Below, one piece after another: positions 1-64,000 of a stretch of DNA of 64,000 nt. Position numbers and translations under genes: made by a program. The notes below the pieces were generated by a model. That model did not search any database and had not been told where the DNA came from. It worked only from the letters and a program-made list of their open reading frames with translations. The DNA comes from an uncultured Chitinophaga sp. (lineage in GTDB: Bacteria; Bacteroidota; Bacteroidia; Chitinophagales; Chitinophagaceae): positions 1 to 64,000 of the forward strand of contig NZ_CAMLHC010000012.1 in assembly GCF_946479755.1 (NCBI RefSeq), written 5' to 3'. Positions within the stretch are counted from its first letter, which is position 1. Every line of letters starts with the position of its first letter.

Positions 1-328
1 GATAGGTATCGCGGTAATAGAGGTTTTTTGACGCAAAAAGCAGCTGCGGATTAAAACGGAGATCAAAATGCTCCGACAGGCGGGCATTGGCCAGTAATCC
101 GAGGTTGAACCCCATTGTTTTCAGGGGCTCCGCAATCATGGTCGAATCATCGGCCAGGAAGGCGGTAGCGTGTTTCAGTTTAAAAAAGGACTGGTTGGCA
201 GCCAGTGTAATGCCGAAATAATAGGGTTTTGCATCGTGGTCTATCATATTCAGGTTGGTCTGTGCGGTCGCCGGCAGCACAAACAGGATCAACAGGGATA
301 TCAGCGCGTAGCGCAGTAGATAGAACAT
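1..328 (-). CDS. porT: PorT-family outer membrane protein (partial, runs off left edge)
   Basis: Only the N-terminal part is in the window. Translation of the minus strand gives a signal peptide (a hydrophobic stretch ending PATAQ) followed by a beta-barrel-like segment with PYYFGITLAANQS and later FDLRFNPQLLF, which resembles PorT-family proteins of the Bacteroidota. PorT is an outer-membrane protein required for type IX secretion in Porphyromonas. The ATG at 328 overlaps the 3' end of ubiE by 28 bp. An in-frame ATG at 352 would add 8 residues, but the signal peptide looks more natural from 328. A ubiE-porT neighbourhood also occurs, to my recollection, in other Bacteroidota. The family call rests on motif memory, so a general outer-membrane beta-barrel protein is the alternative. 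Confidence 0.7.
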   Translation of the reverse strand, partial: MFYLLRYALISLLILFVLPATAQTNLNMIDHDAKPYYFGITLAANQSFFKLKHATAFLADDSTMIAEPLKTMGFNLGLLANARLSEHFDLRFNPQLLFASKNLYYRDTY

Positions 329-1047
329 ATGCCGAAAGTGAGCGTTTTGCATGTAACGGCCGGGAATCCTGTGTTAAGTAATATGGTTCGCATTTCTTCG
401 CCCTGCGGGAACACTTTCACGGATTCTGGCAGATAACTGTAGGCCGCTTTGCTTTTGGCTACAAATTTCCCGATCAGCGGTACGATAAGACGAAAATACG
501 AATTATATAATTGTTTAATGGGAAAAACTGTCGGGTTCGAAAATTCGAGAATCACCAGTTTTCCGCCTGGTTTCAGCACCCGGTACATTTCAGCCAACCC
601 TTTTTCGAGGTTTTCGAAATTACGGACGCCGAAGGCCACTGTTATGGCATCAAACGTCTTGTCCGCGAAACTTATTGTCTCACTATCGCCCAACTGCAGG
701 GTGATTTTATGCTCCAGCCCCAGTTTCTTGATTTTTTCCCGTCCGTGGGACAGCATGCCCTCGGAGATATCGATGCCGGTAATATGCTCGGGATGCAGCT
801 TTTTATTGGCCATCACCGCAAAATCACCGGTACCGGTGGCCACGTCCAGCATTTTTTTAGGTTGCAGGCTTTTCAGGTATTTCAGGGCTTTACGGCGCCA
901 GATCACATCAATACCCAGCGACATAAAATGGTTAAGGAAATCATACCGGTAGGCAATATCATCAAACATGGATGCTATCTGCTCCTTCTTGCTTAATTTT
1001 GACCCTTCAAAGGGTACGATCTTCTGGACGTGTGTATTCGCTGACAT
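301..1047 (-). CDS. ubiE: Demethylmenaquinone methyltransferase UbiE/MenG
   Basis: A 248-residue SAM-dependent methyltransferase that carries out the last step of menaquinone synthesis, C-methylation of demethylmenaquinone. Visible motifs are the family N-terminal segment MFDDIAYRYDFLNH (about 27-40), the SAM-binding glycine loop DVATGTGDF (68-76), the acidic residue of GIDISEGML (91-99), and VAFGVRNF (137-144), typical of UbiE/MenG. Length matches the family. With the nuo operon in this window, menaquinone is the likely electron acceptor of respiration. The gene is divergent from engB and overlaps porT at its 3' end. A promoter with both boxes lies so close upstream that the transcript may have almost no leader. 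Confidence 0.95.
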   Translation of the reverse strand: MSANTHVQKIVPFEGSKLSKKEQIASMFDDIAYRYDFLNHFMSLGIDVIWRRKALKYLKSLQPKKMLDVATGTGDFAVMANKKLHPEHITGIDISEGMLSHGREKIKKLGLEHKITLQLGDSETISFADKTFDAITVAFGVRNFENLEKGLAEMYRVLKPGGKLVILEFSNPTVFPIKQLYNSYFRLIVPLIGKFVAKSKAAYSYLPESVKVFPQGEEMRTILLNTGFPAVTCKTLTFGICSIYCATR

Positions 1048-1052
1048 GGCCG

Positions 1053-1081
1053 CAAAGTTAAGTCATCTGAAGGAATGCAAA
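1053..1081 (-). promoter_or_regulatory. Promoter of ubiE
   Basis: On the minus strand there is TTTG (1081-1078), a 17-bp spacer and TAACTTTG (1060-1053), which fits the Bacteroidota consensus TTTG/TAnnTTTG with a slightly short spacer. The start codon at 1047 lies only 5 bp beyond the -7 box, so transcription would begin at or beside the ATG. Confidence 0.5.
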
Positions 1082-1102
1082 CAGGAAGATGCGGGATTTT
1101 TA

Positions 1103-1729
1103 ATGGAACAAAACAATATCATGGTTATTAAATCTGCAGAATATCTGATCAGCAGCCCCGACTGGGAAAAATGCCCCACGCCGAACATGCCGGAATATGC
1201 TTTCATCGGCCGGTCCAATGTGGGAAAGTCCTCGCTGATCAATATACTGGCCAACAATGAAAAACTGGCCAAAACATCCGGTACGCCCGGAAAAACGGTG
1301 ATGATCAACCATTTTATCGTCAACAAAGAGTGGTACCTGGTGGATCTGCCCGGATACGGTTTCGCTAAGAGAAGCATGTCGCAGCGTAAACAATGGGAGC
1401 GGATGATTGAAGATTACCTGCGCAAAAGGACCAACCTGGTCACTATCTTCGTGCTGATCGACAGCCGCCACAGTCCGCAGAAAATCGACATTGATTTTAT
1501 CAACCAGCTGGGAGAATGGAATGTACCCTTCAGTCTCGTGTTCACCAAAGCAGACAAGAGCACACAGGCGGAAGTAAGCCGCAACGTGAAATCATTCCTG
1601 AATAAAATGCGGGAAAGCTGGGAGTTTCTGCCGCCTCACTTCGTCACTTCCACTGTTAAAAAATCCGGCCGGGATGCTATTCTCGGGTATATTGAAGAGT
1701 TAAACGCGCAATTCAGGGCGATCGCTTGA
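1103..1729 (+). CDS. engB: Ribosome biogenesis GTPase EngB (YihA/YsxC)
   Basis: TRAFAC-class GTPase needed for assembly of the large ribosomal subunit. From the ATG at 1103 (208 residues) the GTP-binding motifs are in order: G1 GRSNVGKSS (36-44), G2 TPGKT (61-65), G3 DLPGYG (81-86) and G4 TKAD (148-151). Length is normal for EngB. The reading frame stays open upstream to 968 inside ubiE, but those codons are not family-like. ATG 1103 or ATG 1121 (giving MVIKSAEY) is the likely start. The gene is divergent from ubiE and single. Confidence 0.93.
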   Translation: MEQNNIMVIKSAEYLISSPDWEKCPTPNMPEYAFIGRSNVGKSSLINILANNEKLAKTSGTPGKTVMINHFIVNKEWYLVDLPGYGFAKRSMSQRKQWERMIEDYLRKRTNLVTIFVLIDSRHSPQKIDIDFINQLGEWNVPFSLVFTKADKSTQAEVSRNVKSFLNKMRESWEFLPPHFVTSTVKKSGRDAILGYIEELNAQFRAIA

Positions 1730-1911
1730 ACAGCACAACAACCGATCATTCCGGGTCAGACGTTTATGCCATAACGTTAGGCTTAAGGAGAACGATGGGT
1801 TGGAAAACAGCGCACTAAAAACGGTTGGGTTAGGGGGAGACAATCACCTGACGTGCGGGACACATCAAAATTTGAGGCAGATACAATTTACTTTCAGGAG
1901 GAGGGCCTTGC

Positions 1912-2385
1912 TTAATTTACAATTTTATTGGCGCAGCTGCTGCTGGCGAAGGCCTCCGGCTTTGCTTTGAAGGCGAAGCCCATACCAAGGATATAACCCA
2001 TCGCTTCCCGGAGGGCCAGGTTGCTTTTGAACTGTGGATTGGTATTGATATCGGCGTGCACTTCCATGTCTACGTCATATTCAGTAAACAGGTCGCACAG
2101 TTCATACGCAATCTCAATACTTTTGGCCACTTCCACCAGCATACGCTCCTTGATGGAATAACAATCCTTGGTTTTTTCATTGTGGATAAACATAAATCCG
2201 CCATGACCTTCCCGCAGGAAGACAATCACCGTAGCGAATTCAGTATCCAGTCCTTTTACCTGGGAATCCGTGCCTATGCATACTTTCAGGCGATAACCCC
2301 GGGCGGTTTCCCGGATGATGGCCTGCCGCACTTCTTCCTTGACCGGAAGGTGGATAACCTCTCCATTAAATCTTCTCCATTGCAT
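1912..2385 (-). CDS. YkuK-family RNase H-like protein
   Basis: A 157-residue protein resembling the YkuK (DUF458) family, which has a ribonuclease H-like fold. Visible are VCIGTDSQVKG (about 35-45), with an acidic residue at the end of the first strand, an acidic segment EVHADINTNP near 110-120, and a glycine-rich end YILGMGFAFKAKPEA. The biochemical role of the family is poorly known; B. subtilis YkuK is the reference. The gene stands alone. The 182 bp between engB and this gene, and the 212 bp upstream of it, show no gene or clear regulatory site. Confidence 0.75.
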   Translation of the reverse strand: MQWRRFNGEVIHLPVKEEVRQAIIRETARGYRLKVCIGTDSQVKGLDTEFATVIVFLREGHGGFMFIHNEKTKDCYSIKERMLVEVAKSIEIAYELCDLFTEYDVDMEVHADINTNPQFKSNLALREAMGYILGMGFAFKAKPEAFASSSCANKIVN

Positions 2386-2597
2386 AAAATATATATTAAA
2401 GGGTGAACATGCAACTGTGTCAGATAGGATATTGCCAGCCAGATGAAGTTAATGCCAAGCTATTTGGGTCAACAAGATGGAATCAGTCCATTGGGGGTTA
2501 AACGGCTAATATATATTTATCGAATATACGAAAAGCTGCCAGTTATTTGCTAACAGCTTTCCATTATATTTTTTTTCGGGAGATGTGTGCCTGCGGC

Positions 2598-2975
2598 TTA
2601 ATACTGTCCGGTGCTCAACAACACAAGGGTGCAGGCTTCCTGCGGTTTGATATCATGTTGCCGCGCCAGCTCCTCCAGTTCATCGTTTTCGGTTCCGGGA
2701 TTAAATATAATGCGCCGGGGCCGCAGCTGCAGGATATAGTCATAATATTCCTTCTGCAGGAGCGGGTTCATGTACAAGGTCACGGTGTCTACATTCTCTA
2801 GTGGAGGGTGTGCTGTGATGACAGGCACTTCTCCGATGGTGGCGGCTCTTTTACCGATAGCGACCACCGGGTGACCATGAGCGGTCAGCCGGTTCACCGC
2901 CAGGTAGCTGTATCGTTCCGGGTTGGGCGATGCGCCCAGCACGACGGTCAGTTTCTTATCGTTGGTGGTTTCCAT
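2598..2975 (-). CDS. CoA-binding domain protein (YccU-like)
   Basis: A 125-residue single-domain protein of the small CoA-binding Rossmann family related to YccU and to the CoA-binding domain of succinyl-CoA synthetase. It shows VVLGASPNPERYSY (about 11-24), the nucleotide-binding loop, then HPVVAIGKRA and IIFNPGTEN, which match family positions where CoA or a nucleotide lies. It ends 18 bp before the start of the downstream-numbered epimerase gene on the same strand, so the two are probably cotranscribed. The substrate is unknown. Confidence 0.82.
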   Translation of the reverse strand: METTNDKKLTVVLGASPNPERYSYLAVNRLTAHGHPVVAIGKRAATIGEVPVITAHPPLENVDTVTLYMNPLLQKEYYDYILQLRPRRIIFNPGTENDELEELARQHDIKPQEACTLVLLSTGQY

Positions 2976-2993
2976 ATACCTAAGGTACGAATT

Positions 2994-3941
2994 TCAAAAC
3001 AAGTGGTAAGCGCTTCGGGGCATATGGGCCAGGATGTCGGGGAAGGCCGCTTCCAGGACGGGATACTGAAAAACAAAGCCTTCCTGCAGGGCACGGGTGG
3101 GCAGCACCCACCTGCTTTTGAGTAATAGCTCTGTTTCCGTGCCGATGAGCGCAGCGCCGATGCTCAGCAGTGGCGCGGGCGCCGGCAGCCCAAACAGATG
3201 GCCGGCCGTTTTACGGAGCAATCGCATGAAAGTGCGGTTAGGCACCGGGTGAGGAGCAGTGCAGTTATATACGCCGCTGGTGCTGTCATTATCGTACAAC
3301 CAGCGGATCATGCGGCATACATCGTTGATATGCACCCAGGTAAACATTTGCCGGCCGCTGCCCTGATAGCCGCCCAGCCCGAATTTCACGAGATTCAGGT
3401 AGGGGTGCATCACACCGCCGGGCTGCCATCCCAAGGTAACGCCTATACGCAGAATGACTTTCCGTGTATGCGGCAGCGTTACCTCGTTAAAGGCTGCTTC
3501 CCAGCGCTTGCATACCTGCACGGAAAAGTCATTGGCTATTTCCCCGGTGAATTCGTCCATCGGACGGTCTTCTGCGTGACGGTAAATGGTGGCGCTGGCC
3601 GCGTTGACCCACAGCCGCGGCGGATTCTCCAGCGTTTGTATCACTTCGCCCAAAATACGGGTGGCGTCTGTGCGGCTGTTAAAGATGGCCTCCCGGTTGG
3701 TGTCATTGTAACGGCAGTTCACGCTCTTGCCGGTCAGGTTGATCAGCAGATCAGCGCCTTCCAGGGCAGTGGCCCAGTCGTCCCGGGTGCGGCCGTCCCA
3801 TGCCAGGTACTGTACCCGCCCGCTGGCAGGCTGCGGCCGGCGCGTCAGAATCACGATGTCGTTGTCTGCTCCAAAATACTCCACAAGGCCCTGCCCGATG
3901 AAACCCGTGCCGCCGGCTATGATGATGCGCTTGTTTTTCAT
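2994..3941 (-). CDS. TIGR01777-family NAD-dependent epimerase (copy 1)
   Basis: A 315-residue extended short-chain dehydrogenase of the TIGR01777 / YfcH group (epimerase domain plus C-terminal DUF1731). The NAD-binding loop GGTGFIGQG is at residues 10-18, followed by LINLTGKSV, where the second glycine-rich strand lies, and a C-terminal segment like DUF1731 (TETELLLKSRWVLP). Related members are linked to cell-division inhibition or sugar metabolism, but the substrate is not known. A second member of the same family is encoded at 44137-45048. It probably forms a transcription unit with the CoA-binding protein that follows it. Confidence 0.88.
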   Translation of the reverse strand: MKNKRIIIAGGTGFIGQGLVEYFGADNDIVILTRRPQPASGRVQYLAWDGRTRDDWATALEGADLLINLTGKSVNCRYNDTNREAIFNSRTDATRILGEVIQTLENPPRLWVNAASATIYRHAEDRPMDEFTGEIANDFSVQVCKRWEAAFNEVTLPHTRKVILRIGVTLGWQPGGVMHPYLNLVKFGLGGYQGSGRQMFTWVHINDVCRMIRWLYDNDSTSGVYNCTAPHPVPNRTFMRLLRKTAGHLFGLPAPAPLLSIGAALIGTETELLLKSRWVLPTRALQEGFVFQYPVLEAAFPDILAHMPRSAYHLF

Positions 3942-4005
3942 TTTTTATTATTTTATAGTTCAGAACTTTCAGTAAATATTGAAATATAATGGCAAAAAAA
4001 TAAGC

Positions 4006-4512
4006 CTACTTGATAAGCTTAAGCAGGCTGCTGTAAAACCAGTTCTCTTCCGATTTAATGAAAGCACTAATGGTTTTATCGGTTTGCTGGGCAAACTTGT
4101 TGATATTGGAAATGGAATCCTTGAAGGCTTTCAGCTCCCTGTCTTTTGGATCGCCCTCGGCCTGTTGCAGCTGCATCAGTACTTTCATGATAGGGTCCAG
4201 CTCCCGCTTTTTCCTTTCCCGGGCAATATAAGTGGCCACTTTCCAGATATCTTTTTCCGCTACAAAGAACTCCTTGCGCTCCCCCGGGATCAGTACACGC
4301 TCCACCAACCCCCAGTTGATCAGCTCCCGCACGTTCATATTGGTATTACCACGGGAAATATTCAGCTCCGCCATAATATCATCGGCACTCAACGGGTCAG
4401 GCATCACCAGCAATAACGCATGGATCTGGGCCATAGTGCGGTTGATACCCCATTGTGCTCCCAGTGATCCCCAGGTTTGAATAAACTGCGCTTTTGCATC
4501 CACTAAATTCAT
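4006..4512 (-). CDS. GbsR/MarR-family transcriptional regulator
   Basis: A 168-residue winged-helix regulator related to GbsR, the choline/glycine-betaine repressor. The N-terminal half holds the family segment WGINRTMAQIHALL (about 21-34). The recognition helix is in ADDIMAELNISRGNTNMNVRELINWGLVE (given by position, about 43-71), followed by the wing RVLIPGERKEFF. A C-terminal helical part (95-168) would serve dimerisation. It lies alone between the TIGR01777 epimerase and pdhC on the same strand. Its own promoter carries a near-palindrome, so it is probably autoregulated. The inducer is unknown. Confidence 0.88.
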   Translation of the reverse strand: MNLVDAKAQFIQTWGSLGAQWGINRTMAQIHALLLVMPDPLSADDIMAELNISRGNTNMNVRELINWGLVERVLIPGERKEFFVAEKDIWKVATYIARERKKRELDPIMKVLMQLQQAEGDPKDRELKAFKDSISNINKFAQQTDKTISAFIKSEENWFYSSLLKLIK

Positions 4513-4535
4513 GTAGGTTCTGATTTGTTGTGCCT

Positions 4536-4566
4536 CAAAAATACACCAAGTTTTTGAACTTTCAAA
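4536..4566 (-). promoter_or_regulatory. Promoter of gbsR-like gene with embedded operator-like palindrome
   Basis: On the minus strand TTTG (4566-4563), a spacer of exactly 19 bp and TATTTTTG (4543-4536) match the Bacteroidota promoter consensus. The start codon is at 4512, leaving a leader of about 18 nt. A 16-bp near-palindrome, TTTTGAACTTTCAAAA (4552-4567, 14 of 16 positions symmetric), covers the -33 box and part of the spacer. This is where a repressor operator would sit, and the obvious candidate ligand protein is the GbsR-type regulator itself. Confidence 0.6.
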
Positions 4567-4611
4567 AGTTTATGAAACAAAATGTGTGGGGTGGGAAGTC
4601 CTGGCTCCAAA

Positions 4612-4643
4612 AAAACAAAGACCGAAGCATTCGCTCCGGTCTT
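4612..4643 (-). terminator. Terminator of pdhC
   Basis: Inverted arms at 4618-4628 and 4633-4643 form an 11-bp stem (one wobble position) with a 4-nt loop. On the minus strand it is followed by a T-rich run, 36 bp past the pdhC stop codon. Confidence 0.7.
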
Positions 4644-4679
4644 CATTTATATTCATAATAAACAAGTTCGTATCAGGAA

Positions 4680-6311
4680 CTACACCAGCATGGTTACCGG
4701 ATTTTCCAGGTAAGTCTTCAGGGTAGCCAGGAAACGGGCGCCTACGGCTCCATCCACGCTTCTGTGGTCGCAGCTGAGGGTCAGTTTCATGATATTGGCG
4801 ATTTTCACCTGGCCTTTTTCAACGATAGCGGTTTCTTTAATGCCACCTACAGCGAGGATAGCAGAATCCGGCGGGTTGATGATAGCGGTGAACTCGTCGA
4901 TGCCCAGCATACCCAGGTTGGAAACGGTGAAGGTGTTACCGCTGAAGTCCTGTGGTTGCAGTTTTTTGTTTTTGGCTTTGTCGTACAGGCCTTTGGCTTC
5001 ACCGGCGATCTGGCTCAGTGATTTCTGGTCTGCAAAACGGATCACCGGTACAATCAGGCCGTCTTCGATGGCTACAGCGGAACCGATATGTACGTGCTGG
5101 TTGTGACGAATAAAGTCGCCCATCCAGCTGCTGTTCACATCCGGATGCTGACGCAGTGCCAGGGCGCAGGCCTTGATCACCATGTCGTTGAAGGAGATTT
5201 TCACCGGAGACATCTCGTTAATCGCTTTACGGGCGTCCATGGCTTTATCCATGTTCACATCTATCTTCAGGTAGAAGTGAGGCGCAGTGAATTTGCTTTC
5301 GCTCAGGCGTTTGGCGATCACCTTACGCATCTGGGAGAGCGGTGTATCGGTGTAACCTTCCTGGCCGGCAGGTACGAAAGCAGGTGCGGACGGAGCAGCG
5401 GCGCCGGTTTTGGCAGCAGGAGCAGCAGCCGGTACGAAGTTGTCCACATCTTTTTTCACGATACGGCCGTTGTCGCCGGAACCGGCAACCTGGCTGATAT
5501 CAATTCCTTTTTCGGCAGCCAGTTTACGTGCCAGCGGAGACGCTTTCACGCGGCCGTCGGTAGAAGTGGCCGCAGCAGGTGCTTCGGCAGGTGCAGCAGC
5601 ACTGGTGGCAGCGGGAGCAGCGGCTTCAGCCGGAGCTGCTTTGGCAGGAGCAGCATTCTCGGCCGCCAGGATCGCGTCCACGTTAGTGCCCGCTTTACCC
5701 ACGATGGCGATAATGCCGTTTACCTTAGCGGCTTCCCCTTCTTTTACGCCAACATACAGCAGTGTACCGTCCGCATAACCCACCACTTCCATGGTAGCCT
5801 TGTCAGTTTCTACTTCTGCCAGTACATCGTCGCTTTTTACTACGTCGCCTACTTTTTTATTCCAGGCAACTATCTTTCCTTCTGTCATCGTATCGCTCAG
5901 CAGCGGCATACGGATAACAGACGCATTTTTCAGTGCTTCTTTTAATGCAGCATCATCAGCAGCAGGCGCGGCGGCGGCCGGTGCAGCTTGTGGTGCCGGT
6001 GCAGCGGCTTGCTGGGCAGGTGCCGCAGCTGTATCGCCGGAATTCCCTTCCAGCAAAGGCTTATAATCTTCGCCTGGTTTACCAACAATGGCGATAATAC
6101 CATTCACTTTGGCTGCCTTGCCTTTTTCCACACCAATGTACAGTAACGTGCCCTCTACGTAGCCTATTACTTCCATCGTCGCCTTGTCCGTCTCCACTTC
6201 AGCAATAACATCGTCTGCCTTTACTTGATCGCCCACCTTTTTATGCCATTCCGCAATCACCCCTTCCGTCATCGTATCACTCAGGAGGGGCATTCTGATA
6301 ACTTCTGCCAT
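4680..6311 (-). CDS. pdhC: Pyruvate dehydrogenase E2, dihydrolipoyl acetyltransferase
   Basis: A 543-residue E2 component that transfers acetyl groups from lipoyl-lysine to CoA in the cytosolic pyruvate dehydrogenase complex. It has two N-terminal lipoyl domains, each with the ETDKATMEV signature (lysines about 43 and 171), Ala/Pro-rich swinging linkers, a peripheral subunit-binding domain (about 255-292, with ASPLARKLAAEKGID and GRIVKKDV), and a C-terminal catalytic domain ending in DHRSVDGAVGA, which holds the active-site His and Asp. A branched-chain E2 is less likely given the double lipoyl layout. E1 and E3 genes are not in the window. The promoter contains a perfect palindrome. Confidence 0.93.
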   Translation of the reverse strand: MAEVIRMPLLSDTMTEGVIAEWHKKVGDQVKADDVIAEVETDKATMEVIGYVEGTLLYIGVEKGKAAKVNGIIAIVGKPGEDYKPLLEGNSGDTAAAPAQQAAAPAPQAAPAAAAPAADDAALKEALKNASVIRMPLLSDTMTEGKIVAWNKKVGDVVKSDDVLAEVETDKATMEVVGYADGTLLYVGVKEGEAAKVNGIIAIVGKAGTNVDAILAAENAAPAKAAPAEAAAPAATSAAAPAEAPAAATSTDGRVKASPLARKLAAEKGIDISQVAGSGDNGRIVKKDVDNFVPAAAPAAKTGAAAPSAPAFVPAGQEGYTDTPLSQMRKVIAKRLSESKFTAPHFYLKIDVNMDKAMDARKAINEMSPVKISFNDMVIKACALALRQHPDVNSSWMGDFIRHNQHVHIGSAVAIEDGLIVPVIRFADQKSLSQIAGEAKGLYDKAKNKKLQPQDFSGNTFTVSNLGMLGIDEFTAIINPPDSAILAVGGIKETAIVEKGQVKIANIMKLTLSCDHRSVDGAVGARFLATLKTYLENPVTMLV

Positions 6312-6333
6312 AGTGTTTATTAAAAATTTTGCT

Positions 6334-6365
6334 CAAACCTACATGTTTTTGCGCAAAAACGCAAA
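6334..6365 (-). promoter_or_regulatory. Promoter of pdhC with perfect 16-bp palindrome in the spacer
   Basis: On the minus strand TTTG (6365-6362), a 20-bp spacer and TAGGTTTG (6341-6334) form a near-consensus Bacteroidota promoter, 22 bp before the pdhC start codon. The spacer holds GTTTTTGCGCAAAAAC (6345-6360), a perfect inverted repeat. A protein bound there would block RNA polymerase, so a repressor of pdhC is inferred; none is identified. Confidence 0.6.
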
Positions 6366-6428
6366 GAAGGAATGCTAATCGGTTTAAAAATGTCTAATGA
6401 TCGTTAAGATATAATAAGTGAAACTCAA

Positions 6429-8438
6429 TTAAAAATCAAGCTCCATATTAAGCCGGTCTTTTAACTCTTTTACCAGCGGATATTTCTCTGCCATATGCTG
6501 GAATTGTTCCCTGCTGGAAAGCGGCGCCGGTCCCAGGTCCTGTACCTGCTGGGTCTCGTCCAGCTGAAGGGTCAGCACCAGGGTCGGATTATTGAATTTC
6601 TGCTTGAAAAACTCGGAAATCGCCATTTTCTCCTCTTCCATGAACCGGTGCTGCACAATGTTGCGGCTTACGATACCGATTTCGGTAGCGCCCAGCAATT
6701 TCAGTACGGCCAGCGCCAGGTTACTCACCACGGTCATCTTGTTGGCCTGGCGGAACCGGTCAATGAACTCCTCCCAATACACTTCCAGGGCGCCGGCTGT
6801 CAGCGGAATGCTCTCTATCTGCGCACTGGTCTGCTGTTTGGCGGCCAGCGCTTCTTTCATCGCTGCCAGTCCGGTGAGCTTACTGGCCGGCGCAGCTGGC
6901 TTAGCTGCAGCGGTGGCGGTGCCGGCTTGACTGCCACTGGCATAAGCTGTGGTTTGTGCGGCAGGCGTGGCCACAGGTGCGGTACCAGCGGCTGCGGGAG
7001 CAGGGCGGGCAGGTGCGGCCGGAGTATGGGCGATGGGAGTACTGCTGGTGGAAGCCCCGTTGGCGGGATGCCCCGCCGGCGCTCCGGTGTTCATACCGGC
7101 AGCGGCAGGACTGGCGGTCTGGCCTGCGGCCGGTGGCGCCTGTGTCTGGGCAGCGGCTGCAGGCGTACTGTCTACGGTCAACCGCGCTGTTTCTGGCGAT
7201 TGTGCCGCTATACTCGCGGTGGTGGCTGGTTTGGCCGCAGCGGGCTGCGGGCCCGGGGCCCTTAACCGCTGTGGCGGCGTACCGTCAGCTACTAACTTTT
7301 TTTTTAAGACCTCTCCGTTATTGTCATCACTCACCAGGCTCACAGCCTGCTGCAGGTAACAAAGCTTGATCAGCGCCATCTCCACATGCAGGCGCTTGTT
7401 GCGGGCCAACCGGTAGTTGATCTCCGTATCATTGAGCAGGTGAAGGGCGGTAATCAGGTAAGCCGGACTGATTTTACCGGATAACTGTTTATAACGGTCT
7501 CTCAGATTGCCGGACACTTCTACCAGGTGAAAAGCTTTCTCGTCCTTACTGAGCAACAGGTTGCGCAGGAATTCGGCCCAGCCGTTCAAAAAGTTGTCCC
7601 CTTCAAACCCTTTCTGTAAAATTTCATCAAATATTAACAGGGCTGTGGACACGTCCTGCTGTAACACGGTGTCCATGATCCGGAAGAAATAATCGTAATC
7701 CAGGATGTTCAGGTGCTCCAGCGTATTCTGATAGGTAAGATGCCCGCTGGTAAAGCTCACGATCTTGTCCAGCGTGCTCAGCGAGTCGCGCATACAGCCG
7801 TCCGTCTTCTGGGCTACCAGGTGAAGGGCGTCGGCATCTGCCTGGATATGCTCTTTCTCACAGATCTCTTTCAGGTGGTCTACCGTATCCTGTATGGTAA
7901 TACGCTTGAAGTCAAATATCTGGCACCGGCTGAGGATCGTCGGTAATATCTTGTGTTTCTCCGTGGTAGCCAGGATAAAGATCGCATAGGAAGGCGGCTC
8001 CTCCAGCGTTTTCAGGAACGCATTGAAGGCAGAGGAACTCAGCATGTGCACCTCATCTATAATATAGATCTTGTATTTGCCGGCCTGTGGCGAAAAACGT
8101 ACCTGCTCCACCAGCGTCCGGATATCGTCTACCGAGTTGTTGGAAGCGGCATCCAGCTCATGAATGTTGAAGGAACTGCCTTCGTTGAAGGATTTACAGG
8201 AATGACATTCGTTACAGGCTTCCCCATCAGGCTGGAGGTTCTCACAGTTAATGGTTTTAGCCAGAATACGGGCACAGGTGGTTTTCCCTACTCCGCGTGG
8301 CCCGCAGAACAGGAAAGCGTGCGCCAGCTGATTATTGCGGATGGCATTCTTGAGCGTGGTGGTAATATGTGCTTGTCCTACAACTGTTGAAAAGTTCTGT
8401 GGACGGTATTTACGGGCTGAAACGATAAAATTCTCCAT
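6429..8438 (-). CDS. dnaX: DNA polymerase III subunit gamma/tau
   Basis: A 669-residue clamp-loader ATPase. The N-terminal AAA+ module shows the P-loop GPRGVGKT (46-53), four zinc-binding cysteines (C65, C75, C78, C81), the Walker B region IIDEVHML and sensor 1 LATTEKHKI. Domain III is followed by a long Ala/Pro/Thr-rich linker (about 400-530) and a C-terminal tau-like domain. Directly after domain III the mRNA has a run of nine A residues (codons 378-381, genomic 7305-7297). A one-base slip in either direction meets a stop within a few codons, which would give a short gamma form. The gene is single, with 82 bp to the M48-like gene on the same strand. Confidence 0.96.
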   Translation of the reverse strand: MENFIVSARKYRPQNFSTVVGQAHITTTLKNAIRNNQLAHAFLFCGPRGVGKTTCARILAKTINCENLQPDGEACNECHSCKSFNEGSSFNIHELDAASNNSVDDIRTLVEQVRFSPQAGKYKIYIIDEVHMLSSSAFNAFLKTLEEPPSYAIFILATTEKHKILPTILSRCQIFDFKRITIQDTVDHLKEICEKEHIQADADALHLVAQKTDGCMRDSLSTLDKIVSFTSGHLTYQNTLEHLNILDYDYFFRIMDTVLQQDVSTALLIFDEILQKGFEGDNFLNGWAEFLRNLLLSKDEKAFHLVEVSGNLRDRYKQLSGKISPAYLITALHLLNDTEINYRLARNKRLHVEMALIKLCYLQQAVSLVSDDNNGEVLKKKLVADGTPPQRLRAPGPQPAAAKPATTASIAAQSPETARLTVDSTPAAAAQTQAPPAAGQTASPAAAGMNTGAPAGHPANGASTSSTPIAHTPAAPARPAPAAAGTAPVATPAAQTTAYASGSQAGTATAAAKPAAPASKLTGLAAMKEALAAKQQTSAQIESIPLTAGALEVYWEEFIDRFRQANKMTVVSNLALAVLKLLGATEIGIVSRNIVQHRFMEEEKMAISEFFKQKFNNPTLVLTLQLDETQQVQDLGPAPLSSREQFQHMAEKYPLVKELKDRLNMELDF

Positions 8439-8521
8439 ATGACTGCAACGCTTTCGCGAGCGTCGAAAATACGCACAAATTCAGTAAGAGAAAAATGGAA
8501 GCCACCAGCACGGCTTTTGAC

Positions 8522-10630
8522 TCAGCCTTCGGGCTCCATGGTCAGTAAAAACTCCAGGAACGATTTCCGGAGCAGGATATTGCTGTTATTGTACTGTTCC
8601 ATCACGGTGGAAATGATTTCGTGCAACTCCTGCAACGCCACATAATCCGGTACCTGGTCCTGCATAAAAATACAGTCCTGTGCGGCAAAGCGCTGTACTT
8701 TGTCATACACCTCCGGAGAAAGGCAGCTGGTATATCCGGGAGAGGTGGTGACCTCGTGCAGTAACCGGCGGAACCGCCAGCATTCGGCCCGCAGCTCTTC
8801 CATCCACGGCTCCTGCATGGCAATGGCGTCATGCCCGGCGTTGAAAACCTGGCTGATAGCATGGATAACCCTGATCACCTGATCGTTCAACCGGTTGGCG
8901 AATTCCTGGTGCATCAATATCTGCTGATACCGGGTGGTCAACTGCCGTATCGCCTCCGGCCCCTTTGCCAACGCCCGCTGGTAGTGATAAGCATACGCCT
9001 GCTGGTCGTGCTGCTGCAGCCAGCGCTGCTCTTCCGCTACCTGTCCGGCCAGTTTCAGGGCCAGCTCCCGGGCATCGGAAGCTTTTTGCGGTTGCCCGTC
9101 AAACTCAAAGACACGGGTCTGAAACTGCCCCGTGGCAATGGCCTGCAATGTTTCTACGTCCTGCTTGTCGCGGTAATAACTCCTGATCCGCCATACTACG
9201 TCCGGATGATAGAGCTGCGCCATATCGGTAACGCCGGTAACAGAAAGGGCCCGCTCATCTTCCGTATTAACAGCAGTAAACGCCCGGTTATCATAGTAGT
9301 CATGGAAAACGGCCGGGTATTCGTACAGGCGGTGCCGGTGGGTGAGCGCCGCTACAAATTCGGCAGGGGTGATCATGTCACCGCCAGATCCCGGCGACAA
9401 TACATCGTATACCTGGCGGGTGCTTTGTTCCTGTAACAGCTCAGGGTTATGGAATAATTGCCACGCGCTGGCTGTCACCTGCTCACAACGGACACCGGCC
9501 GCCAGATAACGCTGCTCCCGGTCTTCCCGCGTAGGATGGGTGGTCCATTGCTCCCGCAGCTGTACCCGGCTTTTCAGAAAAGTGTGGAAATAACTGTCAG
9601 GTATCAGGGGCAACCCCGCTGTGTCAGTCTCCAGGTGGCTCTGCCGCGCATAATAGTCGATGACGGCGCGGTGAACATGGAAGATGTTCCTGAACCGCTG
9701 TCCGCCGGATTCCAGGTCAGACAGCTTATGCATACAATGGTCCAGGCAGTAGGTGCCCATCTCCACCCGGCGCCCGCCACTCACCGCAGCTTCAGTACCC
9801 GCCAGCGACACGGCAAGCACATCTGCCTGGAATTCCATCTCCCGGCTCAGTTCAAGATATTGCCGGTTGATAAGCCGGTAAAGTTTACGGAGTAAAAAAC
9901 GGATACTGTTGACCACCATCGTGGTCACATGGGCGAAAAATCCCGTCAGGCCGCCATTGCTGCTCCACCGCATGGCGAGATCGTTCCAGCTGTCGTTCTC
10001 ATACAGCATGTTATACAGGATCTTGTTCCACACATAAACATAGCTGCCGAACTTCATGCTGCGCCTGGAAAAATGCGCAAATTCCTGCGCCAACACCATT
10101 TTAAACTCGCTGATATTGACACAGTTCACCAGCCCCAGCCCGATTTCCAGGTTCATCCTTGCGGGCCATAACAAATTGAAAAAGCTGGAGTTGTAAAAAA
10201 CGGAAACGTTCACCTCCGGCACCACAAACACTTTCTCCGGAAAACGGATACGGGTTTCCTGTACCAGCTTCGAGATGAAATCAAATAACCGGGGATGATC
10301 ATCAGCATCGATAGGGGCGCGGTAAGGATTTACCGGCGGGCGCCGGTAAAAGAGAAACCGTACCAGCAAAAACAACATCAGACCGCCCAGTATGATCAAT
10401 ACTGGACCGGCAATAAAGGTAAAGATACCGGGATAATATCCGGTAAGGGCTATACCGGCGGTGACAAAAGCTGCGCCCAGCGCTACGGCTGTCAATAATA
10501 CCAATACGTACAACAGCAAAAAGAGCAATATAAAACCAATCACTTTTACTATCTGTAGCCTAAACGCTGCCGTGGGTTGAAAGACCGCGGGATCTTTAAT
10601 CCCTGGACTTGCAGGATATAAGTTGGTCAT
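8522..10630 (-). CDS. M48-like membrane protein with altered zinc motif
   Basis: A 702-residue protein with two or three N-terminal membrane segments (about 27-60 and 70-95) and a domain resembling M48 (HtpX/Ste24-type) peptidases. The region normally holding HEXXH reads QEFAH (in VLAQEFAHFSRRSM, about residue 180), so the first zinc-ligand histidine is Gln. The downstream acidic motif EMEFQAD, normally the third ligand region, is present. The long C-terminal half (about 330-702) is mostly helical with no motif I recognise. Either the protein is a non-catalytic M48 homologue or the family tolerates Gln here. It is 82 bp upstream of dnaX on the same strand. Confidence 0.7.
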   Translation of the reverse strand: MTNLYPASPGIKDPAVFQPTAAFRLQIVKVIGFILLFLLLYVLVLLTAVALGAAFVTAGIALTGYYPGIFTFIAGPVLIILGGLMLFLLVRFLFYRRPPVNPYRAPIDADDHPRLFDFISKLVQETRIRFPEKVFVVPEVNVSVFYNSSFFNLLWPARMNLEIGLGLVNCVNISEFKMVLAQEFAHFSRRSMKFGSYVYVWNKILYNMLYENDSWNDLAMRWSSNGGLTGFFAHVTTMVVNSIRFLLRKLYRLINRQYLELSREMEFQADVLAVSLAGTEAAVSGGRRVEMGTYCLDHCMHKLSDLESGGQRFRNIFHVHRAVIDYYARQSHLETDTAGLPLIPDSYFHTFLKSRVQLREQWTTHPTREDREQRYLAAGVRCEQVTASAWQLFHNPELLQEQSTRQVYDVLSPGSGGDMITPAEFVAALTHRHRLYEYPAVFHDYYDNRAFTAVNTEDERALSVTGVTDMAQLYHPDVVWRIRSYYRDKQDVETLQAIATGQFQTRVFEFDGQPQKASDARELALKLAGQVAEEQRWLQQHDQQAYAYHYQRALAKGPEAIRQLTTRYQQILMHQEFANRLNDQVIRVIHAISQVFNAGHDAIAMQEPWMEELRAECWRFRRLLHEVTTSPGYTSCLSPEVYDKVQRFAAQDCIFMQDQVPDYVALQELHEIISTVMEQYNNSNILLRKSFLEFLLTMEPEG

Positions 10631-10810
10631 AACAAAACATCAGGTTAAATACGATAGTCGCTGCAAAAGGGATTTAAATATAACCAATATTCAGGGATTT
10701 ATTGCCTGTAGCGGCAGTGCCGGATATTGATATGATGTTTTCTGAGACAACACTGTGGCGGAAATGCAGCGAAAGAGAGAGGTAAAGTTGTCATGCAGGT
10801 GCCCGGAAAT

Positions 10811-10842
10811 AAAAAAGCCCGGCAGCTTCCGGCTGCCGGGCT
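10811..10842 (-). terminator. Terminator after the GNAT-like gene
   Basis: A strong 11-bp inverted repeat (arms 10816-10826 and 10832-10842, AGCCCGGCAGC and its complement) with a 5-nt loop is followed on the minus strand by six T residues. It is 18 bp past the stop codon of the gene ending at 10861. Confidence 0.8.
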
Positions 10843-10860
10843 ATATCTTTCAGTGCATGA

Positions 10861-12027
10861 TTATTCTAATATCGGATGTCTTTCTACCGGCATGTTAGGG
10901 TCGAACATATAGCGGTAGGTGGTCAGCTTCCTGGAAGGGGTAGCCCCCAGGCTGGCAGCCACATTCAGCATACGGGGATTGAAATCGCCGATCCACTGCA
11001 TTTCATAGGATTCGTAAGGCATGCTCCTCGGTTGTATCACCTTGGCGCCTTCCACGATAAGATAAGCGTCCACACCTTTGCCCTGGAACTCAGGCACAAC
11101 GCCGAAAATGATGCCTACCATTTTATGACACTGCCTGGTCAGCTTCATCCAGAGAAAAATCAGCTTGCCCCACCAGTTCATTTTCCCTTTCATGTGTTTA
11201 ATGTACTGGTTCAGGTCCGGCAGGTTAAGCCATATGGCTATCGGCTCGTCCTTGTAATAGGCAAACCAGGCGATCTTCTCATCCATCAATGGTTTCATCT
11301 GGTTGAAAAGACTCAGCACCTGTCCTTTGTTCATTTCCTTGCCGCCTGCATGCTGGGCCCAGGCCTTATTATAGACAATGCTGAAATCCTGGGCGAACTT
11401 CTCCAGCTGGTTCTTTTTAATATGCCGCGCGGTAAAGTCCGGGTCCTGGCTGATAGCAGCATGGCGGGAGTAGAATTTGTCTGCCAGCGTACCCCGGGAA
11501 CCCATACCATAACAGATCTGGTTAAAGAACAGCCGGAAGCCATAAGTCTCAAACAACCGGATATAATAAGGCGGGTTGAAGTTCATACCGTACAAGGGTT
11601 CGTGGTAACCTTCTGTCAGCAGCCCCCACCAGTTGTTACGCTCCCCGAAGTTGATAGGGCCGTCCATAGCGGCCATCCCTCTCTCCTGCAACCATTGTTT
11701 GGCTGTGTTGAATAAGCGGTTGGCTGCCTCCTGGTTGTCGGTACAGTCAAAGAAGCCCATACCGCCCACTTTCACCTTATCTCCTTTATTGGTATACTTC
11801 TTATTTACAAATGCGGCCACTCTGCCGATCAGGTTACCCTGCTGGTCTTTCATGATCCACCGTGCACACTCCCCAAAACGGAACGCTTTGTTCTTCTGAG
11901 GGTCAAAAACAGCGTCAATATCCTTGTCCAGTGGTCTGATCCATCCAGGTACGTCCTTGTTTAGCCTGATATGTACTGCCAGAAACTCCGCCGCTTTTTG
12001 GGCGTTGTCAACTAAAATCAATTCCAT
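10861..12027 (-). CDS. Uncharacterised GNAT-fold protein
   Basis: A 388-residue protein from the ATG at 12027 (MELILVDN). The frame continues upstream to a TTG at 12054, but the ATG is preferred. It has an acyltransferase-like layout: an N-terminal half with RWIMKDQQGNLIGRVAAFVNK (by position about 59-79) and GGMGFFDCTDNQEAA, then a second half with VVPEFQGKGVDA, which looks like an acetyl-CoA pyrophosphate-binding loop. Such double-domain proteins are common and mostly unnamed in Bacteroidota. No substrate can be inferred. On the minus strand TATTTTTG (about 20 bp upstream) may be the -7 box, without a clear -33 box. Confidence 0.7.
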   Translation of the reverse strand: MELILVDNAQKAAEFLAVHIRLNKDVPGWIRPLDKDIDAVFDPQKNKAFRFGECARWIMKDQQGNLIGRVAAFVNKKYTNKGDKVKVGGMGFFDCTDNQEAANRLFNTAKQWLQERGMAAMDGPINFGERNNWWGLLTEGYHEPLYGMNFNPPYYIRLFETYGFRLFFNQICYGMGSRGTLADKFYSRHAAISQDPDFTARHIKKNQLEKFAQDFSIVYNKAWAQHAGGKEMNKGQVLSLFNQMKPLMDEKIAWFAYYKDEPIAIWLNLPDLNQYIKHMKGKMNWWGKLIFLWMKLTRQCHKMVGIIFGVVPEFQGKGVDAYLIVEGAKVIQPRSMPYESYEMQWIGDFNPRMLNVAASLGATPSRKLTTYRYMFDPNMPVERHPILE

Positions 12028-12100
12028 GGATACTATTTGTGCAAATTTGCGCAAAAATAAGAAAAACAGCCGTTGGCATTATTTTTTCTGCTGATATCTT

Positions 12101-12718
12101 ATGAAGCGAAACTATATCTTCCCGCTGATCCTCTGTATCTTCACCATTATCCTCGCATTGGGCTATTGCCGGCAGCAAACGGAAGTACGGAGAGTACTGA
12201 CCGAAAACCAGCGGCTGTGGAATGAAAACCGCGACCTGCGCAAAAGCCTGGAACAAAGTAATAACGTAAGCCGTCAGATTGATGACCACCGGACCGTTCA
12301 GCAGCGGGTGGCAGGGCAGTTTGTGGAAAGACGGGCCTATTACCGCCGCAACTGGCAGCAGTTTATCACCGTCACCACCAGCGACTATCGCACCGGCTTC
12401 CTGGGCGGCATCAAAAATCTCAGCATCACCGTCCGCAATCAGACAGAATACCCGATAGACAATGCAGTGGTAACGGTGCAGTATATGCGCAGCAATGGAG
12501 AGGTGTTCAAAACAGAACAATATACTGTCAATAACATCCCTGAAAAAAGTGAGCGCAGCGTGGCTGCCTCCAACAGCCGCAAAGGCAGCAAGGTAAATGT
12601 GAAACTGGTGAGCGTTACCAGCCAGGCCATGAATTTCTGCTGGGCTACCGGCAAACCCGCTCCGGCCGGCAACCCCGACCCGTTTGAATGCGTGCCCTCC
12701 CCGCCGAAGAATCCTTAA
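12101..12718 (+). CDS. Hypothetical protein with membrane anchor and coiled coil
   Basis: A 205-residue protein I do not recognise. It starts with a short charged segment and a hydrophobic helix (about 5-23, with a Cys at 23), then a heptad-like helix (about 25-70) rich in Glu, Asn and Arg that is probably a coiled coil. From about 95 onward a beta-rich segment includes ITVRNQTEYPIDNAVVTVQY, similar in character to FxLYD/Ig-like fold domains that extend from the membrane. It ends in a Pro-rich tail. It is divergent from the GNAT-like gene and 9 bp upstream of another GNAT gene on the same strand. Confidence 0.65.
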   Translation: MKRNYIFPLILCIFTIILALGYCRQQTEVRRVLTENQRLWNENRDLRKSLEQSNNVSRQIDDHRTVQQRVAGQFVERRAYYRRNWQQFITVTTSDYRTGFLGGIKNLSITVRNQTEYPIDNAVVTVQYMRSNGEVFKTEQYTVNNIPEKSERSVAASNSRKGSKVNVKLVSVTSQAMNFCWATGKPAPAGNPDPFECVPSPPKNP

Positions 12719-12727
12719 CTTTGGCGC

Positions 12728-13243
12728 ATGATCACATTACAACAGGTAGCTACCCCCGGTGAGGCCATCAAAGAATTGTATGAAGAAGCTTTTCCCTATG
12801 AGGAAAGAAGGGACTGGCAGGTGGTACTGTCGCTGCTGGATGGTGGCAAACTGAAAATGCTGCAGCTGGAAAAAGAAGGGGTCTTCGCCGGTTTTGTATG
12901 TTACTGGCCTTTACCGGATTATACTTTTGTAGAATACCTGGCGGTCCACGCGTCTGCCCGGGGTGGTGGCATCGGCACCCATATCATGGAAGAACTGGAA
13001 AAACGTTTCGCCCCGCTGGTGCTGGAAGTAGAGCCACCGCACACGGAACAGGCAAAACGCCGCATCGTTTTTTATGAAAGACTGGGTTACCAGGCTTTTG
13101 ATCAACCCTATTATCAGCCTCCTTACCACGAAGGACACCAGCCGCTGGAACTTCGCTTAATGCAGAAAGGTTCCACCCATGACGGTGAAACCTTTCTGAA
13201 AATAAGAAATCAGATTTATCGTTTCGTTTACAACATCAGTTAA
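12728..13243 (+). CDS. GNAT-family N-acetyltransferase
   Basis: A 171-residue protein with a typical GNAT fold: strands and helix up to VEYLAVHASARGGGIGTHIMEEL (by position about 61-83), where the RGGGIG segment is the acetyl-CoA-binding loop, followed by VLEVEPP and the C-terminal motif RIVFYERLGY. The substrate is unknown. It overlaps the convergent Gln-rich gene by 4 bp. A TAACTTTG box (12716-12723) lies only 4 bp before the ATG, so if it is used the transcript would be almost leaderless; otherwise it is read through from the gene before. Confidence 0.85.
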   Translation: MITLQQVATPGEAIKELYEEAFPYEERRDWQVVLSLLDGGKLKMLQLEKEGVFAGFVCYWPLPDYTFVEYLAVHASARGGGIGTHIMEELEKRFAPLVLEVEPPHTEQAKRRIVFYERLGYQAFDQPYYQPPYHEGHQPLELRLMQKGSTHDGETFLKIRNQIYRFVYNIS

Positions 13244-14658
13244 CCTCTTCTGACCCTTTCCCCGTTGCCACTGCCGCCGCCGTTACCGCCACCGGACTCT
13301 CCGCCGCGGGAAGGACGGGACTGTTGCTGTTGCTGTTGCTGTCTTTGCATTTCCTGCTGTTGCTGCTGTTGCTGACGTTGTATTCTTTCTTGCTGTTGTT
13401 GCTGTTGCTGCTGCTGGCGCATCTGCTGTTGTTGCTGTTCACGCTGGGCTCTTTGCTGTTGTTCCATTTGCTGCTGCTGTTGTCTCATCTGCTGATCGCG
13501 CTGCATCTGTTGTTCGCGTTGTATCCTTTGCTGTTGTTGCTGTTGTTCCTGCTGTTGCTGACGGATCTGTTGCTGTTGTTGTTCGCGCTGCGCCCTCTGC
13601 TGTTGTTCCACCTGTTGCTGTTGTCTTATCTGCTGATCGCGCTGCATCTGCTGGTCCCGTTGTATCCGCTGCTGTTGCTGTTGTTGCTGTATCTGTTGCT
13701 GTTGGATCTGTTGCTGGTTGTTGTTCGGTACCCTGGACGGGCGATCGTATCCGGGCTGAACACCGCCGCGATTGTTGCTGTTGTTGTTATTGCCGTTGTT
13801 GTTGTTATAGTTCGGCTCACGGGAAACGCGGCCGCTGTTGTTGTTATTACCGTTGTTACCATTGTTGAAATTGCCGTTGTTGCCATTATTGCCGTTTACT
13901 ACGCGGCTGGGCCTACCGGCGTCGCCTCTGTTAAGAGAGGAGGCATCCGGACGGAAAATCTGCAACTGGTTGTTCTGTATCCTGCCGGCGCCGGGTCTGT
14001 CACTATTGGCCACTCTTACTGGTCTTACGCTGCTGCCGGTGTAACGTTCCACTTCCCTTACGTTAGGCCCCCTGGAAATCCTGCCATTACCATAGTTGTT
14101 GTTGATAATGGTAGTGTTGTTGATAATAGTGGTGTTCCGGCTGTTATTGATGTAATAGTTGTTGATCTGCCGGCTGCCGATATACCTTCTGGGAACGAAT
14201 GCCCAGTAAGAATTAGGCATATTGTAGGCGGAAGGGCCCATCGGCGCCCATCCGTAGTAGTCTCCTCCACTTCTCCAGTCTACCCATGCCGGTCCCCATT
14301 CGTTGCCGGGTATCCACATCCATCCATACATGCCGTCAAACATCCAGCGGCCGTAGTGGAAAGCTGCCCATCCCCAGGAATAGTCAGACATCCAGGTCCA
14401 TCCGTAATCGGTGTAAACCCAGTGTCCGCCACTGTAATAAGGACGGAAGTCCGGTCCTGCGTTAGGTATCCAAACCTGGTTGTAGCCGGGGTAGTTCATC
14501 CATCGGCCGTAGGGACTCAATTCATCATAAAAAGAGATAGAAGCCCCCACCTGCACCTGTGGTCCCGGGCTGTAGGCTGAATACGTGCTGGCGCAACTAC
14601 CCAGAAAGAAGGATATAAGTAAAAGAGATAATCCTGTGTTTTTAATTAATCTGTTCAT
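13240..14658 (-). CDS. YXWGXW/DUF6600-type lipoprotein with Asn- and Gln-rich tail
   Basis: A 472-residue predicted lipoprotein (signal peptide with lipobox FLGSCAS around 19-25). Residues about 40-175 hold repeated aromatic motifs such as YGRWMNYPGY, YGWTWMSDYSWGWAAFHYGRW and WAPMGP, as in the YXWGXW/DUF6600 group. Then follow an Asn/Gly-rich stretch (about 250-310, genomic about 13760-13900) and a Gln-rich stretch (about 315-455, genomic about 13320-13730). The Gln part contains two copies of a unit of about 47 residues that begins RIQR(D/E)QQMQRDQQ. The tail has an Arg/Gly-rich end. Function is unknown; an envelope or surface role is inferred from the lipoprotein signal. Confidence 0.75.
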   Translation of the reverse strand: MNRLIKNTGLSLLLISFFLGSCASTYSAYSPGPQVQVGASISFYDELSPYGRWMNYPGYNQVWIPNAGPDFRPYYSGGHWVYTDYGWTWMSDYSWGWAAFHYGRWMFDGMYGWMWIPGNEWGPAWVDWRSGGDYYGWAPMGPSAYNMPNSYWAFVPRRYIGSRQINNYYINNSRNTTIINNTTIINNNYGNGRISRGPNVREVERYTGSSVRPVRVANSDRPGAGRIQNNQLQIFRPDASSLNRGDAGRPSRVVNGNNGNNGNFNNGNNGNNNNSGRVSREPNYNNNNGNNNNSNNRGGVQPGYDRPSRVPNNNQQQIQQQQIQQQQQQQRIQRDQQMQRDQQIRQQQQVEQQQRAQREQQQQQIRQQQQEQQQQQQRIQREQQMQRDQQMRQQQQQMEQQQRAQREQQQQQMRQQQQQQQQQERIQRQQQQQQQEMQRQQQQQQQSRPSRGGESGGGNGGGSGNGERVRRG

Positions 14659-15054
14659 ACTCCTGTTTTTTAGTCCTGATTGGTTTCGCTGTTATTAGAC
14701 TTTGCGGAGATTCTATGGCTTTTTTTTGCGTGTTCCGGTTTATACTTCAATGATCTGCTACTAGTGTCGTGTGGTGTTTCAAACGCGGTCTAAATGCAGT
14801 TACTCATTAAGGCGAAATGTTAAACAAAATTGTTAAAATTTTTATAACGCTTTTCGCTGCAGATAGAGCGTTACAACTGCTATCAGGCAAAAATGATTCC
14901 AATTTATGCACCTAAATCTAAGTCGTACTGATACAATGTTTTAAGAATTGTGTATTATTGCTGTGTGAATGATTTTTATAATGTGAGATTTTGTTTAACT
15001 GCCAACACCCCTTTGTCATATTTTTGAATGCTTTTTTCTTACCCAAAAACCTAT
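14659..15054. other. Intergenic region between divergent genes
   Basis: No gene is visible in these 396 bp between the divergent Gln-rich lipoprotein and DUF4349 genes. The middle is AT-rich. On the plus strand TATTTTTG (15019-15026) could be a -7 box for the DUF4349 gene, but the nearest TTTG (14990-14993) is 25 bp upstream, longer than usual. Confidence 0.5.
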
Positions 15055-15909
15055 ATGTCCATGTCTGTTTTACCAACGTTGAAGTATAAACGAATTTTTA
15101 CCTGGCTGCTCCTGGTATTCGTAGCAATGTTCCTGCTCCGTCTGTTGTACGGCTATACGTATTCCCACAGGGACGAAAACGTTAGCCAGGGGGAGAGTTT
15201 TCTCTCGCAGGTACAGCAAAAAAACTATGCCTCTGAGAAAAAAATCCAGGTGAAAGGAGATGTGGCCCCAGTACCGGCAGCTTCCAGTCAGAAATATGAA
15301 AAAGTAGCGTATGTAAGCTCGCGCTCTACCAGCTTTACGGAAGATGAAAAGCAGTTGCACGGCACCATCCGTCAGTTTGGCGCCATCATCCAGTACCAGC
15401 AGGAGTCTGGCAACAAGGGCAATCGCGATCTCCGGCTGATGATCGGGGTATCGCCGGATAAGTTTGATTCCTGCTACTATGCGATCCAGAGAATCGGCAC
15501 GATCAAATCTACCAGCATCACCAAAGTGGACAAAACAAACGAATACCGGAAACTCAATGCCAGCAAGGTATCTATGGAGAAAAACCTGGCGTCGCTGAAC
15601 AGCCTCACTTCTCAGCCCGGTAAGATCGACGAACGTATATTACTGCACGAAAAAATCGCAGAAGTAGAACGGCAGCTGCAGGAGCTGGGCGTGGAACTGG
15701 GCAACTTCGATGTGGAAAACGAATTTTGCACCATACAGTTCAGTATGTATGAAGGCGCGGCGGAACGGGGCATTCCCTTCTATTCGCGGGTAAAGACAGC
15801 GCTCGAATGGACCGTGAAATATTATGTAATGCTGATGACCGGTCTGTGCCTGGCGTCGCTGGGCGCCTGGCTGCTGCTGAAAGTACTGACCATGATAAAA
15901 ACATCATAA
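15055..15909 (+). CDS. DUF4349 domain membrane protein
   Basis: A 284-residue protein from ATG 15055. An ATG at 15028 lies only 1 bp past a likely -7 box, so 15055 or 15061 is a better start. It has an N-terminal membrane helix, a periplasmic DUF4349-type domain (about 80-240) that includes a coiled-coil stretch in the second half (ILLHEKIAEVERQLQELG), and a C-terminal membrane helix (about 255-275) just before the end. The DUF4349 topology with helices at both ends is typical. The family's function is unknown; some members sit beside anti-sigma factors, but none is seen here. Confidence 0.82.
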   Translation: MSMSVLPTLKYKRIFTWLLLVFVAMFLLRLLYGYTYSHRDENVSQGESFLSQVQQKNYASEKKIQVKGDVAPVPAASSQKYEKVAYVSSRSTSFTEDEKQLHGTIRQFGAIIQYQQESGNKGNRDLRLMIGVSPDKFDSCYYAIQRIGTIKSTSITKVDKTNEYRKLNASKVSMEKNLASLNSLTSQPGKIDERILLHEKIAEVERQLQELGVELGNFDVENEFCTIQFSMYEGAAERGIPFYSRVKTALEWTVKYYVMLMTGLCLASLGAWLLLKVLTMIKTS

Positions 15910-16075
15910 ATCATTCAGCGATTTTTTGATGTACGATTTTTGAATTTCGGGATTGATAAAACGAGAAGACCGGAGCGATTAAAACCCGCTCCGGTCTTCT
16001 CGTTTATCGGTCCAAACGTCGTACATCAAACTTTTATCAATCCCAAAATCCGTAAATCCCAAAATTCCAAAATCC
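15910..16075. repeat. Intergenic palindromic element with terminator hairpin
   Basis: The space between the DUF4349 gene (+) and the metallophosphoesterase gene (-) is filled by nested inverted repeats. The core is a perfect 17-bp stem, 15961-15977 paired with 15987-16003, with a 9-nt loop. Around it, words such as TTTGATGTACGA and GGGATTGATAAAA occur on one side and their complements on the other, in changed order. The stem can act as a terminator for both convergent genes. Its beginning abuts the upstream stop codon. Confidence 0.65.
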
Positions 16076-17308
16076 CTAAATGGTATACTCGCCGACCTTA
16101 GTTCCGTCGTCGCGCAGCATGGTGAGTGTGAGCTGCTTTTGATCGGCTTTTATTTTGATCAGCGTGCGTTTGCCTTCCTGGGGGCCTCCGCCGATGATCA
16201 GCGGGTAGTTATGCTGGCCGGCGACCGGGGCATGCACGCCATAGGTGTGTGTATGGCCGCATACGAGCAGATCTATTTTGTATTTATTGAACAACGGGCC
16301 GAAGAGCTGGCGGCAATGCGAAGCGCCGTGCCAGTCGCCGCCGTGGTAGTGGGGGATGTGCATCAGCACTACTTTGTGTTTCGCTTTTTTATAGGCCGGG
16401 CTTTGCAGCTGCTTTTCCAGCCAGTGGGCCTGCTCTTCGCGGTAGCCGTCGAAGTCGGCGATGCCGGCATATACGGGCGCGCTGTCTTCCTTGTCTTCCC
16501 CGGTGTCCAGCACAATGGCGTGTACGGGTCCCCAGGTAAAGGAAAAGTAGCTGCCATGGCCCGGGTTGTCGAAGTACTGATGCCATTCACGGGCGTATTT
16601 GCCGCGGGTTTCGTGGTTGCCTCTCACATACATAAAAGGTTTTTGGGTGGAGAAGGTGTCGCCGCAGGGGGAGAGCAGGTGGTCGATGATCTGTTGTTCG
16701 TTGGATTGATAGTCGAACATATCACCGTTGAAGAACACAAAATCGTAGGGGTCGTTGCCGTTGAGGCCCATCAGGTGGGGGATGGACTTGGGACGGTCGT
16801 GGATATCGTTGAGCATGAGCCAGGACACTTCTTTCGCCTGCGTATCGGGCGCAGTGAAAGTGTAGGTGTCGCTGGTGAGGGTGTTGCCGTAAGTGAGTTT
16901 ATAGGGCTGAAAATCGGTGATTTCCTTGGAGAGCACGCGGTAGCTGTATTGTTTGCCCGGTTCGAGGTGGGATAGTTCTATCCGGTGGAGTTTGTTGTTG
17001 GCGTCTACCAGTCCTTTCGTTACGCGGTGGGCTTTCCGGTTGAGCTGTCCGTCGGTGCCGTATTCCACCCAGCTGTAGCAGGGGCGGGAGGTGAGCCACA
17101 TGACCGCGACGGTGTCGGGGGCGGGCATTTGCAGGTAGGGTTTGCACAGGAAGGCATGGGCGGGCTCATCGGCAATGGCGGTGGTGGTGTCGGTTTTACG
17201 GGCAGCGCCGGCAGCGAGGGGCGCCAGGCCGGTGACGCCCAGCAGTCCTGCTTTGGACAGGTTGCCCAGGAAGCTGCGGCGTGACAGTTCATTGTTCATT
17301 TTCTTCAT
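16076..17308 (-). CDS. Tat-exported metallophosphoesterase (purple acid phosphatase-like)
   Basis: A 410-residue protein from ATG 17308 (MKKMNNELSRRSFLG); an upstream ATG at 17353 is less likely. The Tat motif SRRSFLG precedes a hydrophobic stretch ending in AAGAA, so export to the periplasm is predicted. An N-terminal fibronectin/PAP-like domain (about 50-155) is followed by the metal-binding motifs LNDIHD, NGDMFD, RGNHE, HIPHYH and CGHTHTYG, which give the dimetal phosphoesterase core. The substrate is unknown. The gene faces the DUF4349 gene and is followed upstream by 340 bp that include the atpD promoter. Confidence 0.85.
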   Translation of the reverse strand: MKKMNNELSRRSFLGNLSKAGLLGVTGLAPLAAGAARKTDTTTAIADEPAHAFLCKPYLQMPAPDTVAVMWLTSRPCYSWVEYGTDGQLNRKAHRVTKGLVDANNKLHRIELSHLEPGKQYSYRVLSKEITDFQPYKLTYGNTLTSDTYTFTAPDTQAKEVSWLMLNDIHDRPKSIPHLMGLNGNDPYDFVFFNGDMFDYQSNEQQIIDHLLSPCGDTFSTQKPFMYVRGNHETRGKYAREWHQYFDNPGHGSYFSFTWGPVHAIVLDTGEDKEDSAPVYAGIADFDGYREEQAHWLEKQLQSPAYKKAKHKVVLMHIPHYHGGDWHGASHCRQLFGPLFNKYKIDLLVCGHTHTYGVHAPVAGQHNYPLIIGGGPQEGKRTLIKIKADQKQLTLTMLRDDGTKVGEYTI

Positions 17309-17540
17309 ATTATAGTCAGATATATGTAAGGAATCGCTAAAAATAGTTAGCAATAAAAGAAAAGCGCATTATTTTTATATGAACGGAGGAGGGAAGAGTG
17401 CAGAAAGGGGCGAGAAGTTATAAATATTGAAAAATCTATATTTGACACATTCCGCGTTGTCTGGCCGCGAATTTGGCTGCTGATAACTGAAAACAACCTG
17501 TAAATTGAGGCCTAAAAAGGTTTTTTTTCCTCAATAGCTT

Positions 17541-17571
17541 TTTGATTTTCCCCCATTTACTATTACCTTTG
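17541..17571 (+). promoter_or_regulatory. Promoter of atpDC
   Basis: TTTG (17541-17544), a spacer of exactly 19 bp and TACCTTTG (17564-17571) match the Bacteroidota consensus. Transcription would start near 17577, giving a leader of about 70 nt before the atpD start at 17650. The rest of the 17309-17649 gap shows no gene. Confidence 0.75.
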
Positions 17572-17625
17572 CGCCAAATTTTAGAAACGATTCTGGTAAT
17601 CGTTTTTGAGGAAATAACTTTTTAG

Positions 17626-19152
<1,527 letters not shown>

Positions 19153-19202
19153 TCCGAATGGTCCTCCGGGACCATTTACCAATCACCATTCACGATCATA
19201 AC

Positions 19203-19460
19203 ATGCTATTAGAAGTATTAACACCAGAAAGAAAATTATATGCAGGCGAAGTGTACGGCGTACAACTGCCCGGCATTGATGGTTCTTTTGAAATACTGGA
19301 TAAACATGCGCCCTTAATCGCAGCGCTCGGAAATGGTAAAATGAAAGTGCTGAAAGATAAAAACCACAGCGAATTCTTTACTATTACCGGCGGCTTCGTG
19401 GAAGTGCTGCGCAACAAGGCTACTGTGCTCGTAGAAGGTGCGGTGGCAGTGGAAAAATAA
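19203..19460 (+). CDS. atpC: F1Fo ATP synthase subunit epsilon
   Basis: An 85-residue epsilon subunit, starting MLLEVLTPERKLYAGEV. The frame is open from 19158, but the ATG at 19203 fits family starts. It contains the N-terminal beta-sandwich (GSFEILDKHAPLIAALG is the conserved segment) and is short because the C-terminal helical hairpin is absent, as in other Bacteroidota, so the usual epsilon brake on ATP hydrolysis may be lacking. It is followed by a terminator and closes the atpDC unit. Confidence 0.95.
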   Translation: MLLEVLTPERKLYAGEVYGVQLPGIDGSFEILDKHAPLIAALGNGKMKVLKDKNHSEFFTITGGFVEVLRNKATVLVEGAVAVEK

Positions 19461-19496
19461 ACCATACTACCAGTAGTTATATATCATTTAACGGAC

Positions 19497-19528
19497 AGGC
19501 CGGGTAAGATTACCCGGCCTTCGTTTTG
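19497..19528 (+). terminator. Terminator of atpDC
   Basis: Perfect 11-bp arms (19497-19507 and 19510-19520; AGGCCGGGTAA and its complement) with a very small centre are followed by a T-rich stretch, 36 bp after the atpC stop. Confidence 0.75.
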
Positions 19529-19978
19529 TCCTAACTATTCCAATCTTAGAAGACCCGTTAATCAAGTAAGAGTACCCCCCGGGATTTCCGCTAATCCTCA
19601 CTTCCGTACAATACATCCCCGCAGGGCCCCACATTGCTGCCGGACCGCAGTTATGCACGTACATCCATGAGCAGCCCTTTCACAGGCTGTGTATATTACC
19701 TAATGAATAATGCGCTTATTACTGTTGATATAATTCTTCCTATCGTTGTCTCAGGTAAATTCGGGCGTCTTTCTGTGAAGGTGCAATGTTTTTCATAGGT
19801 AGCCTTCATAGGTGTATTCTATCGGTTGTTCCTTACCTGAACTATAACGGGTTATTTTGTGTTGTTACTTTAGCAAGATATTTAATTTGTTGCAAAAAAA
19901 GTCATTCCTTTTTGTTCATTTTTGCACAAATAACCTACCCCGAAACACATCTGCTTCGCTTTCAGAATATTAGAAAAA
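19529..19978. other. Intergenic region, no gene seen
   Basis: These 450 bp between the atpDC terminator and the 3' end of yqgE hold no convincing gene in any frame. The only long open frames that enter it continue antisense to yqgE and lack family-like sequence. No tRNA-like arm or further strong hairpin was found. Confidence 0.5.
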
Positions 19979-20536
19979 TTAATTTAGTGAAGGATCAATG
20001 GGGAAATTTGCCATCATGGCGAAATTACTGCCAAGATTTCTCAATGCCTGCTGCCATATTTGCTGCTCCCGCGATTCAAATACCAGCGATGGCGTGCTCT
20101 CAGAGGGTATCCACGACTTCTCCCGCAGCTCTTCTTCCAGCTGGCCGGTCGTCCAGCCGGAATAACCAATGAAAAATTTGATCTTCTGTAAATCCAGCGC
20201 GCCCTGGTTCAGCAACTCCACCACATCGTCAAACCGCCCGCCCCAATACACGCCCGGCACCACCTGTACCCCGCCCTGGATCTGATCGGGCAGCTGATGC
20301 AGGAAATGGATCGTGTCTACCTGTACCGGTCCCCCGTAATAAACCGGGATACCCGGATAAATAACATCAGGGATCAAACTGTCCAGGGTCTGGTCAAATA
20401 ATCTGTTGATAACGAAGCCAAAACTGCCCTTTTCGTCGTTTTCACACACAAAAATCACCGTACGGGCAAAATTGGGATCTTTCAGAAACGGATCGGCTAT
20501 AAGCAAAATACCGGGCGCCAGACTAACCATATGCAT
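19979..20536 (-). CDS. YqgE/AlgH family protein
   Basis: A 185-residue protein of the YqgE/AlgH family (DUF179). Family motifs are PGILLIADPFLKDPNFARTVIFVCE (by position about 8-32), GSFGFVINR (about 37-45), YYGGPVQVDTIHFLH and a C-terminal FFIGYSGWTTGQLEEEL. Members are small and their precise function is unknown; AlgH in Pseudomonas was linked to alginate regulation. Start at 20536 (MHMVSLAPG). On the minus strand TAAATTTG lies about 20 bp before the start, without a good -33 box. Confidence 0.92.
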   Translation of the reverse strand: MHMVSLAPGILLIADPFLKDPNFARTVIFVCENDEKGSFGFVINRLFDQTLDSLIPDVIYPGIPVYYGGPVQVDTIHFLHQLPDQIQGGVQVVPGVYWGGRFDDVVELLNQGALDLQKIKFFIGYSGWTTGQLEEELREKSWIPSESTPSLVFESREQQIWQQALRNLGSNFAMMANFPIDPSLN

Positions 20537-20647
20537 ACGTTTTGATCTCTAACCAAATTTAATTAATTGATTACAAAGCAGGAAGAAATAAAAGGGAAAA
20601 AAAACCGGTTAGGAAGGATAACAAAACTCATTGAAAAAGAAGGAAAT

Positions 20648-20788
20648 AAAAAAAGGAGGCTAGATAACCTCCTTACCATTTTATCAACCAAAATCTAAAT
20701 CGCTTATGGAACGAATCCACGTCGATGTATGTAGAAAGTTTAATTACTTTGTTATAATTGTTACTAATCAAATTTAGTACCAATTCTG
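20648..20788 (-). ncRNA. Possible small RNA or attenuated leader upstream of yqgE
   Basis: On the minus strand a TACCTTTG box (20801-20794, no clear -33 box) is followed about 120 bp later by an intrinsic-terminator shape: 7-bp stem AAGGAGG/CCTCCTT (20653-20659 and 20668-20674) with an 8-nt loop and a run of seven T. A transcript of about 140 nt would fit, with no clear ORF. It could also be a leader of yqgE with an attenuator. The remaining part of the 20537-20990 gap shows no gene; TAATTTTG at about 20901 may be a -7 box for the kinase gene. Confidence 0.25.
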
Positions 20789-20990
20789 TAAAGCAAAGGT
20801 AAGGAAAGTCGCATTAATAAAATCAGACATCCCCCGTTAAAATTACGTTAAAGTAATATTGTATTGATGTTAAGACGCCTCGCAGCGTTTGTAACTATTT
20901 AATTTTGTATCATAGTTGCTATAGCAAATATCTTTTTTAACAAGGTTTAATATGTCAGGTTAAGTATATTTAAGGCCTGAGCAGAATTTC

Positions 20991-22361
20991 ATGATACCAC
21001 TAAAGAAAATTTTTCCTGTAATCGTCGTCCTGATCACGCTGTCCCTGCTGGGTATTATCTACATCCAGGTAAGCTGGATCAAAAGCGCTATCGCGATCAA
21101 AAAAGAACAACGGGTGGAACAATCCACCAAAATGATCAGCGAAGTGCAGAACGATATGCTGGCGGCCCGGCAAACATATGCCATGTTCCGTTTCGAGAAG
21201 AGAGAGCCCACCACCACTGTAAAAGGCTTCGGGCTGGACGTGACCAGGGGCGAAGTATACCTGCCACCCATGAGTGAAGTATACACCAATCCGCTGAAGC
21301 TAAGGAAGCTCATCCAGGATAAAATGAGGAGTAATCACCTCGATTCGGCCCGTTTTGAATTTGCCATCCTCACCCCGATCCAGGGAATCGGTTCCCAGCC
21401 CAGGGTACACTCGGCCAATTTTGAGACCGCCTACCGCGAGAATATGGAAGACAGTGCCAGTGAAAGGAAACGGTACCACATCACTTATATCATGCTGGAT
21501 GAACTGAATAACCTCGGTCCCCAGACAGAAACCCTCATGATCATCATGCCAACGGTAGACGATTCCATCGCCCGGCAACTGGGCATCATGATCACCGGCA
21601 GCATCCTGTTCACCATCATCATCATCACCGCATTTGCCCTGACCATCCGTACCCTGCTGAACCAGAAAAAACTGTCGGAAATAAAATCGGATTTCATCAA
21701 CAACATGACCCACGAGTTGAAAACGCCCCTGGCCACCATTTCCCTGGCCATCGACGCCATCGGGAATGAAAAAGTGATGAACAACACCGAAAAAATCCGC
21801 TACTTCTCCGGTATCATCAAAGAAGAAAACAAACGGATGAACAAACAGGTGGAAAGCATCCTGCAATCAGCCCTCCTGGAAAAAGACGAGATAGGCCTGA
21901 AACTGCAGGTCATGGACGTACATGAGGTGATCCGTAATACGACCGACAACCTGCAGCTGCAGCTGGAATCCAAAAATGGTGTGGTAGACCTTCAGCTGGA
22001 TGCCATCAACCCCGTGATCATGGCGGACGATGTGCATTTCTCCAATGTGGTGTTCAACCTGCTGGACAACGCCATCAAATACTCCAACGAGAACCTGGAA
22101 GTCAAAATACAAACCTACAATACGCGCAAAAGCCTGTTTATCATCATCACCGACAACGGTATCGGTATGAGCCGGGACACTATTTCGCGTATCTTTGAAA
22201 AATTCTACCGCGCCCACACCGGAAACGTGCACAACGTGAAAGGCTTCGGCCTCGGCCTCACCTATGTAAAGGCTATCGTAGACGCCCACAAAGGAAAAAT
22301 AAAAGTGGAAAGCACCGTAGGGAAAGGCAGTAAGTTCACCCTCGAGTTCCCACAGGAATAG
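20991..22361 (+). CDS. Sensor histidine kinase (RprX-like)
   Basis: A 456-residue membrane histidine kinase: TM1 about 7-29, a periplasmic sensor of about 165 residues with no domain I recognise, TM2 about 196-218, then HisKA with the phospho-acceptor in NNMTHELKTPL (about 246), and HATPase with N-box NLLDNAIKYSN, G1 ITDNGIGM and G2 GFGLGLTYV. There is no HAMP domain. It resembles the RprX/PorY type of Bacteroidota kinases. No response regulator is adjacent; the OmpR-type regulator at 37662-38438 is a possible partner. The ThiF-like gene follows after 16 bp and is probably cotranscribed. Confidence 0.88.
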   Translation: MIPLKKIFPVIVVLITLSLLGIIYIQVSWIKSAIAIKKEQRVEQSTKMISEVQNDMLAARQTYAMFRFEKREPTTTVKGFGLDVTRGEVYLPPMSEVYTNPLKLRKLIQDKMRSNHLDSARFEFAILTPIQGIGSQPRVHSANFETAYRENMEDSASERKRYHITYIMLDELNNLGPQTETLMIIMPTVDDSIARQLGIMITGSILFTIIIITAFALTIRTLLNQKKLSEIKSDFINNMTHELKTPLATISLAIDAIGNEKVMNNTEKIRYFSGIIKEENKRMNKQVESILQSALLEKDEIGLKLQVMDVHEVIRNTTDNLQLQLESKNGVVDLQLDAINPVIMADDVHFSNVVFNLLDNAIKYSNENLEVKIQTYNTRKSLFIIITDNGIGMSRDTISRIFEKFYRAHTGNVHNVKGFGLGLTYVKAIVDAHKGKIKVESTVGKGSKFTLEFPQE

Positions 22362-22377
22362 ATAAAAGATCCAGCGT

Positions 22378-23190
22378 ATGACATTAAGTGAAAAAGAACT
22401 GCAGCATTTTAAATATCCTATCGCGGTGCCGGGCATCGGCATAGACATGCAGGATAAACTGAAAAACGCCCGTGTACTGGTAGTAGGCGCCGGCGGCCTC
22501 GGCAGCCCGGTGATGCAGTACCTCAGCGCCAGCGGCGTTGGCGTGATCGGCATCGCCGATTATGGCGTGATCAATGATGAAGACATGCACCGTCAGCCGG
22601 TGTACCAAATGCAGGATATCCGCAAACACAAAGCGAAAATGGCTGCCAGCAGGCTGTGGGCGGTCAACCCATACACCAAACATTACCCGATGCTGGTACA
22701 GGCCAAACCGGAGAATATCGCGTTGCTGCTGCCCGGCTTCGACCTGGTGATCGATTGCACCCAGCACCAGCCTACGCATCTCCTGCTCAACGACGCCTGC
22801 GTGAAACATGACCTCCCGCTGGTGATCGGTGAAGTACACAACTGGCAAGCCTGGTACGGCGGTTTTAATATACTGTTGCCCGATGGCAGCAGGTCCGCCA
22901 CCTACCGCTGTGCCCTCCCGCTCACAGAAGAATACCGCAACTTCGACGCCGGCGCGCTGGGTGCTACCCACGGCGCCACCGGCATGCATATCGTGCTCGA
23001 AGTGATCAAATACCTGGTAGAAGTGCCCGGCGGCCTCGCCGGTAAATTATACGGCATCGACTACCTCCATAACCTCACCACCGTACACGAACTCACCGTC
23101 AACGCCGAAGTGCTGGAAAATACCTGCACCGCCGGCATTCTCACGGCAGACGAATACGGGCTGGAGATTGTACCGGACGTGGAAGACTAA
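22378..23190 (+). CDS. ThiF/MoeB-like E1 adenylyltransferase
   Basis: A 270-residue protein of the HesA/MoeB/ThiF family, which adenylates the C-terminal glycine of ubiquitin-like sulphur carriers. The nucleotide loop GAGGLGSPVMQYL (about 40-52), the R..Q segment MHRQPVYQMQDIRKHKAK and VIDCTQHQPT are present. The position of the catalytic cysteine (TCVEAG in E. coli MoeB) reads NFDAG, and the two zinc CXXC pairs are not intact (one Cys in TYRCA, one in NTCTAG). No rhodanese domain or carrier protein gene is nearby. It may be an adenylation-only member. It is 16 bp after the kinase gene. Confidence 0.8.
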   Translation: MTLSEKELQHFKYPIAVPGIGIDMQDKLKNARVLVVGAGGLGSPVMQYLSASGVGVIGIADYGVINDEDMHRQPVYQMQDIRKHKAKMAASRLWAVNPYTKHYPMLVQAKPENIALLLPGFDLVIDCTQHQPTHLLLNDACVKHDLPLVIGEVHNWQAWYGGFNILLPDGSRSATYRCALPLTEEYRNFDAGALGATHGATGMHIVLEVIKYLVEVPGGLAGKLYGIDYLHNLTTVHELTVNAEVLENTCTAGILTADEYGLEIVPDVED

Positions 23191-23194
23191 TTGC

Positions 23195-23373
23195 GATGGC
23201 CATGATTATCGCTGATTTTCCTGATTTACGAAGATGTAAGCGGATAGTGAAGGATATAAACGAGAAAGCACCCGACGCGGGTGCTTTCTCGTTTATCGTC
23301 GATGATATTAAACGTTATCAAATGCGGTGGTCATCTCCGGTAATCATGAAAATCAGCGATGATCATAGCCATC
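23195..23373. repeat. Intergenic palindromic element with 42-bp outer arms
   Basis: Between the ThiF-like gene (+) and the LD-carboxypeptidase gene (-), outer arms 23195-23236 and 23332-23373 are imperfect inverted copies of about 42 bp, with a handful of mismatches. Within them is a perfect 17-bp stem (23258-23274 with 23278-23294, AAACGAGAAAGCACCCG and its complement) that can terminate both genes. The left end starts 4 bp after the stop codon of the ThiF-like gene, and the right end touches the stop codon of ldcA. Confidence 0.75.
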
Positions 23374-24277
23374 ACAGCTTCAGGGTGCTGCGTAATTCAC
23401 CCACTTTCAGCTCGTGCTTCATACCCAGTTTCAGCGAATAGTTCTCCTGCTGATGCCCGGAAGGGAAGCCGAAACATACCGGGTAGTCGTATTCCTTCAC
23501 GATATTGTGGATGATCTCGTATTCGGTCTGACCGAAAGGCGTCGTAGTTTCCCTGCCATCGGTGAATGCGCCTACCACCAGGCCGGCGAGTTTGTCGAGC
23601 CACCCGGCGCGTTTGAGATTATACATCATCCTGTCGATATTATAGCGGTACTCTCCGATATCTTCGAGCAGGAGAATTTTATCTTTGGTATCGATCTGCG
23701 ATTTGCTGCCGGAAGCGTTGGCCAGCAGGGAGAGGTTGCCACCCACCAGCAGGCCGGAAGCGCTGCCCTCGCGGTTCAGTATATGCGAGGCCGTAGTATA
23801 CCGGTAGGACTTGCCCTTGAGCACGGCCGCCAGGCTGTTGACGTATTCATCCTCCGCTGTTTCCGGCGTGATGCCGCTGCACATCAGCGAGTGGATGGTA
23901 GGGATGCCGTAACGCTGATGGATATGGGCATGCAAAGTGGTCACATCGCTGTAGCCACAGAGCCATTTGGGATGCTTGCGGAAACGGGTAAAATCGAGCT
24001 TGTCAAGAATACATACCATACCGTAGCCGCCGCGTCCGAACACGATCGCCTTTATTTCGGGATCATCCAGCATGTCCTGCAGCTCTTCGAGCCGAAGCTC
24101 GTCCGGCGCAGAGAAATTATGAAAACTGGTACCCACCGTGATGCCCAGATGCACCCGGTAGCCCCAGGATGAAATCACGCCGGCAGCATATTCAGCCGAC
24201 TGCAACTCCATTTTACTGCTGGGGCACATTACTCCTATCAGATCGCCTTTTTTCAGATATGGCGGAATTTTTACCAT
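23372..24277 (-). CDS. ldcA: LD-carboxypeptidase (S66 family)
   Basis: A 301-residue serine peptidase of family S66, which removes the terminal D-amino acid from muramoyl tetrapeptides in cell-wall recycling. The nucleophile serine lies in GYSDVTTLH (about 110), the catalytic Glu in LLEDIGEYRYNIDRMM (about 210) and the His in FGFPSGHQQENYSL (about 275). It begins MVKIPPYLKKGDLIGVMCPSS, a normal start without signal peptide, so it acts in the cytosol. The gene is alone and divergent from metG; its 3' end meets the palindromic element. Confidence 0.93.
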   Translation of the reverse strand: MVKIPPYLKKGDLIGVMCPSSKMELQSAEYAAGVISSWGYRVHLGITVGTSFHNFSAPDELRLEELQDMLDDPEIKAIVFGRGGYGMVCILDKLDFTRFRKHPKWLCGYSDVTTLHAHIHQRYGIPTIHSLMCSGITPETAEDEYVNSLAAVLKGKSYRYTTASHILNREGSASGLLVGGNLSLLANASGSKSQIDTKDKILLLEDIGEYRYNIDRMMYNLKRAGWLDKLAGLVVGAFTDGRETTTPFGQTEYEIIHNIVKEYDYPVCFGFPSGHQQENYSLKLGMKHELKVGELRSTLKL

Positions 24278-24405
24278 TGTTCTTTTGTTTACCTTTGCAG
24301 ATTAGTGAATACTTTTACTATTCGCTAACTAAGGTGATAAATTGTTTGGTGATTCCAAAAACAAAAACGAGAAAAGAAATTTATTTAAGCATTCTTTAAG
24401 ATAGT

Positions 24406-26529
24406 ATGGGAAATTTTAACAGATATCTAATAACTGCGGCCTTACCTTATGCCAATGGCCCCGTCCACATTGGACACCTGGCTGGTTGCTACCTGCCCGC
24501 AGATATTTACGTGCGCTATCTGCGCGCTAAAAAGGCAGATGTGAAATTTATTTGCGGTTCTGACGAACACGGGGTTCCTATCACCATCAAAGCGATGAAG
24601 GAAAACGTAAGCCCGCAGGACGTTGTAGACCGTTACCACAAAATCATCGGCGACAGCTTCGCCGCGATGGGCATCTCTTTCGATATTTTCGCACGCACCA
24701 GCGCTCCCATACACCATACCACTGCGTCCGACTTTTTCCTGAAGATGTACAATGACGGCCTCTTTGAAGAAAAAGAATCAGAACAGTACTTCGACCCGGA
24801 AAAACAGGTTTTCCTGGCCGACCGCTATATTGTGGGTACCTGCCCTAAATGCGGCAACGATAAAGCCTATGGTGACCAGTGCGAACGCTGCGGCACCTCC
24901 CTCAGCCCGGATGAACTGATCAACCCGCACTCCGCCCTCAGCAACGCCGTGCCGGTCAAAAAAGCGACCAAACACTGGTACATGCCCCTGCAGAACTACG
25001 AGCCATGGCTGAAAGATTGGCTGCTGGAAGGACATAAGGACTGGAAAAATAACGTGTACGGCCAGTGCAAAAGCTGGCTGGACGCCGGCCTGCAAAGCCG
25101 CGCCATGACGCGTGACAGCAACTGGGGCATCAAAGTGCCCCTGCCCGACGCCGAAGGCAAAGTGCTGTACGTATGGTTCGACGCACCGATCGGTTATATC
25201 TCCGCCACCAAAGAACTGACACCCGACTGGGCCGACTACTGGTGCAAGGAAGACACCAAACTGGTGCACTTCATCGGGAAAGACAATATCGTGTTCCACT
25301 GTATCATCTTCCCGGCCATGCTCAGGGCCCACGGCGGATTCGTACTGCCGGAAAACGTGCCGGCCAACGAGTTCCTGAACATCGAAGGCGAAAAAGTATC
25401 CACCTCCCGTAACTGGGCCGTGTGGGTACACGACTATATCAAAGATTTCCCCGACCAGCAGGACGTGCTCCGGTACGTGCTGTGCGCCACCGCCCCGGAA
25501 ACAAAAGACAACGACTTCACCTGGAAGGACTTCCAGACCCGCAATAACAGCGAGCTGGTAGCCAACCTGGGCAACTTCGTGAACCGTACCATGGTGCTCA
25601 CGCATAAATTGTGCGGTGGTAAAGTGCCCCGTTTGCATGAAGACGCGGCAGATGACACCGACAAGGAAATGCTCGCAGCGTTCCAGGCAACGAAAGAAAG
25701 CGTGGAAGCCAGCCTGGAAGCCTACCGCTTCCGCGAAGCCCTCGCGGAAGTAATGGAACTTTCTTCCAAAGGCAACCAGTACATGCAGAAGAAAGAGCCA
25801 TGGATACTGGCCAAGGCCATCGAAAATATCAAAGCAGGTAAACCTGCGGGGGATTACACGGAGGCTGACATCCCGGCATTACAGGCTAAAATAGACAACT
25901 GTCTGCATATATGCCTGCAGCTGATGGCGAACCTGGCCATCTTCACCCATCCGTTTATGCCGTTCACTTCCCGGAAGATCTGTCATCTTCTGAAAGTGGT
26001 AGACCGTATGCTGGAATGGGAAAACGCCGGCAGCGCCAAACTGGTGAGCGTAGGTTACTCCCTGCGTGAACCCGAACTGCTGTTTAAGAAAATTGAAGAC
26101 GATACCATCGCAGCACAGGTAGAGAAACTGCACGCAGGCCTCGTGAAACCGGCCGCCGAAGCTGCCGCGCCCGCAGTTGAAGAGAAACCTGCCGCTCCGG
26201 CCAAAGCGGAGATACAGTACGACGATTTCGCCAAACTGGACCTGCGCGTAGGCACCATCATACAGGCAGAGAAAGTGGAAAAAGCAGATAAACTGCTCAA
26301 ACTGCTGGTAGACATCGGTACAGAACAACGTACAGTCGTTTCCGGTATAGCCATGCACTTTGACCCTGCAGACATCATCGGCAAACAGGTTACCCTGGTG
26401 GCCAACCTGGCCCCCCGCAAAATGCGCGGTATCGAAAGCCAGGGCATGATCCTCATGGCGGAAGACAACGGTAAACTGGTATTTGTGAACCCGGCAGAAA
26501 CAGTCGCTCCCGGCAGCGGCGTTAGCTGA
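24406..26529 (+). CDS. metG: Methionyl-tRNA synthetase
   Basis: A 707-residue class I synthetase. HIGH motif HIGHLAGCY (about 20-28) and KMSKS-like KVSTSRN (about 330-336) frame the Rossmann catalytic fold, with the zinc-knuckle cysteines in [18 protein letters not shown]. The Ala/Pro-rich stretch (about 570-600) leads to a C-terminal tRNA-binding (EMAP/CsaA-like) domain from [18 protein letters not shown] on. A -7-like TACCTTTG at 24290-24297 lies about 110 bp upstream. The 3' end directly abuts a palindromic element. Confidence 0.97.
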
Positions 26530-26718
26530 TCACGCAAAGAAATATAAGTAAGCAAAGAACGCGAAGGAGCGAAGACCACCTTTCTGATCTGTGTTGTATG
26601 TACGATCTCCGTCATACTCAAACAAATACGATCTGAAAGGTGGTCTTCGCTCCTTTGCGTTCTTAAACTATCAGCAAAAAACTTTGTGTCTTTGCGAGCC
26701 GCCGGTGTCTTTGCGTGA
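26530..26718. repeat. Intergenic palindromic element with CGCAAAG-type ends (A)
   Basis: This 189-bp element starts on the first base after the metG stop codon. The ends TCACGCAAAGA (26530-26540) and its complement (26708-26718) are a perfect 11-bp terminal inverted repeat. Inside, arms 26561-26584 and 26635-26658 match as inverted copies at 23 of 24 positions. Further CTTTGCG words occur in the right part. It contains no gene, and sits between metG and the FadN-type gene. Confidence 0.75.
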
Positions 26719-26758
26719 AAAAAAATCCTAAATTCAAGGATCATAAAAGGCTAAAGCT

Positions 26759-29158
26759 ATGCAAAGACACATCAACAAAGTAGCCGTCCTCGGCTCGGGA
26801 GTAATGGGATCAAGAATTGCCTGCCACTTTGCAGGTATCGGCGTACAGGTTTTACTGCTGGATATAGCGCCGAAAGAGCTGAATGATGCTGAAAAGAAAA
26901 AGAACCTCTCCCTGGAGAGCCCCGCTGTGAAGAACCGGATTGTGAACGATGCGCTGCAAGCTGCCATAAAATCAAACCCTTCGCCGGTATATACCAAAGA
27001 TGTGATCAAACGCATCAAAACCGGCAACTTCACCGACGACATGAAACGGATAGCCGATGTGGACTGGATCATTGAAGTAGTCGTGGAAAACCTGGATATC
27101 AAAAAATCCGTGTTCGAACAGGTGGAGAAATTCCGCAAACCCGGTACCCTCATCACTTCCAATACCTCCGGTATCCCCATCCACCTGATGACGGACGGCC
27201 GCAGCGAAGACTTTCAGAAACATTTCTGCGGTACCCACTTCTTTAACCCGCCACGCTACCTGCGCCTGCTCGAAATTATACCCACGCCGCATACAGACCC
27301 CGCTGTGATCGATTTCCTGATGCACTACGGTGACCTGTACCTCGGCAAAACCACCGTGCTCTGTAAAGACACGCCGGCATTCATCGCCAACAGGGTAGGG
27401 GTATATTCCATCATGGCCATCTTCCATATCATGCAGGAAATGGGACTGGGCATCGATGAAGTGGATGCACTGACCGGCCCGGTGATAGGCCGCCCCAAGT
27501 CAGCCACCTTCCGCACGGCAGACGTGGTAGGCATCGACACCCTCGTGAAAGTGGCCAAAGGCGTGAAGGAAAACTGCCCCAACGATGAAGAGGCAGCTAT
27601 CTTCGATATTCCCGCCTTCCTTCAGAAAGTAGTGGAAAACAACTGGTTGGGCGATAAAACAGGACAAGGCTTCTACAAGAAAACGAAAGGAGAAAGCGGT
27701 AAGGAAATTCTTACGCTCAACCTGCAAACGATGGAATACGGGCCTAAACAGAAACCCAAATTCGCCAGCATCGACGCCGCCAAACCGGTGGAAGACCTGA
27801 AACAACGTCTCCGCATGCTGGCAGCCGCCACAGATAAAGCCGGACAGTTCTACCAACAGTTCCACGCCCGCCTCTTCGCTTACGTGTCTCACCGCATCCC
27901 GGAAATAGCCGATGATATCTACAAAGTAGATGACGCCATGAAAGCCGGCTTCGGATGGGAGATAGGTCCCTTCGAAAGCTGGGACCTGCTGGGAGTGGAA
28001 GCGTCCGTGAAACTGATAGAAGAAAAAGGCCTCACCGTAGCACAATGGGTAAAAGACATGCTCGGCAAAGGCATCAAAAGCTTCTATAAAGCGGAAAACG
28101 GTAAAAAATTCTACTACGATATCGCTACCCAGGCGTATAAAACCGTACCGGGCGAAGGCGAATTCATCATACTGGAAAACTTCTCCAATAATATCGTCTG
28201 GAAAAACAGCGCCTGCAACCTGGTAGATATCGGCGACGGCGTGGTGTGTTTCGACTGGAAAACCAAGATGAACACCATCGGCGGTGAAGTGCTGGAAGGC
28301 CTCAATAAAGCGGTTGACCGCGCAGAGAAAGACTTCCGCGGCCTCGTGGTAGGCAACGAAGGAACCAATTTCTCCGCCGGCGCCAACGTAGGCATGATCT
28401 TCATGCTGGCCGCCGAACAGGAATACGATGAACTGGACATGGCGGTACGCCTTTTCCAGCGTTCCACTATGCGCCTGCGTTATTCTTCCATCCCGGTAGT
28501 AGTGGCCCCGCACGCGCTGACCCTCGGCGGCGGCTGCGAAATGGCGCTGCATGCCGATAAAGTGCAGGCGGCCGCAGAAACGTACATCGGCCTCGTGGAA
28601 CTGGGCGTAGGCCTTATCCCCGGTGGCGGCGGTACCAAAGAAATGACCCTCCGCGCCAGCCTCGAATTTAAAGAAGGCCGCATCGAGGAAGAACCACTGA
28701 AAGATTACTTCATGACCGTTGCCACCGCCAAAGTGGCCACCTCCGGTTTTGAAGGCTTCGATATGGGCGTGCTCCGTAAAGGACACGACGAGGTGACCAT
28801 GAACGCCTCCCGCCTGATTGCCGACGCCAAACGCAGCGTGATCGCGCTGGCAGACGAAGGTTATACCAAACCCGTGGAAAGGACCGACATCAAAGTGATG
28901 GGCCGCAGTGCCCTGGGCGCCTTGCTGGCCGGCGTATACGCCATGCGTTTTGGTAACTATATCTCCGATCACGATCAGAAAGTGGCCAACAAACTGGCGT
29001 ATGTGATGTGTGGCGGCGATCTGACAGAACCGTCTTTCGTGAGCGAACAATACCTGCTGGACCTGGAAAGGGAAGCCTTCCTGAGCCTCTGCGGTGAACG
29101 CAAAACACTGGAACGCCTGCAAAGTGTGATCAAAACAGGTAAACCAGTACGTAATTGA
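26759..29158 (+). CDS. fadN: 3-hydroxyacyl-CoA dehydrogenase/enoyl-CoA hydratase (FadN-type)
   Basis: A 799-residue bifunctional beta-oxidation protein with the order dehydrogenase first, hydratase last, as in B. subtilis FadN and unlike FadB. The NAD-binding loop VLGSGVMGSRIA (about 9-20) starts the dehydrogenase part, with FCGTHFFNPPRYL as the conserved HFFNP segment. The C-terminal crotonase fold includes GANVGMIFMLA and LTLGGGCEMALHAD. It would oxidise 3-hydroxyacyl-CoA and hydrate enoyl-CoA. The usual partner thiolase and acyl-CoA dehydrogenase genes are not adjacent. The gene is read as a single unit. Confidence 0.9.
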   Translation: MQRHINKVAVLGSGVMGSRIACHFAGIGVQVLLLDIAPKELNDAEKKKNLSLESPAVKNRIVNDALQAAIKSNPSPVYTKDVIKRIKTGNFTDDMKRIADVDWIIEVVVENLDIKKSVFEQVEKFRKPGTLITSNTSGIPIHLMTDGRSEDFQKHFCGTHFFNPPRYLRLLEIIPTPHTDPAVIDFLMHYGDLYLGKTTVLCKDTPAFIANRVGVYSIMAIFHIMQEMGLGIDEVDALTGPVIGRPKSATFRTADVVGIDTLVKVAKGVKENCPNDEEAAIFDIPAFLQKVVENNWLGDKTGQGFYKKTKGESGKEILTLNLQTMEYGPKQKPKFASIDAAKPVEDLKQRLRMLAAATDKAGQFYQQFHARLFAYVSHRIPEIADDIYKVDDAMKAGFGWEIGPFESWDLLGVEASVKLIEEKGLTVAQWVKDMLGKGIKSFYKAENGKKFYYDIATQAYKTVPGEGEFIILENFSNNIVWKNSACNLVDIGDGVVCFDWKTKMNTIGGEVLEGLNKAVDRAEKDFRGLVVGNEGTNFSAGANVGMIFMLAAEQEYDELDMAVRLFQRSTMRLRYSSIPVVVAPHALTLGGGCEMALHADKVQAAAETYIGLVELGVGLIPGGGGTKEMTLRASLEFKEGRIEEEPLKDYFMTVATAKVATSGFEGFDMGVLRKGHDEVTMNASRLIADAKRSVIALADEGYTKPVERTDIKVMGRSALGALLAGVYAMRFGNYISDHDQKVANKLAYVMCGGDLTEPSFVSEQYLLDLEREAFLSLCGERKTLERLQSVIKTGKPVRN

Positions 29159-29268
29159 TAATTCCCGTCTTATCAACATAAAGGGAAATACAGGGGAGAT
29201 TTCGCCATAAGATCTTTCACTGTGTTTCCCTTTTCTTTTTTCATCATGTTAAAACACCAAAGCCAGCT

Positions 29269-30162
29269 GTGTCTATCCTCTCCATACAAAATATTTCCAA
29301 GAAATTCGGCGCCGTACAGGCTTTGTCCGGCGTGTCGTTCGACGTGCCGCAAGGGGCCGTCTACGGTGTCCTCGGCCCGAACGGAAGTGGTAAAACCACC
29401 CTGCTGGGCATTGTGACCGATGTCCTGAAAGCCGACACGGGCAGCTTTACCCTGTTCGATCAGCCTGCCGCTGCCCGCCAGCGCCGGCAGATAGGGACTT
29501 TGCTGGAGACGCCCAACTTTTACCATTATCTCAGCGGGTACCGTAACCTCGAGATAGCCGCCGCCATCAAACAACGGGACAAAAAAGACATCGGCCGGGT
29601 ACTGGAAGTATGTGGCCTCGCCACCCGGCAACATGCCGCTTTCAAAACCTATTCCCTCGGGATGAAACAACGGCTCGCCATCGCCGCGGTGCTGCTGGGC
29701 GATCCGGAAGTGCTGATACTGGATGAACCTACCAACGGACTGGACCCCGCCGGTATTGCGGAAGTAAGGGAACTGGTGCGCCACCTGGCCGGCGCCGGTA
29801 AAACCATTATCCTCGCCAGCCACCTCCTCGATGAAGTGGAGAAAGTATGTACCCATGTGGCCATCCTGCGCAACGGCAGGCTGCTGCGCTCCGGCAGCGT
29901 AGACGTGGTGATCAGCCGGCATGACTACCTGGAGCTGGCCGCTGCGGATAACGAAGCCCTCAAAACAGCGCTGCTGGCCTATCCGGGCTGCACCGGCGTG
30001 CAGGTGAACGGCAGCGTGGTGACGGCCGTATTTAACGCGCCGCCGGAACCGGCGCAGGTCAACAGCCATCTGGCGCAGCAGGGCATCTGGCTGCAACACC
30101 TGCAACTCCGCAAAAAGAGCCTCGAAAAAGCATTCCTGGAAATAACCAACGATCCCGCATGA
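29269..30162 (+). CDS. ABC transporter ATP-binding protein
   Basis: A 297-residue ABC ATPase with a GTG start at 29269 (no earlier in-frame ATG fits). Walker A is GPNGSGKTTLL (about 36-46), the signature YSLGMKQRLAIAA (about 129-141), Walker B LILDEPTNGLDPAG and the His switch ASHLLDE. A C-terminal tail of about 90 residues is less conserved. It overlaps the permease gene by 4 bp (ATGA), so translation is coupled. The pair is a typical ABC-2 exporter of unknown substrate, possibly a lantibiotic-immunity or stress exporter by family. Confidence 0.92.
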   Translation: MSILSIQNISKKFGAVQALSGVSFDVPQGAVYGVLGPNGSGKTTLLGIVTDVLKADTGSFTLFDQPAAARQRRQIGTLLETPNFYHYLSGYRNLEIAAAIKQRDKKDIGRVLEVCGLATRQHAAFKTYSLGMKQRLAIAAVLLGDPEVLILDEPTNGLDPAGIAEVRELVRHLAGAGKTIILASHLLDEVEKVCTHVAILRNGRLLRSGSVDVVISRHDYLELAAADNEALKTALLAYPGCTGVQVNGSVVTAVFNAPPEPAQVNSHLAQQGIWLQHLQLRKKSLEKAFLEITNDPA

Positions 30163-30944
30163 AACAACTACTCTATACCGAATGGCTGAAAGTAAAGAAC
30201 TACCGCACTTTCTGGATAATGCTGCTGGTGGCGGTCGTTATGATACCGGCGGGCAACTATGTGCCGGCACAGGTCATGGCCAGCCGCGACCTGGAACAGG
30301 CAGCCAAAATGCTGGGCCAGTCCCCCTTCGGGTTCCCGGTCGTATGGCAAACAGTGGCCAACATCAGCAGTTACATGACAGCACTGCTCGGACTGATGCT
30401 GATCATCCTGGTCACCAATGAATATACTTTCCGTACCAACCGGCAAAACATCATCGATGGGTGGGAACGCCGGCAGTTTGTGTACGCTAAACTCATATGG
30501 GTAGTGCTTTTGTCGCTGGCAGCGTTGCTGACGGCCGTGCTCACCGCCTTTGTATGCGGACTGGTGTACGGCAGTAACAGCTTCAGCCTGGAAGGCTTCA
30601 GCTACATGTGGTATTACTGGCTGCAGGTAGTGCTGGAGCTCTGTCTTGCCTTGCTGGTGGCGGTACTGGTAAAAAGGGCCGGCTTCGCCATGGCTATCTT
30701 CCTGGGATATATCATGATGCTGGAACAAACGCTGGTACTACTGGTGAAAAGATACGCAGGCCCCGTTGGCGAGCTGTTGCCCCTGCAAACCGGCGACGAG
30801 CTGCTGCCTTTTCCGCTGGTAGGAAAAATGGTGGAAAGCATGTCAGAGCGGTATGATGACAGCGTTTACCTGGTCTTCCTGCTGGGCTATATTGTGCTGA
30901 TCATCTGCCTGGTTTTCAGGAAAGTATTAAAGTCGGATTTGTAA
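30159..30944 (+). CDS. ABC-2 type permease
   Basis: A 261-residue integral membrane protein with about six hydrophobic helices, as in ABC-2 permeases: the first from about residue 18, further ones near 75-95, 105-130, 145-165, 175-195 and 235-255. The extracytoplasmic loop after the first helix has about 40 residues. It overlaps the preceding ATPase gene by 4 bp and would form an exporter with it. The downstream 85 bp hold a TAAATTTG box (30997-31004) that may start the surE unit. Confidence 0.88.
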   Translation: MKQLLYTEWLKVKNYRTFWIMLLVAVVMIPAGNYVPAQVMASRDLEQAAKMLGQSPFGFPVVWQTVANISSYMTALLGLMLIILVTNEYTFRTNRQNIIDGWERRQFVYAKLIWVVLLSLAALLTAVLTAFVCGLVYGSNSFSLEGFSYMWYYWLQVVLELCLALLVAVLVKRAGFAMAIFLGYIMMLEQTLVLLVKRYAGPVGELLPLQTGDELLPFPLVGKMVESMSERYDDSVYLVFLLGYIVLIICLVFRKVLKSDL

Positions 30945-31029
30945 AAAAAGCTATATATTTCACATTCTTTTAAAGCGAAATGTTTGCGAGAGAGCGTAAA
31001 TTTGTTGAGCAAAGCAAAAAACGTGAAAT

Positions 31030-31806
31030 ATGGAAAAACAGGAGCGCATCATATTAGTGACGAATGACGACGGTATAACGGCGCCGGGCATACGGGCTTT
31101 GATTGAGGCCGTGCGGCCGTTGGGCAAGGTAGTGGTAGTGGCGCCGGACAGTCCGCAGTCGGGCATGGGGCACGCGATCACCATTGGTGTACCTTTGCGG
31201 TTGAACCAGGTAGATATTTTTGAAGATATAGAAGCATGGCAATGCTCCGGTACCCCGGTGGATTGTGTGAAACTGGCGAGAGATAAGATACTGCACCGTA
31301 AACCGGACATCTGTGTAAGCGGTATCAATCACGGTGCCAACCATTCTATCAACGTAATTTATTCCGGTACCATGTCAGCAGCCATGGAAGCGGCTATAGA
31401 AGGTATTCCTTCTGCAGGCTTTTCCTTCCTGGAGTACAGCTATGATGCTGACTTCTCGCTGCCCGCCAGCGTGGCCCGCGAGGTAACGGAGCGTATGCTC
31501 CGTTCCGATCTGCCCGCCGGAAGCCTGTTCAACGTGAATATACCGGTAGTAGATAAAAAGGATTTTAAAGGACTGCGCCTTTGCCGCCAGGCAGATGCCA
31601 AATGGGTAGAGGAGTTCGACGAACGCCGCGATCCCCACGGTAAAAAATACTACTGGCTCACCGGCGAGTTCAAAAACAGGGACGTGGGAGAAGATACGGA
31701 CGTATGGGCGCTGGAAAACAACTATGCCTCTGTAGTACCGGTGCAGTTTGACCTGACCAACTACAAGCTGAAGAAACAGCTGGAAGAATCCTGGAAGGAT
31801 CTCTAA
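31030..31806 (+). CDS. surE: 5'/3'-nucleotidase SurE
   Basis: A 258-residue survival protein E that hydrolyses nucleoside 5' and 3' phosphates and short polyphosphates. The metal-binding TNDDG motif (about 11-15) is in VTNDDGITAPGI, followed by VVVAPDSPQSGMGHAI, GTPVDCVKLA and SGINHGANHSINVIYSGTMSAAMEAAI, all SurE hallmarks. Gene order surE, small membrane protein, lpxB suggests an operon and recurs in Bacteroidota as far as I recall. A -7-like box lies 26 bp upstream without a good -33 box. Confidence 0.96.
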   Translation: MEKQERIILVTNDDGITAPGIRALIEAVRPLGKVVVVAPDSPQSGMGHAITIGVPLRLNQVDIFEDIEAWQCSGTPVDCVKLARDKILHRKPDICVSGINHGANHSINVIYSGTMSAAMEAAIEGIPSAGFSFLEYSYDADFSLPASVAREVTERMLRSDLPAGSLFNVNIPVVDKKDFKGLRLCRQADAKWVEEFDERRDPHGKKYYWLTGEFKNRDVGEDTDVWALENNYASVVPVQFDLTNYKLKKQLEESWKDL

Positions 31807-31839
31807 GAACCAAGGCACTATTGCCACTATTATAACCTT

Positions 31840-32142
31840 ATGTTGAAAAAAGACAATCTTTCGTTAGGAATTGTACTGGGGCTGATAACTCCGCTGGTAG
31901 CATTTTTCCTTTATTATTTTTTCCTCATCAGACCCCATAACAACATAGGGCTGGGACAGTTTTTCAGTATCCTGAAAGACAACCGGCAAATGCTTCCCAA
32001 AATTGTGAGTATCTGCCTGTTGCTCAACGGACTCGTCTTTTTTCTGTATACCAGGACCCGGAAAGATATTACCGCCAAGGGGATCTTCCTGGTGACAATG
32101 CTGTATGCTATTGTCATCCTGTTACTTAAACTGATCAGATAA
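31840..32142 (+). CDS. Small membrane protein between surE and lpxB
   Basis: A 100-residue protein with three predicted membrane helices (about 8-29, 53-71 and 77-97) and short charged loops (RPHNNIG and TRTRKDITAKG). I do not recognise a family. It lies 33 bp after surE and 18 bp before lpxB in the same direction, so it is probably part of that operon. A role in the inner membrane near lipid A synthesis is possible but is only an inference from position. Confidence 0.7.
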   Translation: MLKKDNLSLGIVLGLITPLVAFFLYYFFLIRPHNNIGLGQFFSILKDNRQMLPKIVSICLLLNGLVFFLYTRTRKDITAKGIFLVTMLYAIVILLLKLIR

Positions 32143-32160
32143 TTTTTAATAAACACCAGA

Positions 32161-33264
32161 TTGAAATATTACATTATAGCAGGAGAGGCATCAGGTGATT
32201 TGCATGGCAGTAACCTGGTGAAGCAGATGAAGCAGCTGGACACGGCAGCGGATATACGGGGATGGGGAGGCGATATGATGGAGGCCGCCGGCGTGAACGT
32301 GGTAAAACATTACCGGGAGTTGGCTTTTATGGGTTTTGTGGAAGTGATCATGAACCTCCGCACGATCCTGCGTAATATGGAGACCTGTAAAAAAGATATC
32401 GCGGCGTTTAAGCCCGATGTGCTGGTGCTGGTAGACTATCCCGGCTTTAACATGCGTATTGCCGAATGGGCCAAACAGCAGGGGATTAAAATCGTGTATT
32501 ATATCTCTCCGCAGGTATGGGCCTGGAAAGAAAACCGTGTAAAGAAGCTCAAACGCGATGTGGACAAGATGTTGTGCATTCTGCCCTTTGAGCAGGATTT
32601 TTACCATAAATGGAATTACGAAACGGAATACGTAGGCCACCCGCTGGTGGAGGTGATCAAGGCGGCCAAAGAAGAACCGGCCGACGCACCGCTGGCTGAC
32701 AAACCTATTATCGCCGTGCTGCCGGGCAGCCGCAAACAGGAAGTCAGCGTGAAACTGCCGATCATGCTCACCATGGCCAAACATTTCCCGGAATACCAGT
32801 TTGTGGTGGCGCAGGCGCCCAGCCTCGACGACCATTTCCTGGAGAGCCTCACCGGACAGCACCCCAATGTGTCTATGGTGAAAGGTAAAACCTATAAGCT
32901 GCTGCGCCAGGCCGAGGCAGCTCTCGTTACCTCAGGCACCGCCACCCTGGAAACAGCCCTTTTTGGCGTGCCGGAAGTTGTATGCTACAAAGGCAATCCT
33001 ATCTCTTATTTCTTTGCTAAAAGACTGATCAAGGTAAAATACATCTCGCTGGTGAACCTGATCATGGACCGGCTGGTAGTAAAAGAGCTGATCCAGCACG
33101 ACCTCACAGAAGAAAATCTGCTGAAAGAACTGACCAGCCTGCTGAAAGACGATAAAGCCCGCCGGCAACTGAAAGCCGACTATGCAGAACTGTGGCATAA
33201 ACTCGGTGAAAGGGACGCCAGCAGAAGAGCGGCGGAAGTAATCGTTAACTACGCTAAGAATTAA
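32161..33264 (+). CDS. lpxB: Lipid-A-disaccharide synthase
   Basis: A 367-residue GT19 glycosyltransferase that joins UDP-2,3-diacylglucosamine to lipid X to form the lipid A disaccharide. The N-terminus YYIIAGEASGDLHGSNL (residues 3-19) is the family signature. VWAWKENRVKKLKRDVDKML, YVGHPLVEVI, VLPGSRKQEV and LVTSGTATLETALFG follow in the expected order. The start is TTG at 32161, directly before the GEASGD segment. It ends the surE operon and is 13 bp from the convergent DUF6728 gene. Confidence 0.96.
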   Translation: MKYYIIAGEASGDLHGSNLVKQMKQLDTAADIRGWGGDMMEAAGVNVVKHYRELAFMGFVEVIMNLRTILRNMETCKKDIAAFKPDVLVLVDYPGFNMRIAEWAKQQGIKIVYYISPQVWAWKENRVKKLKRDVDKMLCILPFEQDFYHKWNYETEYVGHPLVEVIKAAKEEPADAPLADKPIIAVLPGSRKQEVSVKLPIMLTMAKHFPEYQFVVAQAPSLDDHFLESLTGQHPNVSMVKGKTYKLLRQAEAALVTSGTATLETALFGVPEVVCYKGNPISYFFAKRLIKVKYISLVNLIMDRLVVKELIQHDLTEENLLKELTSLLKDDKARRQLKADYAELWHKLGERDASRRAAEVIVNYAKN

Positions 33265-33277
33265 TGACGTAACTGAT

Positions 33278-33448
33278 TTAGTGCTTTCTTATTAGCCTGA
33301 CAATCAATACAATCAGTGCAATCAGAAAAACGATGATCGAGATACGGTTCATACCGTGCATCATCGCTACATAACGTGTTTTAGGCGCGTTAGGGTCCCC
33401 TTTGCCAATATAGAAGTATCTTAATATTTGTTGCCAGAAACGTTTCAT
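33278..33448 (-). CDS. DUF6728-like small membrane protein
   Basis: A 56-residue protein from ATG 33448 (MKRFWQQILRYFYIGKG), with one C-terminal membrane helix (about 35-53) and the segment GDPNAPKTRYVAMMHGMNR. This matches my memory of DUF6728, a small family widespread in Bacteroidota and of unknown role. An earlier ATG at 33499 would overlap the divergent beta-mannosidase promoter region and looks less likely. It is convergent with lpxB. Confidence 0.7.
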   Translation of the reverse strand: MKRFWQQILRYFYIGKGDPNAPKTRYVAMMHGMNRISIIVFLIALIVLIVRLIRKH

Positions 33449-33502
33449 CTGCCAAAGATCGTAAATCAATGTTATTTTTGAAGCTGGCTGAAATATCAAG
33501 AT

Positions 33503-36109
33503 ATGAAATACACGAGATGGGGTCGATGGCTGGTATCGATCTTTTTTTTAACCTGTTTTACTAAATCGATTTACGCAGCGGGAACCGTGACGGACACGCT
33601 GGTTACCGGATGGGAATTCTCCCGCGCGGACGAAGGCGTATGGCGTCCGGCCACCGTGCCCGGCACCGTACATACCGATCTGCTGGCACTGCAACTGATA
33701 CCGGACCCGTTTGTGGGCACCAACGAAAAAGCGGTGCAGTGGGTGGACAAAAAGGACTGGGAGTACCGGAAAAAATGGAAGCTGTCTGCCGCCGATCTGC
33801 AATATGACGTAGTGGAACTGGACTTCAAAGGACTGGACACTTATGCGTCTGTATATGTGAACGGCCAGCTGGTGCTGCAATCCGCGAATATGTTCGTGGA
33901 ACAGGTTGTCAACGTGAAACGCTGGCTGCGCGAAGGTGACAACGAAGTGCGGGTCCACTTCGACAGCCCCATCAAACATGACATGCCGCAGTTCCTGAAA
34001 GACCAGGTAATCTATCCCGCCGGTAACGACGCAAGTGATATTCCCCTGAGCATCTATGCCCGTAAGGCGCCCTACCACTATGGTTGGGACTGGGGCCCGC
34101 GCCTCGTCACCGCCGGTATCTGGAAACCGGTGCTGCTGAAAAAATGGAATAAGGCCGTGATCCGTGACGTGTGGTGGCAACAGCAGCAACTGACGGCAGC
34201 CAGCGCAACGCTCAACGCCGTGGCGACTGTAGAAGCGGTGACGCCCGGTACTTACAACCTCCGGCTGATGACGGAACGTGAAGGTTTTAGAAAGGTTGTT
34301 ACCACTAAAGCGGTCCTGAAACAGGGCAGCAATACCATACAGGTGCCGGTGCAAATCCGCCAGCCGCAGCTGTGGTGGCCGGCAGGAATGGGAGCGCCTA
34401 ACTGCTACGTGGTGACTGCCGAATTGCTGGATAGTACTGTTTCAATTGATAAAGACGTACGATGGGTAGGATTACGAACCATTGAAGTGGTGAATAAACC
34501 AGATAGCCTTGGGGAGAGTTTTTATGTGAAAGTCAATGGGCGTCCGGTTTTCATGAAAGGAGCCAACTATATCCCGCAGGACAATTTCCTGCCAAGGGTT
34601 ACTCCATCTGCCTATAAAAAACTGTTCGATGATATGCGTGCCAGCCATTTCAACATGGTCCGCGTATGGGGTGGCGGTATTTATGAAGACGATCATTTTT
34701 ATGACCTGGCGGACATGTACGGTATCCTCGTATGGCAGGACTTTATGTTTGCCTGTACGTTATACCCGTCAGATACGGCTTTCCTGGCCAACGTGAAAGC
34801 AGAAGCGGAATACAATATCAGAAGATTGCGTCGTCACCCGTCGCTGGCGCTGTGGTGCGGCAACAACGAAGTGGCAGTGGCGATTAAAAACTGGGGCTGG
34901 CAGAGTGGTTATGCCTATACAGATGCGCAGTGGAGCCAGTTGCAGCAAGGATATGACCAGTTGTTCAAAACCTTGCTGCCGGCGGCGGTAAAGGAAAATG
35001 ACCCCGGCCGTTTTTATTTTCATTCTTCCCCCATCAGCAACTGGGGCAGGAAAGAAGATTTTACCAAAGGAGATAACCACTACTGGGGCGTATGGCATGG
35101 GATGGAATGGTTTGAAGCGTACAATACGCACATTCCGCGGTTTATGAGTGAATACGGTTTTCAGTCCTTTCCTGAAATGGCCACCATCGATAGTTTTGCC
35201 ACTAAAGCGGATTATGATATCTATTCCGGCGTGATGCAGTCGCACCAGAAGAGCCCCGCCAAAGGCAATACGGCTATCCGTACCTATATGCTGCACTACT
35301 ACCAGGCGCCGAAAGATTTTCCATCTTTTGTGTACCTGAGCCAGGTGCTCCAGGCAGAAGGAATGAAAACAGCCATAGAAGCACATCGCAGGGCTATGCC
35401 GTATTGCATGGGTACGTTGTACTGGCAGCTGAATGACTGTTGGCCCGGGCCGTCCTGGTCGGGGCGTGATTACTACGGCCGCTGGAAGGCGCTGCAGTAC
35501 TACGTAAAAGACGCCTTTACCCCGCTACTGCTTTCTGGTATTGTTGAAGACAAACAGCTGCACCTGTGGGCCGTGTCCGATGAAACCCGCAACAGGAAGG
35601 CGGATGTGGAGCTGACGGTGATGGGTCTTGCAGGGAATCCTGTCTGGAAAAAAACATTGCCTGTAGATATTGCAGCCAATGCCAGCCGGAAAATTTTTAG
35701 TGTGGACACGGCAGCTATCCTGAAAGGGAGGAATCCTGCTGAGGTAATATGCTATGCACAACTGCGAATTGACAATAAGATTGTCAAACGTAATATCATT
35801 TATTTTGCTCCGGCGAAGGAAATGCCGTTGGAGAAACCGGGTATTACCACTACGATTGAGAAAAAACTGTACGTGGACCCGCCGTCAGTGCACCGGGACA
35901 GGATGTTGCTGACTATCCGCACGGACAAACTCGCCAGGAATGTTTATTTACAGCTGAACAATGTGGCCCCGGATGAGCGTTTTGAAGAGAACTACTTCGA
36001 TCTGTTGCCTGGCGAAACCCGGACTATCTGGCTACACACCAGGCGCTCTCCGGAGGAGATCAAAGCGGCACTGACAATTACCTCTTTGGTAGATACTTAT
36101 AAAAATTGA
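33503..36109 (+). CDS. Beta-mannosidase (GH2)
   Basis: An 868-residue exported glycoside hydrolase of family 2. Signal peptide about 1-25 (ends YAAG). The N-terminal sandwich domain leads to the TIM barrel with FNMVRVWGGGIYEDDHFYDLAD, the acid/base Glu in WCGNNEVAVA (about 455) and the nucleophile Glu in MSEYGFQSF (about 550). The order and the WGGGIYE segment are typical of beta-mannosidases. It releases terminal beta-mannose. It stops 2 bp before the fucosidase gene, and both probably break down N-glycan-like or plant-wall oligosaccharides in the periplasm. Confidence 0.9.
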   Translation: MKYTRWGRWLVSIFFLTCFTKSIYAAGTVTDTLVTGWEFSRADEGVWRPATVPGTVHTDLLALQLIPDPFVGTNEKAVQWVDKKDWEYRKKWKLSAADLQYDVVELDFKGLDTYASVYVNGQLVLQSANMFVEQVVNVKRWLREGDNEVRVHFDSPIKHDMPQFLKDQVIYPAGNDASDIPLSIYARKAPYHYGWDWGPRLVTAGIWKPVLLKKWNKAVIRDVWWQQQQLTAASATLNAVATVEAVTPGTYNLRLMTEREGFRKVVTTKAVLKQGSNTIQVPVQIRQPQLWWPAGMGAPNCYVVTAELLDSTVSIDKDVRWVGLRTIEVVNKPDSLGESFYVKVNGRPVFMKGANYIPQDNFLPRVTPSAYKKLFDDMRASHFNMVRVWGGGIYEDDHFYDLADMYGILVWQDFMFACTLYPSDTAFLANVKAEAEYNIRRLRRHPSLALWCGNNEVAVAIKNWGWQSGYAYTDAQWSQLQQGYDQLFKTLLPAAVKENDPGRFYFHSSPISNWGRKEDFTKGDNHYWGVWHGMEWFEAYNTHIPRFMSEYGFQSFPEMATIDSFATKADYDIYSGVMQSHQKSPAKGNTAIRTYMLHYYQAPKDFPSFVYLSQVLQAEGMKTAIEAHRRAMPYCMGTLYWQLNDCWPGPSWSGRDYYGRWKALQYYVKDAFTPLLLSGIVEDKQLHLWAVSDETRNRKADVELTVMGLAGNPVWKKTLPVDIAANASRKIFSVDTAAILKGRNPAEVICYAQLRIDNKIVKRNIIYFAPAKEMPLEKPGITTTIEKKLYVDPPSVHRDRMLLTIRTDKLARNVYLQLNNVAPDERFEENYFDLLPGETRTIWLHTRRSPEEIKAALTITSLVDTYKN

Positions 36110-36111
36110 CT

Positions 36112-37551
36112 ATGAGAAAATTATGGATGGCATTGGGTTGCGCGTGGCTCGCGGTAAATGCGGCCAGCGCGCAAACGGAAGAACCGCCGTATGTACCGGA
36201 AACAGACCCGGTGGTGGTGCAGAAACTGGAAGAGTGGCAGGACTGGAAGTTCGGGATGATCATTCACTGGGGACCTTATTCCCAGTGGGGCGTAGTGGAG
36301 TCCTGGAGTATTTGCCCGGAAGATGAGGAGTGGATCGGGCGTAAATATCCCAAAATGTCTTATTTCGAATACCTGCAAAAGTACCAGGCGTTGGGTAAAA
36401 CCTTTAACCCTACCGGGTTTGCCCCTGAAAAATGGGCCAAGGCCGCCAGGGAAGCCGGTATGAAATACCTGGTGTTCACCACCAAGCACCACGATGGCTA
36501 CTGTATGTTCGATACGAAGCAGACAGACTACCGGGTGACCGCGCCGGATGTGGCTTTCAGTAAAAATCCGCGCGCCAATATCGCGAAGGAAGTGTTTGAA
36601 GCGTTCCGTAAGGAAGGTATTCATGCGGGGGCTTATTTCTCCAAGCCCGACTGGCATTCCGATGCTTACTGGTGGAACTATTTCCCGCCGCGTGACCGTA
36701 ATGTGAACTATGATGTAAAAAAATACCCGGAGAGATGGAACCAGTTCAAGCAGTACACCTATAATCAGATTGAAGAGCTGATGACAGGCTACGGCAAGTT
36801 GGAGATCCTCTGGCTGGATGGCGGCTGGGTAAGGCCGTTGAAGCAGCAGACCAAAGAGTCGTTGTCATGGAGCAAGACCCTGCCGCAGGACCAGGACATC
36901 GATATGGGGCGGATCACCAAAATGGCCCGCAGTCACCAGCCGGGGCTGATCGTGGTAGACCGCAGCGTGCATGGCCCATATGAGAACTACCGCACGCCGG
37001 AGCAGCAGATCCCGGAAAAGCCGCTGGCCTATCCCTGGGAGACCTGCATGACCATGGCCAATTCCTAGTCTTATGTGCCGGATGACAAATACAAGCCGGT
37101 TGGTAAGCTTATCCACAATCTGGTGGATATCGTGGCCAAGGGCGGCAACTACCTGCTGAATGTGGGTCCTGGTCCTGATGGAGAGCTGCACGAGGCGGCT
37201 TATACCACCATGAAAGGGATCGGTGACTGGATGAAGGTGAATGGTGCGGCTATTTACGGTACCCGGGCGGTAGCGCCGTATAAAGACGGTAAAGTATGTT
37301 TCACCCGGAAAAAAGATGGCAGTGTGTATGCTATTTACCTGCTGGATGAGCAGGAGCGGCTGCCGGCCACCATCGTTTTTAAAGGACTGAAACCGGCTAA
37401 GGGGGCCTCTTTGCAGTTGCTGGGCGCTTCCGGTAAATTGGTGTGGAAAACCGAAGGGGACGCTGTTACCGTACATATCCCTGAAAAGCTTCGGCAGCAA
37501 GCCTGGAATTATGCCGTAGCGATCCGTATAGGGGCTGTGGAAAAAATGTGA
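36112..37551 (+). pseudogene. Alpha-L-fucosidase (GH29) interrupted by an in-frame TAG
   Basis: The sequence encodes a GH29 fucosidase of about 479 codons with a signal peptide (MRKLWMALGCAWLAVNAASAQ region). FGMIIHWGPYSQWGVVESW, YLVFTTKHHDGYCMFDT and LEILWLDGGW, which holds the nucleophile Asp, are intact. The frame is stopped by TAG at 37066-37068 between ANS and SYVPDD. Relatives as I recall read NSWSYVPDD, so a TGG tryptophan codon has become TAG. The remaining codons (37069-37551), with KGGNYLLNVGPGPDG, stay in frame. It could be a recent nonsense mutation or a sequencing error; the intact downstream part suggests it is young. It follows the beta-mannosidase directly. Confidence 0.85.
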
Positions 37552-37590
37552 AAATGATGTGAATTAGTGTTAATTTGTAGTGAATAATAA

Positions 37591-37630
37591 AAACAGGCAG
37601 CCAATAACCCAAGGCCGCCTGTTTTTTGTT
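37591..37630 (+). terminator. Terminator of the GH2-GH29 unit
   Basis: Arms 37591-37602 and 37613-37624 form a stem with one mismatch (AAACAGGC plus AGCC, paired with GGCC plus GCCTGTTT), followed by a T-rich tail, 39 bp after the fucosidase stop. Confidence 0.7.
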
Positions 37631-37661
37631 TTATAGGTAGATATGTCCAAAAAGGTTGACT

Positions 37662-38438
37662 ATGAACATGCAAACCCAAGTGAATAAGAATCCCCGGATT
37701 TTGCTGGCTGAGGATGATAAGGTACTGGGGGAAAACGTCAAAAGAAGCCTGGAGAGCATCGGTTATCAGGTAGAGCATTGTATGGACGGCGAGGACGCCT
37801 GGGAGGAATTTCAGCGCAGGCGGTACGACATGCTGCTGCTGGATATTGTCATGCCCCGGAAAAATGGTTTCCAGCTGGCCCGGGAGGTACGCAGCAAAAA
37901 CACGCTGGTGCCCATCTTCTTCCTGTCCGCCGAAAAAACCATGGACGCCGACAGGCTGGACGGTTTTAAGCTGGGAGCGGACGGCTACATCGTAAAGCCT
38001 TTCAGTTTCCTGGAACTGCAAAGGCGGGTGAAGGCCTTCCTCAAATGGACCCGGCCCCCCAAAACGGAACTGCTGATCGGCCACGTGGTGGGCGAACACA
38101 CGTTCAACTACCGCAAAATGAAAGTCTATCCCAAAGACAGCGAAAAAGCCTATGTGGCCACGTTTTCCCCAACAGAAGCCAAACTGCTGCGCTACTTCTT
38201 CAATCGCCCCAATGTCATTATCAAAAAAGACGAACTGCTGATGAAGCTCTGGGGACGCGACGACGTCACCTCCAGCCGCAGTATGGACGTATTTATCGGT
38301 AAGATCCGCAGACAGATGAAACGGGAACCCCGGCTCAACCTGGAAACGATCTTTAACGTAGGCATGCGCCTGAATGTCCCTAAAGACCTCCTTCTGCAAA
38401 AGATCACCATCCCGATCAACCCCCAGACCAAGCAATAG
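37662..38438 (+). CDS. OmpR-family response regulator (RprY-like)
   Basis: A 258-residue regulator. The receiver domain has the acidic pair in ILLAEDDKVLGE (about 14-25), the phospho-acceptor Asp in MLLLDIVMPRKNG (about 61), the Thr/Ser region FFLSAEK and the Lys in GYIVKPFSFLEL. The C-terminal winged-helix domain starts near 140, with ATFSPTEAKLLRYFF and SRSMDVFIGKIR. ATG 37662 is preferred over a TTG at 37656. No kinase is adjacent; the orphan kinase at 20991 is a possible partner. It has its own terminator upstream and 58 bp to rel/spoT. Confidence 0.88.
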   Translation: MNMQTQVNKNPRILLAEDDKVLGENVKRSLESIGYQVEHCMDGEDAWEEFQRRRYDMLLLDIVMPRKNGFQLAREVRSKNTLVPIFFLSAEKTMDADRLDGFKLGADGYIVKPFSFLELQRRVKAFLKWTRPPKTELLIGHVVGEHTFNYRKMKVYPKDSEKAYVATFSPTEAKLLRYFFNRPNVIIKKDELLMKLWGRDDVTSSRSMDVFIGKIRRQMKREPRLNLETIFNVGMRLNVPKDLLLQKITIPINPQTKQ

Positions 38439-38496
38439 CTGTGGCCTTTTGGCCCCTGTTTCTTTCAGATTATATTAAATCGTAACTTTAGGCCCA

Positions 38497-40746
38497 ATGG
38501 AAACAGCGGCAGTTCAAAAATATAATCTAGACGAAGAGCAGGAAAAAAAAGAAATCGTCCGGCATTACCGCGCCTTGCTGAGGGCGCTCAAACCCCGTCT
38601 GAAAAAAGGCGACAGGGAGCTGGTACGTACTGCTTTTGAAATGGCAGCGGATGCCCATAAGGAAATGCGCCGTAAATCAGGCGAACCCTATATCCTGCAT
38701 CCCCTCGCCGTGGCACAGATATGCGTGGAAGAAATCGGCCTGGGCGTACGCTCGGCTATCTGCGCCTTGTTGCACGATACCGTGGAAGACACGGAAGTGA
38801 CCCTCGAAGACGTAGCCCGCGAATTCGGTAATGAAATCGCTCACATCGTGGATGGCCTTACCAAAATATCCACCGTCATCGACTCCAACACAAGCACCGC
38901 ACAAGCGGAAAACTTCAAGAAAATACTCCTCACCCTGGCAGACGACCCCAGGGTGATCCTGATCAAGCTGGCCGACAGGTTGCATAATATGCGTACCCTC
39001 GACAGCATGAGCCGGGAAAAACAGCTGAAAATAGCGTCTGAGACGGTGTTTATCTACGCCCCGCTGGCACACCGCCTCGGATTGTACAATATCAAGTCCG
39101 AGATGGAAGACCTGGCCATGAAATACACGGAGCAGCAAACCTACCGTGAAATCGCCCGGCGCCTCAAGGAAACCAAACGTGAACGTACCCGCTATATCAA
39201 CGAATTCATCAAGCCTATCAAGGAAGTGTTGCAGGAGGAAGGGTTTAACTTCGAGATCTTCGGCCGCCCGAAATCCATCCACTCCATCCACAACAAAATC
39301 AAAACAAAAGGCGTAGCCTTTGAAGAGGTGTACGACCTTTTTGCCATCCGTATCATCCTCGACTCCCCGATAGACAAGGAAAAGGCCGACTGCTGGAAAG
39401 TATATTCCATCATCACCGACTTTTACCACCCCAGCCCGGAACGTACGCGCGACTGGCTCAGTAACCCCAAATCCAACGGGTATGAAGCCCTGCACGTAAC
39501 AGTAATGGGCCCCCAGGGTAAATGGGTGGAAGTACAGATCCGCTCCAAACGCATGAACGACTACGCCGAAAAAGGAGTAGCCGCTCACTGGCGCTACAAG
39601 GAAGGCGCCCAGAACCCACAACAGGAATCCAAATTCGACCAGTGGTTTACCCAGATACGGGAAATCCTCAGTAACCCGGATTCCAATACGCTCGACTTCC
39701 TCGCCGATTTTAAAAGCAATCTCTTTACGGAAGAGATCTATGTCTATACGCCGAAAGGTGACCTGAAAATATTGCCGGTCAACTCTACCGCGCTGGACTT
39801 CGCCTACGCCATCCACAGCGCCGTGGGCAACAAGTGTATCGGCGCCAAGGTCAACTATAAACTGGTGCCGCTCAGCCATAAACTGCGCAGCGGGGACCAG
39901 GTGGAAATCATTACCTCCAATAAACAGAAGCCCTCGGAAGACTGGCTCAACTTTGTGCTCACCGCCAAAGCCAAGTCCAAGATCAAAGACGCCCTGAAGG
40001 AGGAAAAAAGGAAGGTGGCCATGGATGGGAAAGCCGCGCTGGAACGCAAGCTGGACCATATGAAGATCACCGCCAGCCAGCACAACATCAATGAGCTGGT
40101 ACAGTTCTATAAACAACCGTCGCCGCTCGATCTGTATTACCAGATTGCGGTCAAAAATATCGACCTGAAAGAGCTGAAACAGTTCTCCCTGCTGGGAGAC
40201 AAGCTGGAGCAGCCCAAGCCGGTCAAACAGCCGGAACATGTGCCGGAAGAACACGTCAAACACCAGATCCCCAGCAAAAAAGACGCGGAACTGATCATTT
40301 TCGGCGAAAGCTCCGACAAGATCGCCTATAAACTGGCCAACTGCTGCCGCCCTATCCCGGGCGACGATGTGTTCGGCTTTATCACTGCCAGCGAAGGCCT
40401 GAAGATACACCGTACCAACTGCCCCAATGCCGCCCAGCTGCTGGCCAACTATGGCCACCGCGTGGTGAAAACCAAATGGGTGAAGAACAGGGAGATCTCT
40501 TTCCTCACCGGGTTACGGATCATCGGTATGGACGATGTGGGCGTTATCCACAAAATCACCAATATCATCTCCGGTGAACTCAAAGTCAATATCTCCGCGC
40601 TCAGCATCGAATCCAAAGAAGGGCTGTTTGAAGGCCTCATCAAAGTATACGTACATGATAAGGAAGAGCTGGATGAACTGGTAGAACGGCTGAAGAAACT
40701 GGATGGCATCCAGTCCGTACAACGACTCGAAGAATCACAATTATAG
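38497..40746 (+). CDS. spoT: Bifunctional (p)ppGpp synthetase/hydrolase
   Basis: A 749-residue Rel/SpoT enzyme. The N-terminal HD domain has HPLAVAQI, LLHDTVEDTEVTLEDV and ADRLHNMRTL, so the hydrolase should be active. The synthetase part has FGRPKSIHSIHNK, WLSNPKSNGYEALHVTV and WVEVQIRSKRMNDYAEKGVAAHW. TGS (from about 410, TPKGDLKILP) and a C-terminal ACT domain follow. A single bifunctional Rel is usual in the phylum, so the symbol rel would be equally fitting. A palindromic element begins directly after the stop codon. Confidence 0.96.
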   Translation: METAAVQKYNLDEEQEKKEIVRHYRALLRALKPRLKKGDRELVRTAFEMAADAHKEMRRKSGEPYILHPLAVAQICVEEIGLGVRSAICALLHDTVEDTEVTLEDVAREFGNEIAHIVDGLTKISTVIDSNTSTAQAENFKKILLTLADDPRVILIKLADRLHNMRTLDSMSREKQLKIASETVFIYAPLAHRLGLYNIKSEMEDLAMKYTEQQTYREIARRLKETKRERTRYINEFIKPIKEVLQEEGFNFEIFGRPKSIHSIHNKIKTKGVAFEEVYDLFAIRIILDSPIDKEKADCWKVYSIITDFYHPSPERTRDWLSNPKSNGYEALHVTVMGPQGKWVEVQIRSKRMNDYAEKGVAAHWRYKEGAQNPQQESKFDQWFTQIREILSNPDSNTLDFLADFKSNLFTEEIYVYTPKGDLKILPVNSTALDFAYAIHSAVGNKCIGAKVNYKLVPLSHKLRSGDQVEIITSNKQKPSEDWLNFVLTAKAKSKIKDALKEEKRKVAMDGKAALERKLDHMKITASQHNINELVQFYKQPSPLDLYYQIAVKNIDLKELKQFSLLGDKLEQPKPVKQPEHVPEEHVKHQIPSKKDAELIIFGESSDKIAYKLANCCRPIPGDDVFGFITASEGLKIHRTNCPNAAQLLANYGHRVVKTKWVKNREISFLTGLRIIGMDDVGVIHKITNIISGELKVNISALSIESKEGLFEGLIKVYVHDKEELDELVERLKKLDGIQSVQRLEESQL

Positions 40747-40940
40747 GCCCGTAAAGCCGTATAGAGCGCGCAAAGCAATCAAGGAAATAATATAATAAAT
40801 TTTAATATTTTTCTTGCTTGCTTTGCTTTTGTATGCTTTGTTGCGGAACGTCTTTGTGTGCAACAGGGATGGCCGTGTTGCCTGCGTAAGGCGTAAGCCT
40901 TTGCGCGCTTAAAATTCTTCTCCGTGTTCTTTGCGAGAGA
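40747..40940. repeat. Intergenic palindromic element with CGCAAAG words (B)
   Basis: It starts on the first base after the rel stop codon and ends 2 bp before the purA promoter. CGCGCAAAG occurs at the left (about 40667+100) and its complement at the right, CTTTGCGCGC (about 40900), with a second CTTTGCGAGAGAA at the far right end (about 40929-40941). An inner stem pairs 40770-40788 with 40807-40826 (imperfect). It resembles elements A and the GxxExxY-bearing element by sequence words, not by full alignment. No gene inside. Confidence 0.6.
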
Positions 40941-40942
40941 AA

Positions 40943-40973
40943 TTTGATTTTGTGGTATTTCAGCGTAATTTTG
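40943..40973 (+). promoter_or_regulatory. Promoter of purA
   Basis: TTTG (40943-40946), a spacer of exactly 19 bp and TAATTTTG (40966-40973) match the Bacteroidota consensus. The start codon of purA is at 41017, leaving a leader of about 40 nt. Confidence 0.7.
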
Positions 40974-41016
40974 CCACTTCTTTTAAAAGCAACCTCCGAT
41001 AATTAATTAAATCATT

Positions 41017-42288
41017 ATGGTAGACGTTTTGTTAGGCCTGCAATGGGGCGACGAAGGCAAAGGTAAAATTGTGGACTATTTTGCCGGCAGGTACGACGTG
41101 ATTGCCCGTTTCCAGGGTGGACCAAATGCTGGCCATACACTGTATGTAAACGGTCAGAAAGTAGTTTTGCGCACCATTCCTTCCGGTGTGTTCCATGACA
41201 AAACCATTAACCTGATCGGTAATGGCGTGGTGTTGGACCCTGTAGCTTTCAAGAAAGAAAGCGAAGATATCGCTGCCCTGGGCATCGACCTGACAAAAAA
41301 CCTGTTTATCGCGGAAAAAACGCATATTATTGTTCCTACGCACCGTGCGCTGGATAAAGCTTCCGAGATCTCCAAAGGACACGACAAAATCGGCTCTACC
41401 CTGAAAGGTATCGGTCCTGCTTATATGGACAAAACCGGCAGAAACGGCCTGCGTGTAGGCGACGTGATCTCCCCTGATTTTAAAACGCTGTACGAAAAGC
41501 TGAAGCAGAAACACCTGCAGATGCTGTCCCAATACAATGTGGAAGGGCTGGAGGCTGATATCGAAGCCTGGGAAAAAGAATTCTTCGAGGCAGTACCTTT
41601 CCTGCAGAAGATGAACATCGTCAGCGGTGAATACTTCCTGAACGAGAAACTGAAAGCCGGTAAAAAAGTACTGGCGGAAGGCGCACAGGGAAGCATGCTG
41701 GACGTGGACTTCGGTACCTATCCGTTTGTCACTTCCTCCAACACTATTTCTGCCGGCGTATGTACCGGGCTGGGCATTGCTCCGCAATGGATCAAAGAAG
41801 TGATTGGCGTTACCAAAGCTTATTGCACCCGCGTGGGCAGCGGTCCTTTCCCGACAGAACTGCATGACGAAACCGGGGAACAACTGCGTGCCGCCGGTCA
41901 TGAATTCGGCGCCGTAACCGGCCGTCCCCGCCGCTGTGGCTGGATCGACCTGGTAGCCCTGAACTATACCTGTATGCTGAGTGGCGTTACCCAACTGGTA
42001 ATGACCAAAAGCGACGTGCTCGATGAATTTGACGAAGTACTCGCCTGCACCGCCTACGACATCAATGGCCAACAGACGAAACAATTGCCTTTCCAACTCA
42101 ACGGACTGGAGGTGAAACCGGTATGGGAAACCTTCAAAGGATGGAGCGACAAGACTGCTACCTGCAAGCAGTTCAACGAGTTACCTTCAGAGATGAAAAC
42201 TTTTGTGGAAGCAGTAGATAATTATCTGGGCGTTCCCGTGAAATACGTTTCCAACGGGCCGGGACGGGACCAGATACTGGAGCGCTAA
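41017..42288 (+). CDS. purA: Adenylosuccinate synthetase
   Basis: A 423-residue enzyme that makes adenylosuccinate from IMP, aspartate and GTP. The phosphate-binding loop GLQWGDEGKGKIVD (about 6-19), GPNAGHTLYV (about 34-43), KGIGPAYMDKTGRNGLRVGD, EGAQGSMLDVDFGTYPFVTSSNT, and the C-terminal GRPRRCGWIDLVAL and YVSNGPGRDQIL are standard. Length is normal. It has its own promoter. The acidic AT-hook-like gene follows after 93 bp. Confidence 0.98.
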   Translation: MVDVLLGLQWGDEGKGKIVDYFAGRYDVIARFQGGPNAGHTLYVNGQKVVLRTIPSGVFHDKTINLIGNGVVLDPVAFKKESEDIAALGIDLTKNLFIAEKTHIIVPTHRALDKASEISKGHDKIGSTLKGIGPAYMDKTGRNGLRVGDVISPDFKTLYEKLKQKHLQMLSQYNVEGLEADIEAWEKEFFEAVPFLQKMNIVSGEYFLNEKLKAGKKVLAEGAQGSMLDVDFGTYPFVTSSNTISAGVCTGLGIAPQWIKEVIGVTKAYCTRVGSGPFPTELHDETGEQLRAAGHEFGAVTGRPRRCGWIDLVALNYTCMLSGVTQLVMTKSDVLDEFDEVLACTAYDINGQQTKQLPFQLNGLEVKPVWETFKGWSDKTATCKQFNELPSEMKTFVEAVDNYLGVPVKYVSNGPGRDQILER

Positions 42289-42381
42289 ACCTCAAAAATT
42301 AAGGAAAAAAAACGGCAAAAAAAATTTGGCTAATCAAAAAAACTGTTAAAACTTTACGGCAAAGAAATAAGTGAACCTATT

Positions 42382-42834
42382 ATGAAATCAAAATCTGATA
42401 AAGAGAAAGAGACGAAAAAAACTACTTCTCCTAAGACTGCAAAAGACGCTCCTAAAGCTGCGGCCAAGCCTAAGAAAGAGGTGGATGAAGATGATGAGGA
42501 AGACGAGGATGAAGAGGAAACTGCATCCAAGAAACCCTCAAAGAAATCAGATAAGTCAGCATCCAAATCCAAACGCAAAAGCGATGACGATGAGGAAGAT
42601 GACGAAGATGATGATGATATGGATGATATGGATGACGCGTGGGAAAAGGGCGAGGACGATGACTACGATCCGGACTTTGAAGAGTTTGACATGCCTAAGT
42701 CAAAAGGTAAACGCGGCCGCCCTGCAGGTGGTAGCAAAAAAACCGATGATGACGATGATCTGGGCCTGGACGACGACTTCAAGGACATGGACCTGTTCAA
42801 TGACCGCTTTGACGACGACGACGACGATTTTTAA
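42382..42834 (+). CDS. Acidic/Lys-rich low-complexity protein with AT-hook-like motif
   Basis: A 150-residue protein of unknown family. The N-terminal 40 residues are Lys/Thr/Ala-rich like histone H1 tails. Two long Asp/Glu-rich blocks (about 35-50 and 68-90) alternate with a Lys/Ser-rich block (about 50-65). Then comes a more ordered segment (YDPDFEEFDMPKSKGKRGRPAGG) and the AT-hook-like core GKRGRPAGGSKK (about 111-122), which could contact the DNA minor groove, and an Asp-rich end. A nucleoid- or histone-chaperone-like role is a guess from composition. It lies after purA and before pabB on the same strand. Confidence 0.7.
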   Translation: MKSKSDKEKETKKTTSPKTAKDAPKAAAKPKKEVDEDDEEDEDEEETASKKPSKKSDKSASKSKRKSDDDEEDDEDDDDMDDMDDAWEKGEDDDYDPDFEEFDMPKSKGKRGRPAGGSKKTDDDDDLGLDDDFKDMDLFNDRFDDDDDDF

Positions 42835-42906
42835 GGATTAAAAGCGATTAGTATCAGAATATTTCACACTTTTCCGGTCAACGATCAGAAAGTATTTAAA
42901 CAACAA

Positions 42907-44148
42907 ATGTTGAATTGGGCCAACCAGTTCAACATTTGTTGTTTATTGGATAACAATAACTATCCCTCTGCTTATCATCGTTTTGAAACACTGCTGGCCG
43001 CAGATGCGCTGCAAACGCTGGAAGCCCCCGCCGGTAACGCTTTCCCCGCGCTGGAACAGTTCTATGCCACCCACCGCGACTGGCTTTTCGGTCATCTCGC
43101 CTACGACCTGAAAAACGAAACATCCCCCGGCCTGCGCTCCGGTAACCCTGACGGTACCGGCTTTCCGGACCTGCACTTTTTCCGGCCCAGGATCGTTATC
43201 TTCCTGGAAAACAATACCGTACATATCGGCGGCCTCCATTTCTCACACGAAGATGCTATGCAGGTGTACCGGGAATGCCTTCGTATGCCCGTTGCCGTTA
43301 TTGCGCCTTTCGCGCCGCGGCTGACCACCCTGCAGGCACGCCTCGATCACACCCGCTATATCAGCGCCGTCAAAAGCCTGCAGGCACATATCCTCCGCGG
43401 TGATTGTTACGAGGTCAACTTCTGCCGCGAGAATTTCATGGAAGATGCCACCGTGCATCCGCCCGCATTGTTCTCGCAGCTCAATACATTGTCCCCCGCA
43501 CCGTTTGCAGCTTACTACCGTTTGCAGGACCGTTACCTGATCAGCTCCAGCCCCGAAAGATATCTTCAGAAAACAGGTGGCACGGTCATCTCCCAACCCA
43601 TCAAAGGCACCAGCAGAAAAGATGCTGACCCGGTACAGGACAAGGCGCTGCAGGAAGCGCTGCGCAACAACCCCAAAGAACGGGCAGAAAATATTATGGT
43701 GGTAGACCTGGTGCGTAATGACCTGTCATATACCGCCTTACGGGGCAGTGTACACGTAAAGGAACTGTGCGGCATCTACTCCTTTGCACAGGTACACCAG
43801 ATGATCTCTACCGTGGCGGCGGAAACAGCCCCCGGCACACGGTTGACAGACATTCTGAAACATACGTTTCCCATGGGGTCCATGACCGGCGCACCCAAAA
43901 TCCGCGTGATGCAGCTGATAGAAGAATATGAGCAAAGCCGCCGCGGGCTTTACTCCGGCGCTGTAGGATACATTACGCCGGAAGGGGATTTTGACTTCAA
44001 TGTAGTGATCCGCAGCATTATCTACAACGCCACCCGGCAATACCTGTCCTTCCAGACCGGCTCCGCGGTCACCTTCTACAGCGATCCCGAACAGGAATGG
44101 GAAGAATGCCTGCTGAAAGCTGCGGCTATGGTGCGGTTATTTGAATAG
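42907..44148 (+). CDS. pabB: Aminodeoxychorismate synthase component I
   Basis: A 413-residue chorismate-binding enzyme that aminates chorismate for folate synthesis. The C-terminal half holds ISSSPERYLQKTGGTVISQPIKGTSRKD, RAENIMVVDLVRNDLS, FPMGSMTGAPKIRVMQLIEEYE and GYITPEGDFDFNVVIRS, all of the PabB/TrpE type. The short N-terminal part favours PabB over TrpE. The ATG at 42907 is preceded in frame by 22 open codons that look coding (RIFHTFPVNDQKVFKQQ), with no ATG, GTG or TTG; a rare start such as ATT at 42847 may be used. No PabA gene is adjacent. Confidence 0.9.
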   Translation: MLNWANQFNICCLLDNNNYPSAYHRFETLLAADALQTLEAPAGNAFPALEQFYATHRDWLFGHLAYDLKNETSPGLRSGNPDGTGFPDLHFFRPRIVIFLENNTVHIGGLHFSHEDAMQVYRECLRMPVAVIAPFAPRLTTLQARLDHTRYISAVKSLQAHILRGDCYEVNFCRENFMEDATVHPPALFSQLNTLSPAPFAAYYRLQDRYLISSSPERYLQKTGGTVISQPIKGTSRKDADPVQDKALQEALRNNPKERAENIMVVDLVRNDLSYTALRGSVHVKELCGIYSFAQVHQMISTVAAETAPGTRLTDILKHTFPMGSMTGAPKIRVMQLIEEYEQSRRGLYSGAVGYITPEGDFDFNVVIRSIIYNATRQYLSFQTGSAVTFYSDPEQEWEECLLKAAAMVRLFE

Positions 44149-45048
44149 CTGTGCCATCGCTTCCCCGATAGTAGGGTAGGAGAACTGAAAACCCGTGTTC
44201 TGGATCTTTTGCGACGACGCATTCACACTTTTTAATACTTCAATACTCATCTCCCCCAGCGCCAGTTTCAGGGCGAAAGCCGGCACATAGCTGGTAATGA
44301 AACTGTTGCCTTTGGCGGCACGCGCCATGGCCAGCATCAGCTCTTTATGCCGCACCGGTTGCGGCGCTACGGCGTTATAGGTGCCTTCCAGGTGGTCGTT
44401 TACAATGGCGTTGAAATACAGCCGTACCAGGTCCTGTATATGAATCCAGCTGATGTACTGATCGCCGGACCCCAGCACCGTGGCAAAACCAAATTTCAGC
44501 GGTTTGTAGAACTCTTTGAGGGCGCCGCCTTCCCGGCTCAGCGCTATCCCTGTACGGAAAATCACCAGCTTCTTGTCTAGTGCCTTTACCGGCGTAATGC
44601 TTTGCTCCCAGGCAAGGGTGGTGCTGCCCAGGTAGTCGGTGGCAGCCGGGTCTGTTTCTGTAAAGACGTGATCTTTCGTTTCCCCGTAATAACCGGTAGC
44701 GGAAGCGCTGATCACTTTTCTGATTTTATTGGGATGGGTTTGCAGGGATTTCACAATCAGTTCACTGCTTTTGGTGCGGCTCTCGAGGATCTCCTGTTTC
44801 CGGGCTGCTGTCCACCGTTTTTCTCCTACGTTGGCGCCTGCCAGATGGACGATATAATCGGCCTCCTGCAGGGCGTTTACATCCAGCGTTTGATTGTCCA
44901 CGTCCCAGGCGGCATAACGGACCGCTGTATTGGTGCCCTTCGCCGGATTTCTGGTAAGGATGATCACTTTATAGCCGCGCTCCAGCAGCAGCCGGGTTAG
45001 TGCCGTTCCTACCAGTCCCGTCCCACCGGTTATCATAACGGTCTCCAT
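44137..45048 (-). CDS. TIGR01777-family NAD-dependent epimerase (copy 2)
   Basis: A 303-residue extended SDR of the same TIGR01777 family as the protein at 2994-3941. NAD-binding loop GGTGLVGTALTR (about 8-19), HLAGANVGEKRW and VISASATGYYGET, with the C-terminal DUF1731 region (ALGEMSIEVLKSVNASSQKIQNTGF) that includes the family's typical S/N-Q segment. It overlaps the 3' end of the convergent pabB by 12 bp. Substrate unknown. Confidence 0.88.
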   Translation of the reverse strand: METVMITGGTGLVGTALTRLLLERGYKVIILTRNPAKGTNTAVRYAAWDVDNQTLDVNALQEADYIVHLAGANVGEKRWTAARKQEILESRTKSSELIVKSLQTHPNKIRKVISASATGYYGETKDHVFTETDPAATDYLGSTTLAWEQSITPVKALDKKLVIFRTGIALSREGGALKEFYKPLKFGFATVLGSGDQYISWIHIQDLVRLYFNAIVNDHLEGTYNAVAPQPVRHKELMLAMARAAKGNSFITSYVPAFALKLALGEMSIEVLKSVNASSQKIQNTGFQFSYPTIGEAMAQLFK

Positions 45049-45245
45049 CAGGTATATCTTGCTTTAAAAATATTTTATTAAAAATACACAATAAATCCCG
45101 CCTTTTGGTATTTAAGTAAAGACGCGGTTTACATCGTGTAAATTGCTATATTAATTTCTGATTTTTAATGTAAGTTTGGAAATGACGCGGCTGTTCACGT
45201 CATCTACCATTTTCATCATCAGCATTATTGAAACTACATCAGAGT

Positions 45246-46772
45246 ATGCATACGCTATACCGCATCCAACTGTTACTGATGCTGCTCTTCGCCGGCAGCG
45301 CAGCAGTAGCGCAGAAAATTTCCTATTCCGAACCAGAAAAAGATGATTACAAAAGTACCGAATTTGAAATCATAGGTAAGGTGGGTGGCAATATACTCGT
45401 CTATAAAACCGACCGGGGAGACTACTCCGTGTCTGTTTACGATGCTGATATGCAACTGAAAAACCGGGTGAAACTGGACTTCCTCCCCAGGAAGGTGATC
45501 AGCATGGACTTTGTGGCCTACCCCGACAAGGTGCTGATGATCTACCAGTTCCAGCGGAAAGATGCCGTATTCAGCTTCTGCGCCACCATGTCGCCCGAAG
45601 CACGCTTCAGCGACGCCCCCGTGCTGATCGACTCTACCCGCATCGGCATGTACTCCAAGGAAAACAAAGTGTATTCCATGGAGGTGTCTGAAGACAAACG
45701 CCGCATCCTCGTTTATAAAATCAACCAGGACAAGGAAGACAACAACGTATTCTATACTTTCCTGTACGACAGCGCCATGACGCTGGTCAACAACAGCCGC
45801 CTGTCGCTGCCCATGGCCGGCAGGAAGCAGTTCCTCAGCAACTTTAACCTCACTAATGACGGCGACCTGGTGTTCAATAAACTGGAACGTACCTCCAACC
45901 GCGATTACGTGGTGAGCGGTAATATGGTGATGAAACGCGCACTGGTAGACAGCTTTGAGGTGGCTCCCCTGTCGTTTAAAGGGCAGCTGCTCGATGAAGT
46001 GAAAATGAAACTGGACAACAGCCGGCATACCGCCCTGATCACCGCCTTCTACTATAAACAGAAGCGGGGCAATGTGGAAGGCATGTACCTGTATAAGTTC
46101 GACTATCAAAACAACAAACCGCTCTATGAGAAATCAGTCGTGTTTTCCAACGAGCTGAAGATGAATGCCCGCGGCGAATCCAATACCGCCAGCGCCTTCA
46201 ACGATTATTTTATCCGTAAGGTCATTAATACCGCCAACGGCGGCTTCCTGCTGACCGCGGAATCATTTTATACCTCTTCCCGCTATCAGCCGTGGAACCG
46301 CTGGAACTATATGTACGGCGCCCCTTATGGCGGTATGTATTATTCTCCTTATTACTATTCTCCTTATTCCCCCCTGTATTATAACCCCTGGTACTGGAAC
46401 AATTCCCAGGGCGTGCGCTATCATTACGATAACGTGGCGGTCCTGTCTTTCGATGAAGAAGGCAACATGCAATGGAACAACTTCGTCCGCAAAAGCCAGT
46501 ACGACGATAACGCAGACCTGTACCTGTCTTACCTGATGGTAAACATCGGCAGTGAACTGCGTTTCCTGTACAATGAGCTGGACAGGCGTAATTACCTGCT
46601 GACAGACGTAAGCCTGGCGCCCGGCGGAAAAGTAACTCGTATGCCTACCCTGCGCAACCTGGACAAGGGTTTTACCTGGATGCCCCGGTACGGAAAACAG
46701 ATCAGTGCCCGGACAGTGTTGGTGCCATGTGTATATAGAAACTATATTTGCTTTGCTAAAATTGACTTTTAA
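45246..46772 (+). CDS. Hypothetical exported protein with Tyr-rich loop
   Basis: A 508-residue protein from ATG 45246 (MHTLYRIQLLL); a TTG at 45228 also fits the frame. A signal peptide ends at SAAVAQ. The body alternates short beta strands (WD/kelch-like spacing, e.g. LVYKTDRGDYSVSVYDADM, KVYSMEVSEDKRRILVYKI), suggesting a beta-propeller. Around residues 370-395 a Tyr/Pro-rich insert (MYGAPYGGMYYSPYYYSPY) stands out. I do not recognise the family. It is 15 bp from the DUF6427 gene on the same strand. Confidence 0.7.
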   Translation: MHTLYRIQLLLMLLFAGSAAVAQKISYSEPEKDDYKSTEFEIIGKVGGNILVYKTDRGDYSVSVYDADMQLKNRVKLDFLPRKVISMDFVAYPDKVLMIYQFQRKDAVFSFCATMSPEARFSDAPVLIDSTRIGMYSKENKVYSMEVSEDKRRILVYKINQDKEDNNVFYTFLYDSAMTLVNNSRLSLPMAGRKQFLSNFNLTNDGDLVFNKLERTSNRDYVVSGNMVMKRALVDSFEVAPLSFKGQLLDEVKMKLDNSRHTALITAFYYKQKRGNVEGMYLYKFDYQNNKPLYEKSVVFSNELKMNARGESNTASAFNDYFIRKVINTANGGFLLTAESFYTSSRYQPWNRWNYMYGAPYGGMYYSPYYYSPYSPLYYNPWYWNNSQGVRYHYDNVAVLSFDEEGNMQWNNFVRKSQYDDNADLYLSYLMVNIGSELRFLYNELDRRNYLLTDVSLAPGGKVTRMPTLRNLDKGFTWMPRYGKQISARTVLVPCVYRNYICFAKIDF

Positions 46773-46787
46773 TCACACCTTTGCACT

Positions 46788-47765
46788 GTGATACGATTTT
46801 TCCGTTCAGGCAATCCGCTTACGGTATTGCTGTTGCTGATATACACATTACTGGTTAAGTTCTACTATCTGATACATCCCTCCGCATATATGGCGGACGG
46901 GTCTGAAGGCCTGTTGTATAGCCTGCTGATCAAGTGGCTGCAGGTGCTGACCGGCGGCAGCCCCTTTGTGTTTACCGCGCTGGCGGTACTGCTGATGCTG
47001 CTGCAGTCGTTGCTGCTGACCAAGATCATCAACCATCACCGGCTGTTTCCTAAGTCTACCTACCTGCCGGCGATGTGTTACCTGCTGTTCACCTCCCTGT
47101 TACAGAGCTGGAACGTTTTTTCTCCTGCCCTGCTGGTGAATGTGATCATGCTGTGGGTGTTTTCCAGTATAACGGAGCTGTACACACGGACCTCCGCCCG
47201 TGATGTGGTGTTTAATATCGGTTTTGCCCTGGGCATGTGCGGACTGATTTATTTCCCCGCTATTATTTTCTGCCTGTTACTGCTGGTGAGCATGCTGATC
47301 ATGCGGGCATTCCGGCTGGCGGAGTGGATCATTGCCATCCTCGGACTGATCTGCCCTATCTACCTGATGGGCACTTACCTGTTTCTGACCAACCAGATGA
47401 CGCTGCTGCGGCAGATCCCCAATATAGGTTTGTCGCTGCCGCTGATCACCGATTATAAAGTATGGGGCGCCATGATCGCCTGCCTGCTGTTCTTTGTGCT
47501 GGGCTGGCTGTTACTGCAGCGTCCGCTGATGAAAATGCTGATCCAGGGCCGTAAAATATGGGCGGTGCTGATTGTATATGTATTGGTAGCCATGCTGGTG
47601 CCTTTCTTCAATGTACATTTCTCTCCCGCGTACTGGGTGCTGGCCGTGCTGCCGGTGGCCATGTTCGCCGGCAACGTGTTCTGGTCTGTCACCAACGAAA
47701 CCTTTGCCAACGTTATTCACTTCATTGTGCTGGGGTATATGATCGTTATGCAGTATTTCAGCTAA
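46788..47765 (+). CDS. DUF6427 polytopic membrane protein
   Basis: A 325-residue protein with a GTG start and about eight or nine predicted membrane helices across the whole length, e.g. 12-32, 50-75, 85-105, 112-130, 140-165, 170-195, 225-245, 255-275, 280-310. RFFRSGNPLTVLLLLIYTLLVK at the N-terminus recalls the DUF6427 family of Bacteroidota, sometimes near gliding or envelope genes. It lies 15 bp after the hypothetical exported protein, so a shared operon is likely. Function unknown. Confidence 0.78.
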   Translation: MIRFFRSGNPLTVLLLLIYTLLVKFYYLIHPSAYMADGSEGLLYSLLIKWLQVLTGGSPFVFTALAVLLMLLQSLLLTKIINHHRLFPKSTYLPAMCYLLFTSLLQSWNVFSPALLVNVIMLWVFSSITELYTRTSARDVVFNIGFALGMCGLIYFPAIIFCLLLLVSMLIMRAFRLAEWIIAILGLICPIYLMGTYLFLTNQMTLLRQIPNIGLSLPLITDYKVWGAMIACLLFFVLGWLLLQRPLMKMLIQGRKIWAVLIVYVLVAMLVPFFNVHFSPAYWVLAVLPVAMFAGNVFWSVTNETFANVIHFIVLGYMIVMQYFS

Positions 47766-47952
47766 ACCGCTTTTTTAAGTAATTGACCGCCAGTATTTTG
47801 TTAAATCAGGATGAGCGGCAATGGAAAATTGCGAATGTAGAAGTAATTTTGTCCTTTCCTGCTCCCCTTGATATAATGGTTTAGTATCATGTGAATGGCC
47901 GGAAAATCGATTTATAAAATATTATTTACATATAAACACAAAACATTTTCAG

Positions 47953-48645
47953 ATGAAATTTGGCGTTGTCACCTTTCCGGGCTCTAACTGTGATCATGAC
48001 ATGATTGATTCCCTGCGCAATGACCTTGGGCAGGAAGTAATAGAGCTGTGGCATAAGGATAAAGACCTGAGCGCATTCAGCACAACAGATTGTATTGTAT
48101 TACCGGGTGGTTTTTCCTATGGTGACTACCTGCGTTGCGGCGCCATCGCCAGGTTCAGCCCTATGATGCAGAGCGTGATCGAGTTCGCCAACAAAGGCGG
48201 TCGTGTGATCGGTGTATGTAACGGTTTCCAGGTGCTTTGCGAAGCAGGACTGCTGCCAGGCGTGCTGCTGCGTAACCAAAACCAGCAGTTCATCTGCAAA
48301 AATATTTTCCTGAAAAGTGAAAACAACGTGGCTTCCCTCACGAAAGATGTGACCGGCCGCCCGCTGATGATCCCAATCGCCCATGGCGAAGGCCGTTACT
48401 ATGCGGACGACGCTACCCTGGACGAGCTGGAAAGAAACAAACAGATCCTCTTCCGTTACTGCGATGAGTTTGGCAACATTATTGAATCAGCTAATCATAA
48501 CGGTGCCATCCGTAACATCGCTGGCATCTGCAATAAAGAAAGAAATGTCTTCGGAATGATGCCTCACCCGGAAAGAGCTACCAGCACGGCGCTGGGTAAC
48601 ACCGACGGGCAGCTGATATTCCAAAGCCTGATCAACAACAATTAA
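47953..48645 (+). CDS. purQ: Phosphoribosylformylglycinamidine synthase, glutaminase subunit PurQ
   Basis: A 230-residue class I glutaminase subunit. The glutaminase nucleophile Cys lies in GVCNGFQVLC (about 86), with the triad His/Glu near GMMPHPERAT (about 205). FPGSNCDHDM at the start and GGFSYGDYLR are typical of PurQ. A separate PurQ implies the three-part PurLQS enzyme, but purL and purS are not here. It has a 187-bp upstream space with no recognised promoter and 35 bp to the DsbD-N gene. Confidence 0.95.
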   Translation: MKFGVVTFPGSNCDHDMIDSLRNDLGQEVIELWHKDKDLSAFSTTDCIVLPGGFSYGDYLRCGAIARFSPMMQSVIEFANKGGRVIGVCNGFQVLCEAGLLPGVLLRNQNQQFICKNIFLKSENNVASLTKDVTGRPLMIPIAHGEGRYYADDATLDELERNKQILFRYCDEFGNIIESANHNGAIRNIAGICNKERNVFGMMPHPERATSTALGNTDGQLIFQSLINNN

Positions 48646-48680
48646 TCAATCAACCAACCAACCAATTAAAAAGAAAAAGC

Positions 48681-49136
48681 ATGAAAAAATTACTCACAGC
48701 ACTGGCGCTGTTCGCTCTGCCTATCCTGGCTAGCGCACAGATTGAGAATCCGGTTAAATGGAGCTTTACCTCCAAAAAGGTAAATGCCACGACTTACGAA
48801 GTGCACGCTACCGCTACTATCGAAAGCGGCTGGCACTTATACGCACAGGAAGCAGGCGAAGGCCCGGTACCTACCAGCTTCAAATTCGCTAAAAATCCGC
48901 TGGTAGCCGCCGACGGTAAAGTGAAAGAAAACGGTAAACTGCACAAGTCTTTCGATAAAAACTTCAACTCCGAGCTGAAATACTACGAAAATACGGTCAA
49001 CTTCGTACAGACTGTCACCGTTAAAGGTAAAGCAGCTACCAAAGTGAAAGGTTCTGTAGAGTTCATGGTATGCGACGACCACCAGTGCCTGCCTCCGAAA
49101 GAAGTGGAATTTGCGGTAAGCGTGGGAGGAAAATAA
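48681..49136 (+). CDS. Standalone DsbD N-terminal-domain-like thiol protein
   Basis: A 151-residue exported protein (signal peptide ending LASAQ) that matches the N-terminal periplasmic domain of DsbD. It has NPVKWSFTSKK and, near the end, VCDDHQCLPP (about 132-141), the cysteine pair that in DsbD passes electrons to the periplasm. There is no membrane or thioredoxin part. The full DsbD gene follows after 103 bp and lacks this cysteine pair, so this small protein may supply it. A short (CAAC) repeat lies just before the start. Confidence 0.85.
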   Translation: MKKLLTALALFALPILASAQIENPVKWSFTSKKVNATTYEVHATATIESGWHLYAQEAGEGPVPTSFKFAKNPLVAADGKVKENGKLHKSFDKNFNSELKYYENTVNFVQTVTVKGKAATKVKGSVEFMVCDDHQCLPPKEVEFAVSVGGK

Positions 49137-49239
49137 TTGCGCACCATCACCAAAAATATGTCAATACGATGAACGAGTTCCTCCAGGGGGACTCGTTGTC
49201 GTTTAACCTACTGTATATTCTTTAAAGCCTATTGACTAT

Positions 49240-51273
49240 ATGAAGCATTTGCTTTCATTGCTGATACCGGTCTTCCTGCTGTTCGCCTTCCGTGCCGACG
49301 CACAAGACCAGAGCCCTAAGCCTGTTAAATGGGAGTTCTCCACCGAAAAGAAAAACGACCAGGAATACGTACTCCATGCCAAGGCAACGATAGAGAAAGG
49401 AGCGCTGTTGTTTTCCACAACCATGGGCAACGACGACCCGAATACCCGCATTGTTCCCGACAGCAGCACCAAACTCACGCTGGGCAACATTACTGAAAAA
49501 GGTCAGCTCCAACAGCGCAAAGAGCCGCTGTTCGACAACCTCGACATCAAATATTTTGAAAACGAAGTGGAACTGACGGCTGAGCTGAAAGGCACACCCG
49601 CCAACGGAAAAATCAAAGGTAACATCACCTACATGGTGCTGAAAGGAGAAGAAGTTCTCCCGGAAGAGGCTGCTTTTAACCTGGAAGTGGCGCCGGCTGC
49701 CGGCAATGGCACCGCTGTAGCGCCCGCTGCTGACGGTACCACCACCGCGAACGACGTAGCGGAAGACGATGCTTCCAATAAGTCGCTGATGTGGATCTTC
49801 CTGGCCAGCTTTGGTGGCGGCTTCATTGCGCTGATCACGCCCTGCGTGTTCTCCATGATCCCCATCACAGTGAGCTTCTTCACCAAGCGCAGCGGAACAA
49901 GGGCGCAGGGCATTAAAAACGCCTTCCTCTACTCCCTGTCTATCATCGTGATTTATACCCTGCTGGGCTTCCTGATCACCAAGATATTTGGCGCCAGTGC
50001 GCTCAACTCGCTTGCGAGCAATGGTATCGCCAACATGATTTTCTTCGTGATCTTCCTGTTGTTTGCCTTCTCGTTCCTCGGAGCATTTGAGATTTCTCTG
50101 CCCAGTTCCTGGGCCAACGTGTCCGACTCCAGGGCAGGCATGGGCAGCTTCCTGGGTATCTTCTTCATGGCCCTCACGCTGGCTATCGTATCTTTCTCCT
50201 GCACCGGTCCTATCCTGGGCAACCTGCTGGTACTGGCGGCGAAAGGCGGTAACTCAGGCCCGCTGGTGGGTATGTTCGGCTTCTCGCTGGCACTGGCTAT
50301 TCCTTTCTCTCTCTTTGCGCTGTTCCCCAGCCTGCTGAATAAAATCGGCAAATCCGGCGGATGGCTCAACGCGGTGAAAGTGACCCTCGGCTTCGTGGAA
50401 CTGGCGCTGGCCCTGAAGTTCCTGTCCAACGTAGACATGGCTTATCACTGGAACCTGCTGGACCGTGAGATATTCCTCGCCCTGTGGATCGCGATCTTCG
50501 CACTGCTCACACTGTACCTGATCGGTAAGCTGAAATTCAGCCACGACAGCGATGTGCCGTTCCTGTCTGTAACCCGCCTCTGCTTTGCGATTGCCACGTT
50601 CACCTTTGTGATCTATATGGTCCCCGGTATGTGGGGCGCACCGCTCAAGGGCATCAGCGGCTTCCTGCCGCATGAAGGTTCACAGGACTTCAACCTGAGC
50701 AAGTCCCTGACAGACATCCAGGTGTCGCTGGAAAGCGGCGGTGGTGGCGGTGGCAACACCGGCGCTTCTGCCAATACCATCAAACCGAAAAAGCTGGTAG
50801 ACATCCTGCATTCTGAAATTCCGGGCGTGGAAAATGTGTTCTTCGATTACGAAGAAGCGCTGGCAGCAGCCAAAGCGGCCAATAAGCCGCTGATGCTCGA
50901 CTTTACCGGTCACACTTGTGTGAACTGCCGTAAATTCGAAAAATCAGTGCTGTCCAATCCGGCGGTGATGAAGATCCTGCGCAATGACTTTATCGTAGCG
51001 TCTTTGTATACCGACGAGAAGACTTCCCTGCCGGAAGGGGAACAATATGTCTCCAAATTCGATGGTACCAAGATCAAAAACATTGGTCAGAAAAACCTGG
51101 ATCTCGAGGCTACCCACTTCAAGCGTAATTCCCAGCCGTACTACATTCCGGTAGACCTGGCGGGCAACGCCCTGGTGAACAAAGGCTACGGATATGATCC
51201 GAAAGAAGATGCCAACGCCTTTATCCAGTACCTGGAAGAAGCGAAAGCGGAATTTGCCAAAAGAAAACAATAA
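49240..51273 (+). CDS. dsbD: Thiol:disulfide interchange protein DsbD
   Basis: A 677-residue inner-membrane reductant conduit. Signal peptide 1-21, an N-terminal domain (about 22-155), an eight-helix membrane core with the cysteines in ALITPCVFSMIPI (about 205) and FSCTGPILG (about 325), and a C-terminal thioredoxin domain with TCVNCRKF (C-V-N-C, about 565). The N-terminal domain aligns with the small gene upstream, but its cysteines are replaced: VLKGEEVLPE stands where VCDDHQCLPP is there. The usual Gly-rich linker (ESGGGGGGNTG) precedes the thioredoxin part. It shares a bidirectional terminator with hisS. Confidence 0.93.
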   Translation: MKHLLSLLIPVFLLFAFRADAQDQSPKPVKWEFSTEKKNDQEYVLHAKATIEKGALLFSTTMGNDDPNTRIVPDSSTKLTLGNITEKGQLQQRKEPLFDNLDIKYFENEVELTAELKGTPANGKIKGNITYMVLKGEEVLPEEAAFNLEVAPAAGNGTAVAPAADGTTTANDVAEDDASNKSLMWIFLASFGGGFIALITPCVFSMIPITVSFFTKRSGTRAQGIKNAFLYSLSIIVIYTLLGFLITKIFGASALNSLASNGIANMIFFVIFLLFAFSFLGAFEISLPSSWANVSDSRAGMGSFLGIFFMALTLAIVSFSCTGPILGNLLVLAAKGGNSGPLVGMFGFSLALAIPFSLFALFPSLLNKIGKSGGWLNAVKVTLGFVELALALKFLSNVDMAYHWNLLDREIFLALWIAIFALLTLYLIGKLKFSHDSDVPFLSVTRLCFAIATFTFVIYMVPGMWGAPLKGISGFLPHEGSQDFNLSKSLTDIQVSLESGGGGGGNTGASANTIKPKKLVDILHSEIPGVENVFFDYEEALAAAKAANKPLMLDFTGHTCVNCRKFEKSVLSNPAVMKILRNDFIVASLYTDEKTSLPEGEQYVSKFDGTKIKNIGQKNLDLEATHFKRNSQPYYIPVDLAGNALVNKGYGYDPKEDANAFIQYLEEAKAEFAKRKQ

Positions 51274-51291
51274 GCGAACCTGCTGATAAAT

Positions 51292-51326
51292 AAAAAAGCG
51301 GAGATCATTGATCTCCGCTTTTTTTA
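51292..51326. terminator. Bidirectional terminator between dsbD and hisS
   Basis: Arms 51298-51307 and 51309-51318 (GCGGAGATCA and its complement) are flanked by A and T runs on both sides, so the hairpin serves both convergent genes. Confidence 0.85.
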
Positions 51327-51345
51327 TGCCGATGAATGCCGGTTA

Positions 51346-52695
51346 TCAGAAGTTGTAGCCGGTCAATGCGTCTAATTTGATTTTCTCCTGCTGGCCGGTG
51401 CTGAAGTTTTTCACGCTGACCAGGCCTTCCTGCAGTTCTGCTTCGCCCAGGATCACCACATAAGGGATGCCTCTTTTGTTGGCGTATTTAAGTTGTTTGT
51501 CCATCTTGGCGTTTTCGTGGAACAGTTCCGCAGCCACGCCCCTGGCGCGGAGTTGCATCATATAGTTGAAGCAGGTGCGGGCGCTTTCGTCGCCGAGGTT
51601 CAGGAACAGTACTTTGGTGGATTGTTGTGCTTCCTGCGGGAACAGCTGCAGTTCTTCCAGTACGTCGTAGATGCGGTCCACGCCGAAGGAGATACCTACG
51701 CCGGAGATGCCTTTCAGGCCAAAGAGGCCGGTGAGGTCGTCGTACCGTCCGCCGCCGCCGATGCTGCCCATTTTCACGGTGGGTGGTGCTTTTACTTCCA
51801 CGATCATACCGGTGTAGTAGTTGAGGCCGCGGGCGAGGGTAACATCTATTTCCGGTGTGGTATTGAAGGAGCCGAAGCCGGAGTTGAGCACGTAGGAGAG
51901 CTCTTCGATGCCTTTGAGGGCGGTGGGGGAAGACTGGAGCAGGGTTTTGAGCTGCGTCAGTTTTTCCTCGCTGGTGCCGCTGATGGCCAGGAAAGTCTCG
52001 ATGGTGGCGATGTCCGCGTCGGTAAGGCCTCTTGCGGCCAGTTCTTTGCGTACGCCTTCCGCGCCGATTTTATCCAGTTTATCGATGGAGATGGTGATAT
52101 CGGTGAGCAGTTCGGGTTTACCGATTACTTCCGCGAGGCCGCTGAGGATCTTGCGGTTGTTGATGCGCAGTTCATAGCCTTGCAGTCCCAGTTTGGTGAG
52201 TACCGTATCATAGATAAGGAGCAGTTCCACTTCATTGAGGAGGGAGTTGCTGCCTACCACGTCGGCGTCGCACTGGTAGAATTCGCGGTAGCGGCCGCGC
52301 TGGGGTTTGTCGGCGCGCCATACCGGCTGCATCTGGTAGCGTTTGAAGGGGAGGGCGAGGTCGTTCTGGTTCATCACCACGTAGCGGGCGAAGGGGATGG
52401 TAAGGTCATAACGAAGGGCTTTTTCTGTCACGGCGGATACCAGGGATTTGGTGTCGGTGGCTGCCTGTGCTTTCGGGAATATGTCTCCGTTATTGAGTAT
52501 TTTGAACATGAGTTTATCGCCTTCCTCGCCGTATTTGCCGGTGAGGGTGGAGAGGTTCTCCATAGCGGGTGTTTCGAGTGGCTGGAAGCCGAATACTTCG
52601 AATGTTTCGCGGATGGTCCGGAAAATATAGTTGCGTTTTCTGACTACAACAGGGCCAAAGTCGCGGGTTCCGTTGGGAATACCGGGTTTTATCAT
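51346..52695 (-). CDS. hisS: Histidyl-tRNA synthetase
   Basis: A 449-residue class II synthetase. Motif 2 ALPFKRYQMQPVWRADKPQRGRYREFYQCDADVVG (by position about 113-147), the histidine-binding LARGLNYYTGMIVEV (about 285) and GGGRYDDLTGLFG are standard; the C-terminal anticodon-binding domain starts near 345 (KVLFLNLGDES). Length is normal. The LMW phosphatase gene lies 32 bp upstream on the same strand, so the two are probably cotranscribed. Confidence 0.97.
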   Translation of the reverse strand: MIKPGIPNGTRDFGPVVVRKRNYIFRTIRETFEVFGFQPLETPAMENLSTLTGKYGEEGDKLMFKILNNGDIFPKAQAATDTKSLVSAVTEKALRYDLTIPFARYVVMNQNDLALPFKRYQMQPVWRADKPQRGRYREFYQCDADVVGSNSLLNEVELLLIYDTVLTKLGLQGYELRINNRKILSGLAEVIGKPELLTDITISIDKLDKIGAEGVRKELAARGLTDADIATIETFLAISGTSEEKLTQLKTLLQSSPTALKGIEELSYVLNSGFGSFNTTPEIDVTLARGLNYYTGMIVEVKAPPTVKMGSIGGGGRYDDLTGLFGLKGISGVGISFGVDRIYDVLEELQLFPQEAQQSTKVLFLNLGDESARTCFNYMMQLRARGVAAELFHENAKMDKQLKYANKRGIPYVVILGEAELQEGLVSVKNFSTGQQEKIKLDALTGYNF

Positions 52696-52727
52696 CTTAA
52701 AAAAAATTATAATTAAGGTAGTGGTGA

Positions 52728-53162
52728 TTATTCCTGATCGGTGATGTTTTTACAGGCATCATAGATCAGTTGATATACAGGGGTGAAGAGGGCGTCGTCG
52801 AACCAGGGGTCGGGCACGTCCTGATCATCTGCCAGCAGATGTCGTACTTTGGCCTTATCCGCTTCATTACGGGCTTTTTTCAGCACGTCGCGATGGTTGT
52901 TATGGTCCATTACGTAGATGCGGTCAAACCGGTCGAAATCGGCGGTTTCAAATTGCCGGGCGGCGAGGCCGGAGATATCCACGCCCTGACGGCGGGCTTC
53001 CCGGATGGCGCGGTGGTCCGGCGAATGGCCGATATGCCAGTTGCCCGTACCTGCCGAGTCTATTTGCCAGTCCAGCCCCTTTTCTTTAGCAAGATGCCGC
53101 ATAATACCTTCCGCAAGGGGTGAGCGGCAGATATTACCGAGGCATACCATCAGTATTTTCAT
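52728..53162 (-). CDS. Low-molecular-weight protein tyrosine phosphatase
   Basis: A 144-residue phosphatase from ATG 53162 (MKILMVCLGNICRSPLAEG). The P-loop CLGNICRS (7-14) has the nucleophile Cys and the Arg, and the general-acid Asp lies in DPWFDDA (about 117). An upstream ATG at 53192 would add ten residues with no family match. It is followed by hisS after 32 bp. In other bacteria such enzymes act on tyrosine kinases of capsule export, but no kinase is seen here. Confidence 0.92.
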   Translation of the reverse strand: MKILMVCLGNICRSPLAEGIMRHLAKEKGLDWQIDSAGTGNWHIGHSPDHRAIREARRQGVDISGLAARQFETADFDRFDRIYVMDHNNHRDVLKKARNEADKAKVRHLLADDQDVPDPWFDDALFTPVYQLIYDACKNITDQE

Positions 53163-53474
53163 CGTTTCAGAGAATTGCGTATCAGGCCGCAAACCTACAA
53201 GTTATTATGGAAATGTTCGCCTATTTGCATCTTTTAATCAACAAAAGCAGTCGGCCCGGCTGTTTTTGCTTCGATACAGGTTATGCTTATGTCAACTATA
53301 AACATCGGGAAATGATCAAATTTTAAATCAAAAAATTACAACATGTTGAAAAAATGCCTCAAATTGCGCTTCAGCGGGCATCCGGTAAGGGTTTTGCAGC
53401 TTTTTTTTAACATTCCTCTAAAATTCCCAATTCAAGTTTAAAAAATTTTTTTTTGTATAATTGTAATTCGCAAG

Positions 53475-53717
53475 ATGGAAATGCAAGACGAACAAACAAA
53501 CAGGCTACGGGAAAACCGGTACAGGCCTATGGGTGAACTGATAAGAGGTATCTTCTTTATCCTTTTCGGTCTTTTCGCAATTTTCGCGCAAAGACTGGGA
53601 CTGGGTGAATTCCGCATATCCCCGCAATGGATGATGGTCATAGGCATTGTGTTGATGCTGTATGGTATTTTCAGGGTGTATAACGGTATTCGTAAGTTAT
53701 TTTTTAACAGGAACTAA
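53475..53717 (+). CDS. Small two-helix membrane protein
   Basis: An 80-residue protein with an N-terminal charged segment, two membrane helices (about 22-40 and 51-69) and a basic end. No family recognised. It is 13 bp upstream of the substrate-binding protein gene and probably its cotranscribed membrane partner. It begins an operon of three genes. TATAATTG about 20 bp upstream is a near -7 box, without a good -33 box. Confidence 0.75.
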   Translation: MEMQDEQTNRLRENRYRPMGELIRGIFFILFGLFAIFAQRLGLGEFRISPQWMMVIGIVLMLYGIFRVYNGIRKLFFNRN

Positions 53718-53730
53718 AGGAAGGGAAGAT

Positions 53731-54642
53731 ATGTTTTTCAGGATTACTAAAAAGTATGCTGTATATTTAACAGCCTTGACATTACTGGCGGCCTGCCGCA
53801 ACAATCCGAATGCGAAAAAGCTGGATACAGGCACTGAGGGGGAAATACGTATCAGTGTGGATGAAACGTATAAACCGTTGCTGGATTCGGAGATCAAGGT
53901 TTTCGAATCGTTGTATCCAAAGGCACATATCGTTCCTTCTTACAAGCCGGAAGCGGAATGTTTTAAAGATCTTTTAAACGATAGTGCACGCATGGTCATC
54001 GTGACCCGCGATTTCAATGCGGCCGAACGTGATTACTTTAAGAAGATAAAGATCACACCACAAAGCCTGCTGCTGGCGTGGGATGCGTTAGCGCTGGTGG
54101 TGAATCACGCCAATCCTGATTCCATCCTGACGATGGACCAGGTGCGGGGTATCATGGACGGCACCAACAAAGAGCGAAAATGGCAACTGGTGTTTGATAA
54201 TGCCAACTCAAGCACCGTACGTTATATCCAGGATTCCATTAATAAAGGTAAACCTTTGCCAGCCAACACCATGGCAGCCAAGACTAACCCGGAAGTGATA
54301 GATTACGTCGCCAAAAACAAGGACGCAATCGGCGTGATAGGCGTGAGCTGGATCTCTGATCCCAGCGATTCACTGGCCCTCGCATTCACCAATAAAGTGT
54401 CCGTTGTAAAGCTGAGAGCGGATAATGGTTCGGAATTTGTATTGCCTTACCAGGCCTACATTGGTATCGGATCTTATCCATTAAAACGTGGCTTCTACTT
54501 TTGTCTGAAAGAGCCTTACCATGGTTTAGGCTCGGGATTTGCTACCTTCCTTGGTAGTTATGAAGGACAGCTTGTGATCAAGCAGTTCCGCTTATTCCCG
54601 GCGAGATTGAATGTAGTTTTCAGGGAAGCCAACCTTAAATAG
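53731..54642 (+). CDS. PstS-like substrate-binding lipoprotein
   Basis: A 303-residue lipoprotein (lipobox LTLLAACRNN, about residue 20) of the phosphate-binding PstS-type fold. EGEIRISVDETYKPLLDSEIK and YKPEAECFKDLLNDSARMVIVTRD are the first-lobe hallmarks, and the second lobe has NANSSTVRYIQD, in which the SS segment may form the ligand loop. ATG 53731 is preferred over an upstream ATG at 53662 that lacks a signal peptide. No ABC permease or ATPase is nearby, so transport is not certain; related proteins in Bacteroidota often sit in TonB/ExbD and TPR gene groups. Ligand unknown. Confidence 0.82.
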   Translation: MFFRITKKYAVYLTALTLLAACRNNPNAKKLDTGTEGEIRISVDETYKPLLDSEIKVFESLYPKAHIVPSYKPEAECFKDLLNDSARMVIVTRDFNAAERDYFKKIKITPQSLLLAWDALALVVNHANPDSILTMDQVRGIMDGTNKERKWQLVFDNANSSTVRYIQDSINKGKPLPANTMAAKTNPEVIDYVAKNKDAIGVIGVSWISDPSDSLALAFTNKVSVVKLRADNGSEFVLPYQAYIGIGSYPLKRGFYFCLKEPYHGLGSGFATFLGSYEGQLVIKQFRLFPARLNVVFREANLK

Positions 54643-54678
54643 TCAAAAAACACAACTAAAACTAAAACCAGATTGCAA

Positions 54679-56421
54679 ATGAACAGACGGAAAAGTTTAC
54701 TCGTAGCATTGCTGTGCGCCGCCTCCGGCAGTGTGATGGCTCAATCTGTGCAGGATGGATTGAAAGACCTGTATTATGGTAAAAACCTGTCCGCCAAACA
54801 GACTTTTGAAAAAGTAATTGCTGCGAAACCAACTGAAGACAAAGCTTATTACTACATGGGTATAGCACAACTCGCCATGGAAGACGTAGCCGGCGCTACT
54901 GCCACCTTCCAGAAGGGTTTGCAGGCCGTGCCAACATCTGCTTTGCTGCAGGCCGGCATGGGTCGTATCGATCTGATCAAAGGTGACGCTGCTGCTGCCA
55001 AAGCGAAATTTGAAGCGGCTACTGCTGCTACCCAGGGCCGTGATGGCGACGTTGCACGTGCCATTGCTGATGCTAACACAGAAGTGAAAGGTGGTGACCG
55101 CGCTTACGCCCTCACCGTAATGGACAAGCTGCTGAACAACGAAGGCCGCAAGAAAAAGGAAATGTACACCGCTACTCCGGCTGACTATATCGAACAGGGT
55201 GATGCTTACCGTTACCTCGGTGGTGAAAATGGTGGTAAAGCTATTGCTGCTTACGAAAAAGCACTGGAGCTGGACGCTAACAGCGCTGAAGCCGTAATGA
55301 AACAAGGCCTCGTGAACTACAACGCGAGACTGAAAGCAGAAGCGGTGGCCGACTGGACCAAAGCGACCAACATGGACCCGAACTACGCTCCTGCTTTCAA
55401 TGAGCTGTTCCTGTTCTATACCACACCGAAAAAAGATCAGCTGTCCTGGGAAAAAGCAGCTGAATACCTCGAAAAATACATGGCGATCGCCGACCCTGCG
55501 GATAAAACCAAAAATGAATACCTGGCCGCTTCCGTAGCCTTCTTCAAAAAAGACTACGACGGCGCTATCGCTAAAGGTCAGGCTGCTATGGCCGGTGCCA
55601 ACGAAATGTACAAAAACAAATTCAGCCTGCTGATAGGTGATGCTTACCTGCAAAAAGGGGACTCCCTGAATGCGAAAAAGGTAATGGATGATTATGTACA
55701 GGCTGTAGGCGAAGGCAAACTGGACTCCAGCGATTACAAATTGCTGAGCACTATCTACCTCCGTCTGAAATCTTCCGATTCTGCTACGCAGAACCAGTAC
55801 ACTGATAAAGCGCTGGGTTACCTCGAAAAATTCGCTTCTTCCACCACCGCCAAAGATCCGGATACATACATCCAGATTGCTGACGCGCTGAAAGCCGCCA
55901 GAAAATTCGAACAGGCCGGTGACTGGTATGAAAAAGCCAATGAGCTGCGTCTGGCCAACAAAGAAACACTGGGCGCTATCGATTACTTCAACGTAGGTGT
56001 TAACTACTACTACGCCGGTTTGGGTGCTAAACCAGCAGATACGGCGCTGCTCAACAAGGCAGATGCTGCTTTCCAGAAGGTAATTGAAGCAAAACCAGAG
56101 CTGGGTACCGGTTACTACTGGAGAGGCCAGGCCAACTTTGCGAAAGACCAACAGGCTCAAACAGGTGTTGCTAAGCCTTTCTATGACAAATACATAGAAA
56201 TCACAGAGCCACTGGGCACAGATAAATACAAGCCTACGCTGACTTATGCGTACACTTACGAGCTGTTGTACTACTACTTTAAGGAAGACAAGGCCAATGT
56301 GCAGGTGTATGCTGATAAGCTGTCCGCTATTGATCCGAACAACATCACTGTTAAACAGATCAAGGAAAACATGGCCAGCCGCGAAAAAGCAGCTGCCAAG
56401 CCAGCTACCAACAAAAAATAA
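54679..56421 (+). CDS. Exported TPR-repeat protein
   Basis: A 580-residue protein from ATG 54679 (MNRRKSLLVALLC) with a signal peptide ending SVMAQ. It contains many TPR-like helical repeats, e.g. AYYYMGIAQLAMEDVAGATATFQKGLQ, SAEAVMKQGLVNYNARLKAEAVADWTKA and EYLAASVAFFKKDYDGAIAKGQAAM (each given by motif; about residues 55-85, 210-240 and 275-305). It is 36 bp after the substrate-binding lipoprotein gene and ends in a terminator. Function unknown; it may scaffold an envelope complex with its neighbours. Confidence 0.85.
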   Translation: MNRRKSLLVALLCAASGSVMAQSVQDGLKDLYYGKNLSAKQTFEKVIAAKPTEDKAYYYMGIAQLAMEDVAGATATFQKGLQAVPTSALLQAGMGRIDLIKGDAAAAKAKFEAATAATQGRDGDVARAIADANTEVKGGDRAYALTVMDKLLNNEGRKKKEMYTATPADYIEQGDAYRYLGGENGGKAIAAYEKALELDANSAEAVMKQGLVNYNARLKAEAVADWTKATNMDPNYAPAFNELFLFYTTPKKDQLSWEKAAEYLEKYMAIADPADKTKNEYLAASVAFFKKDYDGAIAKGQAAMAGANEMYKNKFSLLIGDAYLQKGDSLNAKKVMDDYVQAVGEGKLDSSDYKLLSTIYLRLKSSDSATQNQYTDKALGYLEKFASSTTAKDPDTYIQIADALKAARKFEQAGDWYEKANELRLANKETLGAIDYFNVGVNYYYAGLGAKPADTALLNKADAAFQKVIEAKPELGTGYYWRGQANFAKDQQAQTGVAKPFYDKYIEITEPLGTDKYKPTLTYAYTYELLYYYFKEDKANVQVYADKLSAIDPNNITVKQIKENMASREKAAAKPATNKK

Positions 56422-56445
56422 TGTAACTGCTTGTCATATAAAAAG

Positions 56446-56475
56446 CCCCGGGCCATTTTGGTCCGGGGTTTTTTT
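56446..56475 (+). terminator. Terminator of the substrate-binding/TPR operon
   Basis: Arms 56446-56454 and 56460-56468 (CCCCGGGCC with CCCCGGACC complement, one wobble) are followed by a run of seven T residues, 25 bp after the TPR stop codon. Confidence 0.8.
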
Positions 56476-56934
56476 ATGACCGGTAACATACCACCGTGCC
56501 GGAAATAGATCTCTCTGTTTTGCTGTCAGATTGGCACTTCGGGCTTCCTTACAGGATGTTTTTATAAAGGCAGTCAACAGGGCGATGGCGGGGAACTGGC
56601 AGCTGGTCTGCCGACAGAAGCGGTAGTAGTGGGGTATTGTACGTCTGTCGATGGCGGCAGGTGGGATCAGTCTTGTTTATCATCCACCTGGAAAAAGGGA
56701 TAATGGTAAAATATTGACAAAATGACCGGTAGACTGCGATGTAAAAAATGTATTTATATGTAGGTTTATTATTATATCTAACTGTTAATCAGTATTCTAT
56801 CCCGGGATTGATTGTGTAAAAAACACAAAAAGGCTTTACATGCTTGATTTCCGGTGGGTGAACCCGGGATCGCGGGAATGGTTTCCATGGTTTCCGGTTG
56901 GCAAAAAAAGATAATATTTTAACCTTCAAATAGA
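56476..56934. other. Intergenic region, no gene seen
   Basis: These 459 bp between the TPR operon terminator and the nuo promoter hold no ORF with gene-like sequence on either strand. No strong hairpin or tRNA-like arm was found. Confidence 0.5.
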
Positions 56935-56965
56935 TTTGATATTTGGTTTAGTTACAGTATTTTTG
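56935..56965 (+). promoter_or_regulatory. Promoter of the nuo operon
   Basis: TTTG (56935-56938), a spacer of exactly 19 bp and TATTTTTG (56958-56965) match the Bacteroidota consensus. The nuoA start is at 56997, leaving a leader of about 25 nt. Confidence 0.75.
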
Positions 56966-56996
56966 CGAATTCGGACAATGTTTTATCGGGAAGCTT

Positions 56997-57392
56997 ATGT
57001 ATACAGATACTGTATTTTTGTCAGCAACGACTACTCCTTTTAGCTATTTCCCTATAGTACTGCAATTACTTGCTGCTTTAGGTTTTGTTGGGATCACTAT
57101 GCTAGCCACCCACTTTCTGGGTCCCAAACGTAAAACAAGTGATAAGCTTATTAACTTCGAGAGCGGCATCGAGCAGCGCGGGAATGCGAGGCAGCCTGTG
57201 GCGATCAAGTACTTTCTCACGGCTATTCTCTTCGTGTTATTTGATGTGGAAGTGATCTTTTTCTACCCGTACGCTGTTAATTTCAGGTCACTGGGTTGGG
57301 AAGGGTTCGCTGCTGTGCTGATGTTTGTGGGCTTTTTCCTGTGCGGATTTATCTACATAGTGAAGAAGGGAGCCCTGAAGTGGGAAGACTAA
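56997..57392 (+). CDS. nuoA: NADH-quinone oxidoreductase subunit A
   Basis: A 131-residue complex I membrane subunit with three helices (about 18-40, 73-93 and 100-121). The family motifs YESGI-like NFESGIEQRGNARQPVAIKYFLTAILFVLFDVEVIFFYPYA are present (given by position, about 53-94), including the acidic pair in FDVEVIF. First gene of the nuo operon, with its own promoter; nuoB follows after 25 bp. Confidence 0.95.
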   Translation: MYTDTVFLSATTTPFSYFPIVLQLLAALGFVGITMLATHFLGPKRKTSDKLINFESGIEQRGNARQPVAIKYFLTAILFVLFDVEVIFFYPYAVNFRSLGWEGFAAVLMFVGFFLCGFIYIVKKGALKWED

Positions 57393-57417
57393 TCTTAAAC
57401 CTTTAAATCTTAATCCA

Positions 57418-57981
57418 ATGGCTCGTCCGGTTCAATATAATACCAATGTGAAGATGGTGGAAATCCCTGAGGGATATTCCGGTGAAGGGTTTTATGCCAC
57501 CTCATTTGATAAGGCCATCGGTCTGGCGCGTAAAAACTCCATCTGGCCTTTACCGTTCGCTACCTCCTGCTGTGGTATCGAATTTATGGCTACGATGGCT
57601 GCCACATACGATCTGGCGCGTTTCGGTGCGGAACGTATGGCATTTACCCCCCGTCAGTGCGATCTGCTGATGGTGATGGGCACTATTTCCAAAAAAATGG
57701 GCCCTATCGTGCGCCAGGTGTACCTGCAGATGGCGGAGCCCCGCTGGGTGATGGCAGTAGGCGCCTGTGCCTGCAGCGGTGGTATTTTTGATACTTATTC
57801 TGTTTTACAAGGAATTGACCAGGTGATTCCGGTAGATGTGTATGTTCCGGGATGCCCTCCCAGGCCGGAAGGCATTATCGACGGATTCATGAAAATACAG
57901 CAGCTGGTGGGCAATGAAAGCCTGCGTCGCCGTAACTCCGACCGTTATAAAGAACTGATGGAGTCTTACGGCATCAAATAA
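57418..57981 (+). CDS. nuoB: NADH-quinone oxidoreductase subunit B
   Basis: A 187-residue subunit carrying the terminal [4Fe-4S] cluster N2. Cluster ligands lie in TSCCGIEFMA (Cys pair about 44-45), GACACSGGIFDTY (about 109) and VPGCPPRPEG (about 139). Length is normal. It follows nuoA closely and precedes nuoC by 42 bp. Confidence 0.97.
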   Translation: MARPVQYNTNVKMVEIPEGYSGEGFYATSFDKAIGLARKNSIWPLPFATSCCGIEFMATMAATYDLARFGAERMAFTPRQCDLLMVMGTISKKMGPIVRQVYLQMAEPRWVMAVGACACSGGIFDTYSVLQGIDQVIPVDVYVPGCPPRPEGIIDGFMKIQQLVGNESLRRRNSDRYKELMESYGIK

Positions 57982-58023
57982 GGTGTGAATGGTAACTTGT
58001 AACTCGTAAATCACTTATTGTTA

Positions 58024-58539
58024 ATGTCTTTAACAAACGAACGCATACAACAACGCCTGACGGAGAAGTTCGGGGATGTACTGACCGGTTTTGAAGAGCC
58101 GTTTGGAATGCTCACCTTCACCGCACAGAAAGATTATAACCTGAAAGTAATGCAATTCCTGTTTGATGATGAGGAATTGCGTTTTCGTTTTCTGACAGAC
58201 ATCACAGCCGTGCATTATCCCGAACGGAAAGGGGAGGAGCTGTGCGTGGTATATCACCTGCACAACTTCGTGGACAATGTAAGGCTGCGCCTTAAAGTAT
58301 ATACGCCGGTGGCTTCACCGAAAGTATTTACCGCTACCAGCCTGTATGAATCTGCCAACTGGATGGAGCGTGAAACCTATGATTTCTTCGGGGTGGATTT
58401 TGTGGGGCATCCTAACCTGATCCGTATCCTCAACGTGGATGAAATGACCTATTTCCCCATGCGCAAGGAATTCCCGCTGGAAGATCCCATGCGTACAGAC
58501 AAAGACGACGAAATGTTTGGCAGGGGCGGTCACTTTTAA
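58024..58539 (+). CDS. nuoC: NADH-quinone oxidoreductase subunit C
   Basis: A 171-residue subunit from ATG 58024 (a TTG at 58018 is also in frame). The conserved block ANWMERETYDFFGVDFVGHPNLIRIL (by position about 115-140) is typical of NuoC's 30-kDa family, followed by FPLEDPMRTDKDDE. Separate nuoC and nuoD are seen here, not the fused form. It precedes nuoD by 12 bp. Confidence 0.95.
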   Translation: MSLTNERIQQRLTEKFGDVLTGFEEPFGMLTFTAQKDYNLKVMQFLFDDEELRFRFLTDITAVHYPERKGEELCVVYHLHNFVDNVRLRLKVYTPVASPKVFTATSLYESANWMERETYDFFGVDFVGHPNLIRILNVDEMTYFPMRKEFPLEDPMRTDKDDEMFGRGGHF

Positions 58540-58551
58540 TTCAATTAGGCT

Positions 58552-59772
58552 ATGTTAGACCAGAAACAACATATAAAACTGCCGGAAGGCTCCATAGAGA
58601 AAAATACGACCACGCTGAACCTGGGTCCTACCCACCCGGCTACACACGGCGTATTCCAGAATATCCTGGAAATAGACGGTGAAAGAGTGGTAAGCGCCGT
58701 ATCCACGGTAGGATACATCCACCGCGCTTTTGAGAAGATCGCAGAACGCCGTCCCTATTACCAGGTTACGCCGCTCACAGACAGGCTGAACTACTGCTCT
58801 GCCCCCATCAACAACATGGGCTGGATCATGACGGTGGAAAAGCTGCTGGGACTGGAAATACCCAAGCGTGTTGACTACCTGCGGGTGATCATCATGGAGC
58901 TGGCCCGTATTGCAGACCACCTGATCTGTAGCGCGGTAATGGGTGTGGATACCGGCGCGCTGACCGGTTTCGTGTACCTCATGACCTACCGTGAACTGAT
59001 ATACGAAATTTACGAAGAAGTCTGCGGTTCCCGTCTGACGACCAACATCGGCCGTATCGGCGGTTTTGAAAGGAATTTCACACCGGCTGCTTTCGAGAAA
59101 ATTGAACGTTTCCTGAAAGAGTATCCGGCTGCCCTGACAGAATTTGAAACCCTGCTGACCCGTAACCGTATCTTTATGGAACGTACGCAGGGCGTGGGCG
59201 CCATCAGCGCGGAAAGAGCCATGAGCTACGGCTTCACAGGCCCCAACCTGAGAGCTGCCGGGGTAGACTACGACGTGCGCATCGCCAGCCCGTACAGCTC
59301 TTACCAGGATTTCGACTTCTCCATACCCGTGGGTACTACCGGCGACTGTTACGACCGTTACCAGGTACGTAACGCGGAAATGTGGGAAAGCATCAGCATC
59401 ATCCGTCAGGCCATGGAGAAGCTGAAAGGCTTACCGGACGACGTATACCATGCCGACGTTCCGGCTTACTACCTGCCTGAGAAAAAAGACGTTTATACAA
59501 AAATGGAAGCGCTCATCTATCACTTTAAAATTGTGATGGGTGAAACAGAAATACTGCCCGGCGAAGTGTATCACTCCGTAGAAGGGGCCAACGGTGAACT
59601 GGGCTTCTACCTGATCAGCGATGGTGGCCGCAGCCCCTACCGGTTGCATTTCCGCCGTCCCTGCTTTATCTACTACCAGGCTTACCCTGAACTGATTAAA
59701 GGCTCCATGTTAAGCGACGCGATCGTGTGTATGAGTAGCCTTAACCTGATTGCCGGTGAACTGGATGCATAG
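58552..59772 (+). CDS. nuoD: NADH-quinone oxidoreductase subunit D
   Basis: A 406-residue 49-kDa subunit that with NuoB forms the quinone site. LGPTHPATHGVFQNILE (about 24-40), GYIHRAFEKIAE, DRLNYCSAPINNMGW, and near the end SVEGANGELGFYLISDGGRSPYRLHFRRP are the hallmarks. Its length is typical. It is followed by an 81-bp gap and then nuoE. Confidence 0.97.
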   Translation: MLDQKQHIKLPEGSIEKNTTTLNLGPTHPATHGVFQNILEIDGERVVSAVSTVGYIHRAFEKIAERRPYYQVTPLTDRLNYCSAPINNMGWIMTVEKLLGLEIPKRVDYLRVIIMELARIADHLICSAVMGVDTGALTGFVYLMTYRELIYEIYEEVCGSRLTTNIGRIGGFERNFTPAAFEKIERFLKEYPAALTEFETLLTRNRIFMERTQGVGAISAERAMSYGFTGPNLRAAGVDYDVRIASPYSSYQDFDFSIPVGTTGDCYDRYQVRNAEMWESISIIRQAMEKLKGLPDDVYHADVPAYYLPEKKDVYTKMEALIYHFKIVMGETEILPGEVYHSVEGANGELGFYLISDGGRSPYRLHFRRPCFIYYQAYPELIKGSMLSDAIVCMSSLNLIAGELDA

Positions 59773-59853
59773 TAGTACCTGCCCCTGCGGGTACTATTTG
59801 TTTTTATGAGAGCGTCTAAAGAATAAAAAAGCTTACTTAAACATAATTTTTTA

Positions 59854-60351
59854 ATGGCTGTGGTTCAATTTTCTGAAGAGAAACTGAATAAAGTAAAAGA
59901 GATCATCGCACGCTACCCGGAAGGGAAGCAGAAGAGTGCGCTGATACCTGTGCTGCATCTGGCGCAGGAAGAATTTGGCGGTTGGCTGAGTGCAGAAACC
60001 ATGGACTACGTGGCAGGCTTACTGCAGATAACGTCCATCGAGGTATACGAAGTGGCCACTTTCTACAGCATGTTCAACCTGAAGCCGGTAGGTAAATACC
60101 TGTTCGAAGTATGCCAGACGGGTCCCTGCATGGTAAGTGGTTCGGATCAGATCATTGACTATATTAAGAACAAACTGGGTATCGGTGTAGGAGAAACTAC
60201 GCCTGACGGCATGTTCACCCTTAAAACGGTAGAGTGCCTTGGTGCCTGTGGTTATGCGCCCATGATGCAATTGGGTAAACATTTCCGCGAACACCTGACC
60301 CCTGCCAAAGTGGATGAGATCATCGCAGAATGCAGGGCCAAAGCTAATTGA
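59854..60351 (+). CDS. nuoE: NADH-quinone oxidoreductase subunit E
   Basis: A 165-residue [2Fe-2S] subunit of the NADH dehydrogenase module. Cluster cysteines lie in CQTGPCMVSG (about 87 and 92) and ECLGACGYAPMMQ (about 128 and 132). VATFYSMFNLKPVGKY is the conserved central block. Its stop codon overlaps the start codon of the small membrane protein that follows (TGATG). Confidence 0.95.
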   Translation: MAVVQFSEEKLNKVKEIIARYPEGKQKSALIPVLHLAQEEFGGWLSAETMDYVAGLLQITSIEVYEVATFYSMFNLKPVGKYLFEVCQTGPCMVSGSDQIIDYIKNKLGIGVGETTPDGMFTLKTVECLGACGYAPMMQLGKHFREHLTPAKVDEIIAECRAKAN

Positions 60352-60563
60352 TGCATCAGCAAAAGAATATAGTCATGCGTATCGGGTTATTCATCTATCA
60401 GCACCGGTTCACCATCATCGAAGCGGGATTACTGATAGCAGCACTGGCAGGACTGTGGCGGGTGAACAACTGGTTCCTCTCCTTTATCTGCGGCGTGGCC
60501 TCCGGGTACCTGTTTTTCCGGCTGGCGGAACGGGTGGCGCAGCACCGGATACGCAAGGCATAA
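60351..60563 (+). CDS. Small membrane protein between nuoE and nuoF
   Basis: A 70-residue protein (MHQQKNIVMRIGLF) with two predicted membrane helices (about 12-35 and 40-56) and a basic end (AERVAQHRIRKA). The start codon overlaps the nuoE stop by 1 nt, so translation is coupled. I know no complex I subunit of this type. It may be a lineage-specific accessory of the complex or an unrelated rider. nuoF follows after 67 bp. Confidence 0.7.
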   Translation: MHQQKNIVMRIGLFIYQHRFTIIEAGLLIAALAGLWRVNNWFLSFICGVASGYLFFRLAERVAQHRIRKA

Positions 60564-60630
60564 AAGATATATCATACAAATCTGTTGATGGTGCTGGTTT
60601 ACCTATCACCATTAAACCATAAGGAAGACA

Positions 60631-61995
60631 ATGGGACGCAAATTACTGTTAGACAAAGCACACATAGAAGGTATCCGGTATTACGACACTTACCGGGCTA
60701 ACGGCGGTTATGCTGCGGCGGAGAAAGCTCTGAAATCCATGGGCCCCGAAGCAGTAGTGGAAGAAGTAAAGAAGAGTGGCCTGAGAGGCCGTGGTGGCGC
60801 CGGTTTCCCTACCGGCCTGAAATGGAGCTTCATCGCCAAACCGGAAGGTGTTCCGCGTTACCTCGTTTGCAATGCGGACGAATCAGAACCGGGCACATTC
60901 AAAGACCGCTACCTGATGGAGTTCATCCCTCACCTGCTGGTGGAAGGCCTGCTGATTTCCAGCTTCGCCCTGGGCGCTAACAGAGCCTATATCTATATCC
61001 GCGGCGAATACGCCTGGATACCGGACATCCTGGAACAAGCCATCGCCGAAGCCAAAAACAAGGGCTGGCTGGGGAAAAACATCCTCGGTACCGGTTATGA
61101 TCTCGACATATTCGTACAACGTGGCGCCGGCGCCTATATCTGCGGTGAAGAAACAGCCCTGCTGGAATCACTGGAAGGTAAACGCGGTAATCCCCGTATC
61201 AAACCGCCATTCCCGGCCGTAAAAGGGCTGTGGGGCTGTCCTACGGTGGTCAACAACGTGGAAACCATTGCTGCCGTAGTGCCCATCGTTAATATCGGCG
61301 GCGATGAATACATCAAATTCGGCATCGGCAAATCCACCGGTACCAAACTGATCTCCGCCTGCGGTAATATCAACAAACCCGGCGTTTATGAGATCGAAAT
61401 GAACATCTCTGTAGAAGAATTTATTTACTCAGACGAATACTGCGGAGGCATCAAAGGGGGTAAACGCCTGAAAGCCTGTATCCCGGGCGGTTCTTCCGTA
61501 CCGGTGCTGCCTGCCAACCTGCTGCTGAAAACAGCGAAGGGCGAAACCCGTATGATGACCTACGAAAGCCTCAACGACGGTGGTTTTGCTACCGGCTCCA
61601 TGCTGGGCTCCGGCGGTTTCATCGTAATGGACGAAGACCAGTGTATTGTACGCAATACCCTCACCTTCGCCCGTTTCTACCACCACGAAAGCTGCGGCCA
61701 GTGCAGCCCGTGCCGCGAAGGTACCGGCTGGATGAAAAAAGTGCTGCACAACATCGAATACGGAAAAGGTAAAATGAGTGATATCGACCTGTTGTGGGAT
61801 ATCCAGCGGAAAATTGAAGGCAATACCATCTGCCCGCTCGGCGACGCCGCCGCATGGCCAGTGGCTGCTGCCATCCGCCACTTCCGCGACGAGTTCGAAT
61901 GGCACGTGACCCACCCGGACGAAGCGCTGACGCGCAACTTCGGCCTGGCCCACTACGCCGATCCGCTGCCCGCACCGGCACCAGCCGCTGTGTAG
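60631..61995 (+). CDS. nuoF: NADH-quinone oxidoreductase subunit F
   Basis: A 454-residue subunit with the FMN and NADH sites and cluster N3. GLRGRGGAGFPTGLKW (about 50-65) and CNADESEPGTFKDRYL mark the NADH/FMN site, RGAGAYICGEETALLESLEG the FMN pocket, and the cluster ligands are SCGQCSPCREGTGW (about 353-366) and the later Cys in NTICPLGDAAAWP. The last residues are Ala/Pro-rich. Directly after its stop codon begins the element that carries the GxxExxY gene. Confidence 0.97.
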   Translation: MGRKLLLDKAHIEGIRYYDTYRANGGYAAAEKALKSMGPEAVVEEVKKSGLRGRGGAGFPTGLKWSFIAKPEGVPRYLVCNADESEPGTFKDRYLMEFIPHLLVEGLLISSFALGANRAYIYIRGEYAWIPDILEQAIAEAKNKGWLGKNILGTGYDLDIFVQRGAGAYICGEETALLESLEGKRGNPRIKPPFPAVKGLWGCPTVVNNVETIAAVVPIVNIGGDEYIKFGIGKSTGTKLISACGNINKPGVYEIEMNISVEEFIYSDEYCGGIKGGKRLKACIPGGSSVPVLPANLLLKTAKGETRMMTYESLNDGGFATGSMLGSGGFIVMDEDQCIVRNTLTFARFYHHESCGQCSPCREGTGWMKKVLHNIEYGKGKMSDIDLLWDIQRKIEGNTICPLGDAAAWPVAAAIRHFRDEFEWHVTHPDEALTRNFGLAHYADPLPAPAPAAV

Positions 61996-62503
61996 TTCTC
62001 GCAGAGAATTATAAGAGAGCCAAGGCGCGAAGATTGTTTTCTGATATTCTTAACCCACTAATATTTCATCCATTGACAGAAAACGAAATCTCCCGGGAGA
62101 TTGTGGACGCATGTTATATAATACATGTGAAATATGGTCCCGGTTTGTATGAGTCGGTTTATGAAGAACTTCTGAGTTTCGAATTGCGTAAACGAAAGAT
62201 ATATTTTTCAAGACAGGAGGATATAAAGCTGGTTCATGATGGCTTAGTGCTGGAAAAGGCATTTAGGGCGGACCTGATAGTCGAAAATAAAGTGATCGTT
62301 GAAATAAAATCAATAGAGGAACTCAAGGATGTCCATTACAAACAAGTATTGACATATCTGAAGTTGACCGGATTTAAATTGGGATTATTGATCAATTTCA
62401 ACGTAGCATTAATAAAAACAGGAATACACAGAATAGTTAATAAACTGTAAAAAACATAAACTTTGCTTCTTAGCTCTCTTAAAAAGCTTTGCGAGCAAAA
62501 AAT
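61996..62503. repeat. Inverted-repeat-bounded element carrying a GxxExxY gene
   Basis: The element lies between nuoF and nuoG. Its left arm (61996-62040) starts on the first base after the nuoF stop codon, and its right arm (62451-62503) ends 8 bp before the nuoG start. The arms are imperfect inverted copies of about 40 bp (roughly three quarters identical by eye), sharing CTCGCA, TAAGAGAGC, AAG and TTT blocks. The enclosed gene is visibly AT-richer than nuo genes. CGCAAAG words are shared with elements at 26530 and 40747. Confidence 0.7.
62073..62450 (+). CDS. GxxExxY-family PD-(D/E)XK nuclease-like protein
   Basis: A 125-residue protein from a TTG at 62073 (the upstream frame is open but not family-like). 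The GPGLYESVYEELL motif (about 26-38) gives the GxxExxY name; the PD-(D/E)XK-like core lies in FRADLIVENKVIVEIKSI, with the Asp and the E-x-K (VEIK). VLTYLKLTGFKLGLLINFNV follows, as in the family. The family's role is unknown. Codon use and base content look unlike the neighbouring nuo genes. It is set between nuoF and nuoG inside an inverted-repeat element. Confidence 0.82.
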   Translation: MTENEISREIVDACYIIHVKYGPGLYESVYEELLSFELRKRKIYFSRQEDIKLVHDGLVLEKAFRADLIVENKVIVEIKSIEELKDVHYKQVLTYLKLTGFKLGLLINFNVALIKTGIHRIVNKL

Positions 62504-62511
62504 ATATCAAG

Positions 62512-63600
62512 ATGGCGGAGGAAAAAAAATTATTCAAGGTTAAGATCGATAACATCTCCGTGGAGGTCGAACCTGGTACTACGATACTGAATGCGGCCCG
62601 GACAATAGGAGGGGATGTGGTACCGCCGGCTATGTGCTACTACTCCAAGCTGCAGGGCAGCGGTGGTAAGTGCCGCACCTGCCTGGTAAAAGTAACCAAA
62701 GGCTCCGAGGCCGACCCGCGCCCGATGCCTAAACTGGTGGCCAGCTGCCGTACCACCGTAATGGACGGTATGGAAGTGGCCAACATCACTTCTCCGGAAG
62801 TACAGGAAGCCCGTAAAGGTGTGGTGGAATTCCTGCTGCTCAATCACCCGCTCGATTGCCCCGTTTGCGACCAGGCTGGTGAATGCGACCTGCAGAACCT
62901 GAGCTATGAACACGGCGCCGAAGCTACCCGCTACGAATTCAAACGCAGAACTTTCGAAAAAATCGACATCGGCGACAAGATACAGCTGCACATGACCCGC
63001 TGCATCCTCTGCTACCGCTGCGTATTCACTGCCGATCAGCTTACGGAAAAACGCGAACACGGCGTACTCGGCCGTGGTGACGCTTCCGAGATCAGCACCT
63101 ATATCCATCAGTCACTCGACAATAACTTCATCGGCAACGTGATCGACGTTTGCCCGGTAGGCGCCCTCACCGACAAAACCTTCCGTTTCAAAAACCGCGT
63201 ATGGTTCCTGAAACCGGTAGATGCCCACCGTCACTGCGAAGACCCGAAATGCTGCGGTAAAACAGTGCTCTGGATGCGTGGTGACGAGGTGTTCCGCGTC
63301 ACTGCCCGTAAAGACAAATACGGCGAAGTGGAAAACTTTATCTGCGATACCTGCCGTTTCGATAAAAAAGAAAAATCAGACTGGATCATCGAAGGCCCCC
63401 GCAAAATAGACCGTCACAGTGTTATTTCCCAGGGCCATTACGTGAATACCGTTAAACCGAAAGATCCGCTGGTGGAAGTGCTGGACGGAAGACAGCCTAA
63501 ACTGCTGTTCGATATCCATACCACCAGTGAGGTGAACCGGCCGGAAATAGATCTCTCTAAGATCGACGGTCCTGCCCATTCGGACGATTTTAATAAGTAA
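62512..63600 (+). CDS. nuoG: NADH-quinone oxidoreductase subunit G (short form)
   Basis: A 362-residue Fe-S subunit. The [2Fe-2S] site is in CYYSKLQGSGGKCRTCLVKV (about 43-62), then NHPLDCPVCDQAGECDLQ (the His/Cys ligands of N5 and neighbours), and CILCYRCV for a [4Fe-4S] cluster. It ends long before the usual 700-900 residues of E. coli-type NuoG, so the molybdopterin-like half is missing; short NuoG is known in Bacteroidota as far as I recall. It is followed by a 36-bp gap with GTAATTC repeats, then nuoH. Confidence 0.93.
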   Translation: MAEEKKLFKVKIDNISVEVEPGTTILNAARTIGGDVVPPAMCYYSKLQGSGGKCRTCLVKVTKGSEADPRPMPKLVASCRTTVMDGMEVANITSPEVQEARKGVVEFLLLNHPLDCPVCDQAGECDLQNLSYEHGAEATRYEFKRRTFEKIDIGDKIQLHMTRCILCYRCVFTADQLTEKREHGVLGRGDASEISTYIHQSLDNNFIGNVIDVCPVGALTDKTFRFKNRVWFLKPVDAHRHCEDPKCCGKTVLWMRGDEVFRVTARKDKYGEVENFICDTCRFDKKEKSDWIIEGPRKIDRHSVISQGHYVNTVKPKDPLVEVLDGRQPKLLFDIHTTSEVNRPEIDLSKIDGPAHSDDFNK

Positions 63601-63607
63601 GCATCGT

Positions 63608-63630
63608 ATTCGTAATTCGTAATTCGTAAT
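63608..63630 (+). repeat. Short GTAATTC tandem repeat before nuoH
   Basis: Three copies of the unit CGTAATT/GTAATTC stand in tandem (positions 63608-63630) between nuoG and nuoH. A similar GTAACT-like run lies between nuoB and nuoC. No function is inferred. Confidence 0.5.
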
Positions 63631-63636
63631 TGGAAA

Positions 63637-64000
63637 ATGACGTTATTAAGCATAGACTGGTTTTTTATTCTTGAAAAAATACTGCTGATATCCGCAGTAT
63701 TGGTGCTGTCACTCGTAGTGGCCATGTACTCTACCTGGGGCGAAAGAAAGGTGGCTGCCTGGATCCAGGACCGTCTTGGCCCGAACCGCGCCGGTCCGAT
63801 GGGACTGCTGCAACCGCTGGCCGATGGTGGTAAACTCTTCTTCAAAGAAGAGATCATCCCTACCAACTCCAACCGGTTCCTCTTTATCCTCGGCCCGTCT
63901 ATCGCCATGTTGGTGGCTTGTATGACCAGCGCCGTAATTCCCTGGGGCGATACGCTGACCATCGCCGGTCGTACCGTGTCCTTACAGGTGGCCGATGTCA
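63637..64000 (+). CDS. nuoH: NADH-quinone oxidoreductase subunit H (partial, runs off right edge)
   Basis: The first 121 residues of the membrane subunit that anchors the quinone chamber. ATG 63637 (MTLLSIDWFFILEKILL) starts the first helix; WGERKVAAWIQDRLGPNRAGPMGLLQPLADGGKLFFKEEIIP (by position about 34-75) is the conserved NuoH block. The second helix follows at about 83-100. The rest of the gene lies outside the window. Confidence 0.96.
   Translation, partial: MTLLSIDWFFILEKILLISAVLVLSLVVAMYSTWGERKVAAWIQDRLGPNRAGPMGLLQPLADGGKLFFKEEIIPTNSNRFLFILGPSIAMLVACMTSAVIPWGDTLTIAGRTVSLQVADV

Follow-up and report, generated by a model that had tools for sequence, protein, structure and literature searches.

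The 64,000-nucleotide stretch of DNA from an uncultured Chitinophaga sp. analysed here (the window) holds a small gene of the GxxExxY family between nuoF and nuoG. The original prediction was that this gene is enclosed by inverted arms, and that its product may mobilise or maintain the repeat family to which the arms belong. The locus thus raises the question of how such a gene, its arms and gene-free palindromes of the same kind are related.

The insert between nuoF and nuoG

All features of the insert are read on the forward strand. The upstream neighbour, nuoF (60631–61995), scored 590 bits against TIGR01959, exceeding the cut-off of 558.65. It was followed, 2 bp past its stop codon, by the left inverted arm (61998–62040), the GxxExxY gene (62073–62450, 125 aa), the right arm (62453–62495) and a nuoG-like gene of 362 aa (62512–63600), which scored 285 bits against TIGR01973, below the cut-off of 470, spanning model positions 1–259 of 606. 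The arms, 43 nt each, were 74% complementary; their local score was 16.5, whereas none of 1671 window positions compared at equal spacing scored above 11.0. The predicted position of the gene and its imperfect arms were therefore both recovered, except that the ungapped right arm ended 16 bp before nuoG instead of 8 bp. The gene was also AT-richer than its surroundings, as had been claimed, with a GC content of 35% versus 55% in nuoF and 53% in nuoG. The arms had been said to share CGCAAAG words; this held exactly for the right arm (as CTTTGCG, 62487), whereas the left arm had CGCAGAG. CGCAAAG occurred 21 times on both strands of the window, ranking only 8 among 210 letter-permuted words, so that, inside the window, little weight can be put on this word by itself.

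The frame of the GxxExxY gene was open from 61854, and the start was read at the TTG at 62073. By eye, the window and the related genome G001 lacked the ATG seen in G012 and G024 owing to an extra T, TTG being left there. Expression of the window gene may be weakened by this TTG in place of ATG.

The encoded protein was a full-length family member (TIGR04256, 135.3 bits with a cut-off of 35, profile positions 1–116 of 116), and the only Pfam match was PF13366 PDDEXK_3 (131.2 bits). Its key residues were E27, D67, E77-x-K79 and Q91xxxY95; in an alignment of 41 proteins, D67 and K79 were invariant and E77 was present in at least 90%. The predicted structure (pLDDT 96.1) had its helices and strands in alpha-beta-beta-beta-alpha-beta order. 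As modelled, the protein thus has the catalytic D, the E-x-K and the core order of PD-(D/E)XK nucleases, in line with the core proposed for it. The dN/dS ratio was 0.17 between the window and G001, most other pairs being saturated at synonymous sites, which points to purifying selection on the gene. A search by sequence for a solved relative gave none at E values up to 1, and a search for a defence role gave a single weak PADLOC match (14.7 bits). The open-licence literature searched gave no paper dealing with the function of GxxExxY or with arms of this kind.

To follow the history of the site, 36 genomes of the nearest genus were compared with the window (37 rows). The gene was present at the nuo site in seven of these genomes and in the window, i.e. 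8 of 37 rows rather than in all relatives, and 22–116 bp separated nuoF from nuoG in the other 29 genomes; in G020, 96 bp at the site still resembled the gene end and the right arm by eye. The eight filled rows fell within one clade of 15 in the nuoF tree (support 99/97), where three changes were needed, and in the gene tree the eight nuo copies formed one clade against seven outgroups (100/97). The simplest reading of these trees would be one old insertion in one clade, followed by losses. G017 paired with G018 in the gene tree (100/99) and with G023 in the nuoF tree (100/99); in AU tests on the gene, G017 plus G023 was rejected (p = 0.0024), whereas the window, G001 and G012 as one clade was not (p = 0.22). 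Rejection of the former grouping makes it probable that one copy or more was exchanged at the site. Within the nuo set, only five of the eight copies had a left arm whose best match was the right arm of that copy. GxxExxY carriers numbered 12 of the 36 genus genomes, with one intact gene each. A second GxxExxY copy, broken by three stops, was noticed in G012 outside the nuo site (G012:C1:3554518-3554703).

Arms and their words around other genes

Arms were not confined to the nuo site. At genus and order loci, 22 of 29 outscored all 100 shuffles, their words differing (29 of 30 loci were used, among them L009, which has masked bases). A larger set of 121 loci comprised the window, 30 loci from the genus search, 30 from the phylum search and 60 picked from the phylum listing; 118 were used, L029 (no match) and two that were too short being dropped. 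The arms of 78 of these 118 were above the 95th percentile of mispaired arms, and those of 52 above the 99th, with the proviso that the set includes near copies and the loci are therefore not independent. Most GxxExxY genes in relatives were thus armed, as the original prediction would have it. A GTDB scan reached other phyla: the record titles of the best 80 of 587 confirmed stretches named Bacteroidetes groups, Nostoc, Anabaena, Planctomycetota, Verrucomicrobiia, Pyrinomonadaceae, Ignavibacteria and a few others. In the 79 usable loci among these best 80 of 587, 59 scored beyond the 99th percentile of controls taken from the same locus, and 0.8% of these controls passed. Mispaired arms passed too, in 23% of cases, because the loci share words; word sharing, not pairing, explains part of the score. 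By the thresholds used, about one-fifth to one-third of loci had no detectable arms. That arms are alike merely through base composition was excluded by the mispaired, same-locus and opposite-orientation controls. Genes within arms of ~8–10 bp words form a widespread architecture, of which the nuo insert is a single instance.

The words themselves followed the protein subtype. CRCDRAG was found in both arms, pointing inward, at 58 of the 79 GTDB loci (again from the best 80 of 587) and in the opposite orientation at 13; gaps between successive words numbered 425 inward versus 123 opposite, both peaking at 9–10 nt. By subtype, 1) GPGL-type genes had CRCDRAG in both arms at 66 of 88 loci (opposite orientation, 13 of 88), 2) GNGFQEVIYQR-type genes had it at none of 16, with GATT words at 13 of 16 (opposite orientation, 6 of 16), and 3) the remaining 16 of 120 loci, belonging to smaller subtypes, had no clear word rule.

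A second protein family, the four-helix TIGR02436 genes, was searched for in 25 genus genomes and then in the remaining 11. It was observed that these genes (L076-L105, L399-L402) likewise lie between inverted arms made up of short words in tandem. At 19 of the 27 loci used out of 30, the arms passed the 99th percentile of controls from the same locus. The four-helix arm words of G001 and G012 (up to two mismatches) occurred 50 and 108 times in their own genomes, and 109 times in G030, which had a broken gene copy at the same locus, versus 0 times in the other 56 genomes (three of the 59 searched carry the words); other four-helix carriers of the genus had different arm words, which are outside these counts. 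As the four-helix family is without a nuclease core, it warns that recognition rather than cutting may be the shared part.

Gene-free palindromes and the resident gene

Gene-free elements with GCAAAG-type words had been predicted in the window at 26530 and 40747. The first, at 26531–26717, was a clear palindrome right past a stop codon, evident in the sequence and in a word-cluster scan; the scan gave four clusters in the window (two at 26534–26714 and two in the nuo arms) versus 0.8 per shuffled window. The second, at 40747–40938 and also right past a stop codon, was seen by eye as a degenerate element and was not picked up by the scan, but its position was conserved in G001 and G012, where the elements had clearer arms. 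G001 and G012 shared the 26531–26717 element in the same position, and neither of the two sites had such an element in G023, G024, G020 or G028. By eye, all three GCAAAG-type elements of the window, the nuo insert included, start directly past the stop codon of a gene (61995, 26530 and 40746). At the 26530 site, G028 had a four-helix element instead, and window positions 26720–26757 looked, by eye, like the end of the four-helix ORF that G028 (L400) and G034 (L399) have there; the 26530 palindrome may have replaced a four-helix element. It was also noticed by eye that gene-free GATTT-type palindromes at 15890–16081 and 23200–23400 flank or enclose terminator-like hairpins and differ among the window, G001 and G012.

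Within the genus, a genome's palindromes matched the arms of its resident gene. GCAAAG pairs numbered 17–289 in the seven nuo carriers and 0–26 in 28 of the other 29 genomes, the exception being G028, with 62 pairs, a nuo site without the gene and a TGATTA-armed gene instead; a letter-permuted control word gave 2–16 pairs across the 36 genomes. TGATTA pairs numbered 60, 141 and 414 in the three genomes with TGATTA-armed genes and 0–26 in the other 33, the 26 belonging to G005, which has no GxxExxY gene. G002 and G030 carried GNGF-type genes with only 5 and 4 TGATTA pairs; they had few pairs of either type, and their own arms were weak or written in words outside these counts. The arm words thus recur in genus genomes and are amplified where the cognate gene resides, which bears out the claim that the arms belong to a repeat family.

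The gene and the repeats might have been co-inherited in a few clades without any functional link. All nuo-filled genomes do lie in one clade of 15 with three changes on the tree, and the three genomes that share the four-helix idiom likewise lie close together. Moreover, the nuoF tree gives only two independent pairs on supported branches, so that the genus pattern has no phylogenetic significance by itself. Inside the clade, however, the seven carriers had at least 17 GCAAAG pairs and five of the seven non-carriers at most 10, although the cut-off of 17 used in the tree test was picked after the counts were seen. Among 148 genomes of the phylum, at least five CRCARAG pairs were present in 32 of 73 carriers versus 3 of 75 others (G202, below the family cut-off, being scored as a non-carrier), and a within-family permutation over 12 families gave an uncorrected p = 5e-5, again against mere coincidence. 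With two or four own-arm matches subtracted per gene, these figures became 19 and 14 of 73 carriers versus 3 of 75 (Fisher p = 0.00015 and 0.004), the permutation gave p = 0.03 and 0.12, and a Mann-Whitney test was no longer significant (p = 0.11 and 0.77). Part of the phylum-wide CRCARAG excess is therefore likely to be the genes' own arms, and large gene-free populations are found in a minority of carriers; the notion that GxxExxY carriers always hold gene-free copies was discarded after this correction. Elsewhere in the phylum there were up to 12 GxxExxY matches per genome, unlike the single resident gene of the genus. Taken together, we regard coincidence as very improbable.

RAYT was considered as the mover of the repeats and rejected, within a search of PF01797 only: it was missing from nine of the ten genus genomes with GCAAAG- or TGATTA-armed genes, and the sole RAYT, in G001, had no GCAAAG pair within 1.5 kb. 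The absence of RAYT from these nine genomes also counts against the wider alternative that an independent palindrome family is moved by some third factor, the GxxExxY and four-helix genes being cargo or hosts that landed in copies. Such a factor could explain why two unrelated protein families share one architecture, why the 26530 site has a four-helix element in G028 and a gene-free GCAAAG element in the window, and why G028 and G005 hold gene-free copies without the cognate gene. It would not lead one to expect that arm words track the protein subtype, or that three idioms each peak where the cognate gene or its remnant is present, and we consider it unlikely.

Comparison of relatives bears on whether the elements move. 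Over 280 kb of G001 and G012, the eight recognised gene-free hairpins were all at the same sites, and by eye both arms of a copy had gained or lost the same words; copies inside one genome had long word series in common, also by eye. With all eight sites the same, upkeep and rewriting of the elements are a better fit than frequent moves, so that of the proposed mobilisation or maintenance by the protein it is the latter half that is favoured. Arms that change by the same units at fixed sites would also result from hairpin-templated mutation alone, i.e. template switching during replication that keeps the arms alike, with no role for the gene. This process does not predict that the abundance of an idiom is tied to the resident gene and its subtype, nor the decay of words at one site in G020, which lost the gene: in ~114 kb compared with its sister G019, the single gene-free hairpin had lost its words in G020, with flanks 96–97% identical. 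As the sole explanation it appears quite improbable.

Clean presence/absence sites were found between species more distant than G001 and G012. Of five TGATTA elements of G028, four could be compared: two were missing from both G003 and G005, where another hairpin stands, one was present in G003 and not in G005, and one was present in both in an altered form. At the two empty sites, the G028 elements end in TTGTC...GACAA and by eye replace another hairpin, the flanks being too diverged to define a target-site duplication. By eye, TGATTA elements at G028 L317 and L316 (reversed joined index 20880 and 57577) were nested in other such elements, which suggests that hairpin tips are targets.

A possible mechanism and related systems

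One explanation would be that the nuclease recognises the arm words of its own subtype, cuts there and drives copying in a RAYT-REPIN-like manner, a proposal that we judge evenly balanced between right and wrong. It starts from what was observed, namely the architecture, the match between words and subtype, the match within the genus between palindromes and gene, conservation of the catalytic residues and purifying selection on the gene; from these we infer binding, cutting, copying and the direction of cause. The insert would be a small Cas4/lambda-exonuclease-like PD-(D/E)XK gene between arms of tandem ~8–10 bp words. Its protein would recognise the words of its own subtype once the arms have folded out into a hairpin or cruciform, and cut, a step proposed because words match subtype and the nuclease motif is intact. 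Repair from another copy would then rewrite the arms and occasionally found a new copy, as proposed from the concerted arm change and the pattern of gene presence. Such copying would keep both arms of each copy matched and hold the gene-free palindromes of the genome to one idiom, and the element would now and then be pasted at a new site, often replacing a terminator hairpin. More tentatively, and with somewhat less confidence, these elements may belong to a general class found in several phyla, in which resident proteins (GxxExxY subtypes and, independently, four-helix S23-like proteins) maintain their own gene-free palindromes in a protein-specific ~8–10 bp word code, independent of tyrosine and HUH transposases.

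A reading at the RNA level was also weighed, in which the arms pair in the transcript, and RNase III excises the hairpin or the nuo mRNA is tuned while the gene rides along. PD-(D/E)XK domains suggest DNA as the substrate, which argues against it. Intervening sequences (IVS) of 23S rRNA consist of a small ORF enclosed by complementary arms; the nuo insert has this anatomy, as do the TIGR02436 four-helix genes here, which are similarly armed, but the nuo insert differs in lying outside rRNA, in its nuclease fold and in its abundant gene-free copies. The nuo arms co-folded as RNA at -43 kcal/mol (a single value, without a shuffled control), and the insert lies inside an operon right past the nuoF stop. 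IVS elements of 23S rRNA are reported to bear an S23 ORF and to be cut out by RNase III (PMC4990558). The many scattered gene-free copies count against an RNA element, and the words that a genome's palindromes share with the resident gene would be left unexplained by it; we hold it to be improbable. A known RNA element was rejected separately, no Rfam match being found in the insert or across the window.

The fold of the window protein resembles that of Cas4/lambda-exonuclease-like nucleases. Cas4 is defined by a four-cysteine iron-sulphur cluster; the window protein, at 125 aa, has one cysteine (residue 14) and hence no such site, and its neighbours are nuo genes. The gene-free elements resemble MITEs in being short and scattered with inverted ends, at examined sites that are mostly intergenic by eye. 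They differ in that no transposase with matching ends was found (only PF01797 was searched), and in that the candidate partner gene, itself enclosed by arms of this kind, is none of the known transposases.

The closest likeness is to RAYT-REPIN, in that 1) genus carriers have one intact resident gene flanked by the repeat along with many gene-free palindromes, 2) palindromes are more numerous where the GxxExxY gene resides, within the genus except for G028 and G005 and phylum-wide in a minority of carriers, and 3) GxxExxY is nearly absent from phage and plasmid records. For RAYT, genomes with the gene are reported to hold more palindrome copies (PMC8049555). A phage origin was rejected with 0 of 50,697 phage records, and plasmid carriage with 8 of 72,556 plasmid records, all typed non-mobilizable; in IMG/VR, a scan with one peptide pattern gave at least three GxxExxY loci. 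The differences are that GxxExxY is a PD-(D/E)XK protein matching PF13366 only, not an HUH/Y1 transposase (PF01797), that its arms are runs of ~8–10 bp words in an idiom that varies with the protein subtype, and that genomes elsewhere in the phylum reach 12 matches. By analogy, the GxxExxY element would work like RAYT-REPIN without being a member, its enzyme being from another superfamily.

GxxExxY and S23-like four-helix proteins are widespread families, and if the link holds, both would gain a testable function. There would also be a second way in which REPIN-like palindrome populations arise, and many of the short-word intergenic palindromes in the phylum of the window and outside it would be accounted for. 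The question can be put to the test directly, as there are sister species that carry the gene and others that lack it.
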